Shown: piece after piece, positions 1 to 64,000 of the stretch
How the letters are laid out: each line of letters opens with the position of its first letter
Position numbering within the stretch: the stretch's first letter is position 1
Assembly: GCA_022448925.1 (NCBI GenBank)
Contig: JAKVCP010000009.1
Coordinates: 1-64,000 of the forward strand
DNA length: 64,000 bases
Direction: 5' to 3'
From: Paracoccaceae bacterium
GTDB lineage: Bacteria; Pseudomonadota; Alphaproteobacteria; Rhodobacterales; Rhodobacteraceae
Translations under genes and position numbers: made by a program
Notes under the pieces: model-generated
What the model saw: the letters and a program-made list of their open reading frames with translations, nothing else
What the model was told of the DNA's origin: nothing
Databases searched by the model: none

Positions 1-145
1 TTGCGCAAAGGTTCAACAGGTCGCGGCCAGAAACGTCGACACGGGCACCCTGAGGGCCAGTCAACGGGCGTTCGACCTTGGTCAGTCCATCGGCCTCGAT
101 CTTGGTCAGTGTCGCTTGAATGTCGGCAAAGAATGAATCGCTCAT
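1..145 (-). CDS. kbl: 2-amino-3-ketobutyrate CoA ligase (glycine C-acetyltransferase), N-terminal part
   Basis: Only the first 48 codons are inside the window; the rest lies beyond position 1. The gene starts at ATG 145 behind a good AAGGAG site. The visible protein ends in DLLNLCA, which fits the NxCANNYLG entry of Kbl, a PLP-dependent enzyme that splits 2-amino-3-ketobutyrate into glycine and acetyl-CoA after threonine dehydrogenase. The conserved GLTKVER / TGPQGARVDVSG start also fits this family. A XRE-cupin regulator lies directly upstream on the same strand, and two near-identical 14-bp sites sit in the 174-bp gap between them. Threonine use is therefore probably controlled locally. The identity rests on a short stretch but is a clear match. 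Confidence 0.85.
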   Translation of the reverse strand, partial: MSDSFFADIQATLTKIEADGLTKVERPLTGPQGARVDVSGRDLLNLCA

Positions 146-165
146 TGGGGGCTCCTTTCAGGAAA

Positions 166-215
166 TCTACCATAACGGACGAATTTCCCAAATAGAAGAT
201 TTCCACCATAGTGGA
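166..215. promoter_or_regulatory. Two near-palindromic 14-bp operator-like sites upstream of kbl
   Basis: TCCACCATAGTGGA at 202-215 is an inverted repeat (TCCAC-4-GTGGA), and a diverged copy, TCTACCATAACGGA, lies at 166-179. Their starts are 36 bp apart, between kbl and the regulator gene. A consensus TCYACCATARYGGA repeated in the kbl upstream region suggests a transcription-factor target, most simply the adjacent XRE-cupin protein. The assignment to that protein is inference. Confidence 0.5.
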
Positions 216-319
216 TTTTTTTCCGGCAGCCTGCACAAAGAACTCCACTTGGCACCGGACAGGACGAATCAGGGATCAAGCAAATGCCTGGCAGGGCGCT
301 TGGGCACGCCAGGATTACC

Positions 320-886
320 TCAGGCGTCTTGCACCACAAGGAAGGCGCGCGCAGCCCCGTCCACAGCGCGCAGCCTGTGCGGCAAGTCTGCGGGATACCG
401 CGCTGTGTCGCCGGATCGCAGCGTTTCGATGCTGTCGCCCGAAGTGACCTCGATCACCCCGTCGACCACGGTCACATGTTCACGTGCACCACGCTGATGA
501 GGCTGACTGTCCAATACGCCCGACGCTCCAAGAAGAACGTCATAGACCTCGTGCTTTCCGGCGTCCTCGGGGGCAGACAGGATCCGCAATCTGCAGGCTT
601 CGCCACGATTGTCGATGGTGGGCACATCCCGCTCTCTGAGCACTTCGATCCGCGCTGCCCCAGTCGAGGCGTCAAGCAACCCGGCAAAATCCACCTTCAA
701 CGCTTGGGTCAAATTCCAAAGCGTCGCAATTGTCGGAGAGCTTTCCCCGCGCTCGATCTGACTGACCATAGAGCGAGACACCCCCGAAAGCCGTGCCACA
801 GCATCCAGCGACAGCCCCTGCTCACGCCTCACATCCTTCAATCGGCTGGGCAGGCGGGAGAGTATGTCATCGGCGGTTTCCGTCAT
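320..886 (-). CDS. XRE-family transcriptional regulator with C-terminal cupin domain
   Basis: A 188-residue protein with two domains. An N-terminal Cro/C1-type helix-turn-helix (about residues 10-65, with LDAVARLSGVSRSMVSQIERG as recognition part) is followed by a C-terminal cupin_2 barrel (about 115-188, with HQRGAREHVTVVDG and DTARYPADLPHRL). Such XRE-cupin proteins sense small metabolites and usually control neighbouring catabolic genes. kbl follows it on the same strand and a thiolase is divergent. I place the start at ATG 886, because it begins just before the HTH; an in-frame ATG at 943 would add about 19 residues without a domain and would cover the operator-like repeats. Control of kbl is inferred from position and from the repeats at 166-215. 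Confidence 0.88.
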   Translation of the reverse strand: MTETADDILSRLPSRLKDVRREQGLSLDAVARLSGVSRSMVSQIERGESSPTIATLWNLTQALKVDFAGLLDASTGAARIEVLRERDVPTIDNRGEACRLRILSAPEDAGKHEVYDVLLGASGVLDSQPHQRGAREHVTVVDGVIEVTSGDSIETLRSGDTARYPADLPHRLRAVDGAARAFLVVQDA

Positions 887-926
887 ACTGGAAATGTCTC
901 GCGATGCCGATGCGCTGTCAAGCGGA

Positions 927-996
927 TGCATATGTTTGCGCATATAGTGACGGGGCGTCGCACAGGACAGCCGATGCTGCGAATGCAATATGTGCA
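927..996. promoter_or_regulatory. Repeated GCATAT / TGCA motifs in the divergent regulator-thiolase gap
   Basis: The 133-bp divergent gap holds TGCATATG at 927-934, GCGCATATA at 938-946 and the inverted repeat TGCAATATGTGCA at 984-996. Clustered copies of one short motif between divergent genes suggest an operator, but they differ from the sites in front of kbl. Which protein binds is unknown. Confidence 0.3.
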
Positions 997-1019
997 CAAA
1001 CCCGGAGGAGGACCCGAGG

Positions 1020-2198
1020 ATGACAGATGATATCGTATTACTGGATGGTGCCCGGACGGCGATTGGCACCTTTGGCGGATCGCTTGCGGGGACGCCAGCC
1101 ATAGATCTGGCGACAGTCGTGGCCAAGTCGGCCTTGCAGCGGTCGGGAGTCAGCGGAGAGCAGATCGGTCATGTTGTCTTTGGTCATGTCATCAACACCG
1201 AACCCAAGGACATGTATCTCAGCCGCGTCGCGGCAATGGCCGCGGGCATTCCCGACAGCACACCGGCCATGAATGTCAATCGGCTGTGCGGGTCGGGTGT
1301 GCAAGCCATCGTTTCTGCAATGCAATCATTGATGCTGGGGGATGCAGACTTTGCCCTGGCTGGCGGCGCCGAGAACATGTCCCGCGCGCCTTTCATCATT
1401 CCCAGCCAGCGTTGGGGCGCCAAGATGGGAGACGTCAAAACGCTGGACATGATGTTGGGCGCACTGAATTGCCCATTTGGCACGGGCCACATGGGGGTGA
1501 CGGCTGAAAATGTGGCAACCGAACATGCCATCAGCCGGACGGCACAGGATGACTTTGCACTGACAAGTCAAAACCGCGCGGCCGCCGCGATCCAGGCAGG
1601 CCGGTTTACCGCCCAAATTGCCCCGGTCGACGTGCGAAAAAAGCGCGACATGGTGGCCTTTGAAGTCGACGAGCATCCCAAGGCCACAACGGCCGAAGCC
1701 CTCGCGGGGCTGCGCCCGGTGTTTCACAAAACTGGCTCGGTCACCGCAGGCAACGCCAGTGGGATCAACGACGGTGCTGCAGCTGTTGTTCTGGCCCGTG
1801 CGTCGGCAGCCAAGACCGCTGGCCTGACGCCCAAAGCCCGAGTGTTGGGCTATGCCCATGCCGGGGTGCGCCCCGAGGTCATGGGAATCGGCCCTGTTCC
1901 AGCCACCCGGGCGCTGCTGGCGCGAACCGGTTTGTCGCTCAGCGACTTTGATGTCATCGAAAGCAACGAAGCCTTCGCCGCGCAAGCCCTCGCGGTCAAC
2001 AAAGAGCTGGGCCTCGATCCGGCCAAGGTAAATCCCAATGGTGGCGCGATTGCACTTGGCCACCCGGTCGGAGCGACAGGGTGCATCATCACGCTCAAGG
2101 CGCTTTACGAACTAGAGCGCATCAAAGGCTCAAAAGCACTGATCACCATGTGTATCGGTGGGGGACAGGGCATTGCCTTGGCGCTGGAACGCCTTTGA
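1020..2198 (+). CDS. Acetyl-CoA C-acyltransferase (thiolase, PhaA/AtoB/BktB type)
   Basis: A 392-residue thiolase, the standard length. It reversibly joins two acyl-CoA units or splits 3-ketoacyl-CoA. The nucleophilic cysteine is Cys90 in NRLCGSGVQAI, the acid/base histidine is His348 in GGAIALGHPVGATG, and the second catalytic cysteine is Cys378 in MCIGGGQG. These positions agree with the biosynthetic thiolases of polyhydroxybutyrate metabolism. The start at 1020 is chosen because a GGAGGAGG site lies just upstream; an earlier ATG at 990 would overlap that site. It is divergent from the XRE-cupin regulator. Whether it serves PHB synthesis, ketone or amino-acid breakdown cannot be decided from sequence alone. 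Confidence 0.93.
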   Translation: MTDDIVLLDGARTAIGTFGGSLAGTPAIDLATVVAKSALQRSGVSGEQIGHVVFGHVINTEPKDMYLSRVAAMAAGIPDSTPAMNVNRLCGSGVQAIVSAMQSLMLGDADFALAGGAENMSRAPFIIPSQRWGAKMGDVKTLDMMLGALNCPFGTGHMGVTAENVATEHAISRTAQDDFALTSQNRAAAAIQAGRFTAQIAPVDVRKKRDMVAFEVDEHPKATTAEALAGLRPVFHKTGSVTAGNASGINDGAAAVVLARASAAKTAGLTPKARVLGYAHAGVRPEVMGIGPVPATRALLARTGLSLSDFDVIESNEAFAAQALAVNKELGLDPAKVNPNGGAIALGHPVGATGCIITLKALYELERIKGSKALITMCIGGGQGIALALERL

Positions 2199-2240
2199 CC
2201 GTTTGCGCTGCCAGAACGACTCTGGGATGATGGGCCGAAA

Positions 2241-2263
2241 AGCGGATGTTTCCGATGTCCGCT
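2241..2263. terminator. Hairpin between convergent thiolase and pbpC
   Basis: AGCGGA (2241-2246) pairs with TCCGCT (2258-2263); an alternative inner stem CGGA/TCCG is also possible. It lies between two converging genes, so it may end transcription, but there is no T-run on either side. Confidence 0.3.
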
Positions 2264-2278
2264 GCCCCCACAAAGAGG

Positions 2279-4321
2279 CTAGCGCAGCTCGATCAACACA
2301 CTGTCGGATTTTCCGGCACTGTCGATGACGGAAATGTCTGAAAACCCAAGCTCTGTCAGCGGAATGACAAAGCGGTCACCGCGCAATCCGCTGGCCAGCA
2401 CAGCTCCGTTTGCAAGAACAGTATAGGGGGCCTGGCCATGGCGCAGGCGCAGTGGCACACCCCCGGCGTCTGCCAAAAGCTGCGCTCCGTCAGGCGGAAA
2501 TTGCAGTTCCAGGCGGGGACCACCATTGCGCAGGTTGGCAGCCCCACGAAATGCCCTGAGCGGCGGCGGCAGGGCTGCATTGGCAAGCAAAAGCGCCTCG
2601 GGAGGCGGCGGAGGCAGCGGCTCCGCACGCACCCGAACACGGTCAAAAGTTTCGAACATTACGGGCGCTGCAAGACTGCCACCAAAAGCGCCAGGCACAG
2701 GGGTTCCGTCCGGCCGCCCCATCCAGACACCAACAACATAGCGGCCATCCCAGCCAATCGCCCAAGCGTCACGATGCCCGTAGGACGTCCCTGTCTTGAA
2801 TGCGACACGGCCCTTTGGGCCGGCCGCTGCAGGAGGACGAATACCTGCCAGGACATGACCGACTTGCCAGGCAGCAGCCCGGCCCATCAGCGCCTTGCCG
2901 GTGGCCGTGGACTGAGAGTGACGCCAGCGCAGCGGGATCACATCGCCACCGCGCGCCAGGGTGGTGTAAACGGCCATAAGATCCCGCAACGTCATACCGA
3001 CGCCACCCAGAGCCACAGCCAGCCCTGGCTGACCACCAGGCAGGTCAGGATCCGCGCCCGTGGCCCGCAGGGCCGCCATCAAGTGCGCTGGGCCCATCGC
3101 ATCCACGAGGCGGACGACCGGCACATTCAACGACAGCTGCAACGCCTCGGATACCCGCAGTTCACCGCGAAACTGACCATCAAAATTCTGCGGCGCATAG
3201 CGACCGAACTGCACCGGTGTATCTGAAATGAGCGTTTCGGGGTGTACCAGCCCCCGGTCGAAAGCCAGGCCATAGACCAACGGTTTCAGGGTTGACCCGG
3301 GCGAACGCACCGCTGTTGTCATATCGACAAATCCCGGGCGACCGGCTTCAGAGCTGTAGCCACCAGACCCGACCGAGGCCAGCACCTCGCCGGTCTGATG
3401 GTCTGCAACCATTAGCGCGATGGATTCCGTCGGGTCACGCCCAGCCAGAACACGCGCCGCCAGATCCTCAAGCGCGCGTTGCATGGCGCCGTCAATCGTC
3501 AACCCATGTTGCACCAGCGAAGGCTCCGCGCTGCGGGCGCGATCTGAAAGATGCGGCGCCACCTTGGGAAAGGGAAGACGACCGCGCGGCGAGGGATCGC
3601 GGACAGCTGCAAGCGCGGTGTCGCGATCGATCACCCGGTCTTTGACCATTCGCATCAGCACACGATCACGGGCGATATGAGCCGCATCTGGGCGGCGATC
3701 CGGACGCCTCGATTCCGGCGCCTGCGGCAAGGCAACCAGCAAGGCCGCCTCAGCGGGGGTCAGGCGATATGGTTCCTTTCCCATATAGGCCAGACTCGCA
3801 GCCCGGATCCCTTCAAGATTGCCCCCATAAGGCGCAATACGCAGGTAGATCGACAGAATCCGATCCTTGCTGACCTCACGTTCAAGTTTCAATGCCACCC
3901 GTATCTGCCGCAGCTTGCCGCGCAGACGCCCTGTTCCGCTGTCCTCAAGCAACCGCGCAACCTGCATCGTCAGGGTCGATCCCCCTGAAATCACGCGCCC
4001 ATTCCAGATCGCCTGACCAACGGCGCGTATCATGGCGATCGGATCCACCCCGGCATGCCGGTAAAACCGCTTGTCCTCATATGCGATCAACATTTCCAGG
4101 AAACGCGGATCCACCTGATCCAGAGACACCGCGAGCCGCCAACGTCCATCTTCAACCGTGTAGGCCCGCAACAGATCTCCGTCACGATCCCGCACCTCGG
4201 TCGAAATCTCGTGCACCAACAGCGGCAATTCCGTCGTCGCCACCCAACGATCAAAGCCATCGCGCACGGCTGCCGCACCGAACATCAGTGCGACAACAAG
4301 GAAAAGACCAACGCGCCTCAT
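2279..4321 (-). CDS. pbpC: Penicillin-binding protein 1C (peptidoglycan glycosyltransferase/transpeptidase)
   Basis: A 680-residue bifunctional class A PBP anchored by one N-terminal membrane helix (about residues 4-19). The GT51 glycosyltransferase domain carries the catalytic Glu82 in AYEDKRFYRHAGVDP and GGSTLTMQVARLL. The transpeptidase domain has SPGSTLKP (SxxK), LSLNVP (SxN) and KTGTSYGHRDAW (KTG). A C-terminal BiPBP-type domain follows. The start is ATG 4321, which overlaps the stop of the alpha-2-macroglobulin gene as ATGA, so the two are translationally coupled. Pairing of pbpC with a bacterial alpha-2-macroglobulin is a known arrangement. It is thought to combine cell-wall repair with trapping of proteases that breach the envelope. 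Confidence 0.96.
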   Translation of the reverse strand: MRRVGLFLVVALMFGAAAVRDGFDRWVATTELPLLVHEISTEVRDRDGDLLRAYTVEDGRWRLAVSLDQVDPRFLEMLIAYEDKRFYRHAGVDPIAMIRAVGQAIWNGRVISGGSTLTMQVARLLEDSGTGRLRGKLRQIRVALKLEREVSKDRILSIYLRIAPYGGNLEGIRAASLAYMGKEPYRLTPAEAALLVALPQAPESRRPDRRPDAAHIARDRVLMRMVKDRVIDRDTALAAVRDPSPRGRLPFPKVAPHLSDRARSAEPSLVQHGLTIDGAMQRALEDLAARVLAGRDPTESIALMVADHQTGEVLASVGSGGYSSEAGRPGFVDMTTAVRSPGSTLKPLVYGLAFDRGLVHPETLISDTPVQFGRYAPQNFDGQFRGELRVSEALQLSLNVPVVRLVDAMGPAHLMAALRATGADPDLPGGQPGLAVALGGVGMTLRDLMAVYTTLARGGDVIPLRWRHSQSTATGKALMGRAAAWQVGHVLAGIRPPAAAGPKGRVAFKTGTSYGHRDAWAIGWDGRYVVGVWMGRPDGTPVPGAFGGSLAAPVMFETFDRVRVRAEPLPPPPPEALLLANAALPPPLRAFRGAANLRNGGPRLELQFPPDGAQLLADAGGVPLRLRHGQAPYTVLANGAVLASGLRGDRFVIPLTELGFSDISVIDSAGKSDSVLIELR

Positions 4322-7300
4322 GGCTGGACGACGATCAACCACTTGGTGTCGGTATAGGCGCGATACTGCGGCCGATACATGTCTTCGACCAGGGCGGCAG
4401 GATGGTGGAAGTCACCCGGGCTGACAGCGCGCACCATATAGGCCAGGCGCAAGGCACCGCTGCTTTGCCAATCGATCGCCGCGAGGAACCTGTCAGACCG
4501 GAACTCGGCATGGCGGGCAGTGTCGGTGTCCAGCCAGTCCAGCGCGCGGATATCCCCGGACCTCAAGAGATTCGGGTTGTCGATCTCAAGCCCGGCGGGC
4601 AACGGATCATCCACCATAAGCCGTGCCCCCGTGCGTTCAGCAGGCCGCACGGTCAGCACAACCACAAGGCGGTCACCAATGGTCACAGGACCGGAAACGA
4701 GTTGGCCATCCATGGTGTAATAGCTGCGCTCGATATCATAGCCATAGCCGCCCGCCGGCTCTGCCACCTCGGGCACACCAATGGTGGTCAATGTAATATC
4801 CGTAGGCAGATCCGTGGTGTTGGTCAGGCGCATGGGCTGCAAGGCCGAGGCCTTGACCCGCCGCACAAACGGCCCCGGAACGGGTTCATCATCCAACGCC
4901 AGACCAGAAACGCTGGTATCCCGGACCATGGCATGGGCCGCCAACAGCGCCCAGCTTTTTTCTTGCGTTGACATTTCACGAACGGTCCCGCCAATGCGCG
5001 CCGTCAACAGATTTCGATCGATCGCGTTGCTGCCGCTTTCGACTGCAAGCGCCAGCAAACCAGCGGCATCGCGCAGGTTCGTGCCGTAGTCGGCCCGCCA
5101 ATAAGACGGTTCATCCCGCATCTGCCCAGAAATCCGTTCCGCCGCATGAGCAAACATGCTGTCGGCACGCACTTGGTCTCCGTAATGGGCAAGGGCTGCG
5201 CCGAGCTGCGCTTGTGCAAGCGCCGAACCGAAGGCCTCGGCTTTTTCGTCGGCGTAATACCGCAAATCCCCAACCGAGGCGTGACCCTCACGGGCCAGGA
5301 CCATGAGAGCATAGGCCAGATCTTCGCCACCGGTGTCGAAATCAGCTGCATAGGCGATTTCGTTGCGCAGATTGTCCAGCGCTGCCGTGAACGCACGTTC
5401 GGGCACGTGATACCCCTGTGCCCTTGCCCGCGACAGGAAGTCTGACACATAGGCGTCAAGCCAGAGATCACCAGTGTCCGGATACCAAAGCCCGAAGGCC
5501 CCGTTTGACGCTTGCCGGGTCAAAATTCGCTCGATGGATTGTTCGATGCGCTCTTGGATTTGTGGCAGGTCATCCAGCTCCATCGCCTCGATGACGCTGG
5601 ACAGGTACAACAGCGGCATGGCCCGGGATGTTACCTGTTCGGTGCAGCCGTAGGGATAACGCTGCAATGTGGCGATCAGGCCCGGGACGTCAAAGCGTGC
5701 AAGAGGTCCAGCGGACACCAGCACTTCTGCCGTTGGCCTGCGCAGCCCTGCAAAGACATTTTCATCAAGCGTGAACGTCTCACGCGGGGCCAGTGACAGA
5801 CGGCGGGTCGCCGAAATCGCCGGATCATTGATCCGCACGCCCAGTGCCAACCGCTTTTCGAGGCGTTTGCCATCGGGCGTTGTCAGAGCAACCGTGATGC
5901 TGTGATCGCCGACCGAGCGCGCAGTGATCGGCACCGCCAGTTTTACGCTGCCCCCGTCAACAAGCGTGACGGTTTCAGGCAAACCAGTGGTGTTCATCGC
6001 AAGACCCAGCGCCGACAGATCAAGCGCCATGTCACCGGCTGGGCCCTCAGCATGCACGATTTCCAACAACATCCGCGAGCTGTCCCCAGGCGCAAGAAAG
6101 CGCGGCAGGCTGGCGGTGACAACAACGGGATCACGCACCAGCACCTCTGCCTCTGCCTGGCCAACAGCCGTCGGTGACCAGGCAACCGCCATCAAGCGCA
6201 CGGTGCCATTGAACTCTGGAATGTCAAAGCTGACCTTGGCATGTCCGGTCTCATCGAGCTCAACCAATCCCGAGAAATAGGCCACCAACTCTTCGCTGAC
6301 GGGCGGATCCCCAAGGCTGGAATTTGCCAGGGCATCGCCACCAGAGCGCAGGCGCCCCATTGCACCGGACTGTCCGTCAATCAAGCGCCCATAAATATCC
6401 CGAATCTCCATTCCGAGCCGACGCTGACCAAAATAGTGATCCTGCGGATCAGGGCTTTTGAAACCGGTCAGGTTCAGAATGCCGACATCAACGGCTGCGA
6501 CGGTGACAAAGGCCGTTTCGCCGGGGGCGACCCCCTCAACACGGACGGTTGCAGGCAGAGGCCCGCGTGGGTCACTTTCCGCGTCTGTTTCGATGGCCAC
6601 GGTCAACGCGCGCGCACCGGGATCAACCTTGGCATAGCTCAGACCCAGCGCACGTGCCGGAGTTTGACCACCAGCCAGGTCCATCGGACGAATGACCGAA
6701 GCCGTCACATAGGCCCCTGCACCCCATTCGTCCGTGACCTCAAGCGGAATCATGTTCTCGCCCTCGCTGACCTCGACAGCTTGCATCGCAATCACGCGGT
6801 TCGACATGACCGTCACCAAGGCGGTGCCCGCATATCTTGGCACCATGCGCAGATATGCCGTGTCACCACTTCGATACCCGGGCTTGTCGAGTGACAGTTC
6901 GAGTGTGTCGGGCGTCTCGGAGGCGTCTGCCGGAGCATACCAACCGGCATAGAAATCCTGCGAGGCGGCGAGGTAGTCGCCATCAACGCGCTCAACGACC
7001 AATTCGTAGCGCCCCCAGTCGACTGGGGCTGTCACTTTCACGGACTCTGCACCCAACATGGCAGTTCCACTGGCGACTTCGCTGCGGGTCGTGACCGGTT
7101 CCCAGTCCCACTGACCGTAAAGTTGATACCACTGATACCTTGTGCTGACCCGGTTCAAAGACCAGCGAACCGGCATTTCAACCCGGCCCAGGTCGGGCCC
7201 AACTGCGATGATCTCAAAGCTGGCCTCCGTTCCTTCCGGCACGACCTCTTCAAACAGAGGCTTGATACCGATCATCGCGCCGGGCGACGCCACGGCGCGA

Positions 7301-9759
7301 CGGATACGGCGTTCGACCGGACGACCGGAACCTTCGGCGACACGGACGATCAGCTCAGCCTCGTGCGGGCGGTCCGTCAGCTCCAAATCCGGCAACGGCA
7401 GATCAACAGACGCGAGGCCCATCGCGTCGGTCACGACCTCGCCGCCCAAACCCCCGTATTGGGTAGAGGCGCTGACATCATATTGACCGAACCTGTAGCC
7501 CGGAAATTCTGTGAGAGTCCGACGGGCTTTCAAAAGCAGGTCACCTTCGATCGGCAGATCAGCCCCGGGCGCACCAAAAAGATACGCGACCTCCACTTTC
7601 AGAAGCGGTGGGTCCGTGGGCAGGATCGGTCCCTCGGGCAAGTTCAGGTCAAAATCGATGCGCTCGGGTATGAAATCCTCAACCAATACCTTGGAACTGG
7701 CCAGCGCCGGTGCATCCACATCTCCATGGATGTCCACACGCCATGTCCCACGCGGGACCGATGACGACAGTGGCAGCGCAAACACATGGCCCCCCGCCGA
7801 TCCAGCCGCCGAGACATGCCGCGCATATTCGACACCGTCAGGGCGGGTCAAAATGGCCGTCACAGGAAGATCCGAAACGCCCCGAACCTGACTGTCCCGC
7901 ACCAGAGCGGTGGCGTGAATGGTGTCGCCGGCGCGATATGCGCCGCGGTCGGTGGCAAGAAACACGTCAAGCGGACCGGAAGGTTCACGTCCTTCGACAC
8001 CGCGATCTGACAGGTCAAATGCCGGATCGGTTAGGGATAGGAATGCGAGATCCCGATCCCCGGCCTCGGCCATGACCAATGCAGGGGCAGCCCCCGCGGT
8101 GCCCCGGACAAGTCCCGGGCCGAACAACGCATGGCCGGCGTCATCCGTGGTGGCGGTTGCCAACACCCGGTTTGCGCGGCTAAGAAGCGTCACGGTCAAT
8201 CCTTCTTGCGGGGCAGCATCGCCCAGGCCACGGGCAAAGACGTGCAATCCGTCAGAGCCTTTGAGCGTTGTCAGACCAATATCAGACAGCACAAACCATT
8301 GAGTCGCCGGTGCCGAGTCATAGGGGTCGGCGTCCGGCACATCTGCAGACAGCGCATAGATGCCCGCAGGCAGATCGTCGATGATCCCGCCCATCGGCAA
8401 GCGCGTGATCATGTCTGTATTCAACGTGTTCTCGACCTCAGCAACGCCTGACCAGATGTCCTCTGCGACCTCTTGGCTGAAGCGCCCCTCTTGATAGCGC
8501 GACAGGGGGCGCCCGAAATAGCTGTCCTGAATCGCCCGGAGAAGGTTGCGGTCGCTGATATGGCGCAGTTTCAAATCCACAACGTCAAGGTTCACAGTCT
8601 CGATTGGCAGGCCCGCATTGGCCGTACGCGGCAACACGTAGGCCCGACCTGGGAAACGCACAGAAGGCGTACGGTCTCTGACATACAGCGTAAGCGAGAT
8701 ATCCTTGAACAGGGTCTCACCGCTTTCCGCCGGAAGGCCGGACCGGAAAGTCACGGTATACCGCCCCCCGTGCGAGACGCCGCGAACGCAGATCTGATCG
8801 CCAGAAGACGTCACGGCCAGCCGATCATCGGGCAGGCGGACATAGGGGGCATAGTCAGCGCCAACGCGGATAAGCGGCTCAGAGAAGGTCGCGCAGATTG
8901 AGGGCTCAGCTGTATCGGATGTGACCTCACTGTCGACAATGCGGAAGCCGTATTTACCAACGGCTGAGCTCAAAAGATCGGTCACTTCCGGATTTTCACC
9001 GAAAGTTTCGGCCAGTCGCAAGGCCCGGATCATGTCGCGCCCGCGTTTCTTGGCTTCCAGCACGCGCGCCATGCGTATCAGGGCGCGTTGACGCATCCGT
9101 TCGCCGTCAGCGCGCAAATAGGTGTTGATCGTCGCCCACAGAGCCTGATCACGGTACTGACGGCTTGTCCGGTCATCGCCGGACTTTTCGACCATCTCAA
9201 AGGACAAAACGGCGTACAGTTCCCAATGTTCAGGCAAATCACTTTGCGCCGTAGCGGCCCCCGCCCATTGGACCGCGCTGACATGGTCGCCCGCCTCAAG
9301 GCGCACGTCGACGGTATTGAGCAGGGTGTCGACCGGCCACTTGCCCCCCGCATGCCGAAAGCCCAACCGGGAGGCCTGATCACGAGAGCGTTGCAAATCA
9401 CGGGGTGTCAGAAACGCGATTTCAGACGCGCGTTGCGCGGCCCGTTGTTTGGCCTCAGCTGACGCATCCACGACCTCGGCCGAGATTGCTCCGGCATAGT
9501 CCTTCCGGTCGATGACATCTGCCTTTGGAAAACAGGCGTTTGACCGGGCGTTGAAGGTAAAGGCCTTGCAATCAGGATTGTTCAGACACAGGCGTTCACA
9601 AGACACCCTGTCGGTGTCAAAGAGCGCTTGGATATCCGACCCGAAGAAATCCATGTCACGTGAGACGATGACCCGCCTGTCCGGCAGCCAGCTGTCTTCA
9701 GCCATCACTTGGAATGCAATCAGGCATAGGGCAATCACTGCAGTGAAAATGCGTCGCAT
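4318..9759 (-). CDS. yfhM: Bacterial alpha-2-macroglobulin with N-terminal PAN/apple-like domain
   Basis: A 1813-residue secreted protein: signal peptide MRRIFTAVIALCLIAFQVMA, then a Cys-rich PAN/apple-like segment (about 25-90, with CERLCLNNPDCKAFTF), MG domains, a bait-like region, and a thioester domain whose YGCTEQ puts the reactive cysteine at residue 1372. The family inhibits proteases by covalent trapping in the periplasm. This copy keeps the CxEQ thioester, unlike the thioester-less subfamily. No lipobox cysteine follows the signal peptide, so it may be soluble or held by other means. The start at 9759 has GGAGG about 6 nt upstream. It is coupled to pbpC by an ATGA overlap and is divergent from a hybrid kinase gene 171 bp away. 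Confidence 0.95.
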   Translation of the reverse strand: MRRIFTAVIALCLIAFQVMAEDSWLPDRRVIVSRDMDFFGSDIQALFDTDRVSCERLCLNNPDCKAFTFNARSNACFPKADVIDRKDYAGAISAEVVDASAEAKQRAAQRASEIAFLTPRDLQRSRDQASRLGFRHAGGKWPVDTLLNTVDVRLEAGDHVSAVQWAGAATAQSDLPEHWELYAVLSFEMVEKSGDDRTSRQYRDQALWATINTYLRADGERMRQRALIRMARVLEAKKRGRDMIRALRLAETFGENPEVTDLLSSAVGKYGFRIVDSEVTSDTAEPSICATFSEPLIRVGADYAPYVRLPDDRLAVTSSGDQICVRGVSHGGRYTVTFRSGLPAESGETLFKDISLTLYVRDRTPSVRFPGRAYVLPRTANAGLPIETVNLDVVDLKLRHISDRNLLRAIQDSYFGRPLSRYQEGRFSQEVAEDIWSGVAEVENTLNTDMITRLPMGGIIDDLPAGIYALSADVPDADPYDSAPATQWFVLSDIGLTTLKGSDGLHVFARGLGDAAPQEGLTVTLLSRANRVLATATTDDAGHALFGPGLVRGTAGAAPALVMAEAGDRDLAFLSLTDPAFDLSDRGVEGREPSGPLDVFLATDRGAYRAGDTIHATALVRDSQVRGVSDLPVTAILTRPDGVEYARHVSAAGSAGGHVFALPLSSSVPRGTWRVDIHGDVDAPALASSKVLVEDFIPERIDFDLNLPEGPILPTDPPLLKVEVAYLFGAPGADLPIEGDLLLKARRTLTEFPGYRFGQYDVSASTQYGGLGGEVVTDAMGLASVDLPLPDLELTDRPHEAELIVRVAEGSGRPVERRIRRAVASPGAMIGIKPLFEEVVPEGTEASFEIIAVGPDLGRVEMPVRWSLNRVSTRYQWYQLYGQWDWEPVTTRSEVASGTAMLGAESVKVTAPVDWGRYELVVERVDGDYLAASQDFYAGWYAPADASETPDTLELSLDKPGYRSGDTAYLRMVPRYAGTALVTVMSNRVIAMQAVEVSEGENMIPLEVTDEWGAGAYVTASVIRPMDLAGGQTPARALGLSYAKVDPGARALTVAIETDAESDPRGPLPATVRVEGVAPGETAFVTVAAVDVGILNLTGFKSPDPQDHYFGQRRLGMEIRDIYGRLIDGQSGAMGRLRSGGDALANSSLGDPPVSEELVAYFSGLVELDETGHAKVSFDIPEFNGTVRLMAVAWSPTAVGQAEAEVLVRDPVVVTASLPRFLAPGDSSRMLLEIVHAEGPAGDMALDLSALGLAMNTTGLPETVTLVDGGSVKLAVPITARSVGDHSITVALTTPDGKRLEKRLALGVRINDPAISATRRLSLAPRETFTLDENVFAGLRRPTAEVLVSAGPLARFDVPGLIATLQRYPYGCTEQVTSRAMPLLYLSSVIEAMELDDLPQIQERIEQSIERILTRQASNGAFGLWYPDTGDLWLDAYVSDFLSRARAQGYHVPERAFTAALDNLRNEIAYAADFDTGGEDLAYALMVLAREGHASVGDLRYYADEKAEAFGSALAQAQLGAALAHYGDQVRADSMFAHAAERISGQMRDEPSYWRADYGTNLRDAAGLLALAVESGSNAIDRNLLTARIGGTVREMSTQEKSWALLAAHAMVRDTSVSGLALDDEPVPGPFVRRVKASALQPMRLTNTTDLPTDITLTTIGVPEVAEPAGGYGYDIERSYYTMDGQLVSGPVTIGDRLVVVLTVRPAERTGARLMVDDPLPAGLEIDNPNLLRSGDIRALDWLDTDTARHAEFRSDRFLAAIDWQSSGALRLAYMVRAVSPGDFHHPAALVEDMYRPQYRAYTDTKWLIVVQP

Positions 9760-9930
9760 GGAAACCTCCCGCTTTGAATGGGGCAATGCTGGCACACCGA
9801 TGCCAAGTCTGGCAACGGCGCAGTCCGACCAAGTCAGGATTTCCGGAGGTTTCGACGCTTTGATCCCGACACTGTTAAGGTGATCTTCACCCATGGTGAC
9901 AAGATTATCCGCGAACATTTGGAGAGCTGG

Positions 9931-12147
9931 ATGTCTCTTGCCACACGACTTGCAGAAGAACGACGGGCAAGGCTCGCCGCGGAACGTTTGCTGGAACTCA
10001 AGCAGGCAGAGCTGTTTGCAGCAAATCGAAAACTGGACGCCCATGCACGCGCCCTGTCGCATCAGGTCGAAGAGACACAGGCCGAAAATGAGCAAGTCAA
10101 ATCAGATCTGAACGCCGCGCATGAACGGGTTCAGATCGCAGAGCAGCGCTTATGGCTGTCGTTGCACACGATTCAGGATGGCTTTGCGTTCTTTGATGCA
10201 ACTGGGGGCCTGATTTCTGCCAATCCTGCATATCTGAGCGCTTTTGAAGGCATCGAAGAGGTCGTCCCGGGTGTGAATTACACCCGCATTCTGGAGATCC
10301 TGACAAACGAGGGCATCGTCGACACACAGGGCGAGGCCGCCGAAGACTGGCTTGCACGCATGCTGCAACGCTGGCGGTCTGCGACCCCTGACCCCGAAGT
10401 GTTGCGTCTTTGGAACGGTCAATATGTCCGGGTGGTTGATCGCAGGAATCCGTCCGGAGACATGGTCACGCTGGCGCTCAACATCACTGATTCGGTGCGA
10501 TCGGAAAAACGACTGCGCGAAGCTCAACGGCGGGCAGAGGCTGCGAACCGGGCGAAATCGGCATTTCTGGCCAACATGAGCCATGAAATACGCACGCCCA
10601 TGAACGGCGTCATCGGCATCGCGGATTTGTTGGCGGGCACGGATATGACCGAGGAACAAGGCCTCTATGTTGATACGATTCGCAACTCCGGCGAAGCTTT
10701 GCTGGCAATCATCAACGATGTGCTGGACTATTCAAAGATTGAGGCTGATCGACTTGTCCTGAAATCTGCCCCTTTCGATCTGGAGCGCGCCATGCATGAA
10801 GTGGTGCTGCTTTTGCAGCCCGCAGCGCGTGAAAAAGGCCTTGAACTCTTGGTCGATTGCGATCTGTTTCTGCCCTCCATGTTTGTTGGCGACGCAGGGC
10901 GCATCCGGCAGGTCTTGACCAACCTCATCGGCAATGCCGTGAAGTTCACCGAAACCGGTCACATTCTTGTACGCGCGGTTGGTCTGCCTGCGGGCGGAAC
11001 GGCAACCACGCTGCATCTGACAGTCGAAGACACTGGCATAGGCATACCCGAGGACCGGCTGAAACACATCTTTGGCGAATTCAACCAGATCGATGACGCC
11101 CAGAATCGCAAGTTCGAAGGCACCGGGCTTGGACTGACGATTTCAAAGCGGCTCGTCGAGCTGATGCAGGGCGATGTCTGGGTCGACAGCGAAGTGGGCG
11201 TCGGCAGTTGTTTTGGTCTGCAGATCACCTTGAAAAACGCAGACCTGACAAACGCGCCGCCCATGGCAAAGCCCTCTTGGCTAAAAACGGCGCTTGTTGC
11301 CGGTGCACGCTCTGAAACGCGCGACATCCTTTGCAACCAGCTGCAAAGCCTGGGTCTTCAGACCACGACATGCGACTCTGCAAAGGCCGTCATGGCGCTT
11401 TTTCCACATCAAGCCGACATCCTGCTGGTCGACGACTCCCTATCAGACCTGCCCGCCTTTTCTTTGGCGCAACAGCTTCATGATGCGGATGTCACGGCGC
11501 CTGTTCTGCTGATGTCCAACGATCACGACCCCCTGGTGCCCGCCCCCCTGGCGCCGGACAGCGGACGCCCCCTTGTTCAATCAATCCTGCCAAAGATCGT
11601 GCCCAGACGGTTCTTGTTGGCCGAGCTGTGCAAGGCCGGATCCCCGGAACTGGATCAAAACACCTACCCAGAGAATGCCCAGACAGCCGTGCCAATCGGC
11701 GCACAGGCGTCAGAGCGCGTCAGCGTGCTTGTCGCTGAAGACAATCTGACCAATCAGTTCGTGTTTGAAAAGATGGTCGAGGATCGCAACATCGACCTGA
11801 CCTTTGTCACCAACGGCATCGAAGCCACAGAAGCCTTCAAGCGCATCGCGCCCGATATGATCTTCATGGATATTTCCATGCCGCTGATGGATGGGAAAGA
11901 GGCAACAGGCCGTATCCGCAAATTGCCCGGCGGCGCCGAGGTCCCCATCATCGCCGTCACGGCCCATGCCATGTCCAGCGACAGGGACGTGGTGCTTGCC
12001 TCTGGTTTGACCGACTACGTGACCAAGCCGCTGCGAAAAATGGCCTTGGTCGAATTGCTTGACCGGTATCGCCCGGCAAAGCCTGGTGACCGCTATACCG
12101 CGCGGACAAAGACCGGGGTATCGGGCGCGGACAGATCAGGTCGATAA
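9931..12147 (+). CDS. Soluble PAS hybrid histidine kinase with two receiver-like domains
   Basis: A 738-residue protein without membrane segments. Residues 1-75 are a charged coiled coil (many ARLAAERLLELKQ-like heptads). A PAS domain (about 73-190) follows, then HisKA with phospho-accepting His218 in ANMSHEIRTPMNG, and HATPase with the N box NLIGNA, DTGIGIP and GTGLGL. The first receiver-like domain (451-570) keeps one Asp (LLVDD) but has VAGA in place of the N-terminal acidic pair, so it is probably inactive. The second receiver (597-710) is canonical: VAEDN, Asp647 in FMDISMP and Lys699. The start at 9931 is the ATG before the coiled coil; an upstream ATG at 9778 gives a poor-looking extension. 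The signal and the downstream partner are unknown. Confidence 0.9.
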   Translation: MSLATRLAEERRARLAAERLLELKQAELFAANRKLDAHARALSHQVEETQAENEQVKSDLNAAHERVQIAEQRLWLSLHTIQDGFAFFDATGGLISANPAYLSAFEGIEEVVPGVNYTRILEILTNEGIVDTQGEAAEDWLARMLQRWRSATPDPEVLRLWNGQYVRVVDRRNPSGDMVTLALNITDSVRSEKRLREAQRRAEAANRAKSAFLANMSHEIRTPMNGVIGIADLLAGTDMTEEQGLYVDTIRNSGEALLAIINDVLDYSKIEADRLVLKSAPFDLERAMHEVVLLLQPAAREKGLELLVDCDLFLPSMFVGDAGRIRQVLTNLIGNAVKFTETGHILVRAVGLPAGGTATTLHLTVEDTGIGIPEDRLKHIFGEFNQIDDAQNRKFEGTGLGLTISKRLVELMQGDVWVDSEVGVGSCFGLQITLKNADLTNAPPMAKPSWLKTALVAGARSETRDILCNQLQSLGLQTTTCDSAKAVMALFPHQADILLVDDSLSDLPAFSLAQQLHDADVTAPVLLMSNDHDPLVPAPLAPDSGRPLVQSILPKIVPRRFLLAELCKAGSPELDQNTYPENAQTAVPIGAQASERVSVLVAEDNLTNQFVFEKMVEDRNIDLTFVTNGIEATEAFKRIAPDMIFMDISMPLMDGKEATGRIRKLPGGAEVPIIAVTAHAMSSDRDVVLASGLTDYVTKPLRKMALVELLDRYRPAKPGDRYTARTKTGVSGADRSGR

Positions 12148-12857
12148 CGATAGCCACCTGTGTCGAACTCAGAAATTGCGCTTGGATCGCTGAGACGATG
12201 CTGGACAACATAGCGTGCCATCGCCCCCCGCGCCTGCTTGGCATAAAAGCTGACCATCTTGGGGCCACCCGGCTTGCCTTCGAGGAACTGCGGGGTCACC
12301 ACACGCAGCTTCAGGGTGCCCAAAGGCACGGCGCCGAAATACTCCTGGCTGGCACAGTTGATCAGCACGTCGGTTCCAAGGGCTTTGGCCTGAGCGCGCA
12401 GAGATAGAGCTATCTGGTCCCGCCAGTATTCATAAAGCGATTTACCACGCCGGGTTTTTAGTCGGCTGCCCATCTCTAGCCGATACGGCTGAATGGCATC
12501 CAGAGGACGCAAAACGCCATAAAGCCCTGACAGGATCCGCAAGTGATCTTGCGCCCAACGCATTTCTTCTGCATCCAGCGACGCGGCTTCCAGCCCCTGG
12601 TAGGTATCTCCTGCAAAAGCCAAGGCCGCGGGGCGTGTAATGTGATGGTCCGGCGTCTCGGAGAAATTCCGGAACCGGTCACGGTTCAACCGCGCCAGAT
12701 CGTCGCTTAGATGCATGAGATCCCGCAAACCGCCAAGGGTCAGATTGCGCGCCGTCCGGGCCAGCCGAACGGCGTCAGCGCCAAACTCTGGCTCGGTCAT
12801 GGCAACTTCACTTTCGCTCCAATCCAGCCGTTTGGCCGGCGAAATGACCACCAGCAT
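12093..12857 (-). CDS. yaaA: YaaA-family (DUF328/UPF0246) peroxide-stress protein
   Basis: A 254-residue protein beginning MLVVISPAKRLDW, the hallmark start of the YaaA family, with the further family segments YRGL-like TYQGLEAASL, RILSGLYGVLRPLD and YRLEMG. E. coli YaaA lowers free iron and so limits DNA damage during hydrogen peroxide stress. The length equals the family norm. Its last 55 bp overlap the 3' end of the hybrid kinase gene on the opposite strand, so the two mRNAs are complementary at their ends. RecQ lies just upstream on the same strand, 32 bp away. Confidence 0.93.
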   Translation of the reverse strand: MLVVISPAKRLDWSESEVAMTEPEFGADAVRLARTARNLTLGGLRDLMHLSDDLARLNRDRFRNFSETPDHHITRPAALAFAGDTYQGLEAASLDAEEMRWAQDHLRILSGLYGVLRPLDAIQPYRLEMGSRLKTRRGKSLYEYWRDQIALSLRAQAKALGTDVLINCASQEYFGAVPLGTLKLRVVTPQFLEGKPGGPKMVSFYAKQARGAMARYVVQHRLSDPSAISEFDTGGYRYRPDLSAPDTPVFVRAV

Positions 12858-12889
12858 ATCTGCCCCCGTGTTGCTGCGTTTTGTCAGAC

Positions 12890-14944
12890 CTAGCCCGCGT
12901 CTTGCAAAACGTCCAGAAAGGCCGCACCAAAACGTTCTTGCCGCTTGTCACCAAGAATGCGCTGCAGGCCTGCGGTATCCCCCGGTTTCAGCCTTGCCAC
13001 CTTGGCCAGGATCGAAGCAGAGCAACTCAGCGGCTTCAGGGTGCCGCATGTGCCGCGCGTCAAATCTGCCTGGGTTTGCATCAGACGGTCATAGACCGAC
13101 CCTTCCACGCGGCCAGCCAGCTTGCGCCGCATCGGATGCACCGGCGGTGCATCGGCCCCCGTGATCACCTGCAGGAAAGCAGATCCGTATCGTTCAAGTT
13201 TCTTTGCACCGACCCCATTGATCCGCGCCATGGCGTCCAGGCTTGCTGGTCGCGTTTCGGCCATCTCGATCAAGGTCCGATCCGGAAAGATGACGTAGGC
13301 CGGCACCCGAGCCTCTTCGGACAGAGCCCGGCGCTTGGCCTTCAACGCAGACAGCAACGGCGCATCTTCTTCGTTGACCATGGATTTCACGGCCGGCATG
13401 CGCTGCGCCGAGGCCTTCGAAATACTGTCTCGGCGCAGGCAAAGCGTATCTTGTCCCCGCAACACCGGAAGCGCCGCATCAGTCATCACCAAAGCACCAT
13501 GCCGATCCGCGTCCGGGCGCAAAAGATCCCGTCCCATCATCTGCCGTATCACGGCAGTCCAACCGCGTTTGTCAAACTCTTTGCCAACCCCGAATGTTGG
13601 CAGGCTGTCATGCCCACGCTGGCGCACTTTGTCGGTCAAGTTGCCGGTCAAAACATCGACCAGATACCCTGCCCCATATGTTTCTCCGGTGCGCAGAACA
13701 GCTGAAAGCACCTTCCGAACGGCCTCTGTTCCATCAAACACATCCGGCGGATGATCGCACAAGTCACAATGCCCGCAGGGCTCTGCAGCCTCTCCGAAAT
13801 AGCGCAGCAACACGGTCCGGCGGCAGTCCAATGCTTCTGCCAGTCCGAGCAGAGCGTTCAACCGCCCGTGATCCGCCATGCGCCGTTCAGGTGGAGCCAT
13901 CCCCTCGTCAATCTGACTGCGCCGCAACCGGATGTCATCCGCGCCGAACAAAGTCAGCGTCTCTGCCGGTGCCCCATCTCGGCCAGCACGGCCAATTTCC
14001 TGATAATAGGCCTCTATGGATTTGGGCAGGTCTGCATGCGCCACCCAGCGGATATCCGGTTTGTCGACGCCCATGCCAAAGGCCACGGTAGCCACGACAA
14101 TCAAACCATCCTCACGCGAGAACCGCGCCTCGACGGTGCGTCGATCGTCGGCCTCCATTCCGCCGTGATAGTGACAGGCCGCATGACCATCTTCACGCAT
14201 AGCCTGCGCAAGCGCTTCGGTCTTGTTGCGTGTGCCGCAATACACGATCCCCGACTGACCGCGCCGTGCCTTTGCAAACTCAAGGATCTGTTGGCGCGGT
14301 TTGTCCTTGGCGGAAAAGGCCAGATGGATGTTGGGCCGATCAAAACCGCGCAAGAACACCTGCGGCTGGCAATCTGCGAACAATCGCGCGATGATTTCAG
14401 CGCGTGTTTCTTCGTCTGCAGTGGCCGTAAAAGCGGCAACAGGCACGTCAAGATCCCGGCGCAGCGCACCTATTTTCAGGTAGTCGGGGCGGAAGTCATG
14501 TCCCCACTGGCTGACACAATGCGCCTCGTCCACAGCGATCATCGAAATCCCTGCCCGGCTAAGCATCCGGGCGGTCCCAGCCGAGGCAAGCCGCTCTGGC
14601 GCCAGGTACAAAAGCTTCAATTCCCCGGCTGCCAATTGTGCCCATACGGCATCGGTCTCTTCAGGCGTGTTGCCACTGGTAAGCGCCCCCGCCGCGACAC
14701 CCGCCTGCTGCAATCCCCGCACTTGGTCGCGCATCAGGGCAATCAGCGGTGAAATGACCAGAGTGACGCCATCGCGCATCAGGGCTGGCAACTGAAAACA
14801 TAGGGACTTTCCGCCCCCCGTGGGCATGATGGCAAGAACGTCCCTGCCCTGTGCAACAGCATCAACGATCTCGCCCTGGCCAGGGCGAAAGGCGTCGAAT
14901 CCAAAAACCTCGCGCAACAGCGCGGTGCCAGTGTCGCGGGGCAT
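12890..14944 (-). CDS. recQ: ATP-dependent DNA helicase RecQ
   Basis: A 684-residue RecQ helicase with the full domain set. Walker A is MPTGGGKS, the DEAH box is VDEAHCVSQWGHDFRPDY with the adjoining aromatic loop, and helicase motif VI is YYQEIGRAGRDG. The RQC zinc site includes CGHCDLCDHP, and the C-terminal HRDC domain runs about 540-625. It unwinds DNA at stalled forks and in recombination. The start at 14944 (MPRDTGTALLREVFG) matches family N-termini; a start at 14989 would add 15 residues that do not look conserved. It precedes yaaA on the same strand, which may place both in a genome-protection unit. Confidence 0.96.
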   Translation of the reverse strand: MPRDTGTALLREVFGFDAFRPGQGEIVDAVAQGRDVLAIMPTGGGKSLCFQLPALMRDGVTLVISPLIALMRDQVRGLQQAGVAAGALTSGNTPEETDAVWAQLAAGELKLLYLAPERLASAGTARMLSRAGISMIAVDEAHCVSQWGHDFRPDYLKIGALRRDLDVPVAAFTATADEETRAEIIARLFADCQPQVFLRGFDRPNIHLAFSAKDKPRQQILEFAKARRGQSGIVYCGTRNKTEALAQAMREDGHAACHYHGGMEADDRRTVEARFSREDGLIVVATVAFGMGVDKPDIRWVAHADLPKSIEAYYQEIGRAGRDGAPAETLTLFGADDIRLRRSQIDEGMAPPERRMADHGRLNALLGLAEALDCRRTVLLRYFGEAAEPCGHCDLCDHPPDVFDGTEAVRKVLSAVLRTGETYGAGYLVDVLTGNLTDKVRQRGHDSLPTFGVGKEFDKRGWTAVIRQMMGRDLLRPDADRHGALVMTDAALPVLRGQDTLCLRRDSISKASAQRMPAVKSMVNEEDAPLLSALKAKRRALSEEARVPAYVIFPDRTLIEMAETRPASLDAMARINGVGAKKLERYGSAFLQVITGADAPPVHPMRRKLAGRVEGSVYDRLMQTQADLTRGTCGTLKPLSCSASILAKVARLKPGDTAGLQRILGDKRQERFGAAFLDVLQDAG

Positions 14945-15112
14945 GAAGAAACCTGTCCGGTTGAGATCAAACTGCTCTGAGCAGAACAATCACACACTCC
15001 GAATCGCTGAACAAGGGGGCGCGATTTTTTGCATCAAGACGTCGCTTAACGACGAGACATCTGCAGCGCGCGCCTTTAAAGGGCCAAAGACCCCTTCGGA
15101 ACGAGACCAGAC

Positions 15113-16471
15113 ATGCACATCACCGAGCCAGCCCGCCAGATTGACGTTATCCATTGCACGGATGTTTTGGTTGTCGGCGCAGGGCCCGGCGGCCTTGCGG
15201 CAGCCCTGGCTGCGGCGCGTGCGGGGGTTGAGGTTGCTCTGGTGGAACGCTTTGGATGCTTCGGCGGAAACATCACCACCGTTGGCGTCGAGGGCTTCGC
15301 CTGGTATCGACACGAAAAGACTGTCGAAGCCAACGGTATCGGTCGCGAATTCGAAGAGCGTGCCAAAGAGATGGGTGCCGCTGTTCCTGAATCCCAATCA
15401 CTGAGCTACGAACTGGACAGTGAAGGGTTCAAAGTTGTTGCAGATCAGCTCGTTGAGGAGGCCGGGATAACCCCGATGCTGCACCGGCTTTTTGTCGCAC
15501 CAATCATGGAGGGTGACCGGATTACCGGAATAATCACCGAATCCAAGGCCGGGCGCGAGGCGCTCTTGGCCAAAGTCGTGATCGACGCAACGGGTGATGC
15601 AGATATTGCCCACCGCGCCGGGGCACCGGTGACACATCCCCCCCGGGAGGAATTGCAAGCTGCCAGCGTGATGTTTCATGTCGCAGGGGTCGACAAAACC
15701 CGTTTCATGGAGGACGTGCGCGCCAATCCTCAGACATATTCGGATTGGTCAACGGGCGAATGGACAGTCGAAACCGACGGCAAAGAAGACCAGATGTTTT
15801 CGCCCTTCCTCAAGAAACCCTTTGAAACAGCTCGCAAGGCCGGGGTCATTCCAGCCGATTTGACAACCATCGCGGGCACCTGGGGTGCGATTCATGACAG
15901 CGGTGAAATGACCTATATGAATCTGGTACATCTGGACAACTGCGATGGCACCGACCCGGCGGATCTGACCCATTTTGAGATAGAAGGCCGCCGCCAGGCC
16001 ATGATGGCCATTGAAGCGCTGCGCCGCTATGCACCGGGGTGTGACGGCGTCCGCCTGCGCAACTTCGGGATGACGCTAGGGGTGCGGGACACGCGCAAGA
16101 TCGACGCCGCCTACAACATGACCGAAACGGATGTCCGGCAACAGGCCCGATTCGAAGACAGCATCGGCATTTACCCAGAGTTCATCGACGGCTACGGAGT
16201 GCTTATTTTGCCGACCACAGGACGTTACATGCATATCCCTTACCGGTCTTTGCTGCCCAAAAAGGTCAAGGGATTGCTGGTTGCAGGACGCGCCACTGGT
16301 GGCGATCGCATCGCCCACGCCGCCACCCGCAACATGGCATGCTGTGCGGTTGCAGGCCAAGGCGCAGGCATTGCAGCAGCCGAGGCAGTGAAATCGAGTC
16401 GTGACTTGGACGGCGTTGATCTTGTGGCCATCCAAAAAGAGCTTGATCACCAAGGCGTGCGCAGGCTGTGA
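15113..16471 (+). CDS. FAD-dependent oxidoreductase (FAD_oxidored family)
   Basis: A 452-residue flavoprotein. The FAD-binding Rossmann motif is DVLVVGAGPGGLAAALAAARAG (about residues 17-38), followed by FGCFGGN and VIDATGDADIAHRAGAP, which are typical of the FAD_oxidored (PF12831) family. The C-terminal segment with GLLVAGRATGGDRIAHAATR is also typical. The substrate is unknown; relatives are often annotated only as FAD-dependent oxidoreductase. The start at 15113 has a short AGACATGCA context without a strong ribosome site. It is divergent from recQ and stands alone, with no obvious partner gene. Confidence 0.85.
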   Translation: MHITEPARQIDVIHCTDVLVVGAGPGGLAAALAAARAGVEVALVERFGCFGGNITTVGVEGFAWYRHEKTVEANGIGREFEERAKEMGAAVPESQSLSYELDSEGFKVVADQLVEEAGITPMLHRLFVAPIMEGDRITGIITESKAGREALLAKVVIDATGDADIAHRAGAPVTHPPREELQAASVMFHVAGVDKTRFMEDVRANPQTYSDWSTGEWTVETDGKEDQMFSPFLKKPFETARKAGVIPADLTTIAGTWGAIHDSGEMTYMNLVHLDNCDGTDPADLTHFEIEGRRQAMMAIEALRRYAPGCDGVRLRNFGMTLGVRDTRKIDAAYNMTETDVRQQARFEDSIGIYPEFIDGYGVLILPTTGRYMHIPYRSLLPKKVKGLLVAGRATGGDRIAHAATRNMACCAVAGQGAGIAAAEAVKSSRDLDGVDLVAIQKELDHQGVRRL

Positions 16472-16710
16472 CAGAACACCAACGCATTCACCTCATTCAG
16501 AACCAAGAAGCGCCCGCAGACACGAAATCTGTCCGTTTCGATGGGCAACGCCCCAGTGCGACAGCCAGGCCCATCACACTCCGCGTCACCGAACAAAAAA
16601 GACGAAATATCTTCCAAAAACCAAAGCAAAACCCTGCCATCAAGCCTCAGCGAAAAAGCCTGGGATCCTTTGTTACGGGTCCAGACCTTCATGCCTGCGG
16701 ATAAAATCAC
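16447..16710 (-). CDS. Possible small Cys-containing protein of unknown function
   Basis: An 87-codon open frame (GTG at 16710, or ATG 16692 for 81 codons). Its C-terminal half looks protein-like: a Cys/Gly segment ECDGPGCRTG, then FRVCGRFLVLNEVNALVFC and a final HSLRTPW. I do not recognise the family. It fills most of the 418-bp space between the FAD oxidoreductase and YggT and overlaps the 3' end of the former by 25 bp on the opposite strand. No clear ribosome-binding site is visible. It could equally be a chance frame. Confidence 0.3.
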   Translation of the reverse strand: MILSAGMKVWTRNKGSQAFSLRLDGRVLLWFLEDISSFLFGDAECDGPGCRTGALPIETDRFRVCGRFLVLNEVNALVFCHSLRTPW

Positions 16711-16889
16711 CAGGTGTCAGCACTGCACAGGTCCTGCAATATACAATCTCCGATCAATCGCGGGGCCGTGCTGGGTCTGCCAGCCAGAGTCCCTGCAAAA
16801 CAGACTGCCTGCACCCCCATTCATCTTTCTTCAAATACTCGAAAAATTTCTTCAAATACTCGAAAAAGACACCGGAAGCTTGTCGAGGA
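16472..16889. other. 418-bp gap between FAD oxidoreductase and yggT
   Basis: Relatively A-rich on the plus strand. It holds the uncertain minus-strand frame up to 16710 and the tandem 21-bp repeat at 16826-16867. No tRNA or clear promoter is seen. Confidence 0.6.
16826..16867 (-). repeat. Perfect tandem duplication of a 21-bp 3'-flank element after yggT
   Basis: Two identical 21-bp units abut at 16826-16846 and 16847-16867, each with the core TTCAAATACTCGAA, an imperfect palindrome. On the yggT strand they read TTCGAGTATTTGAA, about 25-65 nt after the stop codon. Elements of this look (GAGTATTTG...AAGATGAA) often sit behind genes in Rhodobacteraceae as far as I remember. The tandem copy is seen directly; the family-wide statement is from memory. 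Confidence 0.75.
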
Positions 16890-17177
16890 TCAGAAGAAAA
16901 ACCCTGCGTTGTTGGCCAGGATGATGCGCAGTGCATAAACACCGATAAGGGCGACCAATGGCGCAAAATCAATCCCGGACATGGGTGGCAAAACGCGCCT
17001 GATCGTTCGATACAACGGCTCAAGAATGCGGTTAAGCCCGTCCCAAAGTTGCGCCACCAACGGTTGACGCAAGTTCAAGACCTGAAAGTTGATGAGCCAG
17101 CTCATTATCACATGTGCAATGATGAAAAACCAGACAACGTCCAGTACCAACATCAGGATCTGAAACAAAGATTGCAT
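16890..17177 (-). CDS. yggT: YggT family integral membrane protein
   Basis: A 95-residue protein with two membrane helices (about 5-28 and 68-90) around a loop with the family segment LNRILEPLYRTIRRVLPPMSGIDFAP, the YggT signature. It sits in the inner membrane. Relatives are linked to osmotic tolerance and to cell division (SepF neighbourhood in Gram-positives). It appears monocistronic here, with the duplicated 21-bp element behind its stop codon. Confidence 0.92.
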   Translation of the reverse strand: MQSLFQILMLVLDVVWFFIIAHVIMSWLINFQVLNLRQPLVAQLWDGLNRILEPLYRTIRRVLPPMSGIDFAPLVALIGVYALRIILANNAGFFF

Positions 17178-17308
17178 CGCGCCAAGGTCCTTTCCATTGC
17201 GACTTTACAGACAGGTAAGCCCCCACAGGCCAAAGAACAAGAGTTCCGCAAGGTTGGGGTTGACGTGCCCCCTGCGCTAGGTCACCCACCCCCGGAAAGG
17301 AGCCCGCA

Positions 17309-17845
17309 ATGTACCCCTTCCTCCGCATGGCATTCAAGTTGTTCCGCAGTCGTCGCCAACCCGCGATCGGGCCATTGGACACACACATTTCACACCACAT
17401 CTGCTGGCCATGGGACATTGATCCCTGGTGCGAATTGAACAATGGCCGTACGCTGACGCTTTATGACCTTGGTCGACTGCCGATGGCGCGACGGTCAGGG
17501 CTGATCCGCTTGTTGATTAACAACAAATGGTCGATCACCATCGCTGGCGCATCAGTGAGATACCGGCGCCGCATACGCATGTTTGAACGCATCGAGATGA
17601 GATCCCGTGTCGTGGGCTGGGATGAACGGTTTATCTACATGGAGCAATCGATGTGGAAGCGCTCTGGTGACTGTGCAAACCATATCTTGTTGCGCAATGC
17701 AGTGACCAGCGCAGAGGGGATTGTGCCCCCGGATAAGGTCGCGCAGGCCTTTGAATTCAAAGGCCCCCCCCCGGGTCTGCCCGACTGGATCACCGCATGG
17801 ACCACAGCCGAGGCCCAGCGACCCTGGCCCCCAATGCAGGATTAA
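17309..17845 (+). CDS. Hot-dog fold thioesterase-like protein (4HBT_2/THEM6 type)
   Basis: A 178-residue protein. The early segment IDPWCELNNGRTLTLYDLGR matches the D-x-x-x-H/E-x-N-N-G-R pattern of acyl-CoA thioesterases of the 4HBT_2 group, whose catalytic Asp/Asn lie in this helix. Here the usual His is replaced by Glu (WCELNNGR), as is common in the THEM6-like branch, so activity is uncertain. AAAGGAG precedes ATG 17309 by 7 nt. It is followed 51 bp later by the MFS gene on the same strand. Confidence 0.7.
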   Translation: MYPFLRMAFKLFRSRRQPAIGPLDTHISHHICWPWDIDPWCELNNGRTLTLYDLGRLPMARRSGLIRLLINNKWSITIAGASVRYRRRIRMFERIEMRSRVVGWDERFIYMEQSMWKRSGDCANHILLRNAVTSAEGIVPPDKVAQAFEFKGPPPGLPDWITAWTTAEAQRPWPPMQD

Positions 17846-17896
17846 CTTGCCAGCTTTTGTCCCGTCAGTCATACCCAAAAGAAACCGGGGGACAGA

Positions 17897-19264
17897 ATGG
17901 CAGAGATATCATCGCGCAAGCGCATTTGGGGCTGGATGTTCTTTGACTGGGCACAGCAGCCGTATGCAACGCTGGGCCTGACATTCATTTTTGGCCCCTA
18001 CTTCGGCGCTGTGGCCGCGGATTGGTACATGGCGCAGGGGGTCAGTGAAACCGCCGCCAAAGCGCAGGCCCAAAGCCTTTGGGCCGGTGCGCAAACTGCC
18101 GCCGGCTGGGTGATCGCCATCACTGCACCTTTGGTGGGGGCATGGGCGGGCGCCTCTGGACGCAAGCGCCCTTTCTTTGTTGTTCTGACCTCGATCGCCA
18201 TTGTCTGCGCAGCTCTACTTTGGAACTTGCAGCCCGACGGCACTCAATTGATGTTCGTGCTTGCGGTATTCTGGATTGGCTTTGTCGCATCTGAAACAGC
18301 CTTCAACCTGAACAATGCGATTTTGCCGACCCTTGGCAGCACGGAAGAAGTGGGGCGCATCAGCGGCGGGGCCGCAGCTTTCGGGTATTGGGGCGGCGTG
18401 CTTTCGCTGTTTGTCATGCTGCTGTTTTTTGCCGAAAACGACACGGGCAAAACCCTGGTTGGACTGACCCCTGCATTGGGCCTCGATCCCGAAGCACGCG
18501 AGGGTACAAGAGCGGTCGGTCCGTTCATCGCAATATGGTTTGCGGTCTTCCTTGTTCCCTTTTTCATCTGGACCAAGGATCCTCCGACCAACGGAGAAAG
18601 GCCCCACTTCAAGGAAGTGCTTTCCCGCCTTTGGGACCGCATCCAGGACGTGTTTACGCGTAGATCTTACGCCAACTTCCTGATTGCCTCGATGTTTTAC
18701 CGCGACGGTCTGGGCGCGCTGTACAGCTTTGGCGGCTTTTATGCGCGGCTGGTGCTGGGCTGGGACATCATCCAAATTGGCATCTTTGGTATCATCGCGG
18801 CCATCGCCGCCGCCATTCTGACCTGGGCTGGCGGACTGGCTGATCAGCGGTTTGGCCCAAAGCCGGTGATCCGGCTCAGCTGTTGGGTGTTGATCGTTGT
18901 CAGCTTGATCATCGTTGGCATGTCCCGCGACAGCCTGTTCGGCCTTCCCTTGGCAGAGGGGTCTTCGCTTCCCGACGTGATCTTTTTCATCTGCGGGGCG
19001 ATCCTTGGCGGTGCGGGTGGTATCATTTATTCCGCCTCACGCTCAATGATGGTTCGGCATTGCACCTCCTCAGACGCAACCGAAGCCTTCGGTCTCTTTG
19101 CCTTGACGGGTCGTGTGACCTCATTCCTGGCGCCAGCATTGATCACGGTGTTCACCCTATGGACCGGCAGCAACCAGCTGGGGTTTCTTCCTGTTATCTT
19201 CCTTTTCCTTTTGGGTCTGGTACTCTTGCGGTGGGTCCACCCAGAAGGAGATCGGCCTGAATGA
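17897..19264 (+). CDS. MFS transporter, UMF1/Atg22 type
   Basis: A 455-residue membrane protein with about 12 hydrophobic segments. The N-terminus WGWMFFDWAQQPYATLGLTFIFGPYF is typical of the UMF1 (Atg22-like) branch of the major facilitator superfamily, and GAWAGASGRKRPF is the MFS loop 2-3 motif. The substrate is unknown; Atg22 exports amino acids from the yeast vacuole, but this cannot be transferred. Its last codons overlap the mepA start as ATGA (19261-19264), and mepA uses AAGGAG inside this gene as its ribosome site. The link to a murein hydrolase suggests import of wall fragments, as inference. Confidence 0.88.
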   Translation: MAEISSRKRIWGWMFFDWAQQPYATLGLTFIFGPYFGAVAADWYMAQGVSETAAKAQAQSLWAGAQTAAGWVIAITAPLVGAWAGASGRKRPFFVVLTSIAIVCAALLWNLQPDGTQLMFVLAVFWIGFVASETAFNLNNAILPTLGSTEEVGRISGGAAAFGYWGGVLSLFVMLLFFAENDTGKTLVGLTPALGLDPEAREGTRAVGPFIAIWFAVFLVPFFIWTKDPPTNGERPHFKEVLSRLWDRIQDVFTRRSYANFLIASMFYRDGLGALYSFGGFYARLVLGWDIIQIGIFGIIAAIAAAILTWAGGLADQRFGPKPVIRLSCWVLIVVSLIIVGMSRDSLFGLPLAEGSSLPDVIFFICGAILGGAGGIIYSASRSMMVRHCTSSDATEAFGLFALTGRVTSFLAPALITVFTLWTGSNQLGFLPVIFLFLLGLVLLRWVHPEGDRPE

Positions 19265-20163
19265 AAATACTGGTTCGGGGGGCGATCCTCGCCGCTGGTC
19301 TGGCCAGCGGTGGTCTGGCGCAGGCGGTTGATCCGCTGGTGGTGGCCACCAAAGAGGTCGAGGCAAGGCATCTTTTTGTGGCCCGGACAACCGGCTCGCA
19401 GCAAAAGCCACAGGCGATTGGCAGCTATGCACGCGGTTGCCTTGCCGGCGGGGTCGAACTGGCCGAAAACGGCCCGACCTGGCAGGCCATGCGGCTCAGC
19501 CGAAACCGCAACTGGGGCCACCCGGTGCTGATCGATTTTGTCAAGACACTGTCGCAAACCGCGGCCAAGCAAGAAGGCTGGGCCGGATTGTACGTCGGCG
19601 ACATGAGCCAACCGCGTGGCGGCCCGATGCTGACAGGACACCGCAGCCACCAGATCGGTCTGGATGTCGACATCTGGATGCTGCCACCCAAGCGCCTGAA
19701 CCTGACCCGATCTGAGCGTGAAAACCTGTCGTCTATTTCAACCCGGCGGATGCAGGGGGCCTTCGTGAACGAAAACTGGACGCGTGGGCACCACAACGTG
19801 CTGAAAGCGGCCGCCAAGGATCCCAGGGTAGCGCGTATTTTTGTTTTTCCCGGTGCCAAGGTGCAGATGTGCAAAGACGCCAAGGGCAACCGCGCGTGGT
19901 TGCGCAAGATCCGGCCCTGGCATGGGCATCACTATCATTTTCACGTGCGGCTCAAATGTCCTTGGGGTGCCAGATCCTGCACCAACCAAAAAAACCCACC
20001 CCGCGGCGATGGCTGCGCGGATGCCCAAAAATGGGTTGATGACATTCTGACACCACCAGAACCAAAAAGCACTGGCACACCCCAGCCAGTCTCAAAGCAC
20101 CCGCGTCACTTCGTTCTCACAGATTTGCCACAGCAATGCACCGCCGTTTTAAACTCGCGCTAA
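19261..20163 (+). CDS. mepA: Penicillin-insensitive murein endopeptidase
   Basis: A 300-residue exported protein with signal peptide [22 protein letters not shown]. The LAS-type metallopeptidase core has zinc ligands in [14 protein letters not shown] and in HYHFHVRL, and several paired cysteines typical of MepA ([25 protein letters not shown]). It cuts D-Ala-meso-DAP cross-links in peptidoglycan. It is translationally coupled to the MFS transporter upstream and overlaps the next gene by 28 bp, so all three are probably one operon. The C-terminal 40 residues after the catalytic core are proline-rich and variable. Confidence 0.95.
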
Positions 20164-21029
20164 GCGCTCTTGTTCTTGTGTCGCTATGCCCCGCCGGCGA
20201 CGCAGGCCCGGTCGGCAAAGCACGCTTTCTGGGCGCATTTGTCTGGCCCCGCGACAGCCATGAACTGGGGGGATTTTCCGGGTTGGAACTGGATGAGACA
20301 GGCACCCGTTTGACGGCAATCAGTGACCGCGGCAGCATCGTCCATGCAACCGTCTTGCGCGGCGATCCCGTCATCAAGGACGTCAAGGTGCAATCCGTCG
20401 CTCACCTGAAAGATCCTCAGGGCCAGAGTGTCAGCGGCAAACGCCATGACGCCGAGGGACTTGCCATCCGAACGGACGGCAGAACCCTTGTATCGTTTGA
20501 GGGGCTGCACAGGGTCTGGGCCTATATCACGCCCGAAGCCGCCGCCTGGCTGCCCCGCGCCGAGGCCTTCAAGTCACTTGAAACCAATTCCGGTCTTGAG
20601 GCACTGGCCGTTGATCGTCGCAACTGGCTTTATGCGATCCCCGAACGCTCTGGTCAGGTGACGCGGCCTTTTCCGGTCTGGCGTTACAAGAGCGGGGTCT
20701 GGGAGATCGCATTCGAAATCTCCCGCAAGGGGGGGTTTTTGCCAGTGGGCGCTGATTTCGGACCCGACGGCGCCCTGTATGTGCTAGAGCGGCTGTTCAC
20801 TGGATTTGCCTTCAAAAGCCGGGTGCGCCGCTTTTGGCTGGAAGGCGCAAAAGCCGGCATGGAAGAGGAATTGTTGACCACCAGACTTGGCACTCATGAC
20901 AATCTTGAAGGCATCGCAGTCTGGCAAGACCCCAGCAACCAGATCCGGCTGACCATGATTTCGGATGACAATTTCGTCAGGTTTCAACGCACTGAACTGG
21001 TGGAATATGTTCTGCCGCCCGAAGAATGA
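20136..21029 (+). CDS. Secreted esterase-like/phytase-like beta-propeller protein
   Basis: A 297-residue protein with signal peptide [23 protein letters not shown]. The repeats [41 protein letters not shown] and [16 protein letters not shown], with a late NLEGIAVWQ, match the 'esterase-like activity of phytase' (Phytase-like, PF13449) family, a periplasmic or secreted beta-propeller. The true substrate is unknown. It starts inside the end of mepA (28-bp overlap), so it is cotranscribed with mepA and the MFS transporter. Confidence 0.85.
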
Positions 21030-21076
21030 CTGCAAAGAACAGTCTTGATCCAGCGCGCCCTGACGACTAAAAGCCG

Positions 21077-21122
21077 CCCGTTCCATCAGGGAACCAAGTC
21101 GCCGCTACCTTGACAAAACGGG
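21077..21122 (+). promoter_or_regulatory. Leader of yhhQ with two mutually exclusive stems
   Basis: GTTCC (21080-21084) can pair with GGAAC (21090-21094), or CCCGTT (21077-21082) with AACGGG (21117-21122), which ends 7 nt before the yhhQ ATG where no good ribosome site exists. The two stems share GTT and exclude each other. The sequence does not match the preQ1-I consensus known in front of such transporters. Confidence 0.3.
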
Positions 21123-21129
21123 TTATAAA

Positions 21130-21771
21130 ATGACTACGAAATATCTTCCCGGCATTCTTGCCATGGCCGCCATCGTTGTGGCCTCAAACATCCTGGTACA
21201 GTTCCTTTTCGGAAACTGGCTGACCTGGGGTGCTTTCACCTATCCGCTCGCGTTCCTTGTCACCGATCTGATGAACCGCATCTACGGGACCGCCGCCGCA
21301 CGGCGCGTGGTGTTTACCGGTTTCGTCGCCGGGGTCATCTGTTCCTTGATCGGCACCCAGATCATGTTGCAGGGGGACGGGTTCACCTATCCGGCCGTCA
21401 CGCTGCGCATTGCCATCGGTTCAGGACTGGCGTTCTTGACCGCACAGCTTCTGGACGTGGCGATTTTTGATCGTCTGCGTGACGGTGCCTGGTGGCGTGC
21501 GCCACTGGCCTCGACGCTGATTGGGTCCAGTATCGACACAGCCCTGTTCTTTACCATTGCGTTCTCGGCAGGCCTTAGCTGGCTTGAACCGGCCAATGAC
21601 GTGTCCTGGGCCGGGGAAATCCTGCCGCTGATCGGCTTCGGGCCTGACGCACCGCTTTGGGTTTCGCTTGCTGTCGCCGATTGGATGGTCAAGCTGTGCC
21701 TCGCTTTGGTTGCCCTTGTGCCATTCCGTTTGATTGTTTTGCGGGCACTTGGGGCTGCACCGGCCAGCTGA
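21130..21771 (+). CDS. yhhQ: Queuosine precursor transporter, YhhQ/VUT family
   Basis: A 213-residue inner-membrane protein with about six helices. FTYPLAFLVTDLMNRIYG is the family signature, and the central GSSIDTALFFTIAFSAG and late SLAVADWMVKLCLAL are also typical of COG1738 proteins. E. coli YhhQ takes up the queuosine precursors preQ0 and preQ1 used for tRNA wobble-base modification. It lies alone between the phytase-like gene and the structured arfB leader. The ribosome-binding site is weak, and possible alternative stems precede it. Confidence 0.9.
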   Translation: MTTKYLPGILAMAAIVVASNILVQFLFGNWLTWGAFTYPLAFLVTDLMNRIYGTAAARRVVFTGFVAGVICSLIGTQIMLQGDGFTYPAVTLRIAIGSGLAFLTAQLLDVAIFDRLRDGAWWRAPLASTLIGSSIDTALFFTIAFSAGLSWLEPANDVSWAGEILPLIGFGPDAPLWVSLAVADWMVKLCLALVALVPFRLIVLRALGAAPAS

Positions 21772-21783
21772 CCACAACATTTT

Positions 21784-21813
21784 GTTTTGCGAACCGTCAA
21801 AGCTGTGCAAAAC
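21784..21813. repeat. 7-bp inverted repeat between yhhQ and the arfB leader
   Basis: GTTTTGC (21784-21790) and GCAAAAC (21807-21813) are perfect inverted copies separated by 16 nt, just after the yhhQ stop. They could be a weak terminator stem or an operator for the promoter of the following leader. Confidence 0.35.
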
Positions 21814-21849
21814 TAAAGGTGGTTTCAACAAACGAAAGGAGGTGATCCA

Positions 21850-21906
21850 GTGTCTAGAGCGTCATTGGAGAAAGGTGTCGGAACAGTTCGGGAGACCCGC
21901 TTCTAG
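21850..21906 (+). CDS. Possible 18-residue leader peptide before arfB
   Basis: GTG at 21850 opens MSRASLEKGVGTVRETRF and ends at TAG 21906. AGGAGG lies 7 nt upstream at ideal distance, inside the 17-nt stretch complementary to 16S rRNA, giving an extremely strong ribosome site for such a short frame. The peptide has no run of one amino acid, so it is not a classical amino-acid attenuator. Its codons lie in the 5' half of the folded leader, so ribosomes on it would break the closing stem. It could be chance, because the same bases also form the RNA structure. Confidence 0.35.
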   Translation: MSRASLEKGVGTVRETRF

Positions 21907-21977
21907 GGCAATCCCATTGGGGTGAAACCCCCGAATTGGCACTGGTCTAACCGACCCCGCCTCCGATAAGTCTCGTA

Positions 21978-22008
21978 GGGCCGCCTTATTTGGCGGCCCT
22001 ATCTTGTT
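21978..22008 (+). terminator. GC-rich hairpin 22 nt before the arfB start
   Basis: GGGCCGCC (21978-21985), loop TTATTT, GGCGGCCC (21992-21999), then the T-rich TATCTTGTT. This is an intrinsic-terminator-like hairpin with a broken T-run. The 22 nt left before the arfB ATG cannot hold a promoter, so arfB transcripts must read through it or start within the leader. Confidence 0.6.
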
Positions 22009-22021
22009 ACAAGGCGACCCC

Positions 22022-22438
22022 ATGCTGCACATCAACGATCAGATCTCTATTGCGGATTGGGAATTGACCGAACAATTCATCCGCGCGTCGGGGCCTGGCG
22101 GGCAGAACGTGAACAAGGTCTCTACCGCAGTGGAACTTCGCTTTGAGGCCGCGCGCTCGCCGCATCTGAGTGACCCAGTCAAGGCGCGGCTGAAGCGTCT
22201 GGCAGGACGGCGCTGGACACGAGAGGGCACGCTTGTATTGCACGTCGATGAAACCCGAAGCCAGGCACGAAATCGGGATTTGGCCCGTGAGAGACTGGCG
22301 GAGTTGATCCGAAAAGCGCTGATTGCACCAAAACGCAGAGTTCCGACCAAACCAAGTTTCGGGGCCAAGCAAAGGCGCTTGAAGGCCAAGAAGGTGCGCA
22401 GTGAGGTCAAATCCCTACGCGGCAAGGTCGACGAGTGA
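22022..22438 (+). CDS. arfB: Alternative ribosome-rescue peptidyl-tRNA hydrolase ArfB
   Basis: A 138-residue protein with the catalytic GGQ in ASGPGGQNVNKVSTAVEL (about residues 22-39) and the basic C-terminal tail (many KAK/KKVR residues) that enters the empty mRNA channel. It frees ribosomes stalled without a stop codon by hydrolysing the peptidyl-tRNA, as a backup or parallel to tmRNA. ATG 22022 is chosen because it begins MLHINDQISI like other ArfB proteins; TTG 22004 in frame would lie in the terminator tail. It follows the structured leader with 16S complementarity, which may couple its synthesis to the state of translation. Confidence 0.94.
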   Translation: MLHINDQISIADWELTEQFIRASGPGGQNVNKVSTAVELRFEAARSPHLSDPVKARLKRLAGRRWTREGTLVLHVDETRSQARNRDLARERLAELIRKALIAPKRRVPTKPSFGAKQRRLKAKKVRSEVKSLRGKVDE

Positions 22439-22523
22439 CAAATTTAGCGCGCTGCGGTACACTCAACTCACGCGCGAATGGCCCCCATTTGACGTGATTC
22501 TTGTCAGCCAAATCGGCGGCCCC

Positions 22524-22540
22524 AAAAAAGTCTGACGACT
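22524..22540 (-). terminator. Weak terminator candidate after glgB
   Basis: On the minus strand, a short AGTC-GTCA-GACT hairpin is followed by six T. It lies about 50 nt behind the glgB stop and could end the glycogen operon, but the stem is only four base pairs. Confidence 0.3.
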
Positions 22541-22587
22541 CAAAGCGCTGGGATCGGGTTCAGAGATCTGTCGAAAACGACGCCAAT

Positions 22588-24804
22588 TCAGCCCGATCTG
22601 AGCACAAACATCAGGGTCGACATCGCCGGCACAGTGATTTCAATCGACTGTTCCATGCCGCTCCATGGGATAGGCTCAGAGGCAACGCCTCCGAAGTTCC
22701 CTACATCACTGCCACCATACTGCGATGATTCCGTGTTCAGCGCTTCTGTCCAGAATCCATCGGCAGGAACACCGATTCGCCTTGGGCCACGAGTGACCGG
22801 AGTAAAGTTGCTGATCACAATCACCGGCGGGGTCACAGGGGCCCCATAGCGCGCCCAGACATAAATCGATTCCTCGACGGAATTGACCTCGATCCATTGG
22901 AACCCACCGGGATCACAATCGCGCAGGTGCAAGGCCGGAAGCTTGCGATAAAGTCTGTTCAGGTCCCGCACCAAGGCCTGCATGCCAGCATGGCGCGGGT
23001 CATCCAAAAGATGCCAATCCAACGAGGCATCGTGGTTCCATTCGCCGCCCTGCGCGAACTCTTGCCCCATGAAAAGAAGTTTCTTGCCAGGGTGCCCCCA
23101 CATAAAGCCGTAGTAAGCGCGCAGATTTGCAAAGGCTGCGTCGCCCTCTGCGGGCATCTTGGCAATCATGGATCCTTTACCGTGCACAACCTCGTCATGG
23201 CTGATCGGCAGGATGAAGTTCTCGGTAAATGCATAATTGAGGCCGAAGGTCATCTGGTGGTGATGGTGCTGCCGATGGATCGGATCTCGCTGCATGTAGT
23301 CCAGCGTGTCATTCATCCAGCCCATGTTCCACTTGAACCCAAACCCGAGGCCCCCTGAGTCGGCGGGCCGCGATACACCCGGCCAGGCCGTACTTTCTTC
23401 GGCCACCGTGATGATGCCCGGCACCTTGCCATACACTTCGGTATTCATCCGTTGCATCATGGCGATGGCTTCAAGATTTTCGCGTCCACCGTAATGATTT
23501 GGCACCCACTCGCCATCCTTGCGCGAATAATCGCGGTAGAGCATCGAGGCGACAGCATCGACCCTAAGCCCATCAAGATGATATTCCTCAAGCCAATACA
23601 GTGCGTTGGCAACCAGGAAGTTCTGAACTTCACGCCGACCAAAATTGTAGATCAGCGTGTTCCAATCCTGGTGAAAGCCTTCGCGCGGATCAGCGTGTTC
23701 ATAAAGCGCGGTGCCATCGAATTGGCCCAACCCATGCGCGTCGGTCGGGAAATGTCCCGGCACCCAGTCAAGGATCAGACCCAGGTTCGCTGCATGGCAG
23801 GCCTCCACGAATTTTCGGAATTCGGCCGGGGTGCCATAGCGGATTGTTGGCGCATACATACCGGTTGGCTGATACCCCCAGGACCCGTCAAACGGATGTT
23901 CTGAAATCGGCATCAGCTCAATATGGGTAAATCCCATGTCGGCAACGTAGTCCACCAATTGCACAGCATGTTCAAGATAGCTGAGCGGCCGATTGCCATC
24001 TTCGGGCACCCGTCGCCATGACCCCAGATGCACCTCATATATTGAAATCGGTCGGTCTATGCGCTGTTGGTAGGCCCGTTCCCGCATCCAGGCCGTATCA
24101 GTCCAGGCATACTTGCGAAGATCGCGCACAACCGAGGCCGTTTCGGGCGGATGCTGAGATCCGAATGCGAGCGGATCCGCCTTAAGCAGCACCTCTCCGG
24201 CTTGTGTCCGAATCTCGTATTTGTAGACTGCACCTTCACCAACATCGGGCAAAAAGATCTCCCAGACGCCCGTGGTTCCCCGGGATCGCATGACATGTCG
24301 CCGCCCGTCCCAAGCATTGAAATCCCCAACAACCGAAACGCGTGCAGCGCCCGGGGCCCAGACAGCAAAATGCGTTCCAGTGGCCCCCTCAAGGTCCATC
24401 AAATGGGCTCCCAGCTTGGTCCAAAGCTCCATATGGGCGCCTTCTGCCAAAAGATGTTCATCAAGCTCGCCCAGAACCGGGCCGAACCGATAGGGATCAT
24501 CAAAAGTCCATTCGGTATCACCTGCGCGGGCACGCAGCCGATAGCTTTTTGATCTGAGCGCGTCCGGCACAGCACCTGAAAACAAACCACGCCCATCAAT
24601 ACGTGCCAGTTTCGCCTGCGGCAGGCGCAACTGCGCATCCAGAACAGCCACCTCCTCGGCCCCCGGCGCAAACACGGTCAGGTGCCAATGATCATCGACG
24701 CGATGCAGGCCCAACCATCGGAACGGTTCAGCGCAGGTACCCTCAACCAATTGCTGCGCAATGGCTATGGGAAATTCTGTATTCGGGCTGGCATTTGCAC
24801 CCAT
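22588..24804 (-). CDS. glgB: 1,4-alpha-glucan branching enzyme
   Basis: A 738-residue GH13 branching enzyme. It has an N-terminal CBM48 repeat (FRWLGLH...FAPGAEEVAVLD and a second THFAVWAPGAARVSVVGDFN) and the catalytic barrel with the nucleophile Asp in DGLRVDAVASMLYRDYSR, acid/base Glu in ITVAEESTAWPGV and ISHDEVVHGK. It moves alpha-1,4 segments to alpha-1,6 branch points in glycogen. I choose ATG 24804, 5 nt after the glgP stop, with GGAG inside the glgP end as ribosome site; earlier in-frame starts would run deep into glgP. It is the last gene of the seven-gene glycogen cluster. Confidence 0.97.
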   Translation of the reverse strand: MGANASPNTEFPIAIAQQLVEGTCAEPFRWLGLHRVDDHWHLTVFAPGAEEVAVLDAQLRLPQAKLARIDGRGLFSGAVPDALRSKSYRLRARAGDTEWTFDDPYRFGPVLGELDEHLLAEGAHMELWTKLGAHLMDLEGATGTHFAVWAPGAARVSVVGDFNAWDGRRHVMRSRGTTGVWEIFLPDVGEGAVYKYEIRTQAGEVLLKADPLAFGSQHPPETASVVRDLRKYAWTDTAWMRERAYQQRIDRPISIYEVHLGSWRRVPEDGNRPLSYLEHAVQLVDYVADMGFTHIELMPISEHPFDGSWGYQPTGMYAPTIRYGTPAEFRKFVEACHAANLGLILDWVPGHFPTDAHGLGQFDGTALYEHADPREGFHQDWNTLIYNFGRREVQNFLVANALYWLEEYHLDGLRVDAVASMLYRDYSRKDGEWVPNHYGGRENLEAIAMMQRMNTEVYGKVPGIITVAEESTAWPGVSRPADSGGLGFGFKWNMGWMNDTLDYMQRDPIHRQHHHHQMTFGLNYAFTENFILPISHDEVVHGKGSMIAKMPAEGDAAFANLRAYYGFMWGHPGKKLLFMGQEFAQGGEWNHDASLDWHLLDDPRHAGMQALVRDLNRLYRKLPALHLRDCDPGGFQWIEVNSVEESIYVWARYGAPVTPPVIVISNFTPVTRGPRRIGVPADGFWTEALNTESSQYGGSDVGNFGGVASEPIPWSGMEQSIEITVPAMSTLMFVLRSG

Positions 24805-24809
24805 TGCGA

Positions 24810-27197
<2,388 letters not shown>

Positions 27198-27272
27198 CTG
27201 CTATCCTGTTCGCGCGGGAGGTGGCGCTGGTCAGTGAAACGGCTGGCAGACAATTGTGTCCGCCGTAAAGGG

Positions 27273-30866
<3,594 letters not shown>

Positions 30867-30870
<4 letters not shown>

Positions 30871-32948
30871 ACCGCAGACCTGTAAAAGGCCACCATCGAG
30901 GTCGGCGCCATAGGCTCCTTGGCCTGCGCTTCATGCTCTTTGGTCTGAGGCGCGGCAGTGTCCAGTGCGCGGATCCAGCAAAAGCCCTGTTCCGGCAGAG
31001 GCAGAACAGCCACCTGGGAATCGGTGTGCCCGTTGATCGCCAAAAGCACCACATCGCCGCTGTCATAATATGCGGGCGCTTCCGCAGCACTGCGCAGAAC
31101 CACCTGAAACCCGTCCAATAATGGATCACGCCAGTTTACCGGGCCGCCATCAAGCCCATGCCAAGAAACATCCGGCAAACCGTCACTTGGCCGTTTCTGT
31201 GCATGCAGAAAATGTTCCTGCCGCAGGGACGGGTGATCCTTGCGAAAGGCGATCGTGCGGCGCGCAAAGGCAAGCAGGCCTTCATCCGCCTGGCTCCAGT
31301 CTATCCAACTGGTCTCGTTGTCCTGATTATAGGCATTGTTGTTGCCGTGTTGGCTATGGCCAAGTTCATCCCCAGCCAAAAGCATCGGGACCCCCTGGCT
31401 GAAAAACAGCGTCGCAAGGATATTGCGTCGTCGCAGGGCGCGCTTTTCAAGCACCTCTGGAATGTCGGTATCGCCCTCGACCCCGCAATTCTCGGAAAAA
31501 TTGGCATGGTGCCCATCGGCATTGTTTTCGCCGTTGGCATGGTTGTGGCGGTGGTTGTAGCTGGTCAGATCGGCCAGTGTGAACCCATCATGCGCCGTGA
31601 CAAGGTTGACGCTTGCACGCGGCCGCCGACCCGAATGATCAAAGGCATCCGCAGAGCCCAGCAAGGCACTGGCCAACCCCTGCGCCGTGTGCGCGTCCCC
31701 ACGCCAGAATTGACGAACCGTATCACGATAGGCGTCATTCCACTCGGAAAACTCGGGCGGAAAGGCCCCGCGCTGATACCCGCCTGGCCCAACATCCCAG
31801 GGCTCGGCGATAAGTTTCACAGTGCTGAGAACAGGATCCTGGCGCAGGGCATCCATCAAGCCTCCATCTGCGGCAAAGCCATGCTCTTCTCGTGCAAGGG
31901 TCGTGGCCAGATCAAAGCGAAATCCGTCGACATGCATCTCTGTTACCCAGAACCGAAGACTGTCAAGGATCAGCCGCAGAACCATCGGATGTGCAGCACG
32001 CACGGTGTTGCCGGTCCCGGTGTCATTTGCATAGCGATGCTGCTGTCCACGGTTCAGAACATAGTAGGAGGCATTGTCCAAACCGCGAAAGCTGAGCGTT
32101 GGGCCAAGGTGGTTGCCCTCGGCCGTGTGGTTGTAGACCACGTCCAGCAACACCTCGATCCCGGCAGCGTGCAGCGCGCGAACCATCATCTTGAAGCCAT
32201 CACGTCCGTTTGGACCAAAGTATCGCGCGGCGGGGGCAAAGAACCCGATTGAATTATAGCCCCAATAATTTTTCAGATCCTGGTCGGCCAGAAATCCCTC
32301 GTCCAGCATTTCATGCACAGGCAGCAGCTCAATCGCGGTGACGCCCAGGGCCTTCAGGTGTTTAATGACGACAGGATGGCCCAGCGCTTCGTAGGTGCCA
32401 CGCAACGCATCGGGAATGCCCGGAAGGCGCTGGGTCAGCCCTTTGACATGCGCCTCGTAGATCACCGTATCGGACCAACGATGGAAGAGGTGACGGTCGC
32501 CCTGCCAGTCAAATGTATCGGTAGCGCACACGACACATTTGGGCACGAAAGGCGCGCTGTCGGCAAAGCTGGGCATCAAATCATCCTGCGCCGGGTCATT
32601 GCCCAGCGTTTCAGGTACATGGTGCCAGTCACCGTGAAAGGCGCGTGCATAAGGATCGACCAGCAACTTTGTCGGATTGAACCGATGTCCCTGCAGTGGC
32701 GCCCAGGGACCGTGGGCACGAAAGCCATAAAGCTGTCCTGCTCCGATACCCGCGACATGCCCGTGCCAGACCGGCCCGCGCCGTTCCGGCAAGGATATCC
32801 GGGCAAGCTCGGTCTGGCCATCCTCTGAGAAGAGGCAGAGCTCGACCTTGTGAGCATGCTCTGAGAAGATTGCAAAGTTGACACCCTGCGCGTCCACAGT
32901 TGCGCCCAGCGGCGCCGGTCGGCCTTCTGCGAGGGGATACTCAGTCAT
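30867..32948 (-). CDS. glgX: Glycogen debranching enzyme (isoamylase-type)
   Basis: A 693-residue GH13 debranching enzyme with an N-terminal CBM48 (YPLAEGRPAPLGATVDAQGVNFAIFSEHA) and the catalytic barrel: DVVYNHTAEG, DGFRFDLATTLARE (nucleophile Asp), LIAEPWDVGPGGYQ (acid/base Glu) and VTAHDGFTLADL. It hydrolyses the short alpha-1,6 branches left by phosphorylase. The start ATG 32948 lies 8 bp inside the glgA end (ATGACTGA); longer in-frame starts would run through glgA. The stop overlaps the malQ start. Family length agrees. Confidence 0.96.
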
Positions 32949-34383
32949 GTGCCGACGCAAGCTCTTTATACAGTGCTGCATACCGCGCGGCCGAGGTCGA
33001 CCAGCTGACATCCTGCGCCATCGCATTGGATACCAGTCTTTTCCAGGCCACAGGATCGGCGTAGGTGTCAAAGCACCGATCCAAAGCGTGGATCAAAGCC
33101 CCCTTTGTTACCGGCGAAAACTGGAACCCGGTCGCACATCCGGCGGCCAAAGCGGCCGGGTTGGCGTTGATCACAGTATCAGCCAATCCCCCTGTCAAGG
33201 AAACCAGTGGGATCGTTCCGTAGCGCAGGGCGCAAAGCTGCGTCAGACCACAGGGTTCAAAGCGGGACGGCACCAGCATGACATCAGACCCTGCCTGCAG
33301 CTGGTGGGCCAGCCCTTCGTCGAAGCGCGTGTCAAACCCAACGCGACCCGGATGCGCTGTTGCCAAATCTGCAAAGGCACGCTCAAGCGCCTTGTCTCCT
33401 GATCCCAACACCACCAAAGCGCCCCCGCGGGCCAAAAGATGGGGTGTGGCCTCGACCATAAGATCCAGTCCTTTTTGCGACGTCAGCCGACTGACCAAAC
33501 CAAAAAGCGGAGCGTCTTCGGGCAGCTCAACACCGAAAGATCTGGCCAGCGCAATGCGATTGCGCACTTTGCCTTTCTTTGACCGCGTGCTGTAGTTCGC
33601 ATCAATCCGAGGGTCGGTCGCGGGGTTCCAATCCTCGACATCGATGCCGTTCAAGATGCCGGACAACCGCCCGGCGCGCGCGCCCAAAAGGCCTTCGAAA
33701 CCCATACCGAAATCCGGCATCAACAGTTCATGTGCATAGGTGGGGCTGACGGTTGTGATATGGTCCGCATAGACCAGCCCAGCCTTCAAGAAACTGACCT
33801 TTTCCCAGTATTCAAAGCCGTCGACGGTAAAATGGGCCGATGACAAGGCCAGCGGGGCCATGACCGAGGGCGGGAAAATGCCTTGAAAGGCGATATTATG
33901 GATGGTGGTTACCACAGGCAGAGCGGATCCGGCCTGACGCAAATACAGTGGCACCAGTCCCGCCTGCCAGTCGTGTGCGTGCACGACGTCTGGTTGCCAA
34001 TCCGGAAGACGTCCCAGTGCAATTTCAGCCCCCGCCTTGCATAGGGCACCGAACCGCAAATGATTGTCGGACCAGTCCTTGCCACTGGCGTCAAGGTATA
34101 TGTGACCAGGCCGGTCAAACAGATGCGGCGCATCCAGCAGCAGAAGGTCCACCCCCGAAGCGCGCACCCGCAGGATTCGGGCCGGGCCGCCCATCAACCT
34201 GTCGAAACTGGCGATCTGCCGGCCCTTTTCGGCCAAGGGCTTCAAAGCCGGGTATGCCGGCATCAGGGTCTGTGACTTGCATCCCAAAGGCCCAAGGGCT
34301 TTGGCCAGCGCGCCGGCCACATCAGCCAGCCCCCCTGTCTTGGCAAAAGGTGCGCATTCCGAAACGATGCTGAGGACGTTCAA
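32941..34383 (-). CDS. glgA: Glycogen synthase (ADP-glucose type)
   Basis: A 480-residue GT5 glycosyltransferase. The ADP-glucose-binding KTGGLADVAGALAKAL lies at the N-terminus (residues 15-30), HAHDWQAGL and the C-terminal PSRFEPCGLTQLCALRYGT (E-x7-E sugar-binding motif) are intact. It extends alpha-1,4 chains from ADP-glucose made by GlgC. It begins 4 nt after the glgC stop and overlaps glgX by 8 bp, so the synthetic pair GlgC-GlgA is at the head of the cluster and the degradative genes follow. Confidence 0.97.
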   Translation of the reverse strand: MNVLSIVSECAPFAKTGGLADVAGALAKALGPLGCKSQTLMPAYPALKPLAEKGRQIASFDRLMGGPARILRVRASGVDLLLLDAPHLFDRPGHIYLDASGKDWSDNHLRFGALCKAGAEIALGRLPDWQPDVVHAHDWQAGLVPLYLRQAGSALPVVTTIHNIAFQGIFPPSVMAPLALSSAHFTVDGFEYWEKVSFLKAGLVYADHITTVSPTYAHELLMPDFGMGFEGLLGARAGRLSGILNGIDVEDWNPATDPRIDANYSTRSKKGKVRNRIALARSFGVELPEDAPLFGLVSRLTSQKGLDLMVEATPHLLARGGALVVLGSGDKALERAFADLATAHPGRVGFDTRFDEGLAHQLQAGSDVMLVPSRFEPCGLTQLCALRYGTIPLVSLTGGLADTVINANPAALAAGCATGFQFSPVTKGALIHALDRCFDTYADPVAWKRLVSNAMAQDVSWSTSAARYAALYKELASAHD

Positions 34384-34387
34384 AGGT

Positions 34388-35653
34388 CTATGTCTCCAAG
34401 GCGTCTATCATAGGCTGTGTGATGAGGCAGGTACCGTCATCTGTCACGCGAAAACGCTTCTTGTCGTCCTCTGGATCGTCCCCGACAACCAAACCGCGTG
34501 GAATTTGAACACCTCGATCCACCACAGCGTTGCTGAGCTGCGCGCCGCGCCCGATGTCCACGTAGGGCAAGGCCACAACATTGTTGAGCTCTGAATAGGA
34601 GTTTGCGCGGACACCGGTAAACAGCAGGCACCGATCGAGCTTGGCGCCCGACACAACGCATCCGCCCGACACCAAAGAGTTCACCGCCATGCCCCGACGT
34701 CCATCTTCGTTGTGCACGAACTTTGCGGGAGGTGAGATCTCAGAGTAGGACCAGATCGGCCAGTTCTGGTCGTAGAGGTCCAGCTCGGGCTCAAAATCTG
34801 TCAGGTCAAGGTTGGCCTTCCAAAAGGCATCGACCGTCCCAACATCACGCCAATAGGGTTGGGTTTGATCACCGCTTAGCACACAGGACTTGGAAAAGGC
34901 ATGCGCCATCGCACGACCCTCGCGCACCAGACGTGGAATGATATCTTTGCCAAAGTCATGCTCAGTATCGGGACGGGCCGCATCGTCGCGCAGCAAGTCA
35001 AACAGAACCTCAGTCGAAAAAACATAGATCCCCATACTGGCAAGGGCCCATCCAGGTCGGCCCGGCATTTCGGGCGGATCGGCAGGCTTTTCCACAAAAT
35101 CAATGATCTTGTCATTGGCATCAACATCCATGACCCCATAACCGGTCGCCTCTGCGACGGGAACTTCGACGCAACCCACAGTGACATCGGCGCCTGAATT
35201 CACATGCTGTTCAAGCATGACCGAGTAGTCCTGCTTGTAGATGTGATCACCAGCTAGGATCAGCATATATTTGACCGGCAGATCCTGGATAATGTCGATA
35301 TTCTGTGTCACCGCATCGGCGGTTCCAAGATACCAGTCGCGTTCTGTCACGCGCTGAGACGCAGGAAGAATATCCATTGATTCGTTACGTTCTTCGCGGA
35401 AAAAGCCCCAGCCGCGATGCAGGTGACGGATCAAGCTGTGCGCTTTGTATTGCGTGGCAACACCGATGCGCCGAATGCCCGAGTTCATCGCATTCGACAG
35501 CGCAAAATCGATGATGCGCGTCTTGCCACCAAAATAGACGGCTGGTTTGGCCCGGCGATCGGTCAACTCTTTCAGCCGGCTTCCACGGCCACCTGCCAGA
35601 ACGAACGCCATGGTCTGGCGACTGAGTTCATTGGCCCTAATCAGTCTCGTCAT
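34388..35653 (-). CDS. glgC: Glucose-1-phosphate adenylyltransferase
   Basis: A 421-residue nucleotidyltransferase that makes ADP-glucose from ATP and glucose-1-phosphate, the committed step of glycogen synthesis. The nucleotide loop is [28 protein letters not shown], with [18 protein letters not shown], the substrate site FVEKP and the C-terminal left-handed beta-helix region. ATG 35653 is used because GAGGGAG lies 7 nt upstream; TTG 35659 would overlap this spacing. It heads the glycogen cluster. The 103-bp gap to pncB upstream is the only place for the main operon promoter, though no clear -35/-10 pair is visible. Confidence 0.97.
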
Positions 35654-35756
35654 CGTCAAATCTCCCTCGGCAATGCGTGTTGTTACCGTAGGGCCGGGCC
35701 GTGCATGGATGCGACTTGTTATCGCTATCAGCTGAAAATTTCAGGGGGTGTGGCCG

Positions 35757-37046
35757 TCAGACAACCACCTCTAGCCGGTCTTGGGCGCCAACACCGAAAA
35801 CGCGCTTGTACCGAGCGACCTGATCGGCTGGCCCCATGGCCTTGTTCGGATTGTCCGACAGCTTGACCGTTGGCCGCCCGTTGGCATTGACCGCCTTGCA
35901 GACCAGACTGAATGGCGCAAGCCGGTTGTCCGGGCTAAGCCCTATGAAATCATTGGTCAGAAGCGTGCCCCAACCAAAGCTGACACGCACCCTGCCGTGG
36001 AACTGGGTATACAGCTCTGAGATCTTGGTCACGTCGAGCCCATCTGAGAAAATCACAAGCTTCTGACGCGGATCTTCGCCCCGGCTCTGCCACCAGTCGA
36101 TTGCAGTCTCTGCCCCCGCGGCCGGATCCCCACTGTCGATGCGAATACCCGTCCAACTGGCCAACCAGTCAGGCGCGTTTTGCAAAAACCCCCTGGTTCC
36201 ATAGGTATCGGGCAGGATAATACGCAAATTGCCATCGTGCTCTTCCTGCCAATCAGCAAGAACGTCGTAGGGCGCATGGGCGAGTTCCTGATCGCTGTCT
36301 GCCAAAGCAGAGTAGACCATTGGCAATTCATGCGCGTTGGTGCCAATCGCCTCCAGATCGCGGTTCTTTGCAATCAGGCAATTCGAGGTTCCAGCAAACC
36401 GATCGCCCAGACCCTCGGTCATGGCCTGGACACACCAGTCCTGCCATAGAAAGGAATGACGGCGGCGTGTTCCAAAATCCGCGATGCGCAAATCGGGAAG
36501 TTTGCGAAGATGCTCAATCTTCTCCCAAAGTTTGGTCATGCCACGGGCGTAAAGCACCTGCAATTCGAAGCGCTTCATGTCGTGCAACACAGCGCGACCG
36601 CGCAGTTCCATTAGGATCGCCAGCGCCGGGATTTCCCACATCATGACCTCGGGCCAGGCACCTTCAAATGTAAGCTCGTACTGGTCACCCACACGTTGCA
36701 GGTGATAATCCGGCAAGCGCAAGCCCTCAAACCACTCCATGAAATCGGGCCGAAACATTTGTCTCTTGCCGTAGAATGTGTTGCCGCGCAGCCAAGTGCT
36801 TTCGCCGCGGGTCAGCGAGAGCGAGCGCACATGATCCAATTGTTCCCGTAATTCGCCCTCATCAATCAGGCGCGCCAATGGAACCTTGTCCGAACGATTG
36901 ATCAAACTGAATACAACCTGCGTGTCCGGCTTGTTGCGGAACACAGATTGGCACATCAGCAGCTTATAGAAATCTGTATCGATCAAAGAGCGGACGATCG
37001 GGTCGATCTTCCATTTGTGGTTCCACACTCGTGTTGCAATATCCAC
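35757..37046 (-). CDS. pncB: Nicotinate phosphoribosyltransferase
   Basis: A 429-residue enzyme joining nicotinate and PRPP to nicotinate mononucleotide in NAD salvage (Preiss-Handler route). SLIDTDFYKLLMCQSVF at the N-terminus, DFGTRRRHSFLWQDWCVQAM with the catalytic histidine region, GTSNCLIAKNRD and IRIDSGDPAAGAE are family hallmarks. The start is ATG 37046. It lies 23 nt after a degenerate hybrid kinase gene and on the same strand as pncA further upstream, so nicotinamide deamidation and nicotinate capture flank the kinase-like gene in one apparent transcription unit. Confidence 0.97.
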   Translation of the reverse strand: MDIATRVWNHKWKIDPIVRSLIDTDFYKLLMCQSVFRNKPDTQVVFSLINRSDKVPLARLIDEGELREQLDHVRSLSLTRGESTWLRGNTFYGKRQMFRPDFMEWFEGLRLPDYHLQRVGDQYELTFEGAWPEVMMWEIPALAILMELRGRAVLHDMKRFELQVLYARGMTKLWEKIEHLRKLPDLRIADFGTRRRHSFLWQDWCVQAMTEGLGDRFAGTSNCLIAKNRDLEAIGTNAHELPMVYSALADSDQELAHAPYDVLADWQEEHDGNLRIILPDTYGTRGFLQNAPDWLASWTGIRIDSGDPAAGAETAIDWWQSRGEDPRQKLVIFSDGLDVTKISELYTQFHGRVRVSFGWGTLLTNDFIGLSPDNRLAPFSLVCKAVNANGRPTVKLSDNPNKAMGPADQVARYKRVFGVGAQDRLEVVV

Positions 37047-37069
37047 GTCGCATCCTCGCGGTCAGGTCC

Positions 37070-39349
37070 TCAACCTGATACGCGAATCATGTCGTCGGGT
37101 CCAAGCGGTTTCTGGCTAGGATCGATATCGGAAAGTTCAGAAACCAGCTCTTGCCGGTTCACAGGTTTCAGCAATACGGCGTCCATTCCGGCGGCAAGCC
37201 CATAGGCGCGATCGTTGGGTGATGTCTCAACCGCCATGCCGATGATACGCGGCTGTGGAATGTGCATGGCACGCAGGTTTTTAGCAACTTCGATGCCGTT
37301 CAGTTGTGGCAGTTGCAGATCCAGAAGCACAACATCCGGTCTTTGCGCAACGGTCTGTTCAACCGCCTGATATCCATCGGCCACGAACGCAACTTTCGCC
37401 CCAACGGCACGAAAGATCTCTTGCAGCGTTCTGCGCTCTGTCTCAGCAGCACCTGCAACAACAATCCGCACCCCGGTCGGGACCACCACGGATCTGTCAG
37501 ATGTGGTTTCGGGCAGATCGGTGTCGGTCGCATCAGACGACAAGGCATCGGATGGGCGCGGCAAAGACAAGGCTAGGGTGAATACAGATCCCAGCCCCTC
37601 AGAGGCTTTATAGGTCACGTCGCCGCCCATTCTGCGGGCGAGACCCCGGGAAATCGACAGCCCCCTACCGGTACTGCGCGCGCCCCCATCCGACCCGCCA
37701 CCCATGTGCTCGTGTGCATTGAATATCGCATCCGCCCGAGAGGGATCCACACCGCGACCGGTATCGCGCACGTCCACCTCAAGGTCCAATCGCGCGGCGG
37801 TCTTTCTTGCCGCGACAGCGACCGAAACACCACCGGCCTCGGTAAACTTGATGGCATTACCGACAAGGTTCAACAGGATTTGACGCAGGCGCCCCGGATC
37901 CCCTTTGACCGATGCCGATGCCGCTCCGTTGAAAGACAGATCGAGGGTCAGCCCCTTTTCCAAAGCCAAAGGGCGCATCAACAGGACAGCTGACTTGATG
38001 CAAGCCGATACTGAAAAGACCTTGTCCTCGATTGGAACCTGTCCTTGCCCAGGCCGCGCAACGTCCAACACATCATCAAGAACTTGCAACAATGCGTCCG
38101 CCGACGCGTGAAGTGTGTCGATTTGTTCCTGTTGATCAGGGGGCAACTGCGCGCGCGACAATGCGGATACCATCCCCAGAATACCGGTCACCGGCGTGCG
38201 AATTTCCTGACGCATGCTTGCAACAAAGGCGGACCGATCATCGGCCCGCGCCCGAGCATCTTGGGTGGCCTGTGCAAGCGCATCCACTTGACGCCGGACG
38301 GTGGTCACGTCGCGTTCTATCGCGATGACTATCTCAGACGTGCCATCATCTTCGAGCACGGGCACAATGTTGGTGTCGACCCAGATCTTTTCACCTGATT
38401 TCGTGTAGTTGAGGATCTCTGTGCGACATGGCTCAGAGGCCTCTATCGCGCGCTTTATCCGGTCAATCGTGTGCCGGCTCGTTTCCGGGCCATTCAACAC
38501 ATCCCCGACAGGTCGGCCGATCACCTCATCAAAACGGTAACCCGTCATTGTCGTGAATGCTGTGTTCACCCACACAATGGACCCATCGACCTGCGCCACG
38601 ACGACGCTGTCATTGGCGTGACGCGCCACAAGCGCCAACTGGCGATTTTCGGCCTGCGCAGCTTTCAGATCGATCGCGGTTTGCTCGATCTCTTGTTGAC
38701 GTATCAAAAGACGCCTGCGCGTGTCAAAACCGCTCAGTGTCGTGCGCTCAAGCCCACGGGCACAGGACCACAGTACATATGCCAACACAACGACGCCTAC
38801 GAGTTCGAACCAAAGGTCGTCCCCTCGATGTGTCAGGCCAAAATACTGGTAGAGGAAAAACACCGCCAGTGTCACACTGTAAATGGCCAACCGCGCCAAG
38901 GTCGCAATCCGGTGGTATGCGATCAGCATCAAATCCCCGATTGCCATACCAAACAGCAAGGCAATAACAAAAAATGCCACTGCCGGATCAGGCCGGGTTG
39001 CGTAGGTCAGCGCGAAACAGGCAGTGACACTCAGCGCATGCAACGCCGCCGAGGCCGAGGTGACAAAAACCCACATTCCAACTTCCCGGGTGTCGGCAGC
39101 ATGACGCCGGGTTTTTGCCAGCATAAAAAGGTCAATGCTTTCGCCGACGGCCACCAGGATCAATGTGACGCCCGCCAATGCGTAAGAGATCAAGATCCCG
39201 ACCAGCGCCACACCAACAGCTGCCATCAACAGGCGGGCTGGCAATTGCTGCCATCGCGCGCGGGCGTACCGCCGAATAAGGCCAAATCGGCTATGCCGTG
39301 ACTCAAATTCAGCTAGTTTAGTGTCTGTGGCGATGTCAACGGCTGGCAT
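37070..39349 (-). CDS. Membrane PAS hybrid kinase with missing phospho-accepting His (pseudokinase candidate)
   Basis: A 759-residue protein. Five to six hydrophobic helices cover residues about 36-200, then a PAS domain (236-350), a HisKA-like region, HATPase (about 450-597) and a receiver-like domain (626-740). The H box reads SMRQEIRTP: Gln381 (codon CAG) replaces the phospho-accepting His. The ATPase boxes remain: N494...N498 in LLNLVGNA, Asp529-TGRG and STGRGLS. The receiver keeps Asp677 in LLDLQLP and Lys728, but VVAGAAE stands where the acidic Mg-binding pair belongs. So neither classical phosphorelay step should work. It lies between pncA (75 nt upstream) and pncB (23 nt downstream), which hints at a role in NAD salvage or in sensing the state of that pathway. 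Confidence 0.88.
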   Translation of the reverse strand: MPAVDIATDTKLAEFESRHSRFGLIRRYARARWQQLPARLLMAAVGVALVGILISYALAGVTLILVAVGESIDLFMLAKTRRHAADTREVGMWVFVTSASAALHALSVTACFALTYATRPDPAVAFFVIALLFGMAIGDLMLIAYHRIATLARLAIYSVTLAVFFLYQYFGLTHRGDDLWFELVGVVVLAYVLWSCARGLERTTLSGFDTRRRLLIRQQEIEQTAIDLKAAQAENRQLALVARHANDSVVVAQVDGSIVWVNTAFTTMTGYRFDEVIGRPVGDVLNGPETSRHTIDRIKRAIEASEPCRTEILNYTKSGEKIWVDTNIVPVLEDDGTSEIVIAIERDVTTVRRQVDALAQATQDARARADDRSAFVASMRQEIRTPVTGILGMVSALSRAQLPPDQQEQIDTLHASADALLQVLDDVLDVARPGQGQVPIEDKVFSVSACIKSAVLLMRPLALEKGLTLDLSFNGAASASVKGDPGRLRQILLNLVGNAIKFTEAGGVSVAVAARKTAARLDLEVDVRDTGRGVDPSRADAIFNAHEHMGGGSDGGARSTGRGLSISRGLARRMGGDVTYKASEGLGSVFTLALSLPRPSDALSSDATDTDLPETTSDRSVVVPTGVRIVVAGAAETERRTLQEIFRAVGAKVAFVADGYQAVEQTVAQRPDVVLLDLQLPQLNGIEVAKNLRAMHIPQPRIIGMAVETSPNDRAYGLAAGMDAVLLKPVNRQELVSELSDIDPSQKPLGPDDMIRVSG

Positions 39350-39424
39350 TCAACAGTCGATCCGGATCTGTGCGTTGCATGCATACGGCACCGATCGTTA
39401 ATTTTTTGCAAGCACGTGAACTTG

Positions 39425-40018
39425 TTACAGCAGCGTTACACCTGCATTTTTCATATCATCGCACGCCTTGTCAAAAGAGCCATTCAGATCAATCGCCCGG
39501 CACGATGCCAGGTGAACCGTGGCCTTGTACCCACAGGCGGCCGCATCCATGGCTGAATACGCGACACAAAAGTCTGTTGCCAAACCAACAAATGTCAGGT
39601 CAGTGATGGCACGTGATTTGCAATATCCATCAAGCCCGGTAGGCGTGGTGTGATCATTTTCGAAAAATGCCGAGTAGCTGTCGATCTCACGCCGAAACCC
39701 TTTGCGGATAATCAGATCGGCGTGACGGGTCTCCAGATCGGAATGGAACGCCGCGCCCTGGGTGCCCTGAACGCAATGGTCCGGCCAGAGGACCTGCGGC
39801 CCATAAGGCATCTGTGTCACCTCATAAGGGCCCTTGTCATCGTGCTGGCTGGCAAAACTTGAATGATCAGCAGGGTGCCAATCCTGGGTGAAAATGACCG
39901 CGTCGTAGTTCGTCATCATCGCGTTGACTGAAGCAACAATCCGATTGCCGTGTTCGACGGCAAGGGCACCGCCTGGACAAAAATCATTCTGAATGTCGAC
40001 GACAATCAAGGCTTGCAT
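39425..40018 (-). CDS. pncA: Nicotinamidase
   Basis: A 197-residue isochorismatase-fold hydrolase turning nicotinamide into nicotinate and ammonia. Catalytic Asp8 lies in VVDIQNDFCPGG, the lysine in IRKGFRREIDSYSAFF, and the nucleophilic cysteine in GLATDFCVAYSAMDAA; metal ligands are in the TQDWHPADHSSF segment. GAGGAG precedes ATG 40018. It is divergent from a phosphotransferase gene 93 bp away, and is followed on its own strand by the pseudokinase and pncB. Confidence 0.96.
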   Translation of the reverse strand: MQALIVVDIQNDFCPGGALAVEHGNRIVASVNAMMTNYDAVIFTQDWHPADHSSFASQHDDKGPYEVTQMPYGPQVLWPDHCVQGTQGAAFHSDLETRHADLIIRKGFRREIDSYSAFFENDHTTPTGLDGYCKSRAITDLTFVGLATDFCVAYSAMDAAACGYKATVHLASCRAIDLNGSFDKACDDMKNAGVTLL

Positions 40019-40111
40019 GGCAGAGCTCCTCTCATTTTGGCGGGCAATGTGTCTTGGAATTCGGTATGCCTGTGGGAAACACCCGTCAAGGCCAAGGCTC
40101 TGAAACTGCCC

Positions 40112-40996
40112 ATGACGCACGACCAAGTGACACTCTCGACGGCGCAGGCAACGCGACTTGTTGACCGCCAGTTTCCTGAATTCGCAGGCCAGCAAGTGCG
40201 CCCACTGGCATCTTCGGGGGCTGACAACTGGATGTTTCGCCTTGGCTTCCAGCATGTCCTGCGCTTTCCGCGTCGGCCCTCTGCGGTGGGCCTTCTTCGG
40301 CGCGAAGCCGAATGGTTGGCACATATGACGGACCTGCCTTTGCAGATCCCCGATTACGTGGCTCTGGGGGATCCGGGCGAGGGCTATCCCTGGCCTTGGG
40401 GGGTGATGACATGGATCCCCGGACGTCGTGCCGATCTTGCATCCCTGCGCAGTCCGACACAGGCCGCAAAGGACCTTGCGGCCTTCACACGGGCGTTGCG
40501 GGCCATGCCAGGCCAGGCCGGCCCGATTGCCGGATCAGCCAACCGGAATCGAGGCGCCCCCCTGGACCGACTGAACGAAGTCGCAACCGAGGCGATTGGA
40601 CAGCTCGGGGATCTTTTTGACACCCGCGAGATGCTGATGGTCTGGGACGCGGCACTGGGCACACCCAGTTGGACCGGTCCGCCGATGTGGCTTCATGGCG
40701 ACCTGAATACCGGCAACCTTTTGGCGCGTGATGGCGATCTGGCTGCCGTTATCGACTTTGGCCTGTTTGCGCGCGGCGATCCTGCGGTCGATCTGATGCC
40801 GGGATGGTTGCTGTTTGAGCGGACACAGCGCGAGGTTTTCCTGCGCGAATGCGGGCTGGACGACGACACGCTCATGCGCGGCATGGGCTGGGCACTGTAT
40901 GCAGGTGTTGTGGCTTTGGCACGTTATCGGCACTCAGATCGCCCCCTTGCACGAATGACGCACCGTGCAATTGCCGAAGTTCTGGGCGATATGTAG
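40112..40996 (+). CDS. Aminoglycoside phosphotransferase (APH)-family kinase
   Basis: A 294-residue small-molecule kinase of the APH/choline kinase fold. The catalytic loop is WLHGDLNTGNLLARDG and the metal loop AVIDFGLFARGDPAVDL, with VMTWIPGRRAD as the hinge region. Chromosomal members seldom confer resistance and often phosphorylate a sugar or metabolite; the substrate here is unknown. ATG 40112 is chosen because family members start just before the LSTAQATRLVDRQF helix; the ribosome site is weak. It is followed 67 bp later by a YegD-type Hsp70 gene on the same strand. Confidence 0.85.
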   Translation: MTHDQVTLSTAQATRLVDRQFPEFAGQQVRPLASSGADNWMFRLGFQHVLRFPRRPSAVGLLRREAEWLAHMTDLPLQIPDYVALGDPGEGYPWPWGVMTWIPGRRADLASLRSPTQAAKDLAAFTRALRAMPGQAGPIAGSANRNRGAPLDRLNEVATEAIGQLGDLFDTREMLMVWDAALGTPSWTGPPMWLHGDLNTGNLLARDGDLAAVIDFGLFARGDPAVDLMPGWLLFERTQREVFLRECGLDDDTLMRGMGWALYAGVVALARYRHSDRPLARMTHRAIAEVLGDM

Positions 40997-41063
40997 ATCT
41001 GACGGTTGCGCCTGTCGGTGTGCTCTGATAGCTGGCGCGCCTTTCCATTCCCCAGAGGCTGAT

Positions 41064-42281
41064 ATGGCGCGTCTTGGCATAGACTTTGGCACCTCCAATA
41101 CCGGCGTCGGCGTGATGGCCGGCGCAAGCCCCTATGCAATCCCACTAGAGCCTGGCGCGGCAACGCTGCCAACGGCCGTCTTCATTGACGGGGCAGACAA
41201 GCGCTATGTCTATGGAAGCGCCGCAGCGCGGGCGCTGACAGAGGGCACCGAAGGCCGGTTCATGCGTGGGCTGAAAAAGGTGCTGGGCACACCGCTTGCA
41301 CGCGAACCCCGGCGCCTCATGGGAGAGCAGCTGACACTCATCGAGGTGATCGCACGATTTCTTGCAGAGATTCGCATCCGCGCCGAAACCCACACCGGGC
41401 TCAGGTTCGATGCAGCCTTGTCCGGGCGTCCGATCCATTTTCACTCGGCCTCTGCCGAACGCGACGCGCACGCGCTGGAGGACCTGACCGAAGCCTACAG
41501 ACTGGCCGGGTTTCAAACCGTTGAGTTTCTGGCAGAACCAGAGGCCGCGGCATTGGCGGTCGGCGGTTCAGGGCGCATGTTGATCGTCGATATTGGTGGC
41601 GGCACTTCGGACTTTACGGTCTTCGACAGAGTGGACGGACAGACACATGTGCTTGGCAGCGGTGGTCTGCGCCTTGGCGGGACAGATTTTGATACAGCAC
41701 TCAGCCTCGCTCATGCGATGCCGCAACTTGGCCACCGCGCGTTGATTGGGGCCGAACTCGGCAGCAAAACTCATATGGCGCCACAGTCCCTGTTCAATGA
41801 CTTGGCGAGCTGGGAAAAAATCCCCTTTGTCTACGACGCCGCCCTGTTACGGGATGTGCGCCGCTGGTGCCGGCTGGCCCGGGACCCGCGTCTGTTCGAA
41901 CGGTTGGCAGAGGTACTGGAATTCCATCTTGGCCACGACGTCGCCTATGCTGTCGAAGCTGGCAAAATATCGGCCAACAGTACAGAAATCGGACAAATCG
42001 CGCTTGAAGTGGTGGAGCGGGGTCTGACCATCGACCTGCCCAAGGCCGCACTGACCGCCGAACTGGCAAGCTATGGCCACGAGATCGCCACCTGCGCGCT
42101 TGACACGCTGACCAAGGCGGGATGCACCGCAGACAGTATCGACCAGATTGTCTATGTTGGCGGCTCAAGCCTGTTGATGCCTGTTCGCGACGCCATTCAA
42201 GGCAGATTGCCCGATGCGCAGCCTCTGACAGCCGAAGTATTTACAGCGGTTGTACATGGTCTTGCGATTGCGGCAGAATAG
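41064..42281 (+). CDS. yegD: Hsp70-family protein, YegD type
   Basis: A 405-residue actin-fold ATPase. The phosphate loop LGIDFGTSNTGVGVM is at the N-terminus, followed by AEPEAAALAV, VDIGGGTSDFTVFD and IVYVGGSSLLMPVRDAIQ. It corresponds to the Hsp70 nucleotide-binding domain with only a short tail and no full substrate-binding domain, as in E. coli YegD. Its client is unknown. GAGGCTGAT precedes ATG 41064. It stands between the APH-family kinase and trhO, 39 bp before the latter. Confidence 0.92.
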   Translation: MARLGIDFGTSNTGVGVMAGASPYAIPLEPGAATLPTAVFIDGADKRYVYGSAAARALTEGTEGRFMRGLKKVLGTPLAREPRRLMGEQLTLIEVIARFLAEIRIRAETHTGLRFDAALSGRPIHFHSASAERDAHALEDLTEAYRLAGFQTVEFLAEPEAAALAVGGSGRMLIVDIGGGTSDFTVFDRVDGQTHVLGSGGLRLGGTDFDTALSLAHAMPQLGHRALIGAELGSKTHMAPQSLFNDLASWEKIPFVYDAALLRDVRRWCRLARDPRLFERLAEVLEFHLGHDVAYAVEAGKISANSTEIGQIALEVVERGLTIDLPKAALTAELASYGHEIATCALDTLTKAGCTADSIDQIVYVGGSSLLMPVRDAIQGRLPDAQPLTAEVFTAVVHGLAIAAE

Positions 42282-42320
42282 ACGGGCAACGCGTCCCACA
42301 ACTTTGCCTATCGGAATGCC

Positions 42321-43241
42321 ATGTTCACCGTCTGCGCTCTTTATCACTTCACCCGCTTCGACGACCCTGCCGCCCTGCGTGCGCCCTTGCTTGAGGTGTG
42401 CCGTGACCAGGCGGTGACGGGCACGCTTCTTTTGGCGCACGAAGGTATCAACGGCACCGTGGCCGGCCCCCAGGCCGGGGTCGATGCGCTGCTGGACCAC
42501 ATCCGTATGTTGCCCGGCTGCGCGGATATCGAGTGGAAGCTGTCAACTGCGCAAGACCGGCCATTTGCCCGTATGAAGGTGCGCGTAAAAAAAGAGATCG
42601 TCACGATGGGTCAGCCCGATGTCGATCCAAAGGCCTCTGTCGGGCATTACGTCGACCCCGCGGATTGGAACGCGTTGATTCAGAGCCCTGACGTCGCCGT
42701 GATTGACACCCGCAACGATTATGAGGTGGCCATCGGGACCTTTGATGGCGCTCTGGACCCCAAGACCGAGACCTTCCGCGAGTTTCCGGCCTGGTGGGAA
42801 GCCAACAAGGATCGCTTTCACAACAAGCGCATCGCAATGTTCTGCACAGGCGGTATCCGCTGCGAGAAATCAACCAACTACCTGATGAGCCAAGGGGTGG
42901 AAGATGTCTATCACCTGAAAGGCGGCATCCTGAAATACCTCGAAGAGGTCCCGCAAAAAGACAGCACCTGGCAGGGCGAATGCTTTGTCTTTGATGGGCG
43001 TGTTTCAGTCGGCCATGGGTTGGTAGAGGGCCCGCACATCCTGTGTCACGCGTGCCGTCATCCGATTCTGCCAACAGATCAAGAGCGGCCCGAGTACGAA
43101 CACGGCGTATCATGCCATCTGTGTATTGATCAGACCTCGGACGAAGACAAGGCGCGTTTCCGGGAGCGTCAAAAGCAAATCGCCCTGGCCGCAGCGCGCG
43201 GCGAACGACATCTGCATGCGGATGCCATAGACGACACCTGA
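42321..43241 (+). CDS. trhO: tRNA uridine-34 hydroxylase (rhodanese-related)
   Basis: A 306-residue protein. The N-terminal acylphosphatase-like part (LLLAHEGINGTVAG) is followed by the rhodanese domain with the active-site loop MFCTGGIRCEKSTNYL, then a Cys-rich C-terminal segment (CHACRHPI, CHLCIDQ). TrhO (YceA) introduces an oxygen-derived hydroxyl on uridine 34 of certain tRNAs, on the way to 5-methoxy- or carboxymethoxyuridine. The length fits the family. A short hairpin (CACCT-GATTT-AGGTG) surrounds its stop codon. Confidence 0.94.
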   Translation: MFTVCALYHFTRFDDPAALRAPLLEVCRDQAVTGTLLLAHEGINGTVAGPQAGVDALLDHIRMLPGCADIEWKLSTAQDRPFARMKVRVKKEIVTMGQPDVDPKASVGHYVDPADWNALIQSPDVAVIDTRNDYEVAIGTFDGALDPKTETFREFPAWWEANKDRFHNKRIAMFCTGGIRCEKSTNYLMSQGVEDVYHLKGGILKYLEEVPQKDSTWQGECFVFDGRVSVGHGLVEGPHILCHACRHPILPTDQERPEYEHGVSCHLCIDQTSDEDKARFRERQKQIALAAARGERHLHADAIDDT

Positions 43242-43676
43242 TTTAGGTGCACAGCGACCTCAGATTTCCGACCTCGGATCACACGCACAAAGCCCGGCAC
43301 CTGGCCCACAGGAAAATCATCCGAGGGGCAGCGCGGTGCACGCCACACCTGAAACAGCTATCGACGACCGCGCCATGTCTTCGTGCTCCGGCCGATGCAC
43401 CCGGACGATGATGAACAGGTCAACAGCCCGCGTCGCGCAAGGGGCAGAAATCGGGGCTTGGACGTAAATCCGGACAAGGCCGTCACAGGCTCGCCGACGC
43501 GGCGCGCCATATCACTGTCTGCTTTTCCAATCTGGCTTTTCAGATTTGTCTTTCACGAGCCAGCTGTTGTCACCTGCAACAGCGCAAACCCCATGTGAAC
43601 CTGCACTTTCCTGATCGTTGTGGATTTTGAAAACTGATTCCAAGGATTGACCCGCGGCCTGCGTCCAAGTCTTGTG
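43242..43676. other. 435-bp gap before the ECF sigma gene
   Basis: No gene is convincing here. A 71-codon frame at 43383-43598 is Arg/Pro-rich and lacks a ribosome site. The last third is A+T-richer and should contain the promoter of the sigma/VWA operon, but no box can be named with confidence. Confidence 0.5.
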
Positions 43677-44213
43677 ATGCGAATGGATGTAAGCGACGAG
43701 TCCCTGGCACTGGCCGCGGCAAAAGGCGACCGCGCGGCCTTTGCCGCGCTGTTAGAGCGCGTCTATGATCGACTGTTTGCGCTGGCCTTTCGTCTGACCG
43801 GCAGCCGGGCAGAGGCCGAAGACCTGACGCAGGACATTTGCGCCGCCCTGCCCGCCAAGTTGCGCAGCTTTCAGGGCCAGGCGAAAGTGACGACCTGGCT
43901 GTATCGCGTGGCCGTGAACGCCGCTCATGACCGGCGTCGGCGACAGACGACTCACGCCCGGGCCGCCGAAGGCTGGGGCGATTGGGAAACCAACCGCCGG
44001 GCCGCCAATGACGAAGATGCGCGGAAGATTATCGGTTTGCAGACGATGATCCGCGCTTTGCCAAACGATCTGCGTGACACCCTGGCTTTGGTGCTTGATG
44101 ACCTGACCCACGCACAGGCTGCCGACATCCTGGGCGTCTCGGAAGGCACCGTCAGCTGGCGTATCTCAGAGGCGAAGACGCGCCTGCGCAAGATGAAAGA
44201 GGGAATTGAATGA
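43677..44213 (+). CDS. ECF RNA polymerase sigma factor
   Basis: A 178-residue group IV sigma factor. Region 2 (YDRLFALAFRLTGSRAEAEDLTQDICAAL...TWLYRVAVNAAHDRRRR, about 24-85) and region 4 (LRDTLALVLDDLTHAQAADILGVSEGTVSWRISEAKTRLR, about 128-168) are intact. The exact start is uncertain: ATG 43677, ATG 43683, GTG 43674 and TTG 43647 are in frame and none has a good ribosome site. Its stop overlaps the ATG of the VWA gene as ATGA (44210-44213). That gene has the shape of a transmembrane anti-sigma factor, so the pair probably forms a regulatory couple. Confidence 0.93.
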   Translation: MRMDVSDESLALAAAKGDRAAFAALLERVYDRLFALAFRLTGSRAEAEDLTQDICAALPAKLRSFQGQAKVTTWLYRVAVNAAHDRRRRQTTHARAAEGWGDWETNRRAANDEDARKIIGLQTMIRALPNDLRDTLALVLDDLTHAQAADILGVSEGTVSWRISEAKTRLRKMKEGIE

Positions 44214-46195
44214 GCGACGATCTCGACGACCTCAAAGACCTGATGCAGGCCGCCACTCCGCAGGCCGACCCGGCGCGGAAGGCGGAAAACCTCGTCCTTG
44301 CGCAAAAAAATTTCGACGACCTCCAAGGATCAAAGGATAAGCGGCGTCTCAGCTCTGTTCGCTCCGATAAGGGGCTTTTCAGAGGAGTCATTCACATGTT
44401 TGCCAATTTCCCCCTGCGCGGCGCCCTGGTCAGCAGCACGGCAATTGTCGCCGTGGCCATGATCGCCGTCTTTCCGCAGTTTTCCGGCGATAGCGTCTCA
44501 AACGGGCCGCTGGGTGGGCTGACGAGCTTTTCGGGCAATTCCAGTCAAGAAACGCAAGTTGAACTCAGCGGCGATGCCGAACAAGCAATTTTGGGTCAAG
44601 GATCGGACTCACCCGATATTCACACTGATCTGGACGTTGAGTTTGAGCCCGGATTGGCTGAAACCGTTGTCGTCGAGGAAGCCGCCGAAATCTCACTCGA
44701 TGCCGTCGAAATGCGCGCACGTCCCTCGGCGCAACCGGTCGCCAGATCCGCGCCGCGCGGCTTGGCGCCGGCACTCACCGCCGAGCCGGCGATCATCGCG
44801 CCCGAGATCAACACCGAAACCTTTGCCAATGCTGACGACAACCCGCTGAAGGTGACAGCCGAAGACCCTGTCTCAACCTTTTCGATCGACGTCGATACGG
44901 CCTCTTACGCGGTGGTCCGCAACTCTCTGATGGCGGGCCGTTTGCCTCCTGTCGAGGCCGTGCGAATCGAGGAAATGATCAACTATTTTCCCTATGACTA
45001 CGCCGCGCCGCAGACTGGTCAAGCCTTTCGACCAACCGTCAGCGTGACCAACACGCCCTGGAACGAGGGCACGCAACTGGTCCACATCGCGCTGCAAGGC
45101 GCACAGGTGACAGAACGCCCGCCGCTGAACCTGGTCTTCCTGATCGACACCAGCGGCTCGATGAACCAGGCCAATAAACTGCCGCTTCTGAAACAGAGCT
45201 TTCGACTGATGTTGGGACAGCTGCGGCCCGAAGACGAAGTGTCAATCGTGACCTATGCGGGCAGTGCCGGACGCGTTCTGGATCCGACACCGGCGCGCGA
45301 GCGGGCCAAGATCCTGGCCGCTTTAGAGGCGCTGGATGCCGGTGGCAGCACCGCCGGACAGGCGGGTTTGCAACAGGCCTATGCCACCGCCGCCGAGATG
45401 GCCGAGGACGGGCAGGTCAGCCGCGTGATTCTGGCCACGGATGGAGACTTCAACGTCGGGCTGAGCGACCCCGAAGCGCTGAAGGATTACATCGCGGACA
45501 AGCGCGACAGCGGCACATATCTCAGCGTGCTTGGCTTTGGGCGCGGCAACCTTGACGACGCCACGATGCAGGCGCTGGCGCAGAACGGCAACGGCACGGC
45601 CTCTTACATCGATACGCTGAGCGAGGCACAAAAGGTGCTGGTCGACCAGCTGTCGGGCGCGCTGTTCCCGATTGCCGATGACGTGAAGATCCAGGTCGAG
45701 TGGAACCCCGCCGCCGTCGCCGAATACCGGCTGATCGGCTATGAAACCCGTGCGCTGAAACGCGAGGATTTCAACAATGACAAGGTGGATGCCGGGGACA
45801 TTGGCGCAGGCCATCAGGTCACCGCGATCTACGAGGTCACGCCCGTGGGGTCTGACGCCCGTCTGACGGACCCGCTTCGATATGGCGCGGCGACCGAGGG
45901 GCGCGATCCGAGCGAACTGGGCTTCCTGCGCCTGCGCCACAAGACACCCGGCGTTGAGGAGAGCCAGCTGATCGAAACCCCAATCCTGGCCGACATGGAC
46001 GAAATCTCACAGGATGCACGGTTCGGCATCGCGATCGCGGGCTTCGGACAGATCCTGCGCGGATCAGACCTGATGGGTGACTGGTCGATTGATGATGCCA
46101 TTGGCCTTGCAACCGACACCCGCGGGACGGACCCCTTTGGGTATCGGCAAGAGGCGATTGGACTGATGCGCCTGGCCAGTAGCCTGACAGACTGA
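44210..46195 (+). CDS. Membrane-anchored VWA-domain protein with anti-sigma-like N-terminus (YfbK type)
   Basis: A 661-residue protein. Residues 1-70 are charged and would be cytoplasmic, 71-91 form one membrane helix, and the rest is exported. After a low-complexity linker, a YfbK-type N-terminal domain (about 220-300, STFSIDVDTASYAVVRNSL) and a VWA domain with the intact MIDAS motif DTSGSMNQANK and ATDGDFNVG follow, then a DUF3520-like C-terminal part. The topology and the ATGA coupling to the ECF gene resemble a transmembrane anti-sigma factor whose sensor has been replaced by a VWA module; that role is inference, as no zinc-anti-sigma His/Cys motif is visible. Confidence 0.88.
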   Translation: MSDDLDDLKDLMQAATPQADPARKAENLVLAQKNFDDLQGSKDKRRLSSVRSDKGLFRGVIHMFANFPLRGALVSSTAIVAVAMIAVFPQFSGDSVSNGPLGGLTSFSGNSSQETQVELSGDAEQAILGQGSDSPDIHTDLDVEFEPGLAETVVVEEAAEISLDAVEMRARPSAQPVARSAPRGLAPALTAEPAIIAPEINTETFANADDNPLKVTAEDPVSTFSIDVDTASYAVVRNSLMAGRLPPVEAVRIEEMINYFPYDYAAPQTGQAFRPTVSVTNTPWNEGTQLVHIALQGAQVTERPPLNLVFLIDTSGSMNQANKLPLLKQSFRLMLGQLRPEDEVSIVTYAGSAGRVLDPTPARERAKILAALEALDAGGSTAGQAGLQQAYATAAEMAEDGQVSRVILATDGDFNVGLSDPEALKDYIADKRDSGTYLSVLGFGRGNLDDATMQALAQNGNGTASYIDTLSEAQKVLVDQLSGALFPIADDVKIQVEWNPAAVAEYRLIGYETRALKREDFNNDKVDAGDIGAGHQVTAIYEVTPVGSDARLTDPLRYGAATEGRDPSELGFLRLRHKTPGVEESQLIETPILADMDEISQDARFGIAIAGFGQILRGSDLMGDWSIDDAIGLATDTRGTDPFGYRQEAIGLMRLASSLTD

Positions 46196-46292
46196 GGCGC
46201 GGCGCTGTCGCCCCCAGCGCAAGGTCTGTATTCGGACAACGACTAGCGCAAATGATGCGTCGGCGGACGACGTAACGTGCTGTCGCGGGCAC

Positions 46293-46324
46293 AAAAATGG
46301 CCGCCCCGTTTGTTCGGAGCGGCC
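46293..46324 (-). terminator. Rho-independent terminator of the caspase operon
   Basis: On the minus strand GGCCGCTCCG and CGGGGCGGCC form a stem around AACAAA (46299-46324), followed by ATTTTT. It lies 20 nt behind the caspase stop and separates it from the convergent VWA gene. Confidence 0.8.
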
Positions 46325-46345
46325 TATCCATACTGTGGCAAGGGC

Positions 46346-47896
46346 TTAGCGGCTTCCCAAGATACCCCCGACAAGTCCACCAAAAAATGCGGCGGCGGCC
46401 GCATCGCCACTGCTTGACCTGCGCCGTACAGTACCACCACTGGACACCCGTGATGATCCACCTTGGGAAACCCGCGCCGGGCGGCTTGCCAGCCAGGATT
46501 GATATTGAATCTCTGAGTTGGCAACAAGCAACTGATACTGGGTGGCATTCAGATAGCTTGTGCCCACAAGACCATTCTGGACCTGCCATTGCTGGATGCC
46601 CGCTCTGGTTTTGCGCCCCCATGACCCATCAACACCACCAACGTTTATCCCGATTGCATTCAATCGACCCTGCACTGATTTCTTTTGATCGCGCGTCAAA
46701 TTCAGCAGGACCTCGGTATTTTGATCAGCCACCTGCATGCGCATCGGATCGGTCACCGCAAGGCTGAGCGGAGCAGCCAGCGAACGGGTTACCTTTTGTT
46801 TTGCCTCATCGTTCACTGGAACGGCAACCGAGGCAACAGCAACAGGCTCTTGCTCGACCGGCTGTACTGCAGCCTGCTGAACGGGTTGTGCCGGTGCCGA
46901 AGCGTCTTCGATACGCTTGATGGCATTGCGGGCAATCTGGGCAAACCGGCCTTGAGGGAAGAGATCAAGGTAGGCTTGGTAATCCGCGGGATCCCCGCTG
47001 TCCTTGGCAAGCTCTAACATGAACTTCTCTTCTTCGAAGGTGCTGGCACCACGTGCCGCCTGTGTCTGGACCTGTGGCTGAACCGGTGCCGCGGCAACAA
47101 CCTGGGGCTGCGGTTCCTGAATGGCGACAGGATTCAGAATCAAGTCGCCGTCCAGCGATGCGTTGATCCACGGGCGCTGCGCCTTTTCAGTCAGCTCCAT
47201 CACCTCTCCGGTGACGCGGTTCATGACGACGCTGATGTCGGTATTGGCCGCGCCAATGTGCTTAAGCAGCGCTTCGGTAAACGGAGAGTGATCTCCCCTG
47301 CCGTCCAGCGCAACATCGCCTGGACTTGTGGCGAAGGCAATCGCCAGACCACTGGTCCGATCCTCTACTTCGATCGGGGCCAAGCCACGGCCACTTGCAC
47401 TGCGGGTGTTCAGGCCAAGTGATCGCGCCACTTCGGATGGCAGCGGATTGTCACGACAGGCATCCAGAAAAACCAGGCTGGCGCCTGAGGCGCGCTGCGC
47501 CTGCTTGATGAAATCCTCGATCGGGGTGACTTCAAATTCCCAATCGAAGCTGTCGTTCAGCTTGGCATCCACCGGAACGAGGTAGTTTTTGCCTTTGACC
47601 TGAATGCCATGTCCCGCATAGAAAATGGCGGAGATCTCGGCCTCATTCGCGGCCCTGGCAAAGGTACGCAGCTGTCGGGTCAAATCATTCTGGTCAAGGT
47701 CGTAGCCCTCGACCACATCAAACCCCAGGCTTTCGAACTTGTCGGCCATGGCGCGCGCGTCATTGGCCGGGTTGGGCAGCGCCGAGACATGCTGATAGGC
47801 GCTGTTGCCAATCACAAGCGCAACGCGTTTCGCATGCGCTGCCGTGGCGAAGATGAACCCAGCAACAATCACTGCAAGTGTTTTCAGAAACGACAT
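46346..47896 (-). CDS. Secreted caspase-family peptidase (C14, orthocaspase-like) with peptidoglycan-binding domain
   Basis: A 516-residue protein with signal peptide MSFLKTLAVIVAGFIFATAAHA. The caspase p20-like domain (about 23-260) starts with RVALVIGNSAYQ and has the catalytic dyad His96 in FYAGHGIQ and Cys147 in VFLDACRDNP. A Pro/Gln/Val-rich linker follows, then a PG_binding_1 domain (about 400-455, GVDGSWGRKTRAGIQQWQ) and a Gly/Ser-rich end. Such proteins cut after basic residues in known cases. Here the enzyme would act in the periplasm, bound to the wall. AGAAGAGG precedes ATG 47896. An OmpA-like gene lies 21 nt upstream on the same strand. Confidence 0.92.
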   Translation of the reverse strand: MSFLKTLAVIVAGFIFATAAHAKRVALVIGNSAYQHVSALPNPANDARAMADKFESLGFDVVEGYDLDQNDLTRQLRTFARAANEAEISAIFYAGHGIQVKGKNYLVPVDAKLNDSFDWEFEVTPIEDFIKQAQRASGASLVFLDACRDNPLPSEVARSLGLNTRSASGRGLAPIEVEDRTSGLAIAFATSPGDVALDGRGDHSPFTEALLKHIGAANTDISVVMNRVTGEVMELTEKAQRPWINASLDGDLILNPVAIQEPQPQVVAAAPVQPQVQTQAARGASTFEEEKFMLELAKDSGDPADYQAYLDLFPQGRFAQIARNAIKRIEDASAPAQPVQQAAVQPVEQEPVAVASVAVPVNDEAKQKVTRSLAAPLSLAVTDPMRMQVADQNTEVLLNLTRDQKKSVQGRLNAIGINVGGVDGSWGRKTRAGIQQWQVQNGLVGTSYLNATQYQLLVANSEIQYQSWLASRPARVSQGGSSRVSSGGTVRRRSSSGDAAAAAFFGGLVGGILGSR

Positions 47897-47917
47897 GATG
47901 AACCTCTTCTCGCTGGA

Positions 47918-48457
47918 TTATTTCAAGGATGTGACGTTGATGAACTCAATTCTTTCATTCAGAGCGTCTGCAGGTGCCGTCGGGTTCGCCAACTTCATGT
48001 TGCCATAGCCCATCGGGATCAAATTCTCTTTCGGGATACCGTAAAACGTCACCAGGTGATCCACGACAATCTGCGCGCGACGCGAACTTATCGGCAGGGC
48101 ATCATTGGCGGCTGGCATATGTGCGCCAACCTGAAACGTGAAATCCCCAAGATCCGGATCAAGCATGGCCGCCGCGATAGAGCGCAATGCACTCATTCCT
48201 TCGTATGCGATCATGTGTCCGCCGGGTTCGAACTGCACATAAATCGTGTGTGCCGGCAAATCGTAGTTCGGAGGAATGAACTGGTCGGCAGACAACATTG
48301 CAGTCGCCGGATTATTGACGGAACGTGTTGTTGGCCCCTGATCCAGCGCGGTTACTATCGCGTCGACGATAGACCCGCCTTGCTGCGCCTCCGCACCATG
48401 TGTGACGGCCAGGCACAGCGCCCCCGCGCAAAATAGGTGAAAAACTGTCTTCATCAT
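47918..48457 (-). CDS. Periplasmic OmpA-like domain protein
   Basis: A 179-residue exported protein (signal peptide up to about AEA, HGAEAQQ). The C-terminal 100 residues resemble an OmpA/Pal domain: FTFQVGAHMPAANDALPISSRRAQIVVDHLVTFYGIPKENLIPMGYGN and a late LNERIEF, the place of the usual NRRVE. ATG 48457 is chosen because GAGGAA lies 5 nt upstream; TTG 48469 is also in frame. It is followed after 21 nt by the caspase, so both proteins may bind peptidoglycan in the same compartment and act together. Confidence 0.8.
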   Translation of the reverse strand: MMKTVFHLFCAGALCLAVTHGAEAQQGGSIVDAIVTALDQGPTTRSVNNPATAMLSADQFIPPNYDLPAHTIYVQFEPGGHMIAYEGMSALRSIAAAMLDPDLGDFTFQVGAHMPAANDALPISSRRAQIVVDHLVTFYGIPKENLIPMGYGNMKLANPTAPADALNERIEFINVTSLK

Positions 48458-48885
48458 AACGTTCCTCAAAAAATCGACCGAACACTACCACAAAACGTGG
48501 CGACCCCTAACGAAACATGAACGTCAGGCTACATGAACTCCATTAAACCATCTAAACGTAGCACAGCATGTTTCACGATTCTAGACAACCGTGATAATCC
48601 GCACTTGACTCGCATAGACACGTCCATCCGCTCAGCGGACGAAAGCGCGGATGTCGCGCCAGGACTTTGGTGCAAGTACACTGCCCATCGCATGACCTGT
48701 CTGCCATCGGGACCACCACTGAAATGGCACTGATCCGTCAAATCAAGACGACCTTCGGTGGAGTCGGCAAATCTGAGGCAACAGAGCCATGCCGCCAAGA
48801 GTTTCATCATTTCCCCATCCGGCAGGTCTTTCCATTTCTGCAGATCGGCCCTAGCGTCCCGCCCAAATCAAACAAAGGTGCCAAC
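48458..48885. other. 428-bp divergent gap between the OmpA-like gene and ridA
   Basis: It must hold promoters for both directions. I see a short palindrome TCCGCTCAGCGGA near 48630 but no clear promoter. A 93-codon minus-strand frame (48529-48810) begins with a hydrophobic stretch but is not convincing. Confidence 0.5.
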
Positions 48886-49347
48886 ATGTCGGACTTTGAG
48901 ACCAACCTCGCCGCGCAGGGACTGACCCTGCCAGATGCCCCCGCGCCAGCGGCCAATTACGTGCCCTATGTTCAAACCGGTTCGACGCTTTACGTGTCTG
49001 GCCAGATCTCGAATGGGCCAGATGGATTTATCGTTGGCAAGCTCGGCGACACCATGGACACCGAGGCCGGCGCAGCCGCTGCACAGACCTGTGCACTCAG
49101 TCTTTTGGCGCAGGTAAAGGCCGCCTGTGGCGGAGATATGTCCCGGTTGGTGCGCGTTGTCAAACTTGTCGGCTTTGTCAACTCAACGGCAGATTTTGGG
49201 GAACAGCCCATGGTGATCAACGGGGCCTCGGACCTGATGGTGGCGTTGCTGGGCGACAAGGGACGGCACGCGCGGTCTGCTGTTTCGGCGGCCTCGCTGC
49301 CATTTGGTGTTGCCGTCGAAATCGAAGGTATATTCGAGATTTCCTGA
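48886..49347 (+). CDS. RidA family protein (YjgF/Rut type)
   Basis: A 153-residue member of the longer RidA subgroup. YVQTGSTLYVSGQISNGPDG, the central LLAQVKAACGGDMSRLVRVVKLVGFVNS and the late HARSAVSAASLPFGVAVEIEGIFE follow the family fold. Archetypal RidA deaminates reactive 2-aminoacrylate imines; this subgroup is less studied. AAAGGTG precedes ATG 48886. The stop shares one base with the start of the GDPD gene (TGATG), which shows translational coupling. Confidence 0.92.
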   Translation: MSDFETNLAAQGLTLPDAPAPAANYVPYVQTGSTLYVSGQISNGPDGFIVGKLGDTMDTEAGAAAAQTCALSLLAQVKAACGGDMSRLVRVVKLVGFVNSTADFGEQPMVINGASDLMVALLGDKGRHARSAVSAASLPFGVAVEIEGIFEIS

Positions 49348-50102
49348 TGCCCGCTTTGCCGCCCGCCTTTCTGGATCGCCCAATCGCTCATCGGGGCTTG
49401 CACGATTGCACTGCCGGTCGCCCTGAAAACTCGCGGTCGGCGGTACGCGCTGCGATCCGGCAAGGCTATGGAATCGAGATTGATCTGCAGTTGTCGGCGG
49501 ACGGGCAGGCAATGGTGTTTCACGACTACGACCTGCAGCGATTGACACATGAAACCGGTCCGATTGCCGGGCGATCGGCCAGGGATTTGGCGCAGGTCAC
49601 ACTGCGCCACGGCACGGAGGGTATACCGACCCTGAAGGAGATCCTTGAATTGGTCTCCGGTCAGGTGGCCCTTCTGATCGAAATCAAGGATCAGGACGGC
49701 GCGTTGGGCCCCAATATCGGCGCTCTGGAACGGGCGACGATTGATGCGTTGAAAACCTACTCAGGCGATGTCGCCGTCATGTCTTTCAACCCTCATTCCA
49801 CCGCCGCGGTCGCGCAGCAATGCCCTGACCTGCCCGTCGGCCTTGTCACGTGTTCGTTCCTGAAAGAGGAATGGGATACCATCCCTGAACTCAGGTTGAC
49901 CGAATTGCGGAACATTCCCGATTACGCAAGATCCGGCAGCAGCTTTATCAGCCACAATGTCACCGACCTGACGTCGGCACCGGTGCGCGACGTGATGAAA
50001 ATGGGAGCGAATGTGCTGTGTTGGACGGTCCGCTCACCGCAAGACGAACTGAACGCCCGAAAAATCGCTCAGAACGTGACCTTCGAAAGCTATCTGGCTT
50101 GA
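49347..50102 (+). CDS. Glycerophosphodiester phosphodiesterase family protein
   Basis: A 251-residue GDPD barrel enzyme. The first catalytic histidine and metal residues lie in IAHRGLHDCTAGRPENSRSAV and GIEIDLQLSADGQAMVFHD, followed by PTLKEILELVSGQVALLIEIKD. It hydrolyses glycerophosphodiesters to glycerol-3-phosphate and an alcohol. No signal peptide is present, so it is cytoplasmic. It overlaps ridA by one base and the FemAB-like gene follows after 43 nt, on the same strand. Confidence 0.93.
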   Translation: MPALPPAFLDRPIAHRGLHDCTAGRPENSRSAVRAAIRQGYGIEIDLQLSADGQAMVFHDYDLQRLTHETGPIAGRSARDLAQVTLRHGTEGIPTLKEILELVSGQVALLIEIKDQDGALGPNIGALERATIDALKTYSGDVAVMSFNPHSTAAVAQQCPDLPVGLVTCSFLKEEWDTIPELRLTELRNIPDYARSGSSFISHNVTDLTSAPVRDVMKMGANVLCWTVRSPQDELNARKIAQNVTFESYLA

Positions 50103-50145
50103 TCCCGGCCAATTGGCGCACACATTGTGCCCCGAAAGGCACCCC

Positions 50146-51360
50146 ATGACCGATCAAAGCCCCGGAACCGATCAAAGCCTCGGACACGCAGTCGAAATCG
50201 AGGCGATACCCTCCATTCACCAGATCCCAGAAGCGGACTGGGATGCCTGTGCGTGCCCGGAAAGCCGCGATGGAAGGCCGATGGATCCTTTTACAACGCA
50301 CCGCTTCCTCAAGGCTCTCGAAGACAGCGGGTCAGTTGGCGTCGGGACTGGCTGGGACCCTCGGTATCTGGTGGCACGATCCGATAATCAGGTGATCGCC
50401 GTTGCGCCCTTGTATGCCAAAAGCCACAGCCAAGGCGAATACATCTTCGACTTCAACTGGGCACATGCTTATGAAAACGCGGGGGGCGCCTATTATCCAA
50501 AGCTTCAGATCGCGGTTCCGTTCACGCCCGCAACAGGTCGCCGTTTTCTGACCCGGCCCGGTTATGAAACGCTTGGGTTGACTGCGCTCGTTCAAGGGGC
50601 TGTCCAACTGGCCGCCAACAATGACCTCAGCTCACTTCACATCACGTTCTGCAGCGAAGCCGAGGCCATCGCCGGCGAGGAAATCGGCCTGCTGCGGCGC
50701 ACCTCTCAGCAGTTTCACTGGGTAAATGATGGTTACACGACATTTGACGACTTCCTCACATCCCTCAGCTCGCGCAAACGCAAGAACATCCGCAAAGAGC
50801 GTTTGCAGGCCCAGGGCTTCGGCGGAGAGATCGAAACCCTTACCGGAGAGGCCATAGCCCCCCACCACTGGGACGCCTTCTGGCGCTTTTACCAGGACAC
50901 GGGCGCACGCAAATGGGGCACGCCCTACCTGACTCGGGCTTTCTTTGACCTTGCCCAGGACAGTTTGCGCGATGATATTGCTCTGGTAATGGCGCATCGA
51001 AACGGAACCTATGTTGCCGGCGCACTGAATTTCATCGGACGCGAAACGCTTTATGGCCGGTACTGGGGCTGCACAGAGCATCACCCCTGTCTGCATTTTG
51101 AAGCGTGCTATTACCAGGCCATTGACCTGGCGATCCGGCATGGATTGAAACGGGTCGAAGCAGGGGCGCAGGGCGAACACAAATTGGCGCGCGGATATCT
51201 GCCAGTTGAAACACATTCTCTACACTGGCTTGCGGACAAGGGTTTCGCCGAGGCCGTGAAGCGTTTCCTTGATGCCGAACGGGCGGCCGTCGGCCAAGAC
51301 ATTGAGATACTGACCAGCTATGGTCCGTTTCGCAAGGACCAGGTAGAGGAACAAGAATGA
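50146..51360 (+). CDS. FemAB-like/GNAT protein of the DUF482 family
   Basis: A 404-residue protein of the DUF482 (PF04339, 'peptidogalycan biosynthesis') family. [12 protein letters not shown] at the start, [48 protein letters not shown] in the middle and [27 protein letters not shown] late are highly typical. The fold is a double GNAT as in Fem aminoacyltransferases. The true substrate is unknown. ATG 50146 with GAAAGG upstream is preferred over TTG 50113. It overlaps the pterin dehydratase start as ATGA. Confidence 0.92.
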
Positions 51361-51653
51361 CGGACAAACTGAGCCAGGAAGATCGCGCGAACCTGATGAC
51401 AGAGCTTGAAGCCACGGGCTGGACCGCAGTCGAGGGTCGGGATGCCATAACAAAGACCTTTGAATTCAAAAACTTTGTCGAGGCATTTGGTTGGATGACA
51501 CAGGCCGCACTTTGGGCTGAGAAGTGGAACCATCATCCGGAATGGTTCAACGTTTACCGGACGGTCACTGTCACGCTTTCGACCCATGATGCAGGCGGAC
51601 TCAGCCTCCTAGATGCAAAACTTGCGCGAAAAATGGATGCGCTGACCGCATAA
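51357..51653 (+). CDS. phhB: Pterin-4a-carbinolamine dehydratase
   Basis: A 98-residue PCD protein. [50 protein letters not shown] contains the family motif with the catalytic HHP and distal His. The enzyme recycles tetrahydropterin after aromatic amino-acid hydroxylation. No hydroxylase gene is nearby, so it may serve another pterin or a stand-alone role. It is translationally coupled to the FemAB-like gene by ATGA, as last gene of the ridA-GDPD-FemAB-PCD unit. Confidence 0.93.
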
Positions 51654-51703
51654 GCCCTGATCGGGATCTTATCCAAACCATCGCAGCACGCACCCACTCC
51701 TGA

Positions 51704-51727
51704 GGGATGCCGCCAAAGGCGGCACCC
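51704..51727 (+). terminator. Hairpin after phhB
   Basis: GGG-AT-GCCGCC, loop AAA, GGCGGC-A-CCC form an 9-10 bp stem about 50 nt after the phhB stop. No T-run follows, so it is at best a transcript-end stabiliser. Confidence 0.4.
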
Positions 51728-51884
51728 CGAGGTATCGTGCATGCGCCCTTGGCGCATTCCTTTCAGCAAATGCCTGCCGAACCAGCGGCATCTGCGACGA
51801 TGGGGGCTGCCTTCTGGTCAAGACGGTCACATGGATCACCGATACCGGCAAAATCACACAGCGCCTCTAAAAACCATGGGGCCG

Positions 51885-51914
51885 AAAAAAACACAGGAGA
51901 CAAGCAACCTCCTG
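51885..51914 (-). terminator. Rho-independent terminator behind the peroxiredoxin gene
   Basis: On the minus strand CAGGAG (51914-51909) pairs with CTCCTG (51899-51894) around GTTGCTTGT and is followed by TGT and a run of seven T. It lies about 150 nt after the peroxiredoxin stop. Confidence 0.7.
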
Positions 51915-52066
51915 CGCCCGACCGTGTTGCATCTGCAACCGACCATCCGCGCAAAGCGTCAAAGGACCCGCGTCGCTTAGCGGCATGAAATTCGTGCAAA
52001 GGCTTTGCGATTGGGGTGGGCAGATTTGCAGGTCATGCTTCATGCACAGCCGCCCACCCGTGTTGA

Positions 52067-52555
52067 TCAAATCTGACCCAGCAAGGTTTCGCCTGCCGAA
52101 ATTTCACATTCTCCCGGACTTGCTTCGGCATTCATCGCTGTCACAACACCGTCTTCGACATACATTGAATACCGCTTGGATCGCGCCAACAGACCGGCGG
52201 GAGGTGCATCAAAATCCATCTCGATCGCCTTTGTGAAGGCGCTCGAAGGATCCCCCAGAAACGTCAGACCGGCATCCTCCGCTCCTGTACTTTCGGCCCA
52301 AGCCTTCATCACGAAAGGGTCGTTGACGGCCACGCAGATGATCTCGTCCACGCCTTTTTCTTCAAACTGGGATTTGGTCCGCATGAAACTGGGCACATGG
52401 GCGGTGGTGCAGACGCCTGTGTACGCACCTGGAAGTCCAAAAATGACCACTTTGCGACCCGTCAGCTTGTCACCCAGGCTTACGGCTTCAGGACCCTCTT
52501 GTCCCATGCGCATGAGAGTGGCGGCAGGTAAGGTATCTCCAACCGAAATCGACAT
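52067..52555 (-). CDS. Peroxiredoxin, Prx5/AhpE-like redoxin
   Basis: A 162-residue thiol peroxidase. The peroxidatic Cys49 lies in GLPGAYTGVCTTAHVPSF, the Prx5 signature (PGAxTxxC), and a second Cys150 near the C-terminus in SPGECEISAGETLL could resolve the disulfide. It reduces hydrogen peroxide and organic peroxides using glutathione, glutaredoxin or thioredoxin. The start ATG 52555 gives the usual MSISVGDTLP N-terminus. It is divergent from the FAD reductase gene at 52647, and the 91-bp gap should hold both promoters. Confidence 0.95.
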   Translation of the reverse strand: MSISVGDTLPAATLMRMGQEGPEAVSLGDKLTGRKVVIFGLPGAYTGVCTTAHVPSFMRTKSQFEEKGVDEIICVAVNDPFVMKAWAESTGAEDAGLTFLGDPSSAFTKAIEMDFDAPPAGLLARSKRYSMYVEDGVVTAMNAEASPGECEISAGETLLGQI

Positions 52556-52646
52556 GTTGTTTTCGCTCCTAGAATTGCGTTTTCCTCTCGACGCCATATA
52601 GCGTTCAGGTGGAATTGACCAATCGGAAGACACAGAGGATCTGAAG

Positions 52647-53855
52647 ATGACAAAGGTGGTTGTGATCGGGGGCGGGCAAGCCGGGGCAGCACTGGTGGCG
52701 CGCCTACGCAGCAAGGGGTTCGATGGGAGCATTGCTCTGCTCGGTGCAGAGCCAGCGCCCCCCTACCAAAGACCACCGTTGTCCAAGGCCTATCTTTTGG
52801 GCGAGATGGACAAAGAGCGCCTCTTTCTCCGCCCCAAGGCCTATTACACCGAAAACAGCATCGATTTGCGGCTTGATGTTTCGGTCGACAGGATCGACCG
52901 CGCCAATAGGCAGGTGATTTTTGGTGATCAGAGCATTGCCTATGATCACCTTGCGCTGTGCACCGGTTCGACTCCCCGGCGCCTGCCTGACCAGATCGGC
53001 GGCGCACTTGACGGCGTCTACGTGGTTCGCACCCTCCAAGACGTTGACAGCATGGCGCCGCGCTGCAGCAAGGGGGCGAAAGTTCTTATCGTTGGTGGCG
53101 GTTACATCGGGCTCGAGGCAGCGGCGGTCGCTGCCAAGCTTGGCCTGCAGGTCACATTGGTCGAGATGAGCCCGCGCATCCTGCAGCGTGTCGCTGCCCC
53201 GGAAACGTCAGCCTACTTCCGCGACTTGCACAGAGCCCATGGCGTCGACCTCCGCGAAGGGGTGGGCCTCAAGCAGCTGACCGGAGCAACAGCCGTGACC
53301 GGCGCAGTGTTGACCGATGGCACCGAGATAGAGCTTGATTTGGTGATCGTTGGCGTGGGGATTACACCAGCAACAGAGCTGGCCGACGCGTGCGGTTTAG
53401 AGATCGACAACGGCATAAAAACCAATGCCTTGGGCCAGACCAGCGACCCCAGCATATGGGCCGCCGGCGACTGCGCCTCCTTTCCCTACCAGGGCGGGCG
53501 CATCCGCCTCGAAAGCGTGGGCAATGCCATCGACCAAGCCGAGTGCATCGCCGATAACATTTTGGGGGCCGGTCGGGACTACAGTGCCAGGCCTTGGTTC
53601 TGGTCCGATCAATATGACGTCAAATTGCAGATCGCAGGACTGTCGACAGGCTATGACCGGGTCGTGACGCGGCAAGGTACCGGCAACACCGTCTCGTACT
53701 GGTATTTCAAGGGCGACACCCTGTTGGCGCTGGATGCGATGAACGACCCCCGCGCCTATATGGTCGGCAAACGTTTGATCGAAAGCGGGAAATCCCCGGA
53801 TGCCAAGGCCGTCTCAGACCCGGATACCGATCTGAAGACCCTCCTGAAACCATGA
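52647..53855 (+). CDS. FAD/NAD-dependent ferredoxin (rubredoxin) reductase-like protein
   Basis: A 402-residue flavoprotein with two dinucleotide-binding domains: FAD motif VVVIGGGQAGAALVARLR (residues 4-21), NAD motif VLIVGGGYIGLEAAAVAAKLG (about 148-168), and the second FAD motif SIWAAGDCASFP. PPYQRPPLSKAYLLG and the C-terminal PWFWSDQYDVKLQIAGL mark the ferredoxin reductase (ThcD/CamA) class, which passes electrons from NADH to a small iron-sulfur protein, often for a P450 or dioxygenase. No such partner lies nearby. The stop overlaps the rsmD start as ATGA. Confidence 0.93.
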   Translation: MTKVVVIGGGQAGAALVARLRSKGFDGSIALLGAEPAPPYQRPPLSKAYLLGEMDKERLFLRPKAYYTENSIDLRLDVSVDRIDRANRQVIFGDQSIAYDHLALCTGSTPRRLPDQIGGALDGVYVVRTLQDVDSMAPRCSKGAKVLIVGGGYIGLEAAAVAAKLGLQVTLVEMSPRILQRVAAPETSAYFRDLHRAHGVDLREGVGLKQLTGATAVTGAVLTDGTEIELDLVIVGVGITPATELADACGLEIDNGIKTNALGQTSDPSIWAAGDCASFPYQGGRIRLESVGNAIDQAECIADNILGAGRDYSARPWFWSDQYDVKLQIAGLSTGYDRVVTRQGTGNTVSYWYFKGDTLLALDAMNDPRAYMVGKRLIESGKSPDAKAVSDPDTDLKTLLKP

Positions 53856-54409
53856 GGATCGTGGCAGGCAGGTTCCGTGGGCGGGCGCTGACACCCATCG
53901 GCAAGGGGGACGCGGGTGCGCATCTCCGGCCCACGACGGACCGGGTTCGGGAAAGCCTGTTCAACATGCTGGCGGGGGGGCGCTTTGGTGACCCCTTCGA
54001 CGGCACCCAGGTGCTGGATCTGTTCGCAGGCTCCGGCGCATTGGGGCTTGAGGCGCTGTCGCGCGGTGCGGCGCATGTGACGTTTGTGGATGATGGCCGA
54101 AAGGCGCAATCGCTGATCAAGGGCAACATCCGCTTGCTGGGCTGTTCTGATGAAACCACCGTCATCGCCCGCGACGCCCGACGCCTGCCCCCTGCGGATG
54201 CACCGTGCGACCTGATCTTCCTCGATCCGCCCTATGGCAAGGGCATGGGGGCAGCAGCGCTGAACGCTGCCCGTGACGCGGGATGGATCGCGCCCGAAGC
54301 TTTGATCGTCTGGGAAGAAAACGCCGCCCAAGACGAGCCCGAGGGCTTTGACCTGTTAGAGCACAAACGCTACGGCGACAGCTGGATGACCCTGTTAGAA
54401 GCACAATAG
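53852..54409 (+). CDS. rsmD: 16S rRNA (guanine-966-N2)-methyltransferase
   Basis: A 185-residue methyltransferase. MRIVAGRFRGRALTPIG, the RPTTDRVRESLFNML motif, the SAM loop VLDLFAGSGALGLEALSRGA and the catalytic LIFLDPPYGKG (DPPY for N-methylation) are all present. It modifies G966 in the P-site region of 16S rRNA. The gene is translationally coupled to the reductase upstream; the usual neighbours of rsmD (coaD, rlu genes) are absent from this window. Confidence 0.96.
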   Translation: MRIVAGRFRGRALTPIGKGDAGAHLRPTTDRVRESLFNMLAGGRFGDPFDGTQVLDLFAGSGALGLEALSRGAAHVTFVDDGRKAQSLIKGNIRLLGCSDETTVIARDARRLPPADAPCDLIFLDPPYGKGMGAAALNAARDAGWIAPEALIVWEENAAQDEPEGFDLLEHKRYGDSWMTLLEAQ

Positions 54410-54439
54410 GCTGGAAGCGCTCCTCAAAGGGTGTTGAAT

Positions 54440-55897
54440 TCACAAGCTGCGGAAAGACGCCCTATACTCTACGCAGAACGTGTTCCCGCTCGCGGTATTC
54501 ACAAAACAGGGTCCGTTGGAAATGGGCTGATCCTTGAAAAACTCGAAACTTTCGGCAGGTTTTCCATTGATGCGATACTCTGGTGGCCAGACGCCTTCGT
54601 CCTCCACCACAGTAACGCCGCCCGAAGGCCAAGTGAATCGCCCGGTGGTTTTTCGCTTCAGACTAACGTCCTCTGAAAAAATGACTTCAACCGAACAAGG
54701 CTCATGGTCTAGCAGCTGCGGTCCTTTGAAGACATAGCACTCAGATTTCTCTGAGATCGGCCTTGGCTGCGTTGTCAAAACTGAGCGGGTTTCAAATACG
54801 TGGTCGCTTTCCCGTGCGAGATCACGCAAACGCGTTGTCGGATGAAAAAAATAGGCGGGCCACACTGGCAGGCCGGGTGCCATAGTCCCAGCTGATGCAT
54901 ACACCCATTCAGGGAGACCGTTCTTCAATTCCGCAACCGCCTGCGAAGAAACCGGGTGTACGCTAATTGTGCACTTGGTGTCCCGAAATGGCAGGCCGTT
55001 GAACTTAATTGAATGATCCTCGCCATCTACTTGAAAATCCACGGTGTAAAGCATTTCTCTGTCGCTAGAGGTACGCTCATTCACTGGATAGTCCTGCAAG
55101 GGCTGGGTGAACGAAAAAGTTGCAGAATAGTCCTCTACAACTGAACACGCATGCCTCATCGCCATGGGGTTAATCTCGTCCGGGTAAACAGTGCCAACCA
55201 CGCCAATTCCCCAACGTCCGGCGTCAAACACCGTCTCAATCATCTTAAATTCGCTGGGCGGCGTGGCGAGCATGGCCTCGATCAAGCTACGTTTGAAACG
55301 CAGGGCTTCGGCATTGCGCAGAATCACGGCCATTGTGCGTAGCGCCGCACCATAGGCCACTTCTACAGTGTGTTTGCTGTAGTTGTCGTCAGGCACTATG
55401 AGGCTTGGGCTGTGAAACCCGAGGGCACCACGCACAAGCAGCACGCGGTTGTTCTGAAGGCCGTTGTCGCTGAAATCTACGCCCCCCATAAAGGCCACAG
55501 CGCAGGCGGACAGACAGCTGGCCCTCTTAGACACTGCCGAACCGACATGATTGTGGAACAGGTATTTCCCCAATTCGATCCCTTCGATCAGCGACCCTCC
55601 TGGGCTGTCAAAGCAGACACGGTAACTTTCTTGCCAATTGGTGAATTTTGCAAAATGTTCAGCCTGTTGCGGCCTCTCAAGGAATTCGTTGCTGAACGAA
55701 AAATTTGTCTGGTCACCGTCCTTGGCAATCTTGGTTAGGACCGCATCCAACCGTTCGGTATCGCCCTTGGCAATCGGCCCGCTGATCCGCGCGATGCAGC
55801 CCATAAACGGATCATCGTAGCGTTCCACAGTGGCCGCTTGCGCCACCGAACCCAAAACGCCAATCCAAAACCCAATGGCACCAACCAATGCGCGCAT
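54440..55897 (-). CDS. Secreted ClpP-fold protein of COG3904 type, copy A
   Basis: A 485-residue exported protein (signal peptide to about AQA at residue 21). Motifs of the ClpP/SppA fold are visible: CFDSPGGSLIEGIELGKYL (oxyanion-type SPGG, residues 95-113), candidate nucleophile Ser130 in ASCLSACAVAFMGG, and candidate base His162 in GALGFHSPS. This is the COG3904 ('predicted periplasmic protein') pattern. The C-terminal 230 residues match nothing I know. GGAGGGG lies before ATG 55897; GTG 55900 is the alternative. The G+C content is visibly lower than in the neighbours. A paralogue with the same motifs lies on the other side of map. No substrate is known. Confidence 0.78.
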   Translation of the reverse strand: MRALVGAIGFWIGVLGSVAQAATVERYDDPFMGCIARISGPIAKGDTERLDAVLTKIAKDGDQTNFSFSNEFLERPQQAEHFAKFTNWQESYRVCFDSPGGSLIEGIELGKYLFHNHVGSAVSKRASCLSACAVAFMGGVDFSDNGLQNNRVLLVRGALGFHSPSLIVPDDNYSKHTVEVAYGAALRTMAVILRNAEALRFKRSLIEAMLATPPSEFKMIETVFDAGRWGIGVVGTVYPDEINPMAMRHACSVVEDYSATFSFTQPLQDYPVNERTSSDREMLYTVDFQVDGEDHSIKFNGLPFRDTKCTISVHPVSSQAVAELKNGLPEWVYASAGTMAPGLPVWPAYFFHPTTRLRDLARESDHVFETRSVLTTQPRPISEKSECYVFKGPQLLDHEPCSVEVIFSEDVSLKRKTTGRFTWPSGGVTVVEDEGVWPPEYRINGKPAESFEFFKDQPISNGPCFVNTASGNTFCVEYRASFRSL

Positions 55898-55956
55898 CAC
55901 GCCCCTCCGCTTTTGGTCACGAAGGTGACATGTCGATCTGGGCCTGTCCAGTCGGC

Positions 55957-56769
55957 TCAACCGTAGGTCGGATGGAACTTTCCTGACGGCGACAGGGTAA
56001 AGATCTCGACCCCGTCCGAGGTCACGCCGACCGAGTGTTCGAACTGCGCGCTTAACGACTTGTCGCGGGTCACGGCGGTCCAATCATCAGACAGCACCTT
56101 GGTTTCGGGGCGGCCCAGGTTGATCATCGGCTCGATGGTGAAGAACATGCCTTCCTCCAGCACCGGCCCGGTGCCCGCGCGGCCATAGTGCAGCACATTC
56201 GGCGGCGCATGGAACACGCGGCCCAGCCCGTGGCCACAGAAGTCGCGAACAACCGACATGCGCTGGCCTTCGGCATAGGTCTGGATCGCGTGACCGATGT
56301 CACCAAAGGTGTTGCCAGGCTTGACCGACTCGATCCCAAGCATCAGCGCGTCATGGGTGACCTGGATCAGCCGCTCTGCCTTGCGGCTGAGCTTTCCAGC
56401 CACATACATGCGGCTGGTGTCGCCGAACCAGCCATCGACGATTACTGTGACATCGATGTTCAGAATATCGCCGTCTTTCAGCTTTTTCTCACCCGGAATG
56501 CCGTGGCAGACAACATGGTTGATGCTGATGCAGCTGGCGTGTTGGTAACCTTTGTAGCCGATCGTCGCCGACACGGCATTTTCTTCTTCTACGCGGCGTT
56601 GAATAAAGGCATCGATCGCGCCCGTGGTCTGGCCGACAAAAACATGCTCGGCCACCTCGTCAAGGATCTGCGCCGCCAAAGCGCCTGCCTTGTGCATGCC
56701 TGCATAGTCGGCCTCGCTGTAGATGCGGATGCCGTCACGGGTCAAACGGCCACGTGTGTCTTCGTTCAC
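55957..56769 (-). CDS. map: Type I methionine aminopeptidase
   Basis: A 270-residue metallopeptidase that removes the first methionine from new proteins. Metal ligands are seen in NIDVTVIVDGWFGDTSRM (two Asp), FCGHGLGRVFHAPP (His), FFTIEPMIN (Glu) and QFEHSVGV (Glu); SINHVVCHGIP holds the substrate-side His. I place the start at GTG 56769 since AGGAG lies 7 nt upstream, while TTG 56775 overlaps it closely. The gene lies between two COG3904-type genes, with sfsA further upstream in the minus direction. In related genomes sfsA and map are often neighbours, as I recall. Confidence 0.96.
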   Translation of the reverse strand: MNEDTRGRLTRDGIRIYSEADYAGMHKAGALAAQILDEVAEHVFVGQTTGAIDAFIQRRVEEENAVSATIGYKGYQHASCISINHVVCHGIPGEKKLKDGDILNIDVTVIVDGWFGDTSRMYVAGKLSRKAERLIQVTHDALMLGIESVKPGNTFGDIGHAIQTYAEGQRMSVVRDFCGHGLGRVFHAPPNVLHYGRAGTGPVLEEGMFFTIEPMINLGRPETKVLSDDWTAVTRDKSLSAQFEHSVGVTSDGVEIFTLSPSGKFHPTYG

Positions 56770-56998
56770 GGTCAAACTCCTGACTTTGAGGCCCCTATGT
56801 AATGCGGTTCACCGCCAGTGACCAGAGGCGCGCTTGCTTTGAACTGCGCACATTTGGTAGCCTTCACCATAGTCAAAATGAATTTGCGGTTTGTACATGT
56901 TAAAGACAATCCTGCGACCTTTCTTTACTTGTTTTCATACAATCTGGTGCTTGATGTGCTTTCGCTGTCTTCAGGTTTTACGATTGAAGTAAGCCTAC

Positions 56999-58465
56999 TT
57001 GCTTTGTCAGGTCGCCTCTATACTTCTGATAAGTCAAAGCGAGGCCAAAAGTGCTGAGCTCCGCGAAACGGGGAATTGCGTTTACAAACTAACCGGCACG
57101 ATTCAGTCTGGAGACACCGACAAGCTGTCAGGGCTTGGCTGCACTTATCTCACTCTGGTCTTGGATTCACCCGGTGGCAATGTTGGCGAGGCGCTGAAAA
57201 TCGCTCGGGGTTTGTATCGAACAACAACGGTGGTTGAAGCTGAGCAAGATTGTCTGTCGGCCTGTGCTCTTATTTTCATGGCAGGGCGGATGTGTTCTGG
57301 CGCGCCTTATCATTGCGGCGTGTCCCGGCAGATGCATCCGACCGCAAGGCTGGGCTTTCACGCACCATTCATTGACGCGTCAGCGCCGGATAAGATGGTC
57401 TCTTTGCACACCACCTTTTCTCAGACAGTTTCGATAATTTCGGCCATCCAGAGTACATTTTCCGAATTGACTGCAATTGTCCGAAGCACCGGGGGCAAAC
57501 AAGATCTTCTGCCCATGGACTTGTTTGCGAACATGCTTGCGACGCCCCCTCAGGAGTTTTATGTCATTGATACAAATGACAAGGCGTACTCATTCGGCAT
57601 TGGCATCGAAGAAACCATACCTGAAGGCAGAGTTCTTCAACTGCAAGACAGTCATCTCTTCATGATGTGCTACAACTTGATGTTCGAACACTACAGGGGC
57701 TGGACACAATCTGAATTCGGATTCTCCGACTATTTTCAGTTCGATCCGGGACGCCACGAGCGGCAGAAAACCTCGTTCGAGCCCGCCGGCGAGCTTCAGG
57801 ACGTCGTTTGGTACGATAAGGGAAGGATCATTGCAGATTTAAGACTGCAAATCGAATGGGGATCAATTCATCCCGGCTGGTGTCGAGTGTCCAAGTCCCA
57901 TAGCCCTGCATATTTTGATGTCAGCTTCTTCAAGACCCGGTCTACCAATGGCGAAGACTTTCTTGAGCCCAGGCCCATACCTTCCAAAAACGATATCCCC
58001 ACGATTTCGACAGTTTTGCACTATTCAATGGGTTTTCCATTGAACACAAAAATCGCGTCTTTGCAGTGGGACCAGCTTCGCGAGCCCGATGCGGACATTC
58101 GAAAGGCCGCAAACTATCGGCAGGTCGGATCACCGTCTTTGGCTGCAGTACGGGCCCAAGACTCCACGCGCTCAGAGCCCAAAACGAATTCAGTTGGCAT
58201 CCGTGAAGACCATTGCGCACCAATAGTTGCGTCCCGACCGGACGTAGTGCAAGTATTTGACTACATTCGGAACTTCCCAAGCACTGAAAAATGGGTTTGG
58301 CGAGTGTATGATGCGGGAAACGGCTGGTTTGCGATTTCGTCCAATTTCGTTTTGAAGGAAAAGGCTGACAGCGCTCTGGCACAACTAAAGTTGGAAAACC
58401 GAATTCCGGAAGACGCTTTTTGCTCGTCCGGGGCAACATTCCGCGCAAAGATGATGGGCCCATGA
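56999..58465 (+). CDS. Secreted ClpP-fold protein of COG3904 type, copy B, with SPOR-like end
   Basis: A 488-codon frame from TTG 56999, the first possible start after an in-frame TAA at 56990. The N-terminus (LLCQVASILLISQSEAKSA) is a hydrophobic signal-like stretch but lacks the usual positive charges, so the true 5' end may be damaged. Motifs match copy A: VLDSPGGNVGEALKIARGL, candidate nucleophile Ser87 in QDCLSACALIFMAG, candidate base His121 in RLGFHAPF. The last 60 residues resemble a SPOR-like domain (VWRVYDAGNGWFAIS...ADSALAQLKLENRIPEDAF). The region is clearly richer in A+T than its surroundings. It is divergent from map. Confidence 0.7.
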   Translation: MLCQVASILLISQSEAKSAELRETGNCVYKLTGTIQSGDTDKLSGLGCTYLTLVLDSPGGNVGEALKIARGLYRTTTVVEAEQDCLSACALIFMAGRMCSGAPYHCGVSRQMHPTARLGFHAPFIDASAPDKMVSLHTTFSQTVSIISAIQSTFSELTAIVRSTGGKQDLLPMDLFANMLATPPQEFYVIDTNDKAYSFGIGIEETIPEGRVLQLQDSHLFMMCYNLMFEHYRGWTQSEFGFSDYFQFDPGRHERQKTSFEPAGELQDVVWYDKGRIIADLRLQIEWGSIHPGWCRVSKSHSPAYFDVSFFKTRSTNGEDFLEPRPIPSKNDIPTISTVLHYSMGFPLNTKIASLQWDQLREPDADIRKAANYRQVGSPSLAAVRAQDSTRSEPKTNSVGIREDHCAPIVASRPDVVQVFDYIRNFPSTEKWVWRVYDAGNGWFAISSNFVLKEKADSALAQLKLENRIPEDAFCSSGATFRAKMMGP

Positions 58466-58498
58466 CCTCGCGCTAGGCCCGAAAGTCAGAGATTTTCG

Positions 58499-58518
58499 CC
58501 CGATATGGCGATATCGGG
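58499..58518. repeat. Perfect 8-bp palindromic hairpin between copy B and sfsA
   Basis: CCCGATAT (58499-58506), loop GGCG, ATATCGGG (58511-58518), with an outer GGCCC (58477-58481) that could pair with GGGCC (58516-58520). It lies between two converging genes. No T-run follows, so it may be a bidirectional transcript end or a protein site. Confidence 0.5.
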
Positions 58519-58627
58519 GCCTTGGACCCAGTGGCAACATCGCATGCGGCGGGTAGATCTCCGCCCCCGGTCTGATCCGACGGCGATGATCCCATGTGGA
58601 CTGCGGACGGCGATCTCGCAGGGGTTT

Positions 58628-59335
58628 TCAAGTCAGGTGACTGGCAAGTTCCCGTCCCAGCGTCACGGCCATGGGGGTGATCATGCAGTCGAAACACAAG
58701 GCTTCGACGCCCGCCTGCTGTGCAGTGGAAAACGCCTTTGCGTAGGTCGGGTCCAGATCCCGCGCCAGGTCAAATCGATCACAATCTGTCCGCTGCACCA
58801 GATACAGCATCACCGCACGATGTCCTTGGCGCACCATTTCGGTTAGCTCGTTCAGGTGCTTTGCGCCGCGCGCGGTAACACTGTCTGGGAATTCAGCCAG
58901 TCCCACCTGCCGGCTTAGCGTCACGGATTTGACTTCGACATAGGCATCTGCCCGTCCAGCGCCGGTCAGCAAAAAGTCGATGCGGCTTTGGGTGCCATAT
59001 TTGACCTCAGTCCGCAGACTGTCGTATCCCGCAAGCCCCGTCACCTGACCGGCCTGCAACGCCGCGCGCAGCATGCGGTTTGGAACGCCAGTGTCCACGC
59101 CGGTGAAATGGCCGGTCGCGTGCTCGACCAGCCGCCAACCATATTTCAGCTTTTTCTTCGGATCGTCGTTGGGCTCCAGCCAGATGCGCAGGCCAGGATC
59201 CGCCAGTCCCAGCATCGAACCGGGATTGGCACAATGCGCAGTCACCTCTCGACCATCGTCCAGTCGGCAATCGGCCAGAAAGCGTTTGTATCGCCGGATC
59301 AACGTGGCGGGGATCAGCGGGGTTTGAAACTGCAT
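58628..59335 (-). CDS. sfsA: Sugar fermentation stimulation protein homologue
   Basis: A 235-residue protein of the SfsA family. RYKRFLADCRLDDGREVTAHCANPGSMLGLADPG, SRIDFLLTGAGRADAYVEVKSVTL (nuclease-like E-x-K) and FPDSVTARGAKHLNELTEMVRQGHRAVMLYLVQRTDCDRF are the family signature. Its role is still unclear; the E. coli protein affects maltose genes and binds DNA, and the fold resembles restriction-type nucleases. The start at 59335 (MQFQTPLIPATLIRRYKRF) matches homologues. It is divergent from the MoaB/CinA gene by 45 bp. Confidence 0.95.
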   Translation of the reverse strand: MQFQTPLIPATLIRRYKRFLADCRLDDGREVTAHCANPGSMLGLADPGLRIWLEPNDDPKKKLKYGWRLVEHATGHFTGVDTGVPNRMLRAALQAGQVTGLAGYDSLRTEVKYGTQSRIDFLLTGAGRADAYVEVKSVTLSRQVGLAEFPDSVTARGAKHLNELTEMVRQGHRAVMLYLVQRTDCDRFDLARDLDPTYAKAFSTAQQAGVEALCFDCMITPMAVTLGRELASHLT

Positions 59336-59380
59336 GACCCGGGCCTATACCCAGATCAAAGGACAAACAAGGACCTGCCC

Positions 59381-60103
59381 ATGCCCAACCCCACTGCCGC
59401 CATGCTTGTGATCGGAGACGAGATTCTGTCAGGCCGTACGCGTGACGCAAACATGCATTTTCTGGCCAAGGAACTGACACAGGCGGGGATTGACCTGACC
59501 GAAGTGCGCATCGTCGCAGATGAGCCAGCCGCGATCGTTTCGGCCGTCAATGCGCTGCGCGAAACCTATGACACTGTTTTTACCTCGGGGGGCATCGGAC
59601 CGACCCATGACGACATCACCGCTGACAATATCGCTGCGGCGTTTGGCGTTCATATCGGCGTGCGTGACGATGCCCGTGCGCTGCTGCAGGCACATTATGC
59701 CCGGCAAGGCTCTGAGTTCAACGCCGCACGGCAACGCATGGCGCGCATTCCCGATGGCGCCATTCTGATTGATAATCCGGTGTCGATCGCGCCCGGGTTC
59801 ACACTTGGAAATGTGCATGTGATGGCCGGCGTTCCGTCAGTGTTTCAGGCCATGGTCGCCAGTGTTCTGCCAGGTTTGACCGGTGGTGCCCCTTTGCAAA
59901 GCCAAAGCCTGCGCATCCATCGGGGGGAAGGTGACATCGCCGGCCCACTTGCCGATCTGGCCGACCGCTTTCCCGATTTGTCGATCGGGTCCTATCCCTT
60001 TCAGAAGGACGGCGCCTTTGGGGCCAATATCGTCATTCGAGGGCAGGATGGAGCACAGGTTCAAGCTGCAATGGCAGACCTGCAGGCACTCTTTGCAGAC
60101 TGA
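59381..60103 (+). CDS. MoaB/CinA-type molybdopterin-binding domain protein
   Basis: A 240-residue protein with the MoCF/MogA fold: AAMLVIGDEILSGRTRDANMHFLAKELTQAG at the N-terminus, TSGGIGPTHDDITADNIAAAFG as the pterin-site loop, and MAGVPSVFQAM late. It equals the N-terminal half of CinA and lacks the C-terminal nicotinamide mononucleotide deamidase domain. Proteins of this short form are widespread, with no settled function. AAGGA lies 9-10 nt before ATG 59381. It may take part in nucleotide repair or molybdenum cofactor binding, but the sequence does not decide. Confidence 0.9.
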   Translation: MPNPTAAMLVIGDEILSGRTRDANMHFLAKELTQAGIDLTEVRIVADEPAAIVSAVNALRETYDTVFTSGGIGPTHDDITADNIAAAFGVHIGVRDDARALLQAHYARQGSEFNAARQRMARIPDGAILIDNPVSIAPGFTLGNVHVMAGVPSVFQAMVASVLPGLTGGAPLQSQSLRIHRGEGDIAGPLADLADRFPDLSIGSYPFQKDGAFGANIVIRGQDGAQVQAAMADLQALFAD

Positions 60104-60348
60104 CGCCGCACTTGCCCGATCGGCGCTGACCGGCAATGGGCAGCGGCACGGAACTCTGGATTGACACAGCTGTCGCGATCAATCTTTTTGGCCGCGGCCG
60201 CGTTGGCAGCGGCCTGGACTTCTGCCCGAACGGATCCGATAAGCGCAGCAGCCAGAGATCAGGATCAAGCAGCAATTCGCCCAGCCTCATGGACAGCCGG
60301 TTCACGACATCGCATAACGGATCCAACGCAACCTGCCGAACCTTGCAA

Positions 60349-61071
60349 ATGCCCGACGCCCAGCGACTTTTTCGCACCATCGATGCCACCTGGCCCGCTG
60401 CCCGTATGTTGGCGGCAGGGCCTTGGACCCTGCGCGAAGGTCATGGGGGCGGCAAGCGCGTCTCCGCTGCGACTGCAAGCGGCCAGGTCGCGCCCGAGGA
60501 TGTGCCAGCCGCAGAAGAGGCAATGCGACTGCTGGGGCAGAACCCGGTGTTCATGATCCGCCAGAAGGATCAAGCGCTTGACGCTGCACTGGCAGACCGC
60601 GGATACCGGCGCGTCGACCCCGTCAACCTGTATCGCTGCAAGGTCCACGATCTGACCAATCTTTCGCTGCCACCTGTCAGCGTTTTCCACATTTGGGAAC
60701 CCTTGGCGATCATGCGGGAAATCTGGGAGCAAGGTGGGGTTGGGCCGGCACGTCAGGCAATCATGGAGCGCGCGCGCGCGCCACGAACAGGCTTGTTTGG
60801 CCGGATAGATAACAAACCCGCAGCGGCCGCCTTTGTCGGGTTGCACGATGGTGTGGCAATGCTGCATGCGCTGGAAACCCTGCCTGAACATCAACGCAAA
60901 GGCTTGGGCAAATGGATGGTGCGGGCCGCGGCGCATTGGGCCAGCGACTGGGGCGCGACATGGTTGACAACGCTCTGTGTTCAGGACAACCGACCAGGTA
61001 ACAAGCTATACCAGTCACTGGGCATGGAGGTGGTGGCGCAGTACCATTATCGAATGCCCGCAACAGCCTGA
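60349..61071 (+). CDS. GNAT family N-acetyltransferase
   Basis: A 240-residue GNAT. The acetyl-CoA pyrophosphate loop is LPEHQRKGLGKWMVRAAAHWA (Q/R-x-x-G-x-G/A), preceded by strand AMLHALETL and followed by LCVQDNRPGNKLYQSLGMEVVAQYHYR. The N-terminal 100 residues are a diverged second GNAT-like half. The substrate is unknown. ATG 60349 is chosen because conserved-looking sequence starts there; in-frame starts back to 60136 give Ser/Arg-rich sequence without character. The 245 bp between the previous gene and this start hold nothing certain. Confidence 0.88.
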   Translation: MPDAQRLFRTIDATWPAARMLAAGPWTLREGHGGGKRVSAATASGQVAPEDVPAAEEAMRLLGQNPVFMIRQKDQALDAALADRGYRRVDPVNLYRCKVHDLTNLSLPPVSVFHIWEPLAIMREIWEQGGVGPARQAIMERARAPRTGLFGRIDNKPAAAAFVGLHDGVAMLHALETLPEHQRKGLGKWMVRAAAHWASDWGATWLTTLCVQDNRPGNKLYQSLGMEVVAQYHYRMPATA

Positions 61072-61081
61072 GGACCCCACC

Positions 61082-61654
61082 ATGAGCACCGATGACCTGC
61101 CAATCGCACTGGACCTGCCGATGGTCGATCCTCTGCCCGACGACACAGCCAAGTATTTTGCGGTTTGCGAAGAAAAGCTGGGAATGGTGCCAAACGTGCT
61201 GAAAGCACACGCCTTTGATATCGACAAGCTGAATGCCTTTACCGCGTTGTATAACACTTTGATGCTGGCAGACAGCGGACTGACCAAGCTAGAGCGTGAG
61301 ATGATCGCGGTGGTGGTAAGCAGCATCAACAAGTGCTTTTATTGCCTGACGGCGCACGGCGCTGCCGTCCGCGCCCTGTCGGGAGATCCGAAACTGGGCG
61401 AACTTATGGTGATGAACTGGCGCGCGGCCCAGCTGTCAGACCGTCATCACGCCATGCTGCTTTTCACCGAAAAGGTCACCAAGGCAAGCGCCGAGATAAC
61501 GGAAACAGATCGTGAGGCTTTGCGCACCGCCGGCTTCACCGATCGCGATATTTGGGATATCACCAATGTCGCCGCCTTTTTTAACATGAGCAATCGCGTC
61601 GCCAGCGCAACAGCGATGATGCCCAATGACAGCTATCACAGCCAAGCACGGTAA
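61082..61654 (+). CDS. Peroxidase-related AhpD-like (carboxymuconolactone decarboxylase) family protein
   Basis: A 190-residue alpha-helical protein of the AhpD-like class. The redox motif Cys85-x-x-Cys88-x3-His92 in NKCFYCLTAHGAAVRAL is intact, preceded by LTKLEREMIAVVVSSI. Family members of this length are annotated as uncharacterised peroxidase-related enzymes and reduce peroxides via the CxxC pair. It starts 10 nt after the GNAT stop and overlaps the OmpA-like gene by 29 bp, which suggests one operon of three genes. Confidence 0.93.
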   Translation: MSTDDLPIALDLPMVDPLPDDTAKYFAVCEEKLGMVPNVLKAHAFDIDKLNAFTALYNTLMLADSGLTKLEREMIAVVVSSINKCFYCLTAHGAAVRALSGDPKLGELMVMNWRAAQLSDRHHAMLLFTEKVTKASAEITETDREALRTAGFTDRDIWDITNVAAFFNMSNRVASATAMMPNDSYHSQAR

Positions 61655-62567
61655 CGTTTTCGCCCTTGTCCTTGCGCTTTGGGCACCCGCCACGGCAGCA
61701 CTTGACGTGCAGCTGCCAGATGGCCTGACCCTGACGTTTGAGGACCAGCGCGACCCCGATACCTATTTTATCCCGGTGGGCAGTTGGGATGGCGAAAAGG
61801 TCCCCGCAGTGGCCGTCGATGGCTTGATTCAACGTCAGGCCTGGCGCATGCCGACACAGACGATCACACCCCTGCAAGTGATGTCACCGCTGCGCGATCA
61901 ACTGGCCAAGGCTGGTTTTTCAACGCTGCTGGATTGCGTTGACGTCACCTGCGGTGGATTCGATTTCAACTTTGGCACAGAAACCATTCTGCCGCCCGAT
62001 ATGTATGTAAACCTGTCTGATTATCGGTTTTTCTCGGCTGTTCAGGAAAACAGCGGACAATTTGTTTCGATCCTTGTCAGCCAATCGGCCAACAGCATTT
62101 TCCTGCAAATCATTCAAGCCGGACCCAGCGGAGCGGATCCGGCACACATCAGCGGGTCTCGGGCACCTGAACCACAGGCCGATACGCCTCAATCACTGGT
62201 GCAGCGGCTTGAGGACAATGGTCACGTGGTGCTGGATGATCTGATATTTGAAAGCGGATCATCTGAATTGGGAGGCGGGACATTTCAATCACTTGCGGAC
62301 CTGTCCGACTACCTACGCGCCAATCCGAACCGCCAGATCGTGCTGGTCGGACATACAGACGCGACGGGGACGTTGGTGGGCAACATCGCCTTGTCAAAAC
62401 AGCGCGCCTCAAGCGTGGCACAACGCTTGGTCGCAGACTACGATGTTTCACAAGACCAGATTTCAGCGCAGGGGGTCGGCTATCTGGCGCCAGTCGCTTC
62501 GAACCTAACCTCTGAGGGGCGCCTGAGAAACCGGCGGGTTGATGCGGTTCTGATCTCGACTGACTGA
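61626..62567 (+). CDS. OmpA family outer-membrane/periplasmic protein
   Basis: A 313-residue exported protein with a signal peptide (FALVLALWAPATAA). The first 200 residues are unlike other families I know. The C-terminal OmpA domain (about 205-312) has LIFESGSSEL, VLVGHTDATGTLVGNIALSKQRA and the peptidoglycan-binding RLRNRRVDAVL with the DAP-contacting Asp and Arg. It should link to the cell wall. Its ATG lies 29 bp inside the AhpD-like gene. A hairpin follows its stop codon. Confidence 0.9.
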   Translation: MTAITAKHGNVFALVLALWAPATAALDVQLPDGLTLTFEDQRDPDTYFIPVGSWDGEKVPAVAVDGLIQRQAWRMPTQTITPLQVMSPLRDQLAKAGFSTLLDCVDVTCGGFDFNFGTETILPPDMYVNLSDYRFFSAVQENSGQFVSILVSQSANSIFLQIIQAGPSGADPAHISGSRAPEPQADTPQSLVQRLEDNGHVVLDDLIFESGSSELGGGTFQSLADLSDYLRANPNRQIVLVGHTDATGTLVGNIALSKQRASSVAQRLVADYDVSQDQISAQGVGYLAPVASNLTSEGRLRNRRVDAVLISTD

Positions 62568-62574
62568 AAAAGAC

Positions 62575-62600
62575 CGGGACCCGAAGGCCCCGGCTTGTTC
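62575..62600 (+). terminator. Terminator-like hairpin after the OmpA gene
   Basis: CCGGGACC (62575-62582), loop CGAA, GGCCCCGG (62587-62594), followed by CTTGTT. One mismatch is in the stem. It begins 8 nt after the stop codon and separates the operon from the convergent LysR gene. Confidence 0.6.
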
Positions 62601-62630
62601 AGGTGTCCGGCACATGCACGGAGGGAAACT

Positions 62631-63536
62631 CTACCAGTCGGCTGGTCCTTTTTCGGCAAAGGCATGCGCAAGAAAGTCGATAAATGCGCGAACCTTGGGC
62701 TGGGTGAAACGCCCGGGTGGATACACGGCATAGATGCCCTGTGTCTCTGTTGGCAGGTCCGGGATCGCATCCATGACCAATCCCTGCGACAGCGCGTCGG
62801 CGTACAGATATGATGGCAGATAAGCAATACCAAGCCCGGCAATGCAGGCGTTCAACAGCGATTGGCCGTCATTCACACTCAGCCATCCGGCGGTGCGCAC
62901 CTGCCGCTTTTCGCCCGATGGCGCGGTCACTTTCCACACATTGCCACTGGCCTGGTTGGAATAATGCAGCAACTTATGTTCGTTGAGATCGTCAATCCGC
63001 CGAGGTCGGCCGAACTTCTCGAAGTAGTCCGGAGCCGCGATCATCCGCTTGGTCGTGTCCGTCAGCTTTCTGGCACGCAAAGTGCTGTCTTCGAGTTCAC
63101 CGATCCGTACAGCCATGTCGAACCCTTCCGAGATCAGTTCAACGTAGCGGTTGTTCAGCACCATGTTCACGGTGATATCGGGAAATTCCGCCAGGAACTC
63201 TCCCAGCATCGGGCTGAGGTGATTGACGCCAAAATCGGTTGCAACACTGATACGCAACAGACCAGACGGTGCAGACTGCATTGACGTCACAAGGGCGTCC
63301 GCTTCACCAGCGTCGTTGAGAACACGTCGGGCGCGGTCATAATATGCAAGGCCGATTTCCGTCGGACTGACCCGCCGCGTCGTTCGGTTCAACAACCGAG
63401 CCCCCAATCGCGCCTCAAGCGACGAGACATGCTTGGAAACAGCAGATTTCGAGATTCCCATTTTCTTTGCGGCATCGGTGAATCCGCCTTGATCCACCAC
63501 TGTCGCGAAAGCCTCCATCTCGGTCAGACGGTCCAT
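62631..63536 (-). CDS. LysR-family transcriptional regulator
   Basis: A 301-residue LysR-type regulator. The winged helix-turn-helix (residues 1-60, MEAFATVVDQGGFTDAAKKMGISKSAVSKHVSSLEARLGARLLNRTTRRVSPT) is followed by the effector-binding domain (SAPSGLLRISVATDFGVNHLSPMLGEFL...). ATG 63536 is chosen as it gives MDRLTEMEAF, the standard start; an upstream start would add 19 unlike residues. The target is not clear. The divergent gene is the DUF4399 protein 226 bp away, so that gene could be a target. The gap contains an ATTGGACGCATAAT-like T-N11-A box, which is weak evidence. Confidence 0.94.
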   Translation of the reverse strand: MDRLTEMEAFATVVDQGGFTDAAKKMGISKSAVSKHVSSLEARLGARLLNRTTRRVSPTEIGLAYYDRARRVLNDAGEADALVTSMQSAPSGLLRISVATDFGVNHLSPMLGEFLAEFPDITVNMVLNNRYVELISEGFDMAVRIGELEDSTLRARKLTDTTKRMIAAPDYFEKFGRPRRIDDLNEHKLLHYSNQASGNVWKVTAPSGEKRQVRTAGWLSVNDGQSLLNACIAGLGIAYLPSYLYADALSQGLVMDAIPDLPTETQGIYAVYPPGRFTQPKVRAFIDFLAHAFAEKGPADW

Positions 63537-63762
63537 ACTCGCGTTCCTTAGTCTTGGTTCGTGATCATGGTATGAAGACGAAATCTGGCACAAACGCGGC
63601 GCATGCCGGACAATACCGGGGTATTTGCAACCAGTGTCATAGGCCAGGAAACGATTGGACGCATAATCCCGCCTATTCCGCGTTGAACGACGGAAAACCG
63701 TGCTATTGTTTACATCTTAAGGTGGCATGAGCCGCAGCAACCGAAATTTGGGAGGAGATATT

Positions 63763-64000
63763 ATGATGTTCAAAAGATTGATGGGCGCCCTGGCATTGGC
63801 CACTGCCCCTGTTTTTGCCCAGGCAGGCGACACCGCGGCCCCCAAAGATGCATTTGTCTACTTCATCAACCTCGAGGACGGTCAAACGGTCAGCAGCCCC
63901 ATTCGCATTCTCTTCGGCCTGCAAGGCATGGGTGTTGCGCCTGCGGGCACTGAAAAGGAAAACACCGGGCACCATCACCTGTTGATAGATCGCCCTCCAA
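63763..64000 (+). CDS. DUF4399 domain protein, N-terminal part
   Basis: The first 79 codons are in the window. A signal peptide (MMFKRLMGALALATAPVFAQA) is followed by FVYFINLEDGQTVSSPIRILFGLQGMGVAPAGTEKENTGHHHLLIDRPP, the near-complete DUF4399 signature with its GHHHLLID histidines, which look like a metal site. GGGAGGAG lies 8 nt before ATG 63763; ATG 63766 is the alternative. The family is periplasmic with no known role. It is divergent from the LysR gene. Confidence 0.9.
   Translation, partial: MMFKRLMGALALATAPVFAQAGDTAAPKDAFVYFINLEDGQTVSSPIRILFGLQGMGVAPAGTEKENTGHHHLLIDRPP

Follow-up and report, generated by a model that had tools for sequence, protein, structure and literature searches.

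In the 64,000-nucleotide window analyzed here (positions 1 to 64,000 of Paracoccaceae contig JAKVCP010000009.1, forward strand), a folded element with a very short reading frame lies between a Vut_1 transporter gene (21130..21771) and arfB (22022..22438), all on the plus strand. The arfB product is a peptidyl-tRNA hydrolase of the RF-1/GGQ type, identified from the open reading frame and a match to the Pfam RF-1 domain (2e-21). The element starts with a maximal Shine-Dalgarno (SD) sequence, GAAAGGAGGTGATCCAG (21834..21850), which is exactly complementary to the 16S rRNA 3' tail over all 17 nt, as judged from the sequence, the alignment and the duplex energy. A mini-ORF (21850..21906; MSRASLEKGVGTVRETRF) consists of the GTG start codon (21850-21852), 17 further codons and a TAG stop (21904-21906), as read from the window sequence and from an alignment of 30 sequences, in agreement with the 18-codon GTG frame proposed in the initial annotation. 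The SD core GGAGGTG (21838..21844) is the 5' arm of helix P1, and the internal anti-SD CGCCTCC (21958..21964) is the 3' arm; both were placed by the consensus fold and pair probabilities. The 5' arm of helix P2 (21846..21853, from the consensus fold) contains the GTG start and, in the window, has a mismatch at the outermost consensus pair, and the 3' arm (21862..21869) is defined by the consensus fold and pair probabilities. A hairpin search located an intrinsic-terminator-like hairpin, P3 (21976..22001), with a 10-bp stem and a 6-nt loop, which is followed by TCTTGTTA and is separated from the arfB ATG at 22022 by 20 nt. The tract after P3 (22000-22009, TATCTTGTTA) is U-poor in the window and in its sister locus L006, and several relatives are U-richer. 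The fold z-score is -3.61, and none of 200 shuffles was equally low. The folded leader described in the initial annotation is therefore present as stated, except that its 8-bp closing stem is 7 bp long in the alignment; likewise, the strong hairpin ahead of arfB is terminator-like, with a spacing of 20 nt rather than the 22 nt that had been given.

The 16S 3' end (...GCGGCTGGATCACCTCCTTTCT) was taken from five loci of relatives (L180-L184, in four genomes); a search for the 16S 3' end in the window's own draft genome yielded no match, and the comparison of the tail refers to the 16S of relatives only. Against these ends, the 17-nt complement claimed for 21834-21850 is exact. It extends to the C of the 16S sequence CCTTTCT, which we take to be the mature 16S end, with helix 45 presumably starting just upstream of CTGGATC. 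The next-longest complement to the 16S tail on either strand of the 64-kb window is 10 nt. In a scan of 63,980 20-mers, taken at every second start on both strands of the window, the duplex energy with the 16S tail was about -33 kcal/mol at 21834-21850 vs -20 at the best other place, and the 20 nt upstream of arfB itself gave -7.2. Within the 3.48-Mb draft, AAGGAGGTGATCC has a single exact site, and three sites occur at one mismatch. For comparison, the window was aligned with 29 other Rhodobacterales sequences; the 96% identical sister L006 was left out of this alignment of 30. In the alignment, 16 of the 17 SD columns are invariant or at least 90% identical. The locus L018, which has no site within 3 substitutions, was dropped from the analysis.

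Sites of this kind are not a peculiarity of the window. The exact site GAAAGGAGGTGATCCNRTGTC is present in 36 of 289 alphaproteobacterial genomes, never more than once per genome, and a reversed-pattern control gave no matches in the same 289 genomes. With one mismatch allowed, 36 of 67 genomes of the class carry a site, compared with none of 182 genomes from other classes of the phylum (a split counted from the kinship column). A contig scan found the site in at least 119 stretches; among the 80 matches listed, three are titled just Proteobacteria and the remaining 77 bear names that we take, from general knowledge, to be alphaproteobacterial taxa. When the window's own genome and 40 relatives were searched at the DNA level, 24 of the 41 gave a match, six of these outside the family. 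Among 120 genomes of the family, 95 have a site with at most two mismatches and 25 have none. After removal of five exact repeats over 140 nt from 174 loci, 169 distinct loci remained. Of these, 91 start with GTG and 78 with ATG, one or the other having been demanded by the pattern that fetched most of them, and the hairpin search detected a terminator-like hairpin in 133. The element is thus a stand-alone gene of a kind spread over Alphaproteobacteria, with a length estimated at about 170 nt from the positions of the promoter and the hairpin. One genome of another family (G036) carries two members, L199 at C1:805112, whose MSHCH frame is of the CC2171 type, and a second at C1:2922049 with a frame of the MSHG type. 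Such sites were also seen in five IMG/VR contigs (L174-L177 and L179), with Bradyrhizobium-like, Brevundimonas-like or VSHCH frames; these are either misplaced host pieces or cases of prophage carriage.

The helices that enclose the SD and the start codon form in most of the Rhodobacterales sequences. The consensus P1 pairs GGAGGUG with C[AG][CU]CUCC (alignment columns 14-20/153-159), and the consensus P2 pairs UCCAGUGU with AUAUUGGA-like sequences, with the start codon inside. In the minimum-energy fold of the window, CGCCTCC at 21958-21964 pairs with GGAGGTG at 21838-21844, which bears out the proposal that CCTCC hides GGAGG. The mean pair probability exceeds 0.5 in 29 of 30 sequences for P1, the window included (the exception is L062), and in 27 of 30 for P2 (exceptions L009, L019 and L081). 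Averaged over the 30 sequences, the SD core is unpaired with a probability of 0.02 and the start codon with one of 0.10; in five of the sequences, the start codon has values of 0.33-0.44. The named pairs are present in 98.1% of cells vs 93.9% in shuffles and 46-58% when slid. All two-sided changes in the 30 sequences fall in P3 (10 of 12 consensus pairs), with only one-sided changes in P1 and P2; such one-sided change would be compatible with an SD strand fixed by the 16S, yet it is weaker proof of pairing.

The cost of opening this structure was compared with 20 shuffles for each of 81 loci, at most 16 per group. Of 16 Rhodobacterales loci, 15 exceed the shuffle mean (five exceed all 20 shuffles; for the window, two of the 20 shuffles reached its cost), as do all seven Bradyrhizobium-type loci (three exceed all 20 shuffles). 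Elsewhere, the shuffle mean is exceeded in one of 16 VS-type, one of 16 MSS-type, two of 11 other and seven of 15 MSHG-type loci. SD masking is thus a feature of some lineages, and class-wide masking, which the Rhodobacterales result had led us to expect, was rejected, the excess being confined to Rhodobacterales and Bradyrhizobium-type loci. Another helix, between codons 3-5 and the stretch before the terminator, was examined in the 116 of the 169 distinct loci with a detected hairpin of at least 8 bp. VSH loci pair in this way in 18 of 28 cases (p 0.05 or better), as CAUUGUC//GACAAUG, CAUUGUC//GGCAAUG (which includes a G-U pair), CAUUGC//GCAAUG or CAUCGC//GCGAUG. MSHG loci do so in part, in eight of 20 cases at p 0.05, as CAUGGUU//GACCAUG. 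The remaining groups do not, with counts of one of 29 in Rhodobacterales, two of 17 in MSS, one of four in Bradyrhizobium-type and three of 18 in other loci. Two loci with frames past 50 codons that are probably chance sites (L126 and L178), L066, truncated at the end of its locus, and all viral loci were omitted from both the opening-cost and the helix analyses.

At the gathering threshold, Rfam reports nothing in the window. Nevertheless, four of 12 related loci, from Methylobacterium, Bosea, Brevundimonas and Falsiroseomonas, match RF01867 (CC2171) at this threshold, and the window element aligns with the same model over its full length (model positions 1-159 of 159; window positions 21826..22000) at 42.8 bits, with an E-value of about 4e-8 to 4.9e-8. 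As this score is below the gathering score of 75, we call the element a homologue of CC2171 and not a filed member. RF01867 matches at an E-value of 0.001 or better were obtained in 61 of 289 genomes of the class, nine of them above the cut-off, with no match in the other 228; among 14 control genomes, only Caulobacter matched. Two of three scanned Bradyrhizobium loci, which have 14-codon frames, match the model as well (59.0 and 41.7 bits). The window element shares with CC2171, a Caulobacter sRNA, the 5' segment CAACAA-CGAAAGGAGGUGAUCCAGUGUCU and the 3' hairpin; in contrast, the helix of the model between codons 3-5 and GACAAUG is absent from the window, where P1 and P2 are found instead. 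The Rfam 15 paper gives one additional covarying pair for RF01867 (PMC11701678), and in a study on Mesorhizobium huakuii a predicted sRNA is assigned to this family (PMC5596092). Among the papers listed in literature searches, we recognized none that joins CC2171 to rreB or rreR, which does not prove that none is in print.

Two genes that Hahn and colleagues are said to have described in 2017 closely resemble the element. The rreR gene of Rhodobacter and Roseobacter reportedly encodes 18 residues behind an extended SD of at least 16 nt complementary to the 16S 3' end. The rreB gene of Bradyrhizobium reportedly yields a 165-nt, 30S-binding mRNA with a GTG start, 14 residues and a 17-nt SD, which is said to co-sediment with the 30S subunit, to be weakly translated and to be stabilized when the start codon is changed to a stop. 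With rreB, the window element shares the 17-nt SD, the GTG start and the short frame, and it differs from the 14 codons and the peptide of rreB. With rreR, it has in common an SD above the 16-nt bound (17 nt here), the 18-codon frame and the lineage; to our knowledge, there is no difference between the two. The family of the window, in which 95 of the 120 genomes have the site with at most two mismatches, is taken to be of the Rhodobacter/Roseobacter lineage, judging from named loci with the same order of Vut_1 and the element. Because the frame lengths match those reported for rreR and rreB, the element is taken as the local rreR: it is almost certainly a gene of the rreR/CC2171 type and very probably the one already published as rreR. 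The arfB neighborhood, the masking by P1 and P2 and the relation to CC2171 come from the present analysis.

Proximity to arfB is frequent within the window's family. Among the 120 family genomes, 95 have a site with at most two mismatches, 112 have arfB and 94 have both; 18 have arfB and no such site. The pattern misses some elements, given that a genome with arfB and no patterned site (G008) has a matching stretch in the DNA search. For the distance count, second two-mismatch sites in G331, G402, G361 and G346 were dropped beforehand and the two-mismatch site of G014 was kept despite its ACG start triplet. In 71 of the 94 genomes with both, arfB lies on the same strand at most 450 nt downstream of the element, in six it is 0.7-3.4 kb away and in 17 it is elsewhere. 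The synteny is thus genuine, and the expected conservation beside arfB was indeed observed. The association is not constant, however: across the class and beyond, arfB is found in the fetched flanks of just 27 of 174 loci, once on the opposite strand, which does not support an origin of the element as an arfB leader, as the initial annotation had it. In 31 Rhodobacterales loci, which include the window and its sister and for which arfB starts are approximate because they come from tblastn, the distance from the hairpin to arfB is within 33 nt in 10, within 60 nt in 14 and within 200 nt in 21; arfB is further away in four and was not seen in six, one of which is cut 242 nt downstream. The Vut_1 gene is located upstream on the same strand in all 31 loci, more constantly than arfB, and the order of the element and arfB may therefore simply be inherited.

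A TTGACA promoter box at -47 to -50 from the SD was found in 21 of the 30 Rhodobacterales sequences and is absent from the window. An imperfect palindrome, CACAAAATCTGTG, is present with at most two mismatches in the promoter spacer, about 40 nt before the SD, in 18 of the 30 sequences, including L011, L012 and L015-L017 and not including the window; it is possibly an operator. The gap between the hairpin and arfB, 20 nt here and no more than about 33 nt in 10 of the 31 loci, is too short for a promoter, as had been noted for the window. This close spacing makes read-through from the promoter of the element into arfB likely in part of the family, and read-through, regulated or unregulated, may also feed arfB in the window.

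The initial annotation went further and proposed an attenuator, in which translation of the 18-codon frame, or stalling on it, decides whether the terminator forms, which would tie production of the rescue factor to ribosome distress. The E. coli arfA and B. subtilis brfA-type rescue genes are controlled by translation trouble. The present locus resembles them in having a ribosome-rescue gene downstream, but in those systems control is exerted on the rescue mRNA itself and here folding reveals no switching of arfB. The frequent placement of arfB within 450 nt, the short hairpin-ATG gap and the U-poor tract that follows the hairpin in both the window and L006 would all be compatible with attenuation. 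The mechanism was examined by folding the RNA with its frame either free or occupied, with truncation before the 3' arm of the terminator and with 20 shuffles of the upstream letters. The terminator pairs have probabilities above 0.9 in all 30 sequences in either state of the frame, contrary to the proposed decision, and the 5' arm of the terminator pairs upstream with a probability of 0.40 on average vs 0.61 in shuffles. No alternative antiterminator was found by folding in the window, and none is general in the 30 sequences; three (L012, L015 and L065) stand out in that the 5' arm of their terminator is paired upstream more than in nearly all shuffles, which speaks in favor of attenuation. 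Moreover, the stop codon is 69 nt before the hairpin, and the element is kept in the family genomes in which arfB is distant or elsewhere, as well as in the many loci of the class that have no arfB in their fetched flanks. There is no sign in these models that the element switches arfB on or off; the attenuator was rejected, and we regard it as highly improbable.

The reading frame itself is remarkably constant. It has 18 codons in all 30 Rhodobacterales sequences, without a single indel in the SD and frame columns, and the stop is always at codon 19, as TGA in 15 sequences, TAG in 13, TAA in two and TGG never; exchange of stop codons without TGG has a chance of 9e-7 under independence, although the sequences are not independent. 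The other two reading frames contain stops in 14 and 16 of the 30 sequences. Beyond this order, 36 of 40 MSHG-type loci likewise have 18 codons. Such constancy of start, length and stop, together with some common residues (GVGT), could indicate a gene for a functional 18-residue microprotein, with the long SD serving its expression. The codon data point the other way: the synonymous share of codon changes is above the column-shuffle mean in none of eight groups, a test of low power for frames of 14-25 codons, and in six of the eight, variation is lowest at third codon positions, the reverse of a normal protein gene. The low third-position variability might reflect codon choice or constraint on the RNA. 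Furthermore, frames mostly range from 14 to 36 codons, with the length fixed within lineages and the peptides diverging widely between them, and part of the conserved residues fall in paired segments (P2, and the codons 3-5 helix of VSH and MSHG loci). Given constant frame columns with no synonymous excess, the start, length and stop of the frame look selected and the peptide does not, and a functional microprotein appears distinctly improbable.

A further possibility is a trans-acting sRNA that either pairs with mRNAs or serves as a decoy for the 16S tail and lowers SD-dependent translation, with translation of the frame being incidental. Rfam files the CC2171 family as sRNA, the element has its own promoter box and terminator hairpin, and in several lineages SD masking does not go beyond chance, all of which would fit such a role. 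However, maintenance of the frame through stop exchange would be needless for a pure decoy, and only at very high abundance could such an RNA act against the ribosome pool; we consider this explanation unlikely, if less so than the microprotein. The second suggestion of the initial annotation, a free small RNA able to bind 30S subunits, is supported here at the level of sequence. The explanation that we prefer, with confidence and doubt about equally balanced, is that the element is a small mRNA that is opened by the 30S subunit and whose fate is set by ribosome binding. The RNA would fold shut during synthesis, with the SD and the start codon in P1 and P2, and would be opened by a 30S subunit, given that pairing of all 17 nt with the tail (about -33 kcal/mol) is predicted to outweigh the roughly 10 kcal/mol that opening of P1 and P2 requires. 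Through its very long SD, the RNA would then hold the subunit, translation of the short frame would be slow, and ribosome binding or translation would determine the lifetime of the RNA. What matters under this mechanism would be the encounter between the RNA and the ribosome and not the peptide, and the RNA might sense or buffer the free 30S subunits. Less favorable to this explanation are the restriction of SD masking to some lineages, the two shuffles that reach the opening cost of the window, the one-sided changes in P1 and P2 together with the sequences in which these helices or the pairing of the start codon are weak, the lack of the TTGACA box in the window, and the 25 family genomes without a site and 228 class genomes without an RF01867 match. 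In the window's genus, with few U after the hairpin and no room for an arfB promoter, transcription would probably read through into arfB from the same promoter.

A broader proposal, which we put forward only tentatively and which is rather doubtful as a whole, is that CC2171, rreB, rreR and their sphingomonad, mesorhizobial and other counterparts are one Alphaproteobacteria-wide gene, the RNA of which would be opened by the 16S tail over its full length and would measure encounters with free 30S subunits, in which the length of the frame and not the peptide would count, the life of which would report or buffer the ribosome supply, and which would be wired to arfB by read-through in the window's family. 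The rreR element ties together the separately named entries CC2171, rreB and rreR, and the labels arfB leader, sRNA and microprotein each cover part of such loci. If an RNA gene with a nearly longest-possible SD has been kept across the class while its peptide drifted, its function is probably ribosome binding itself.
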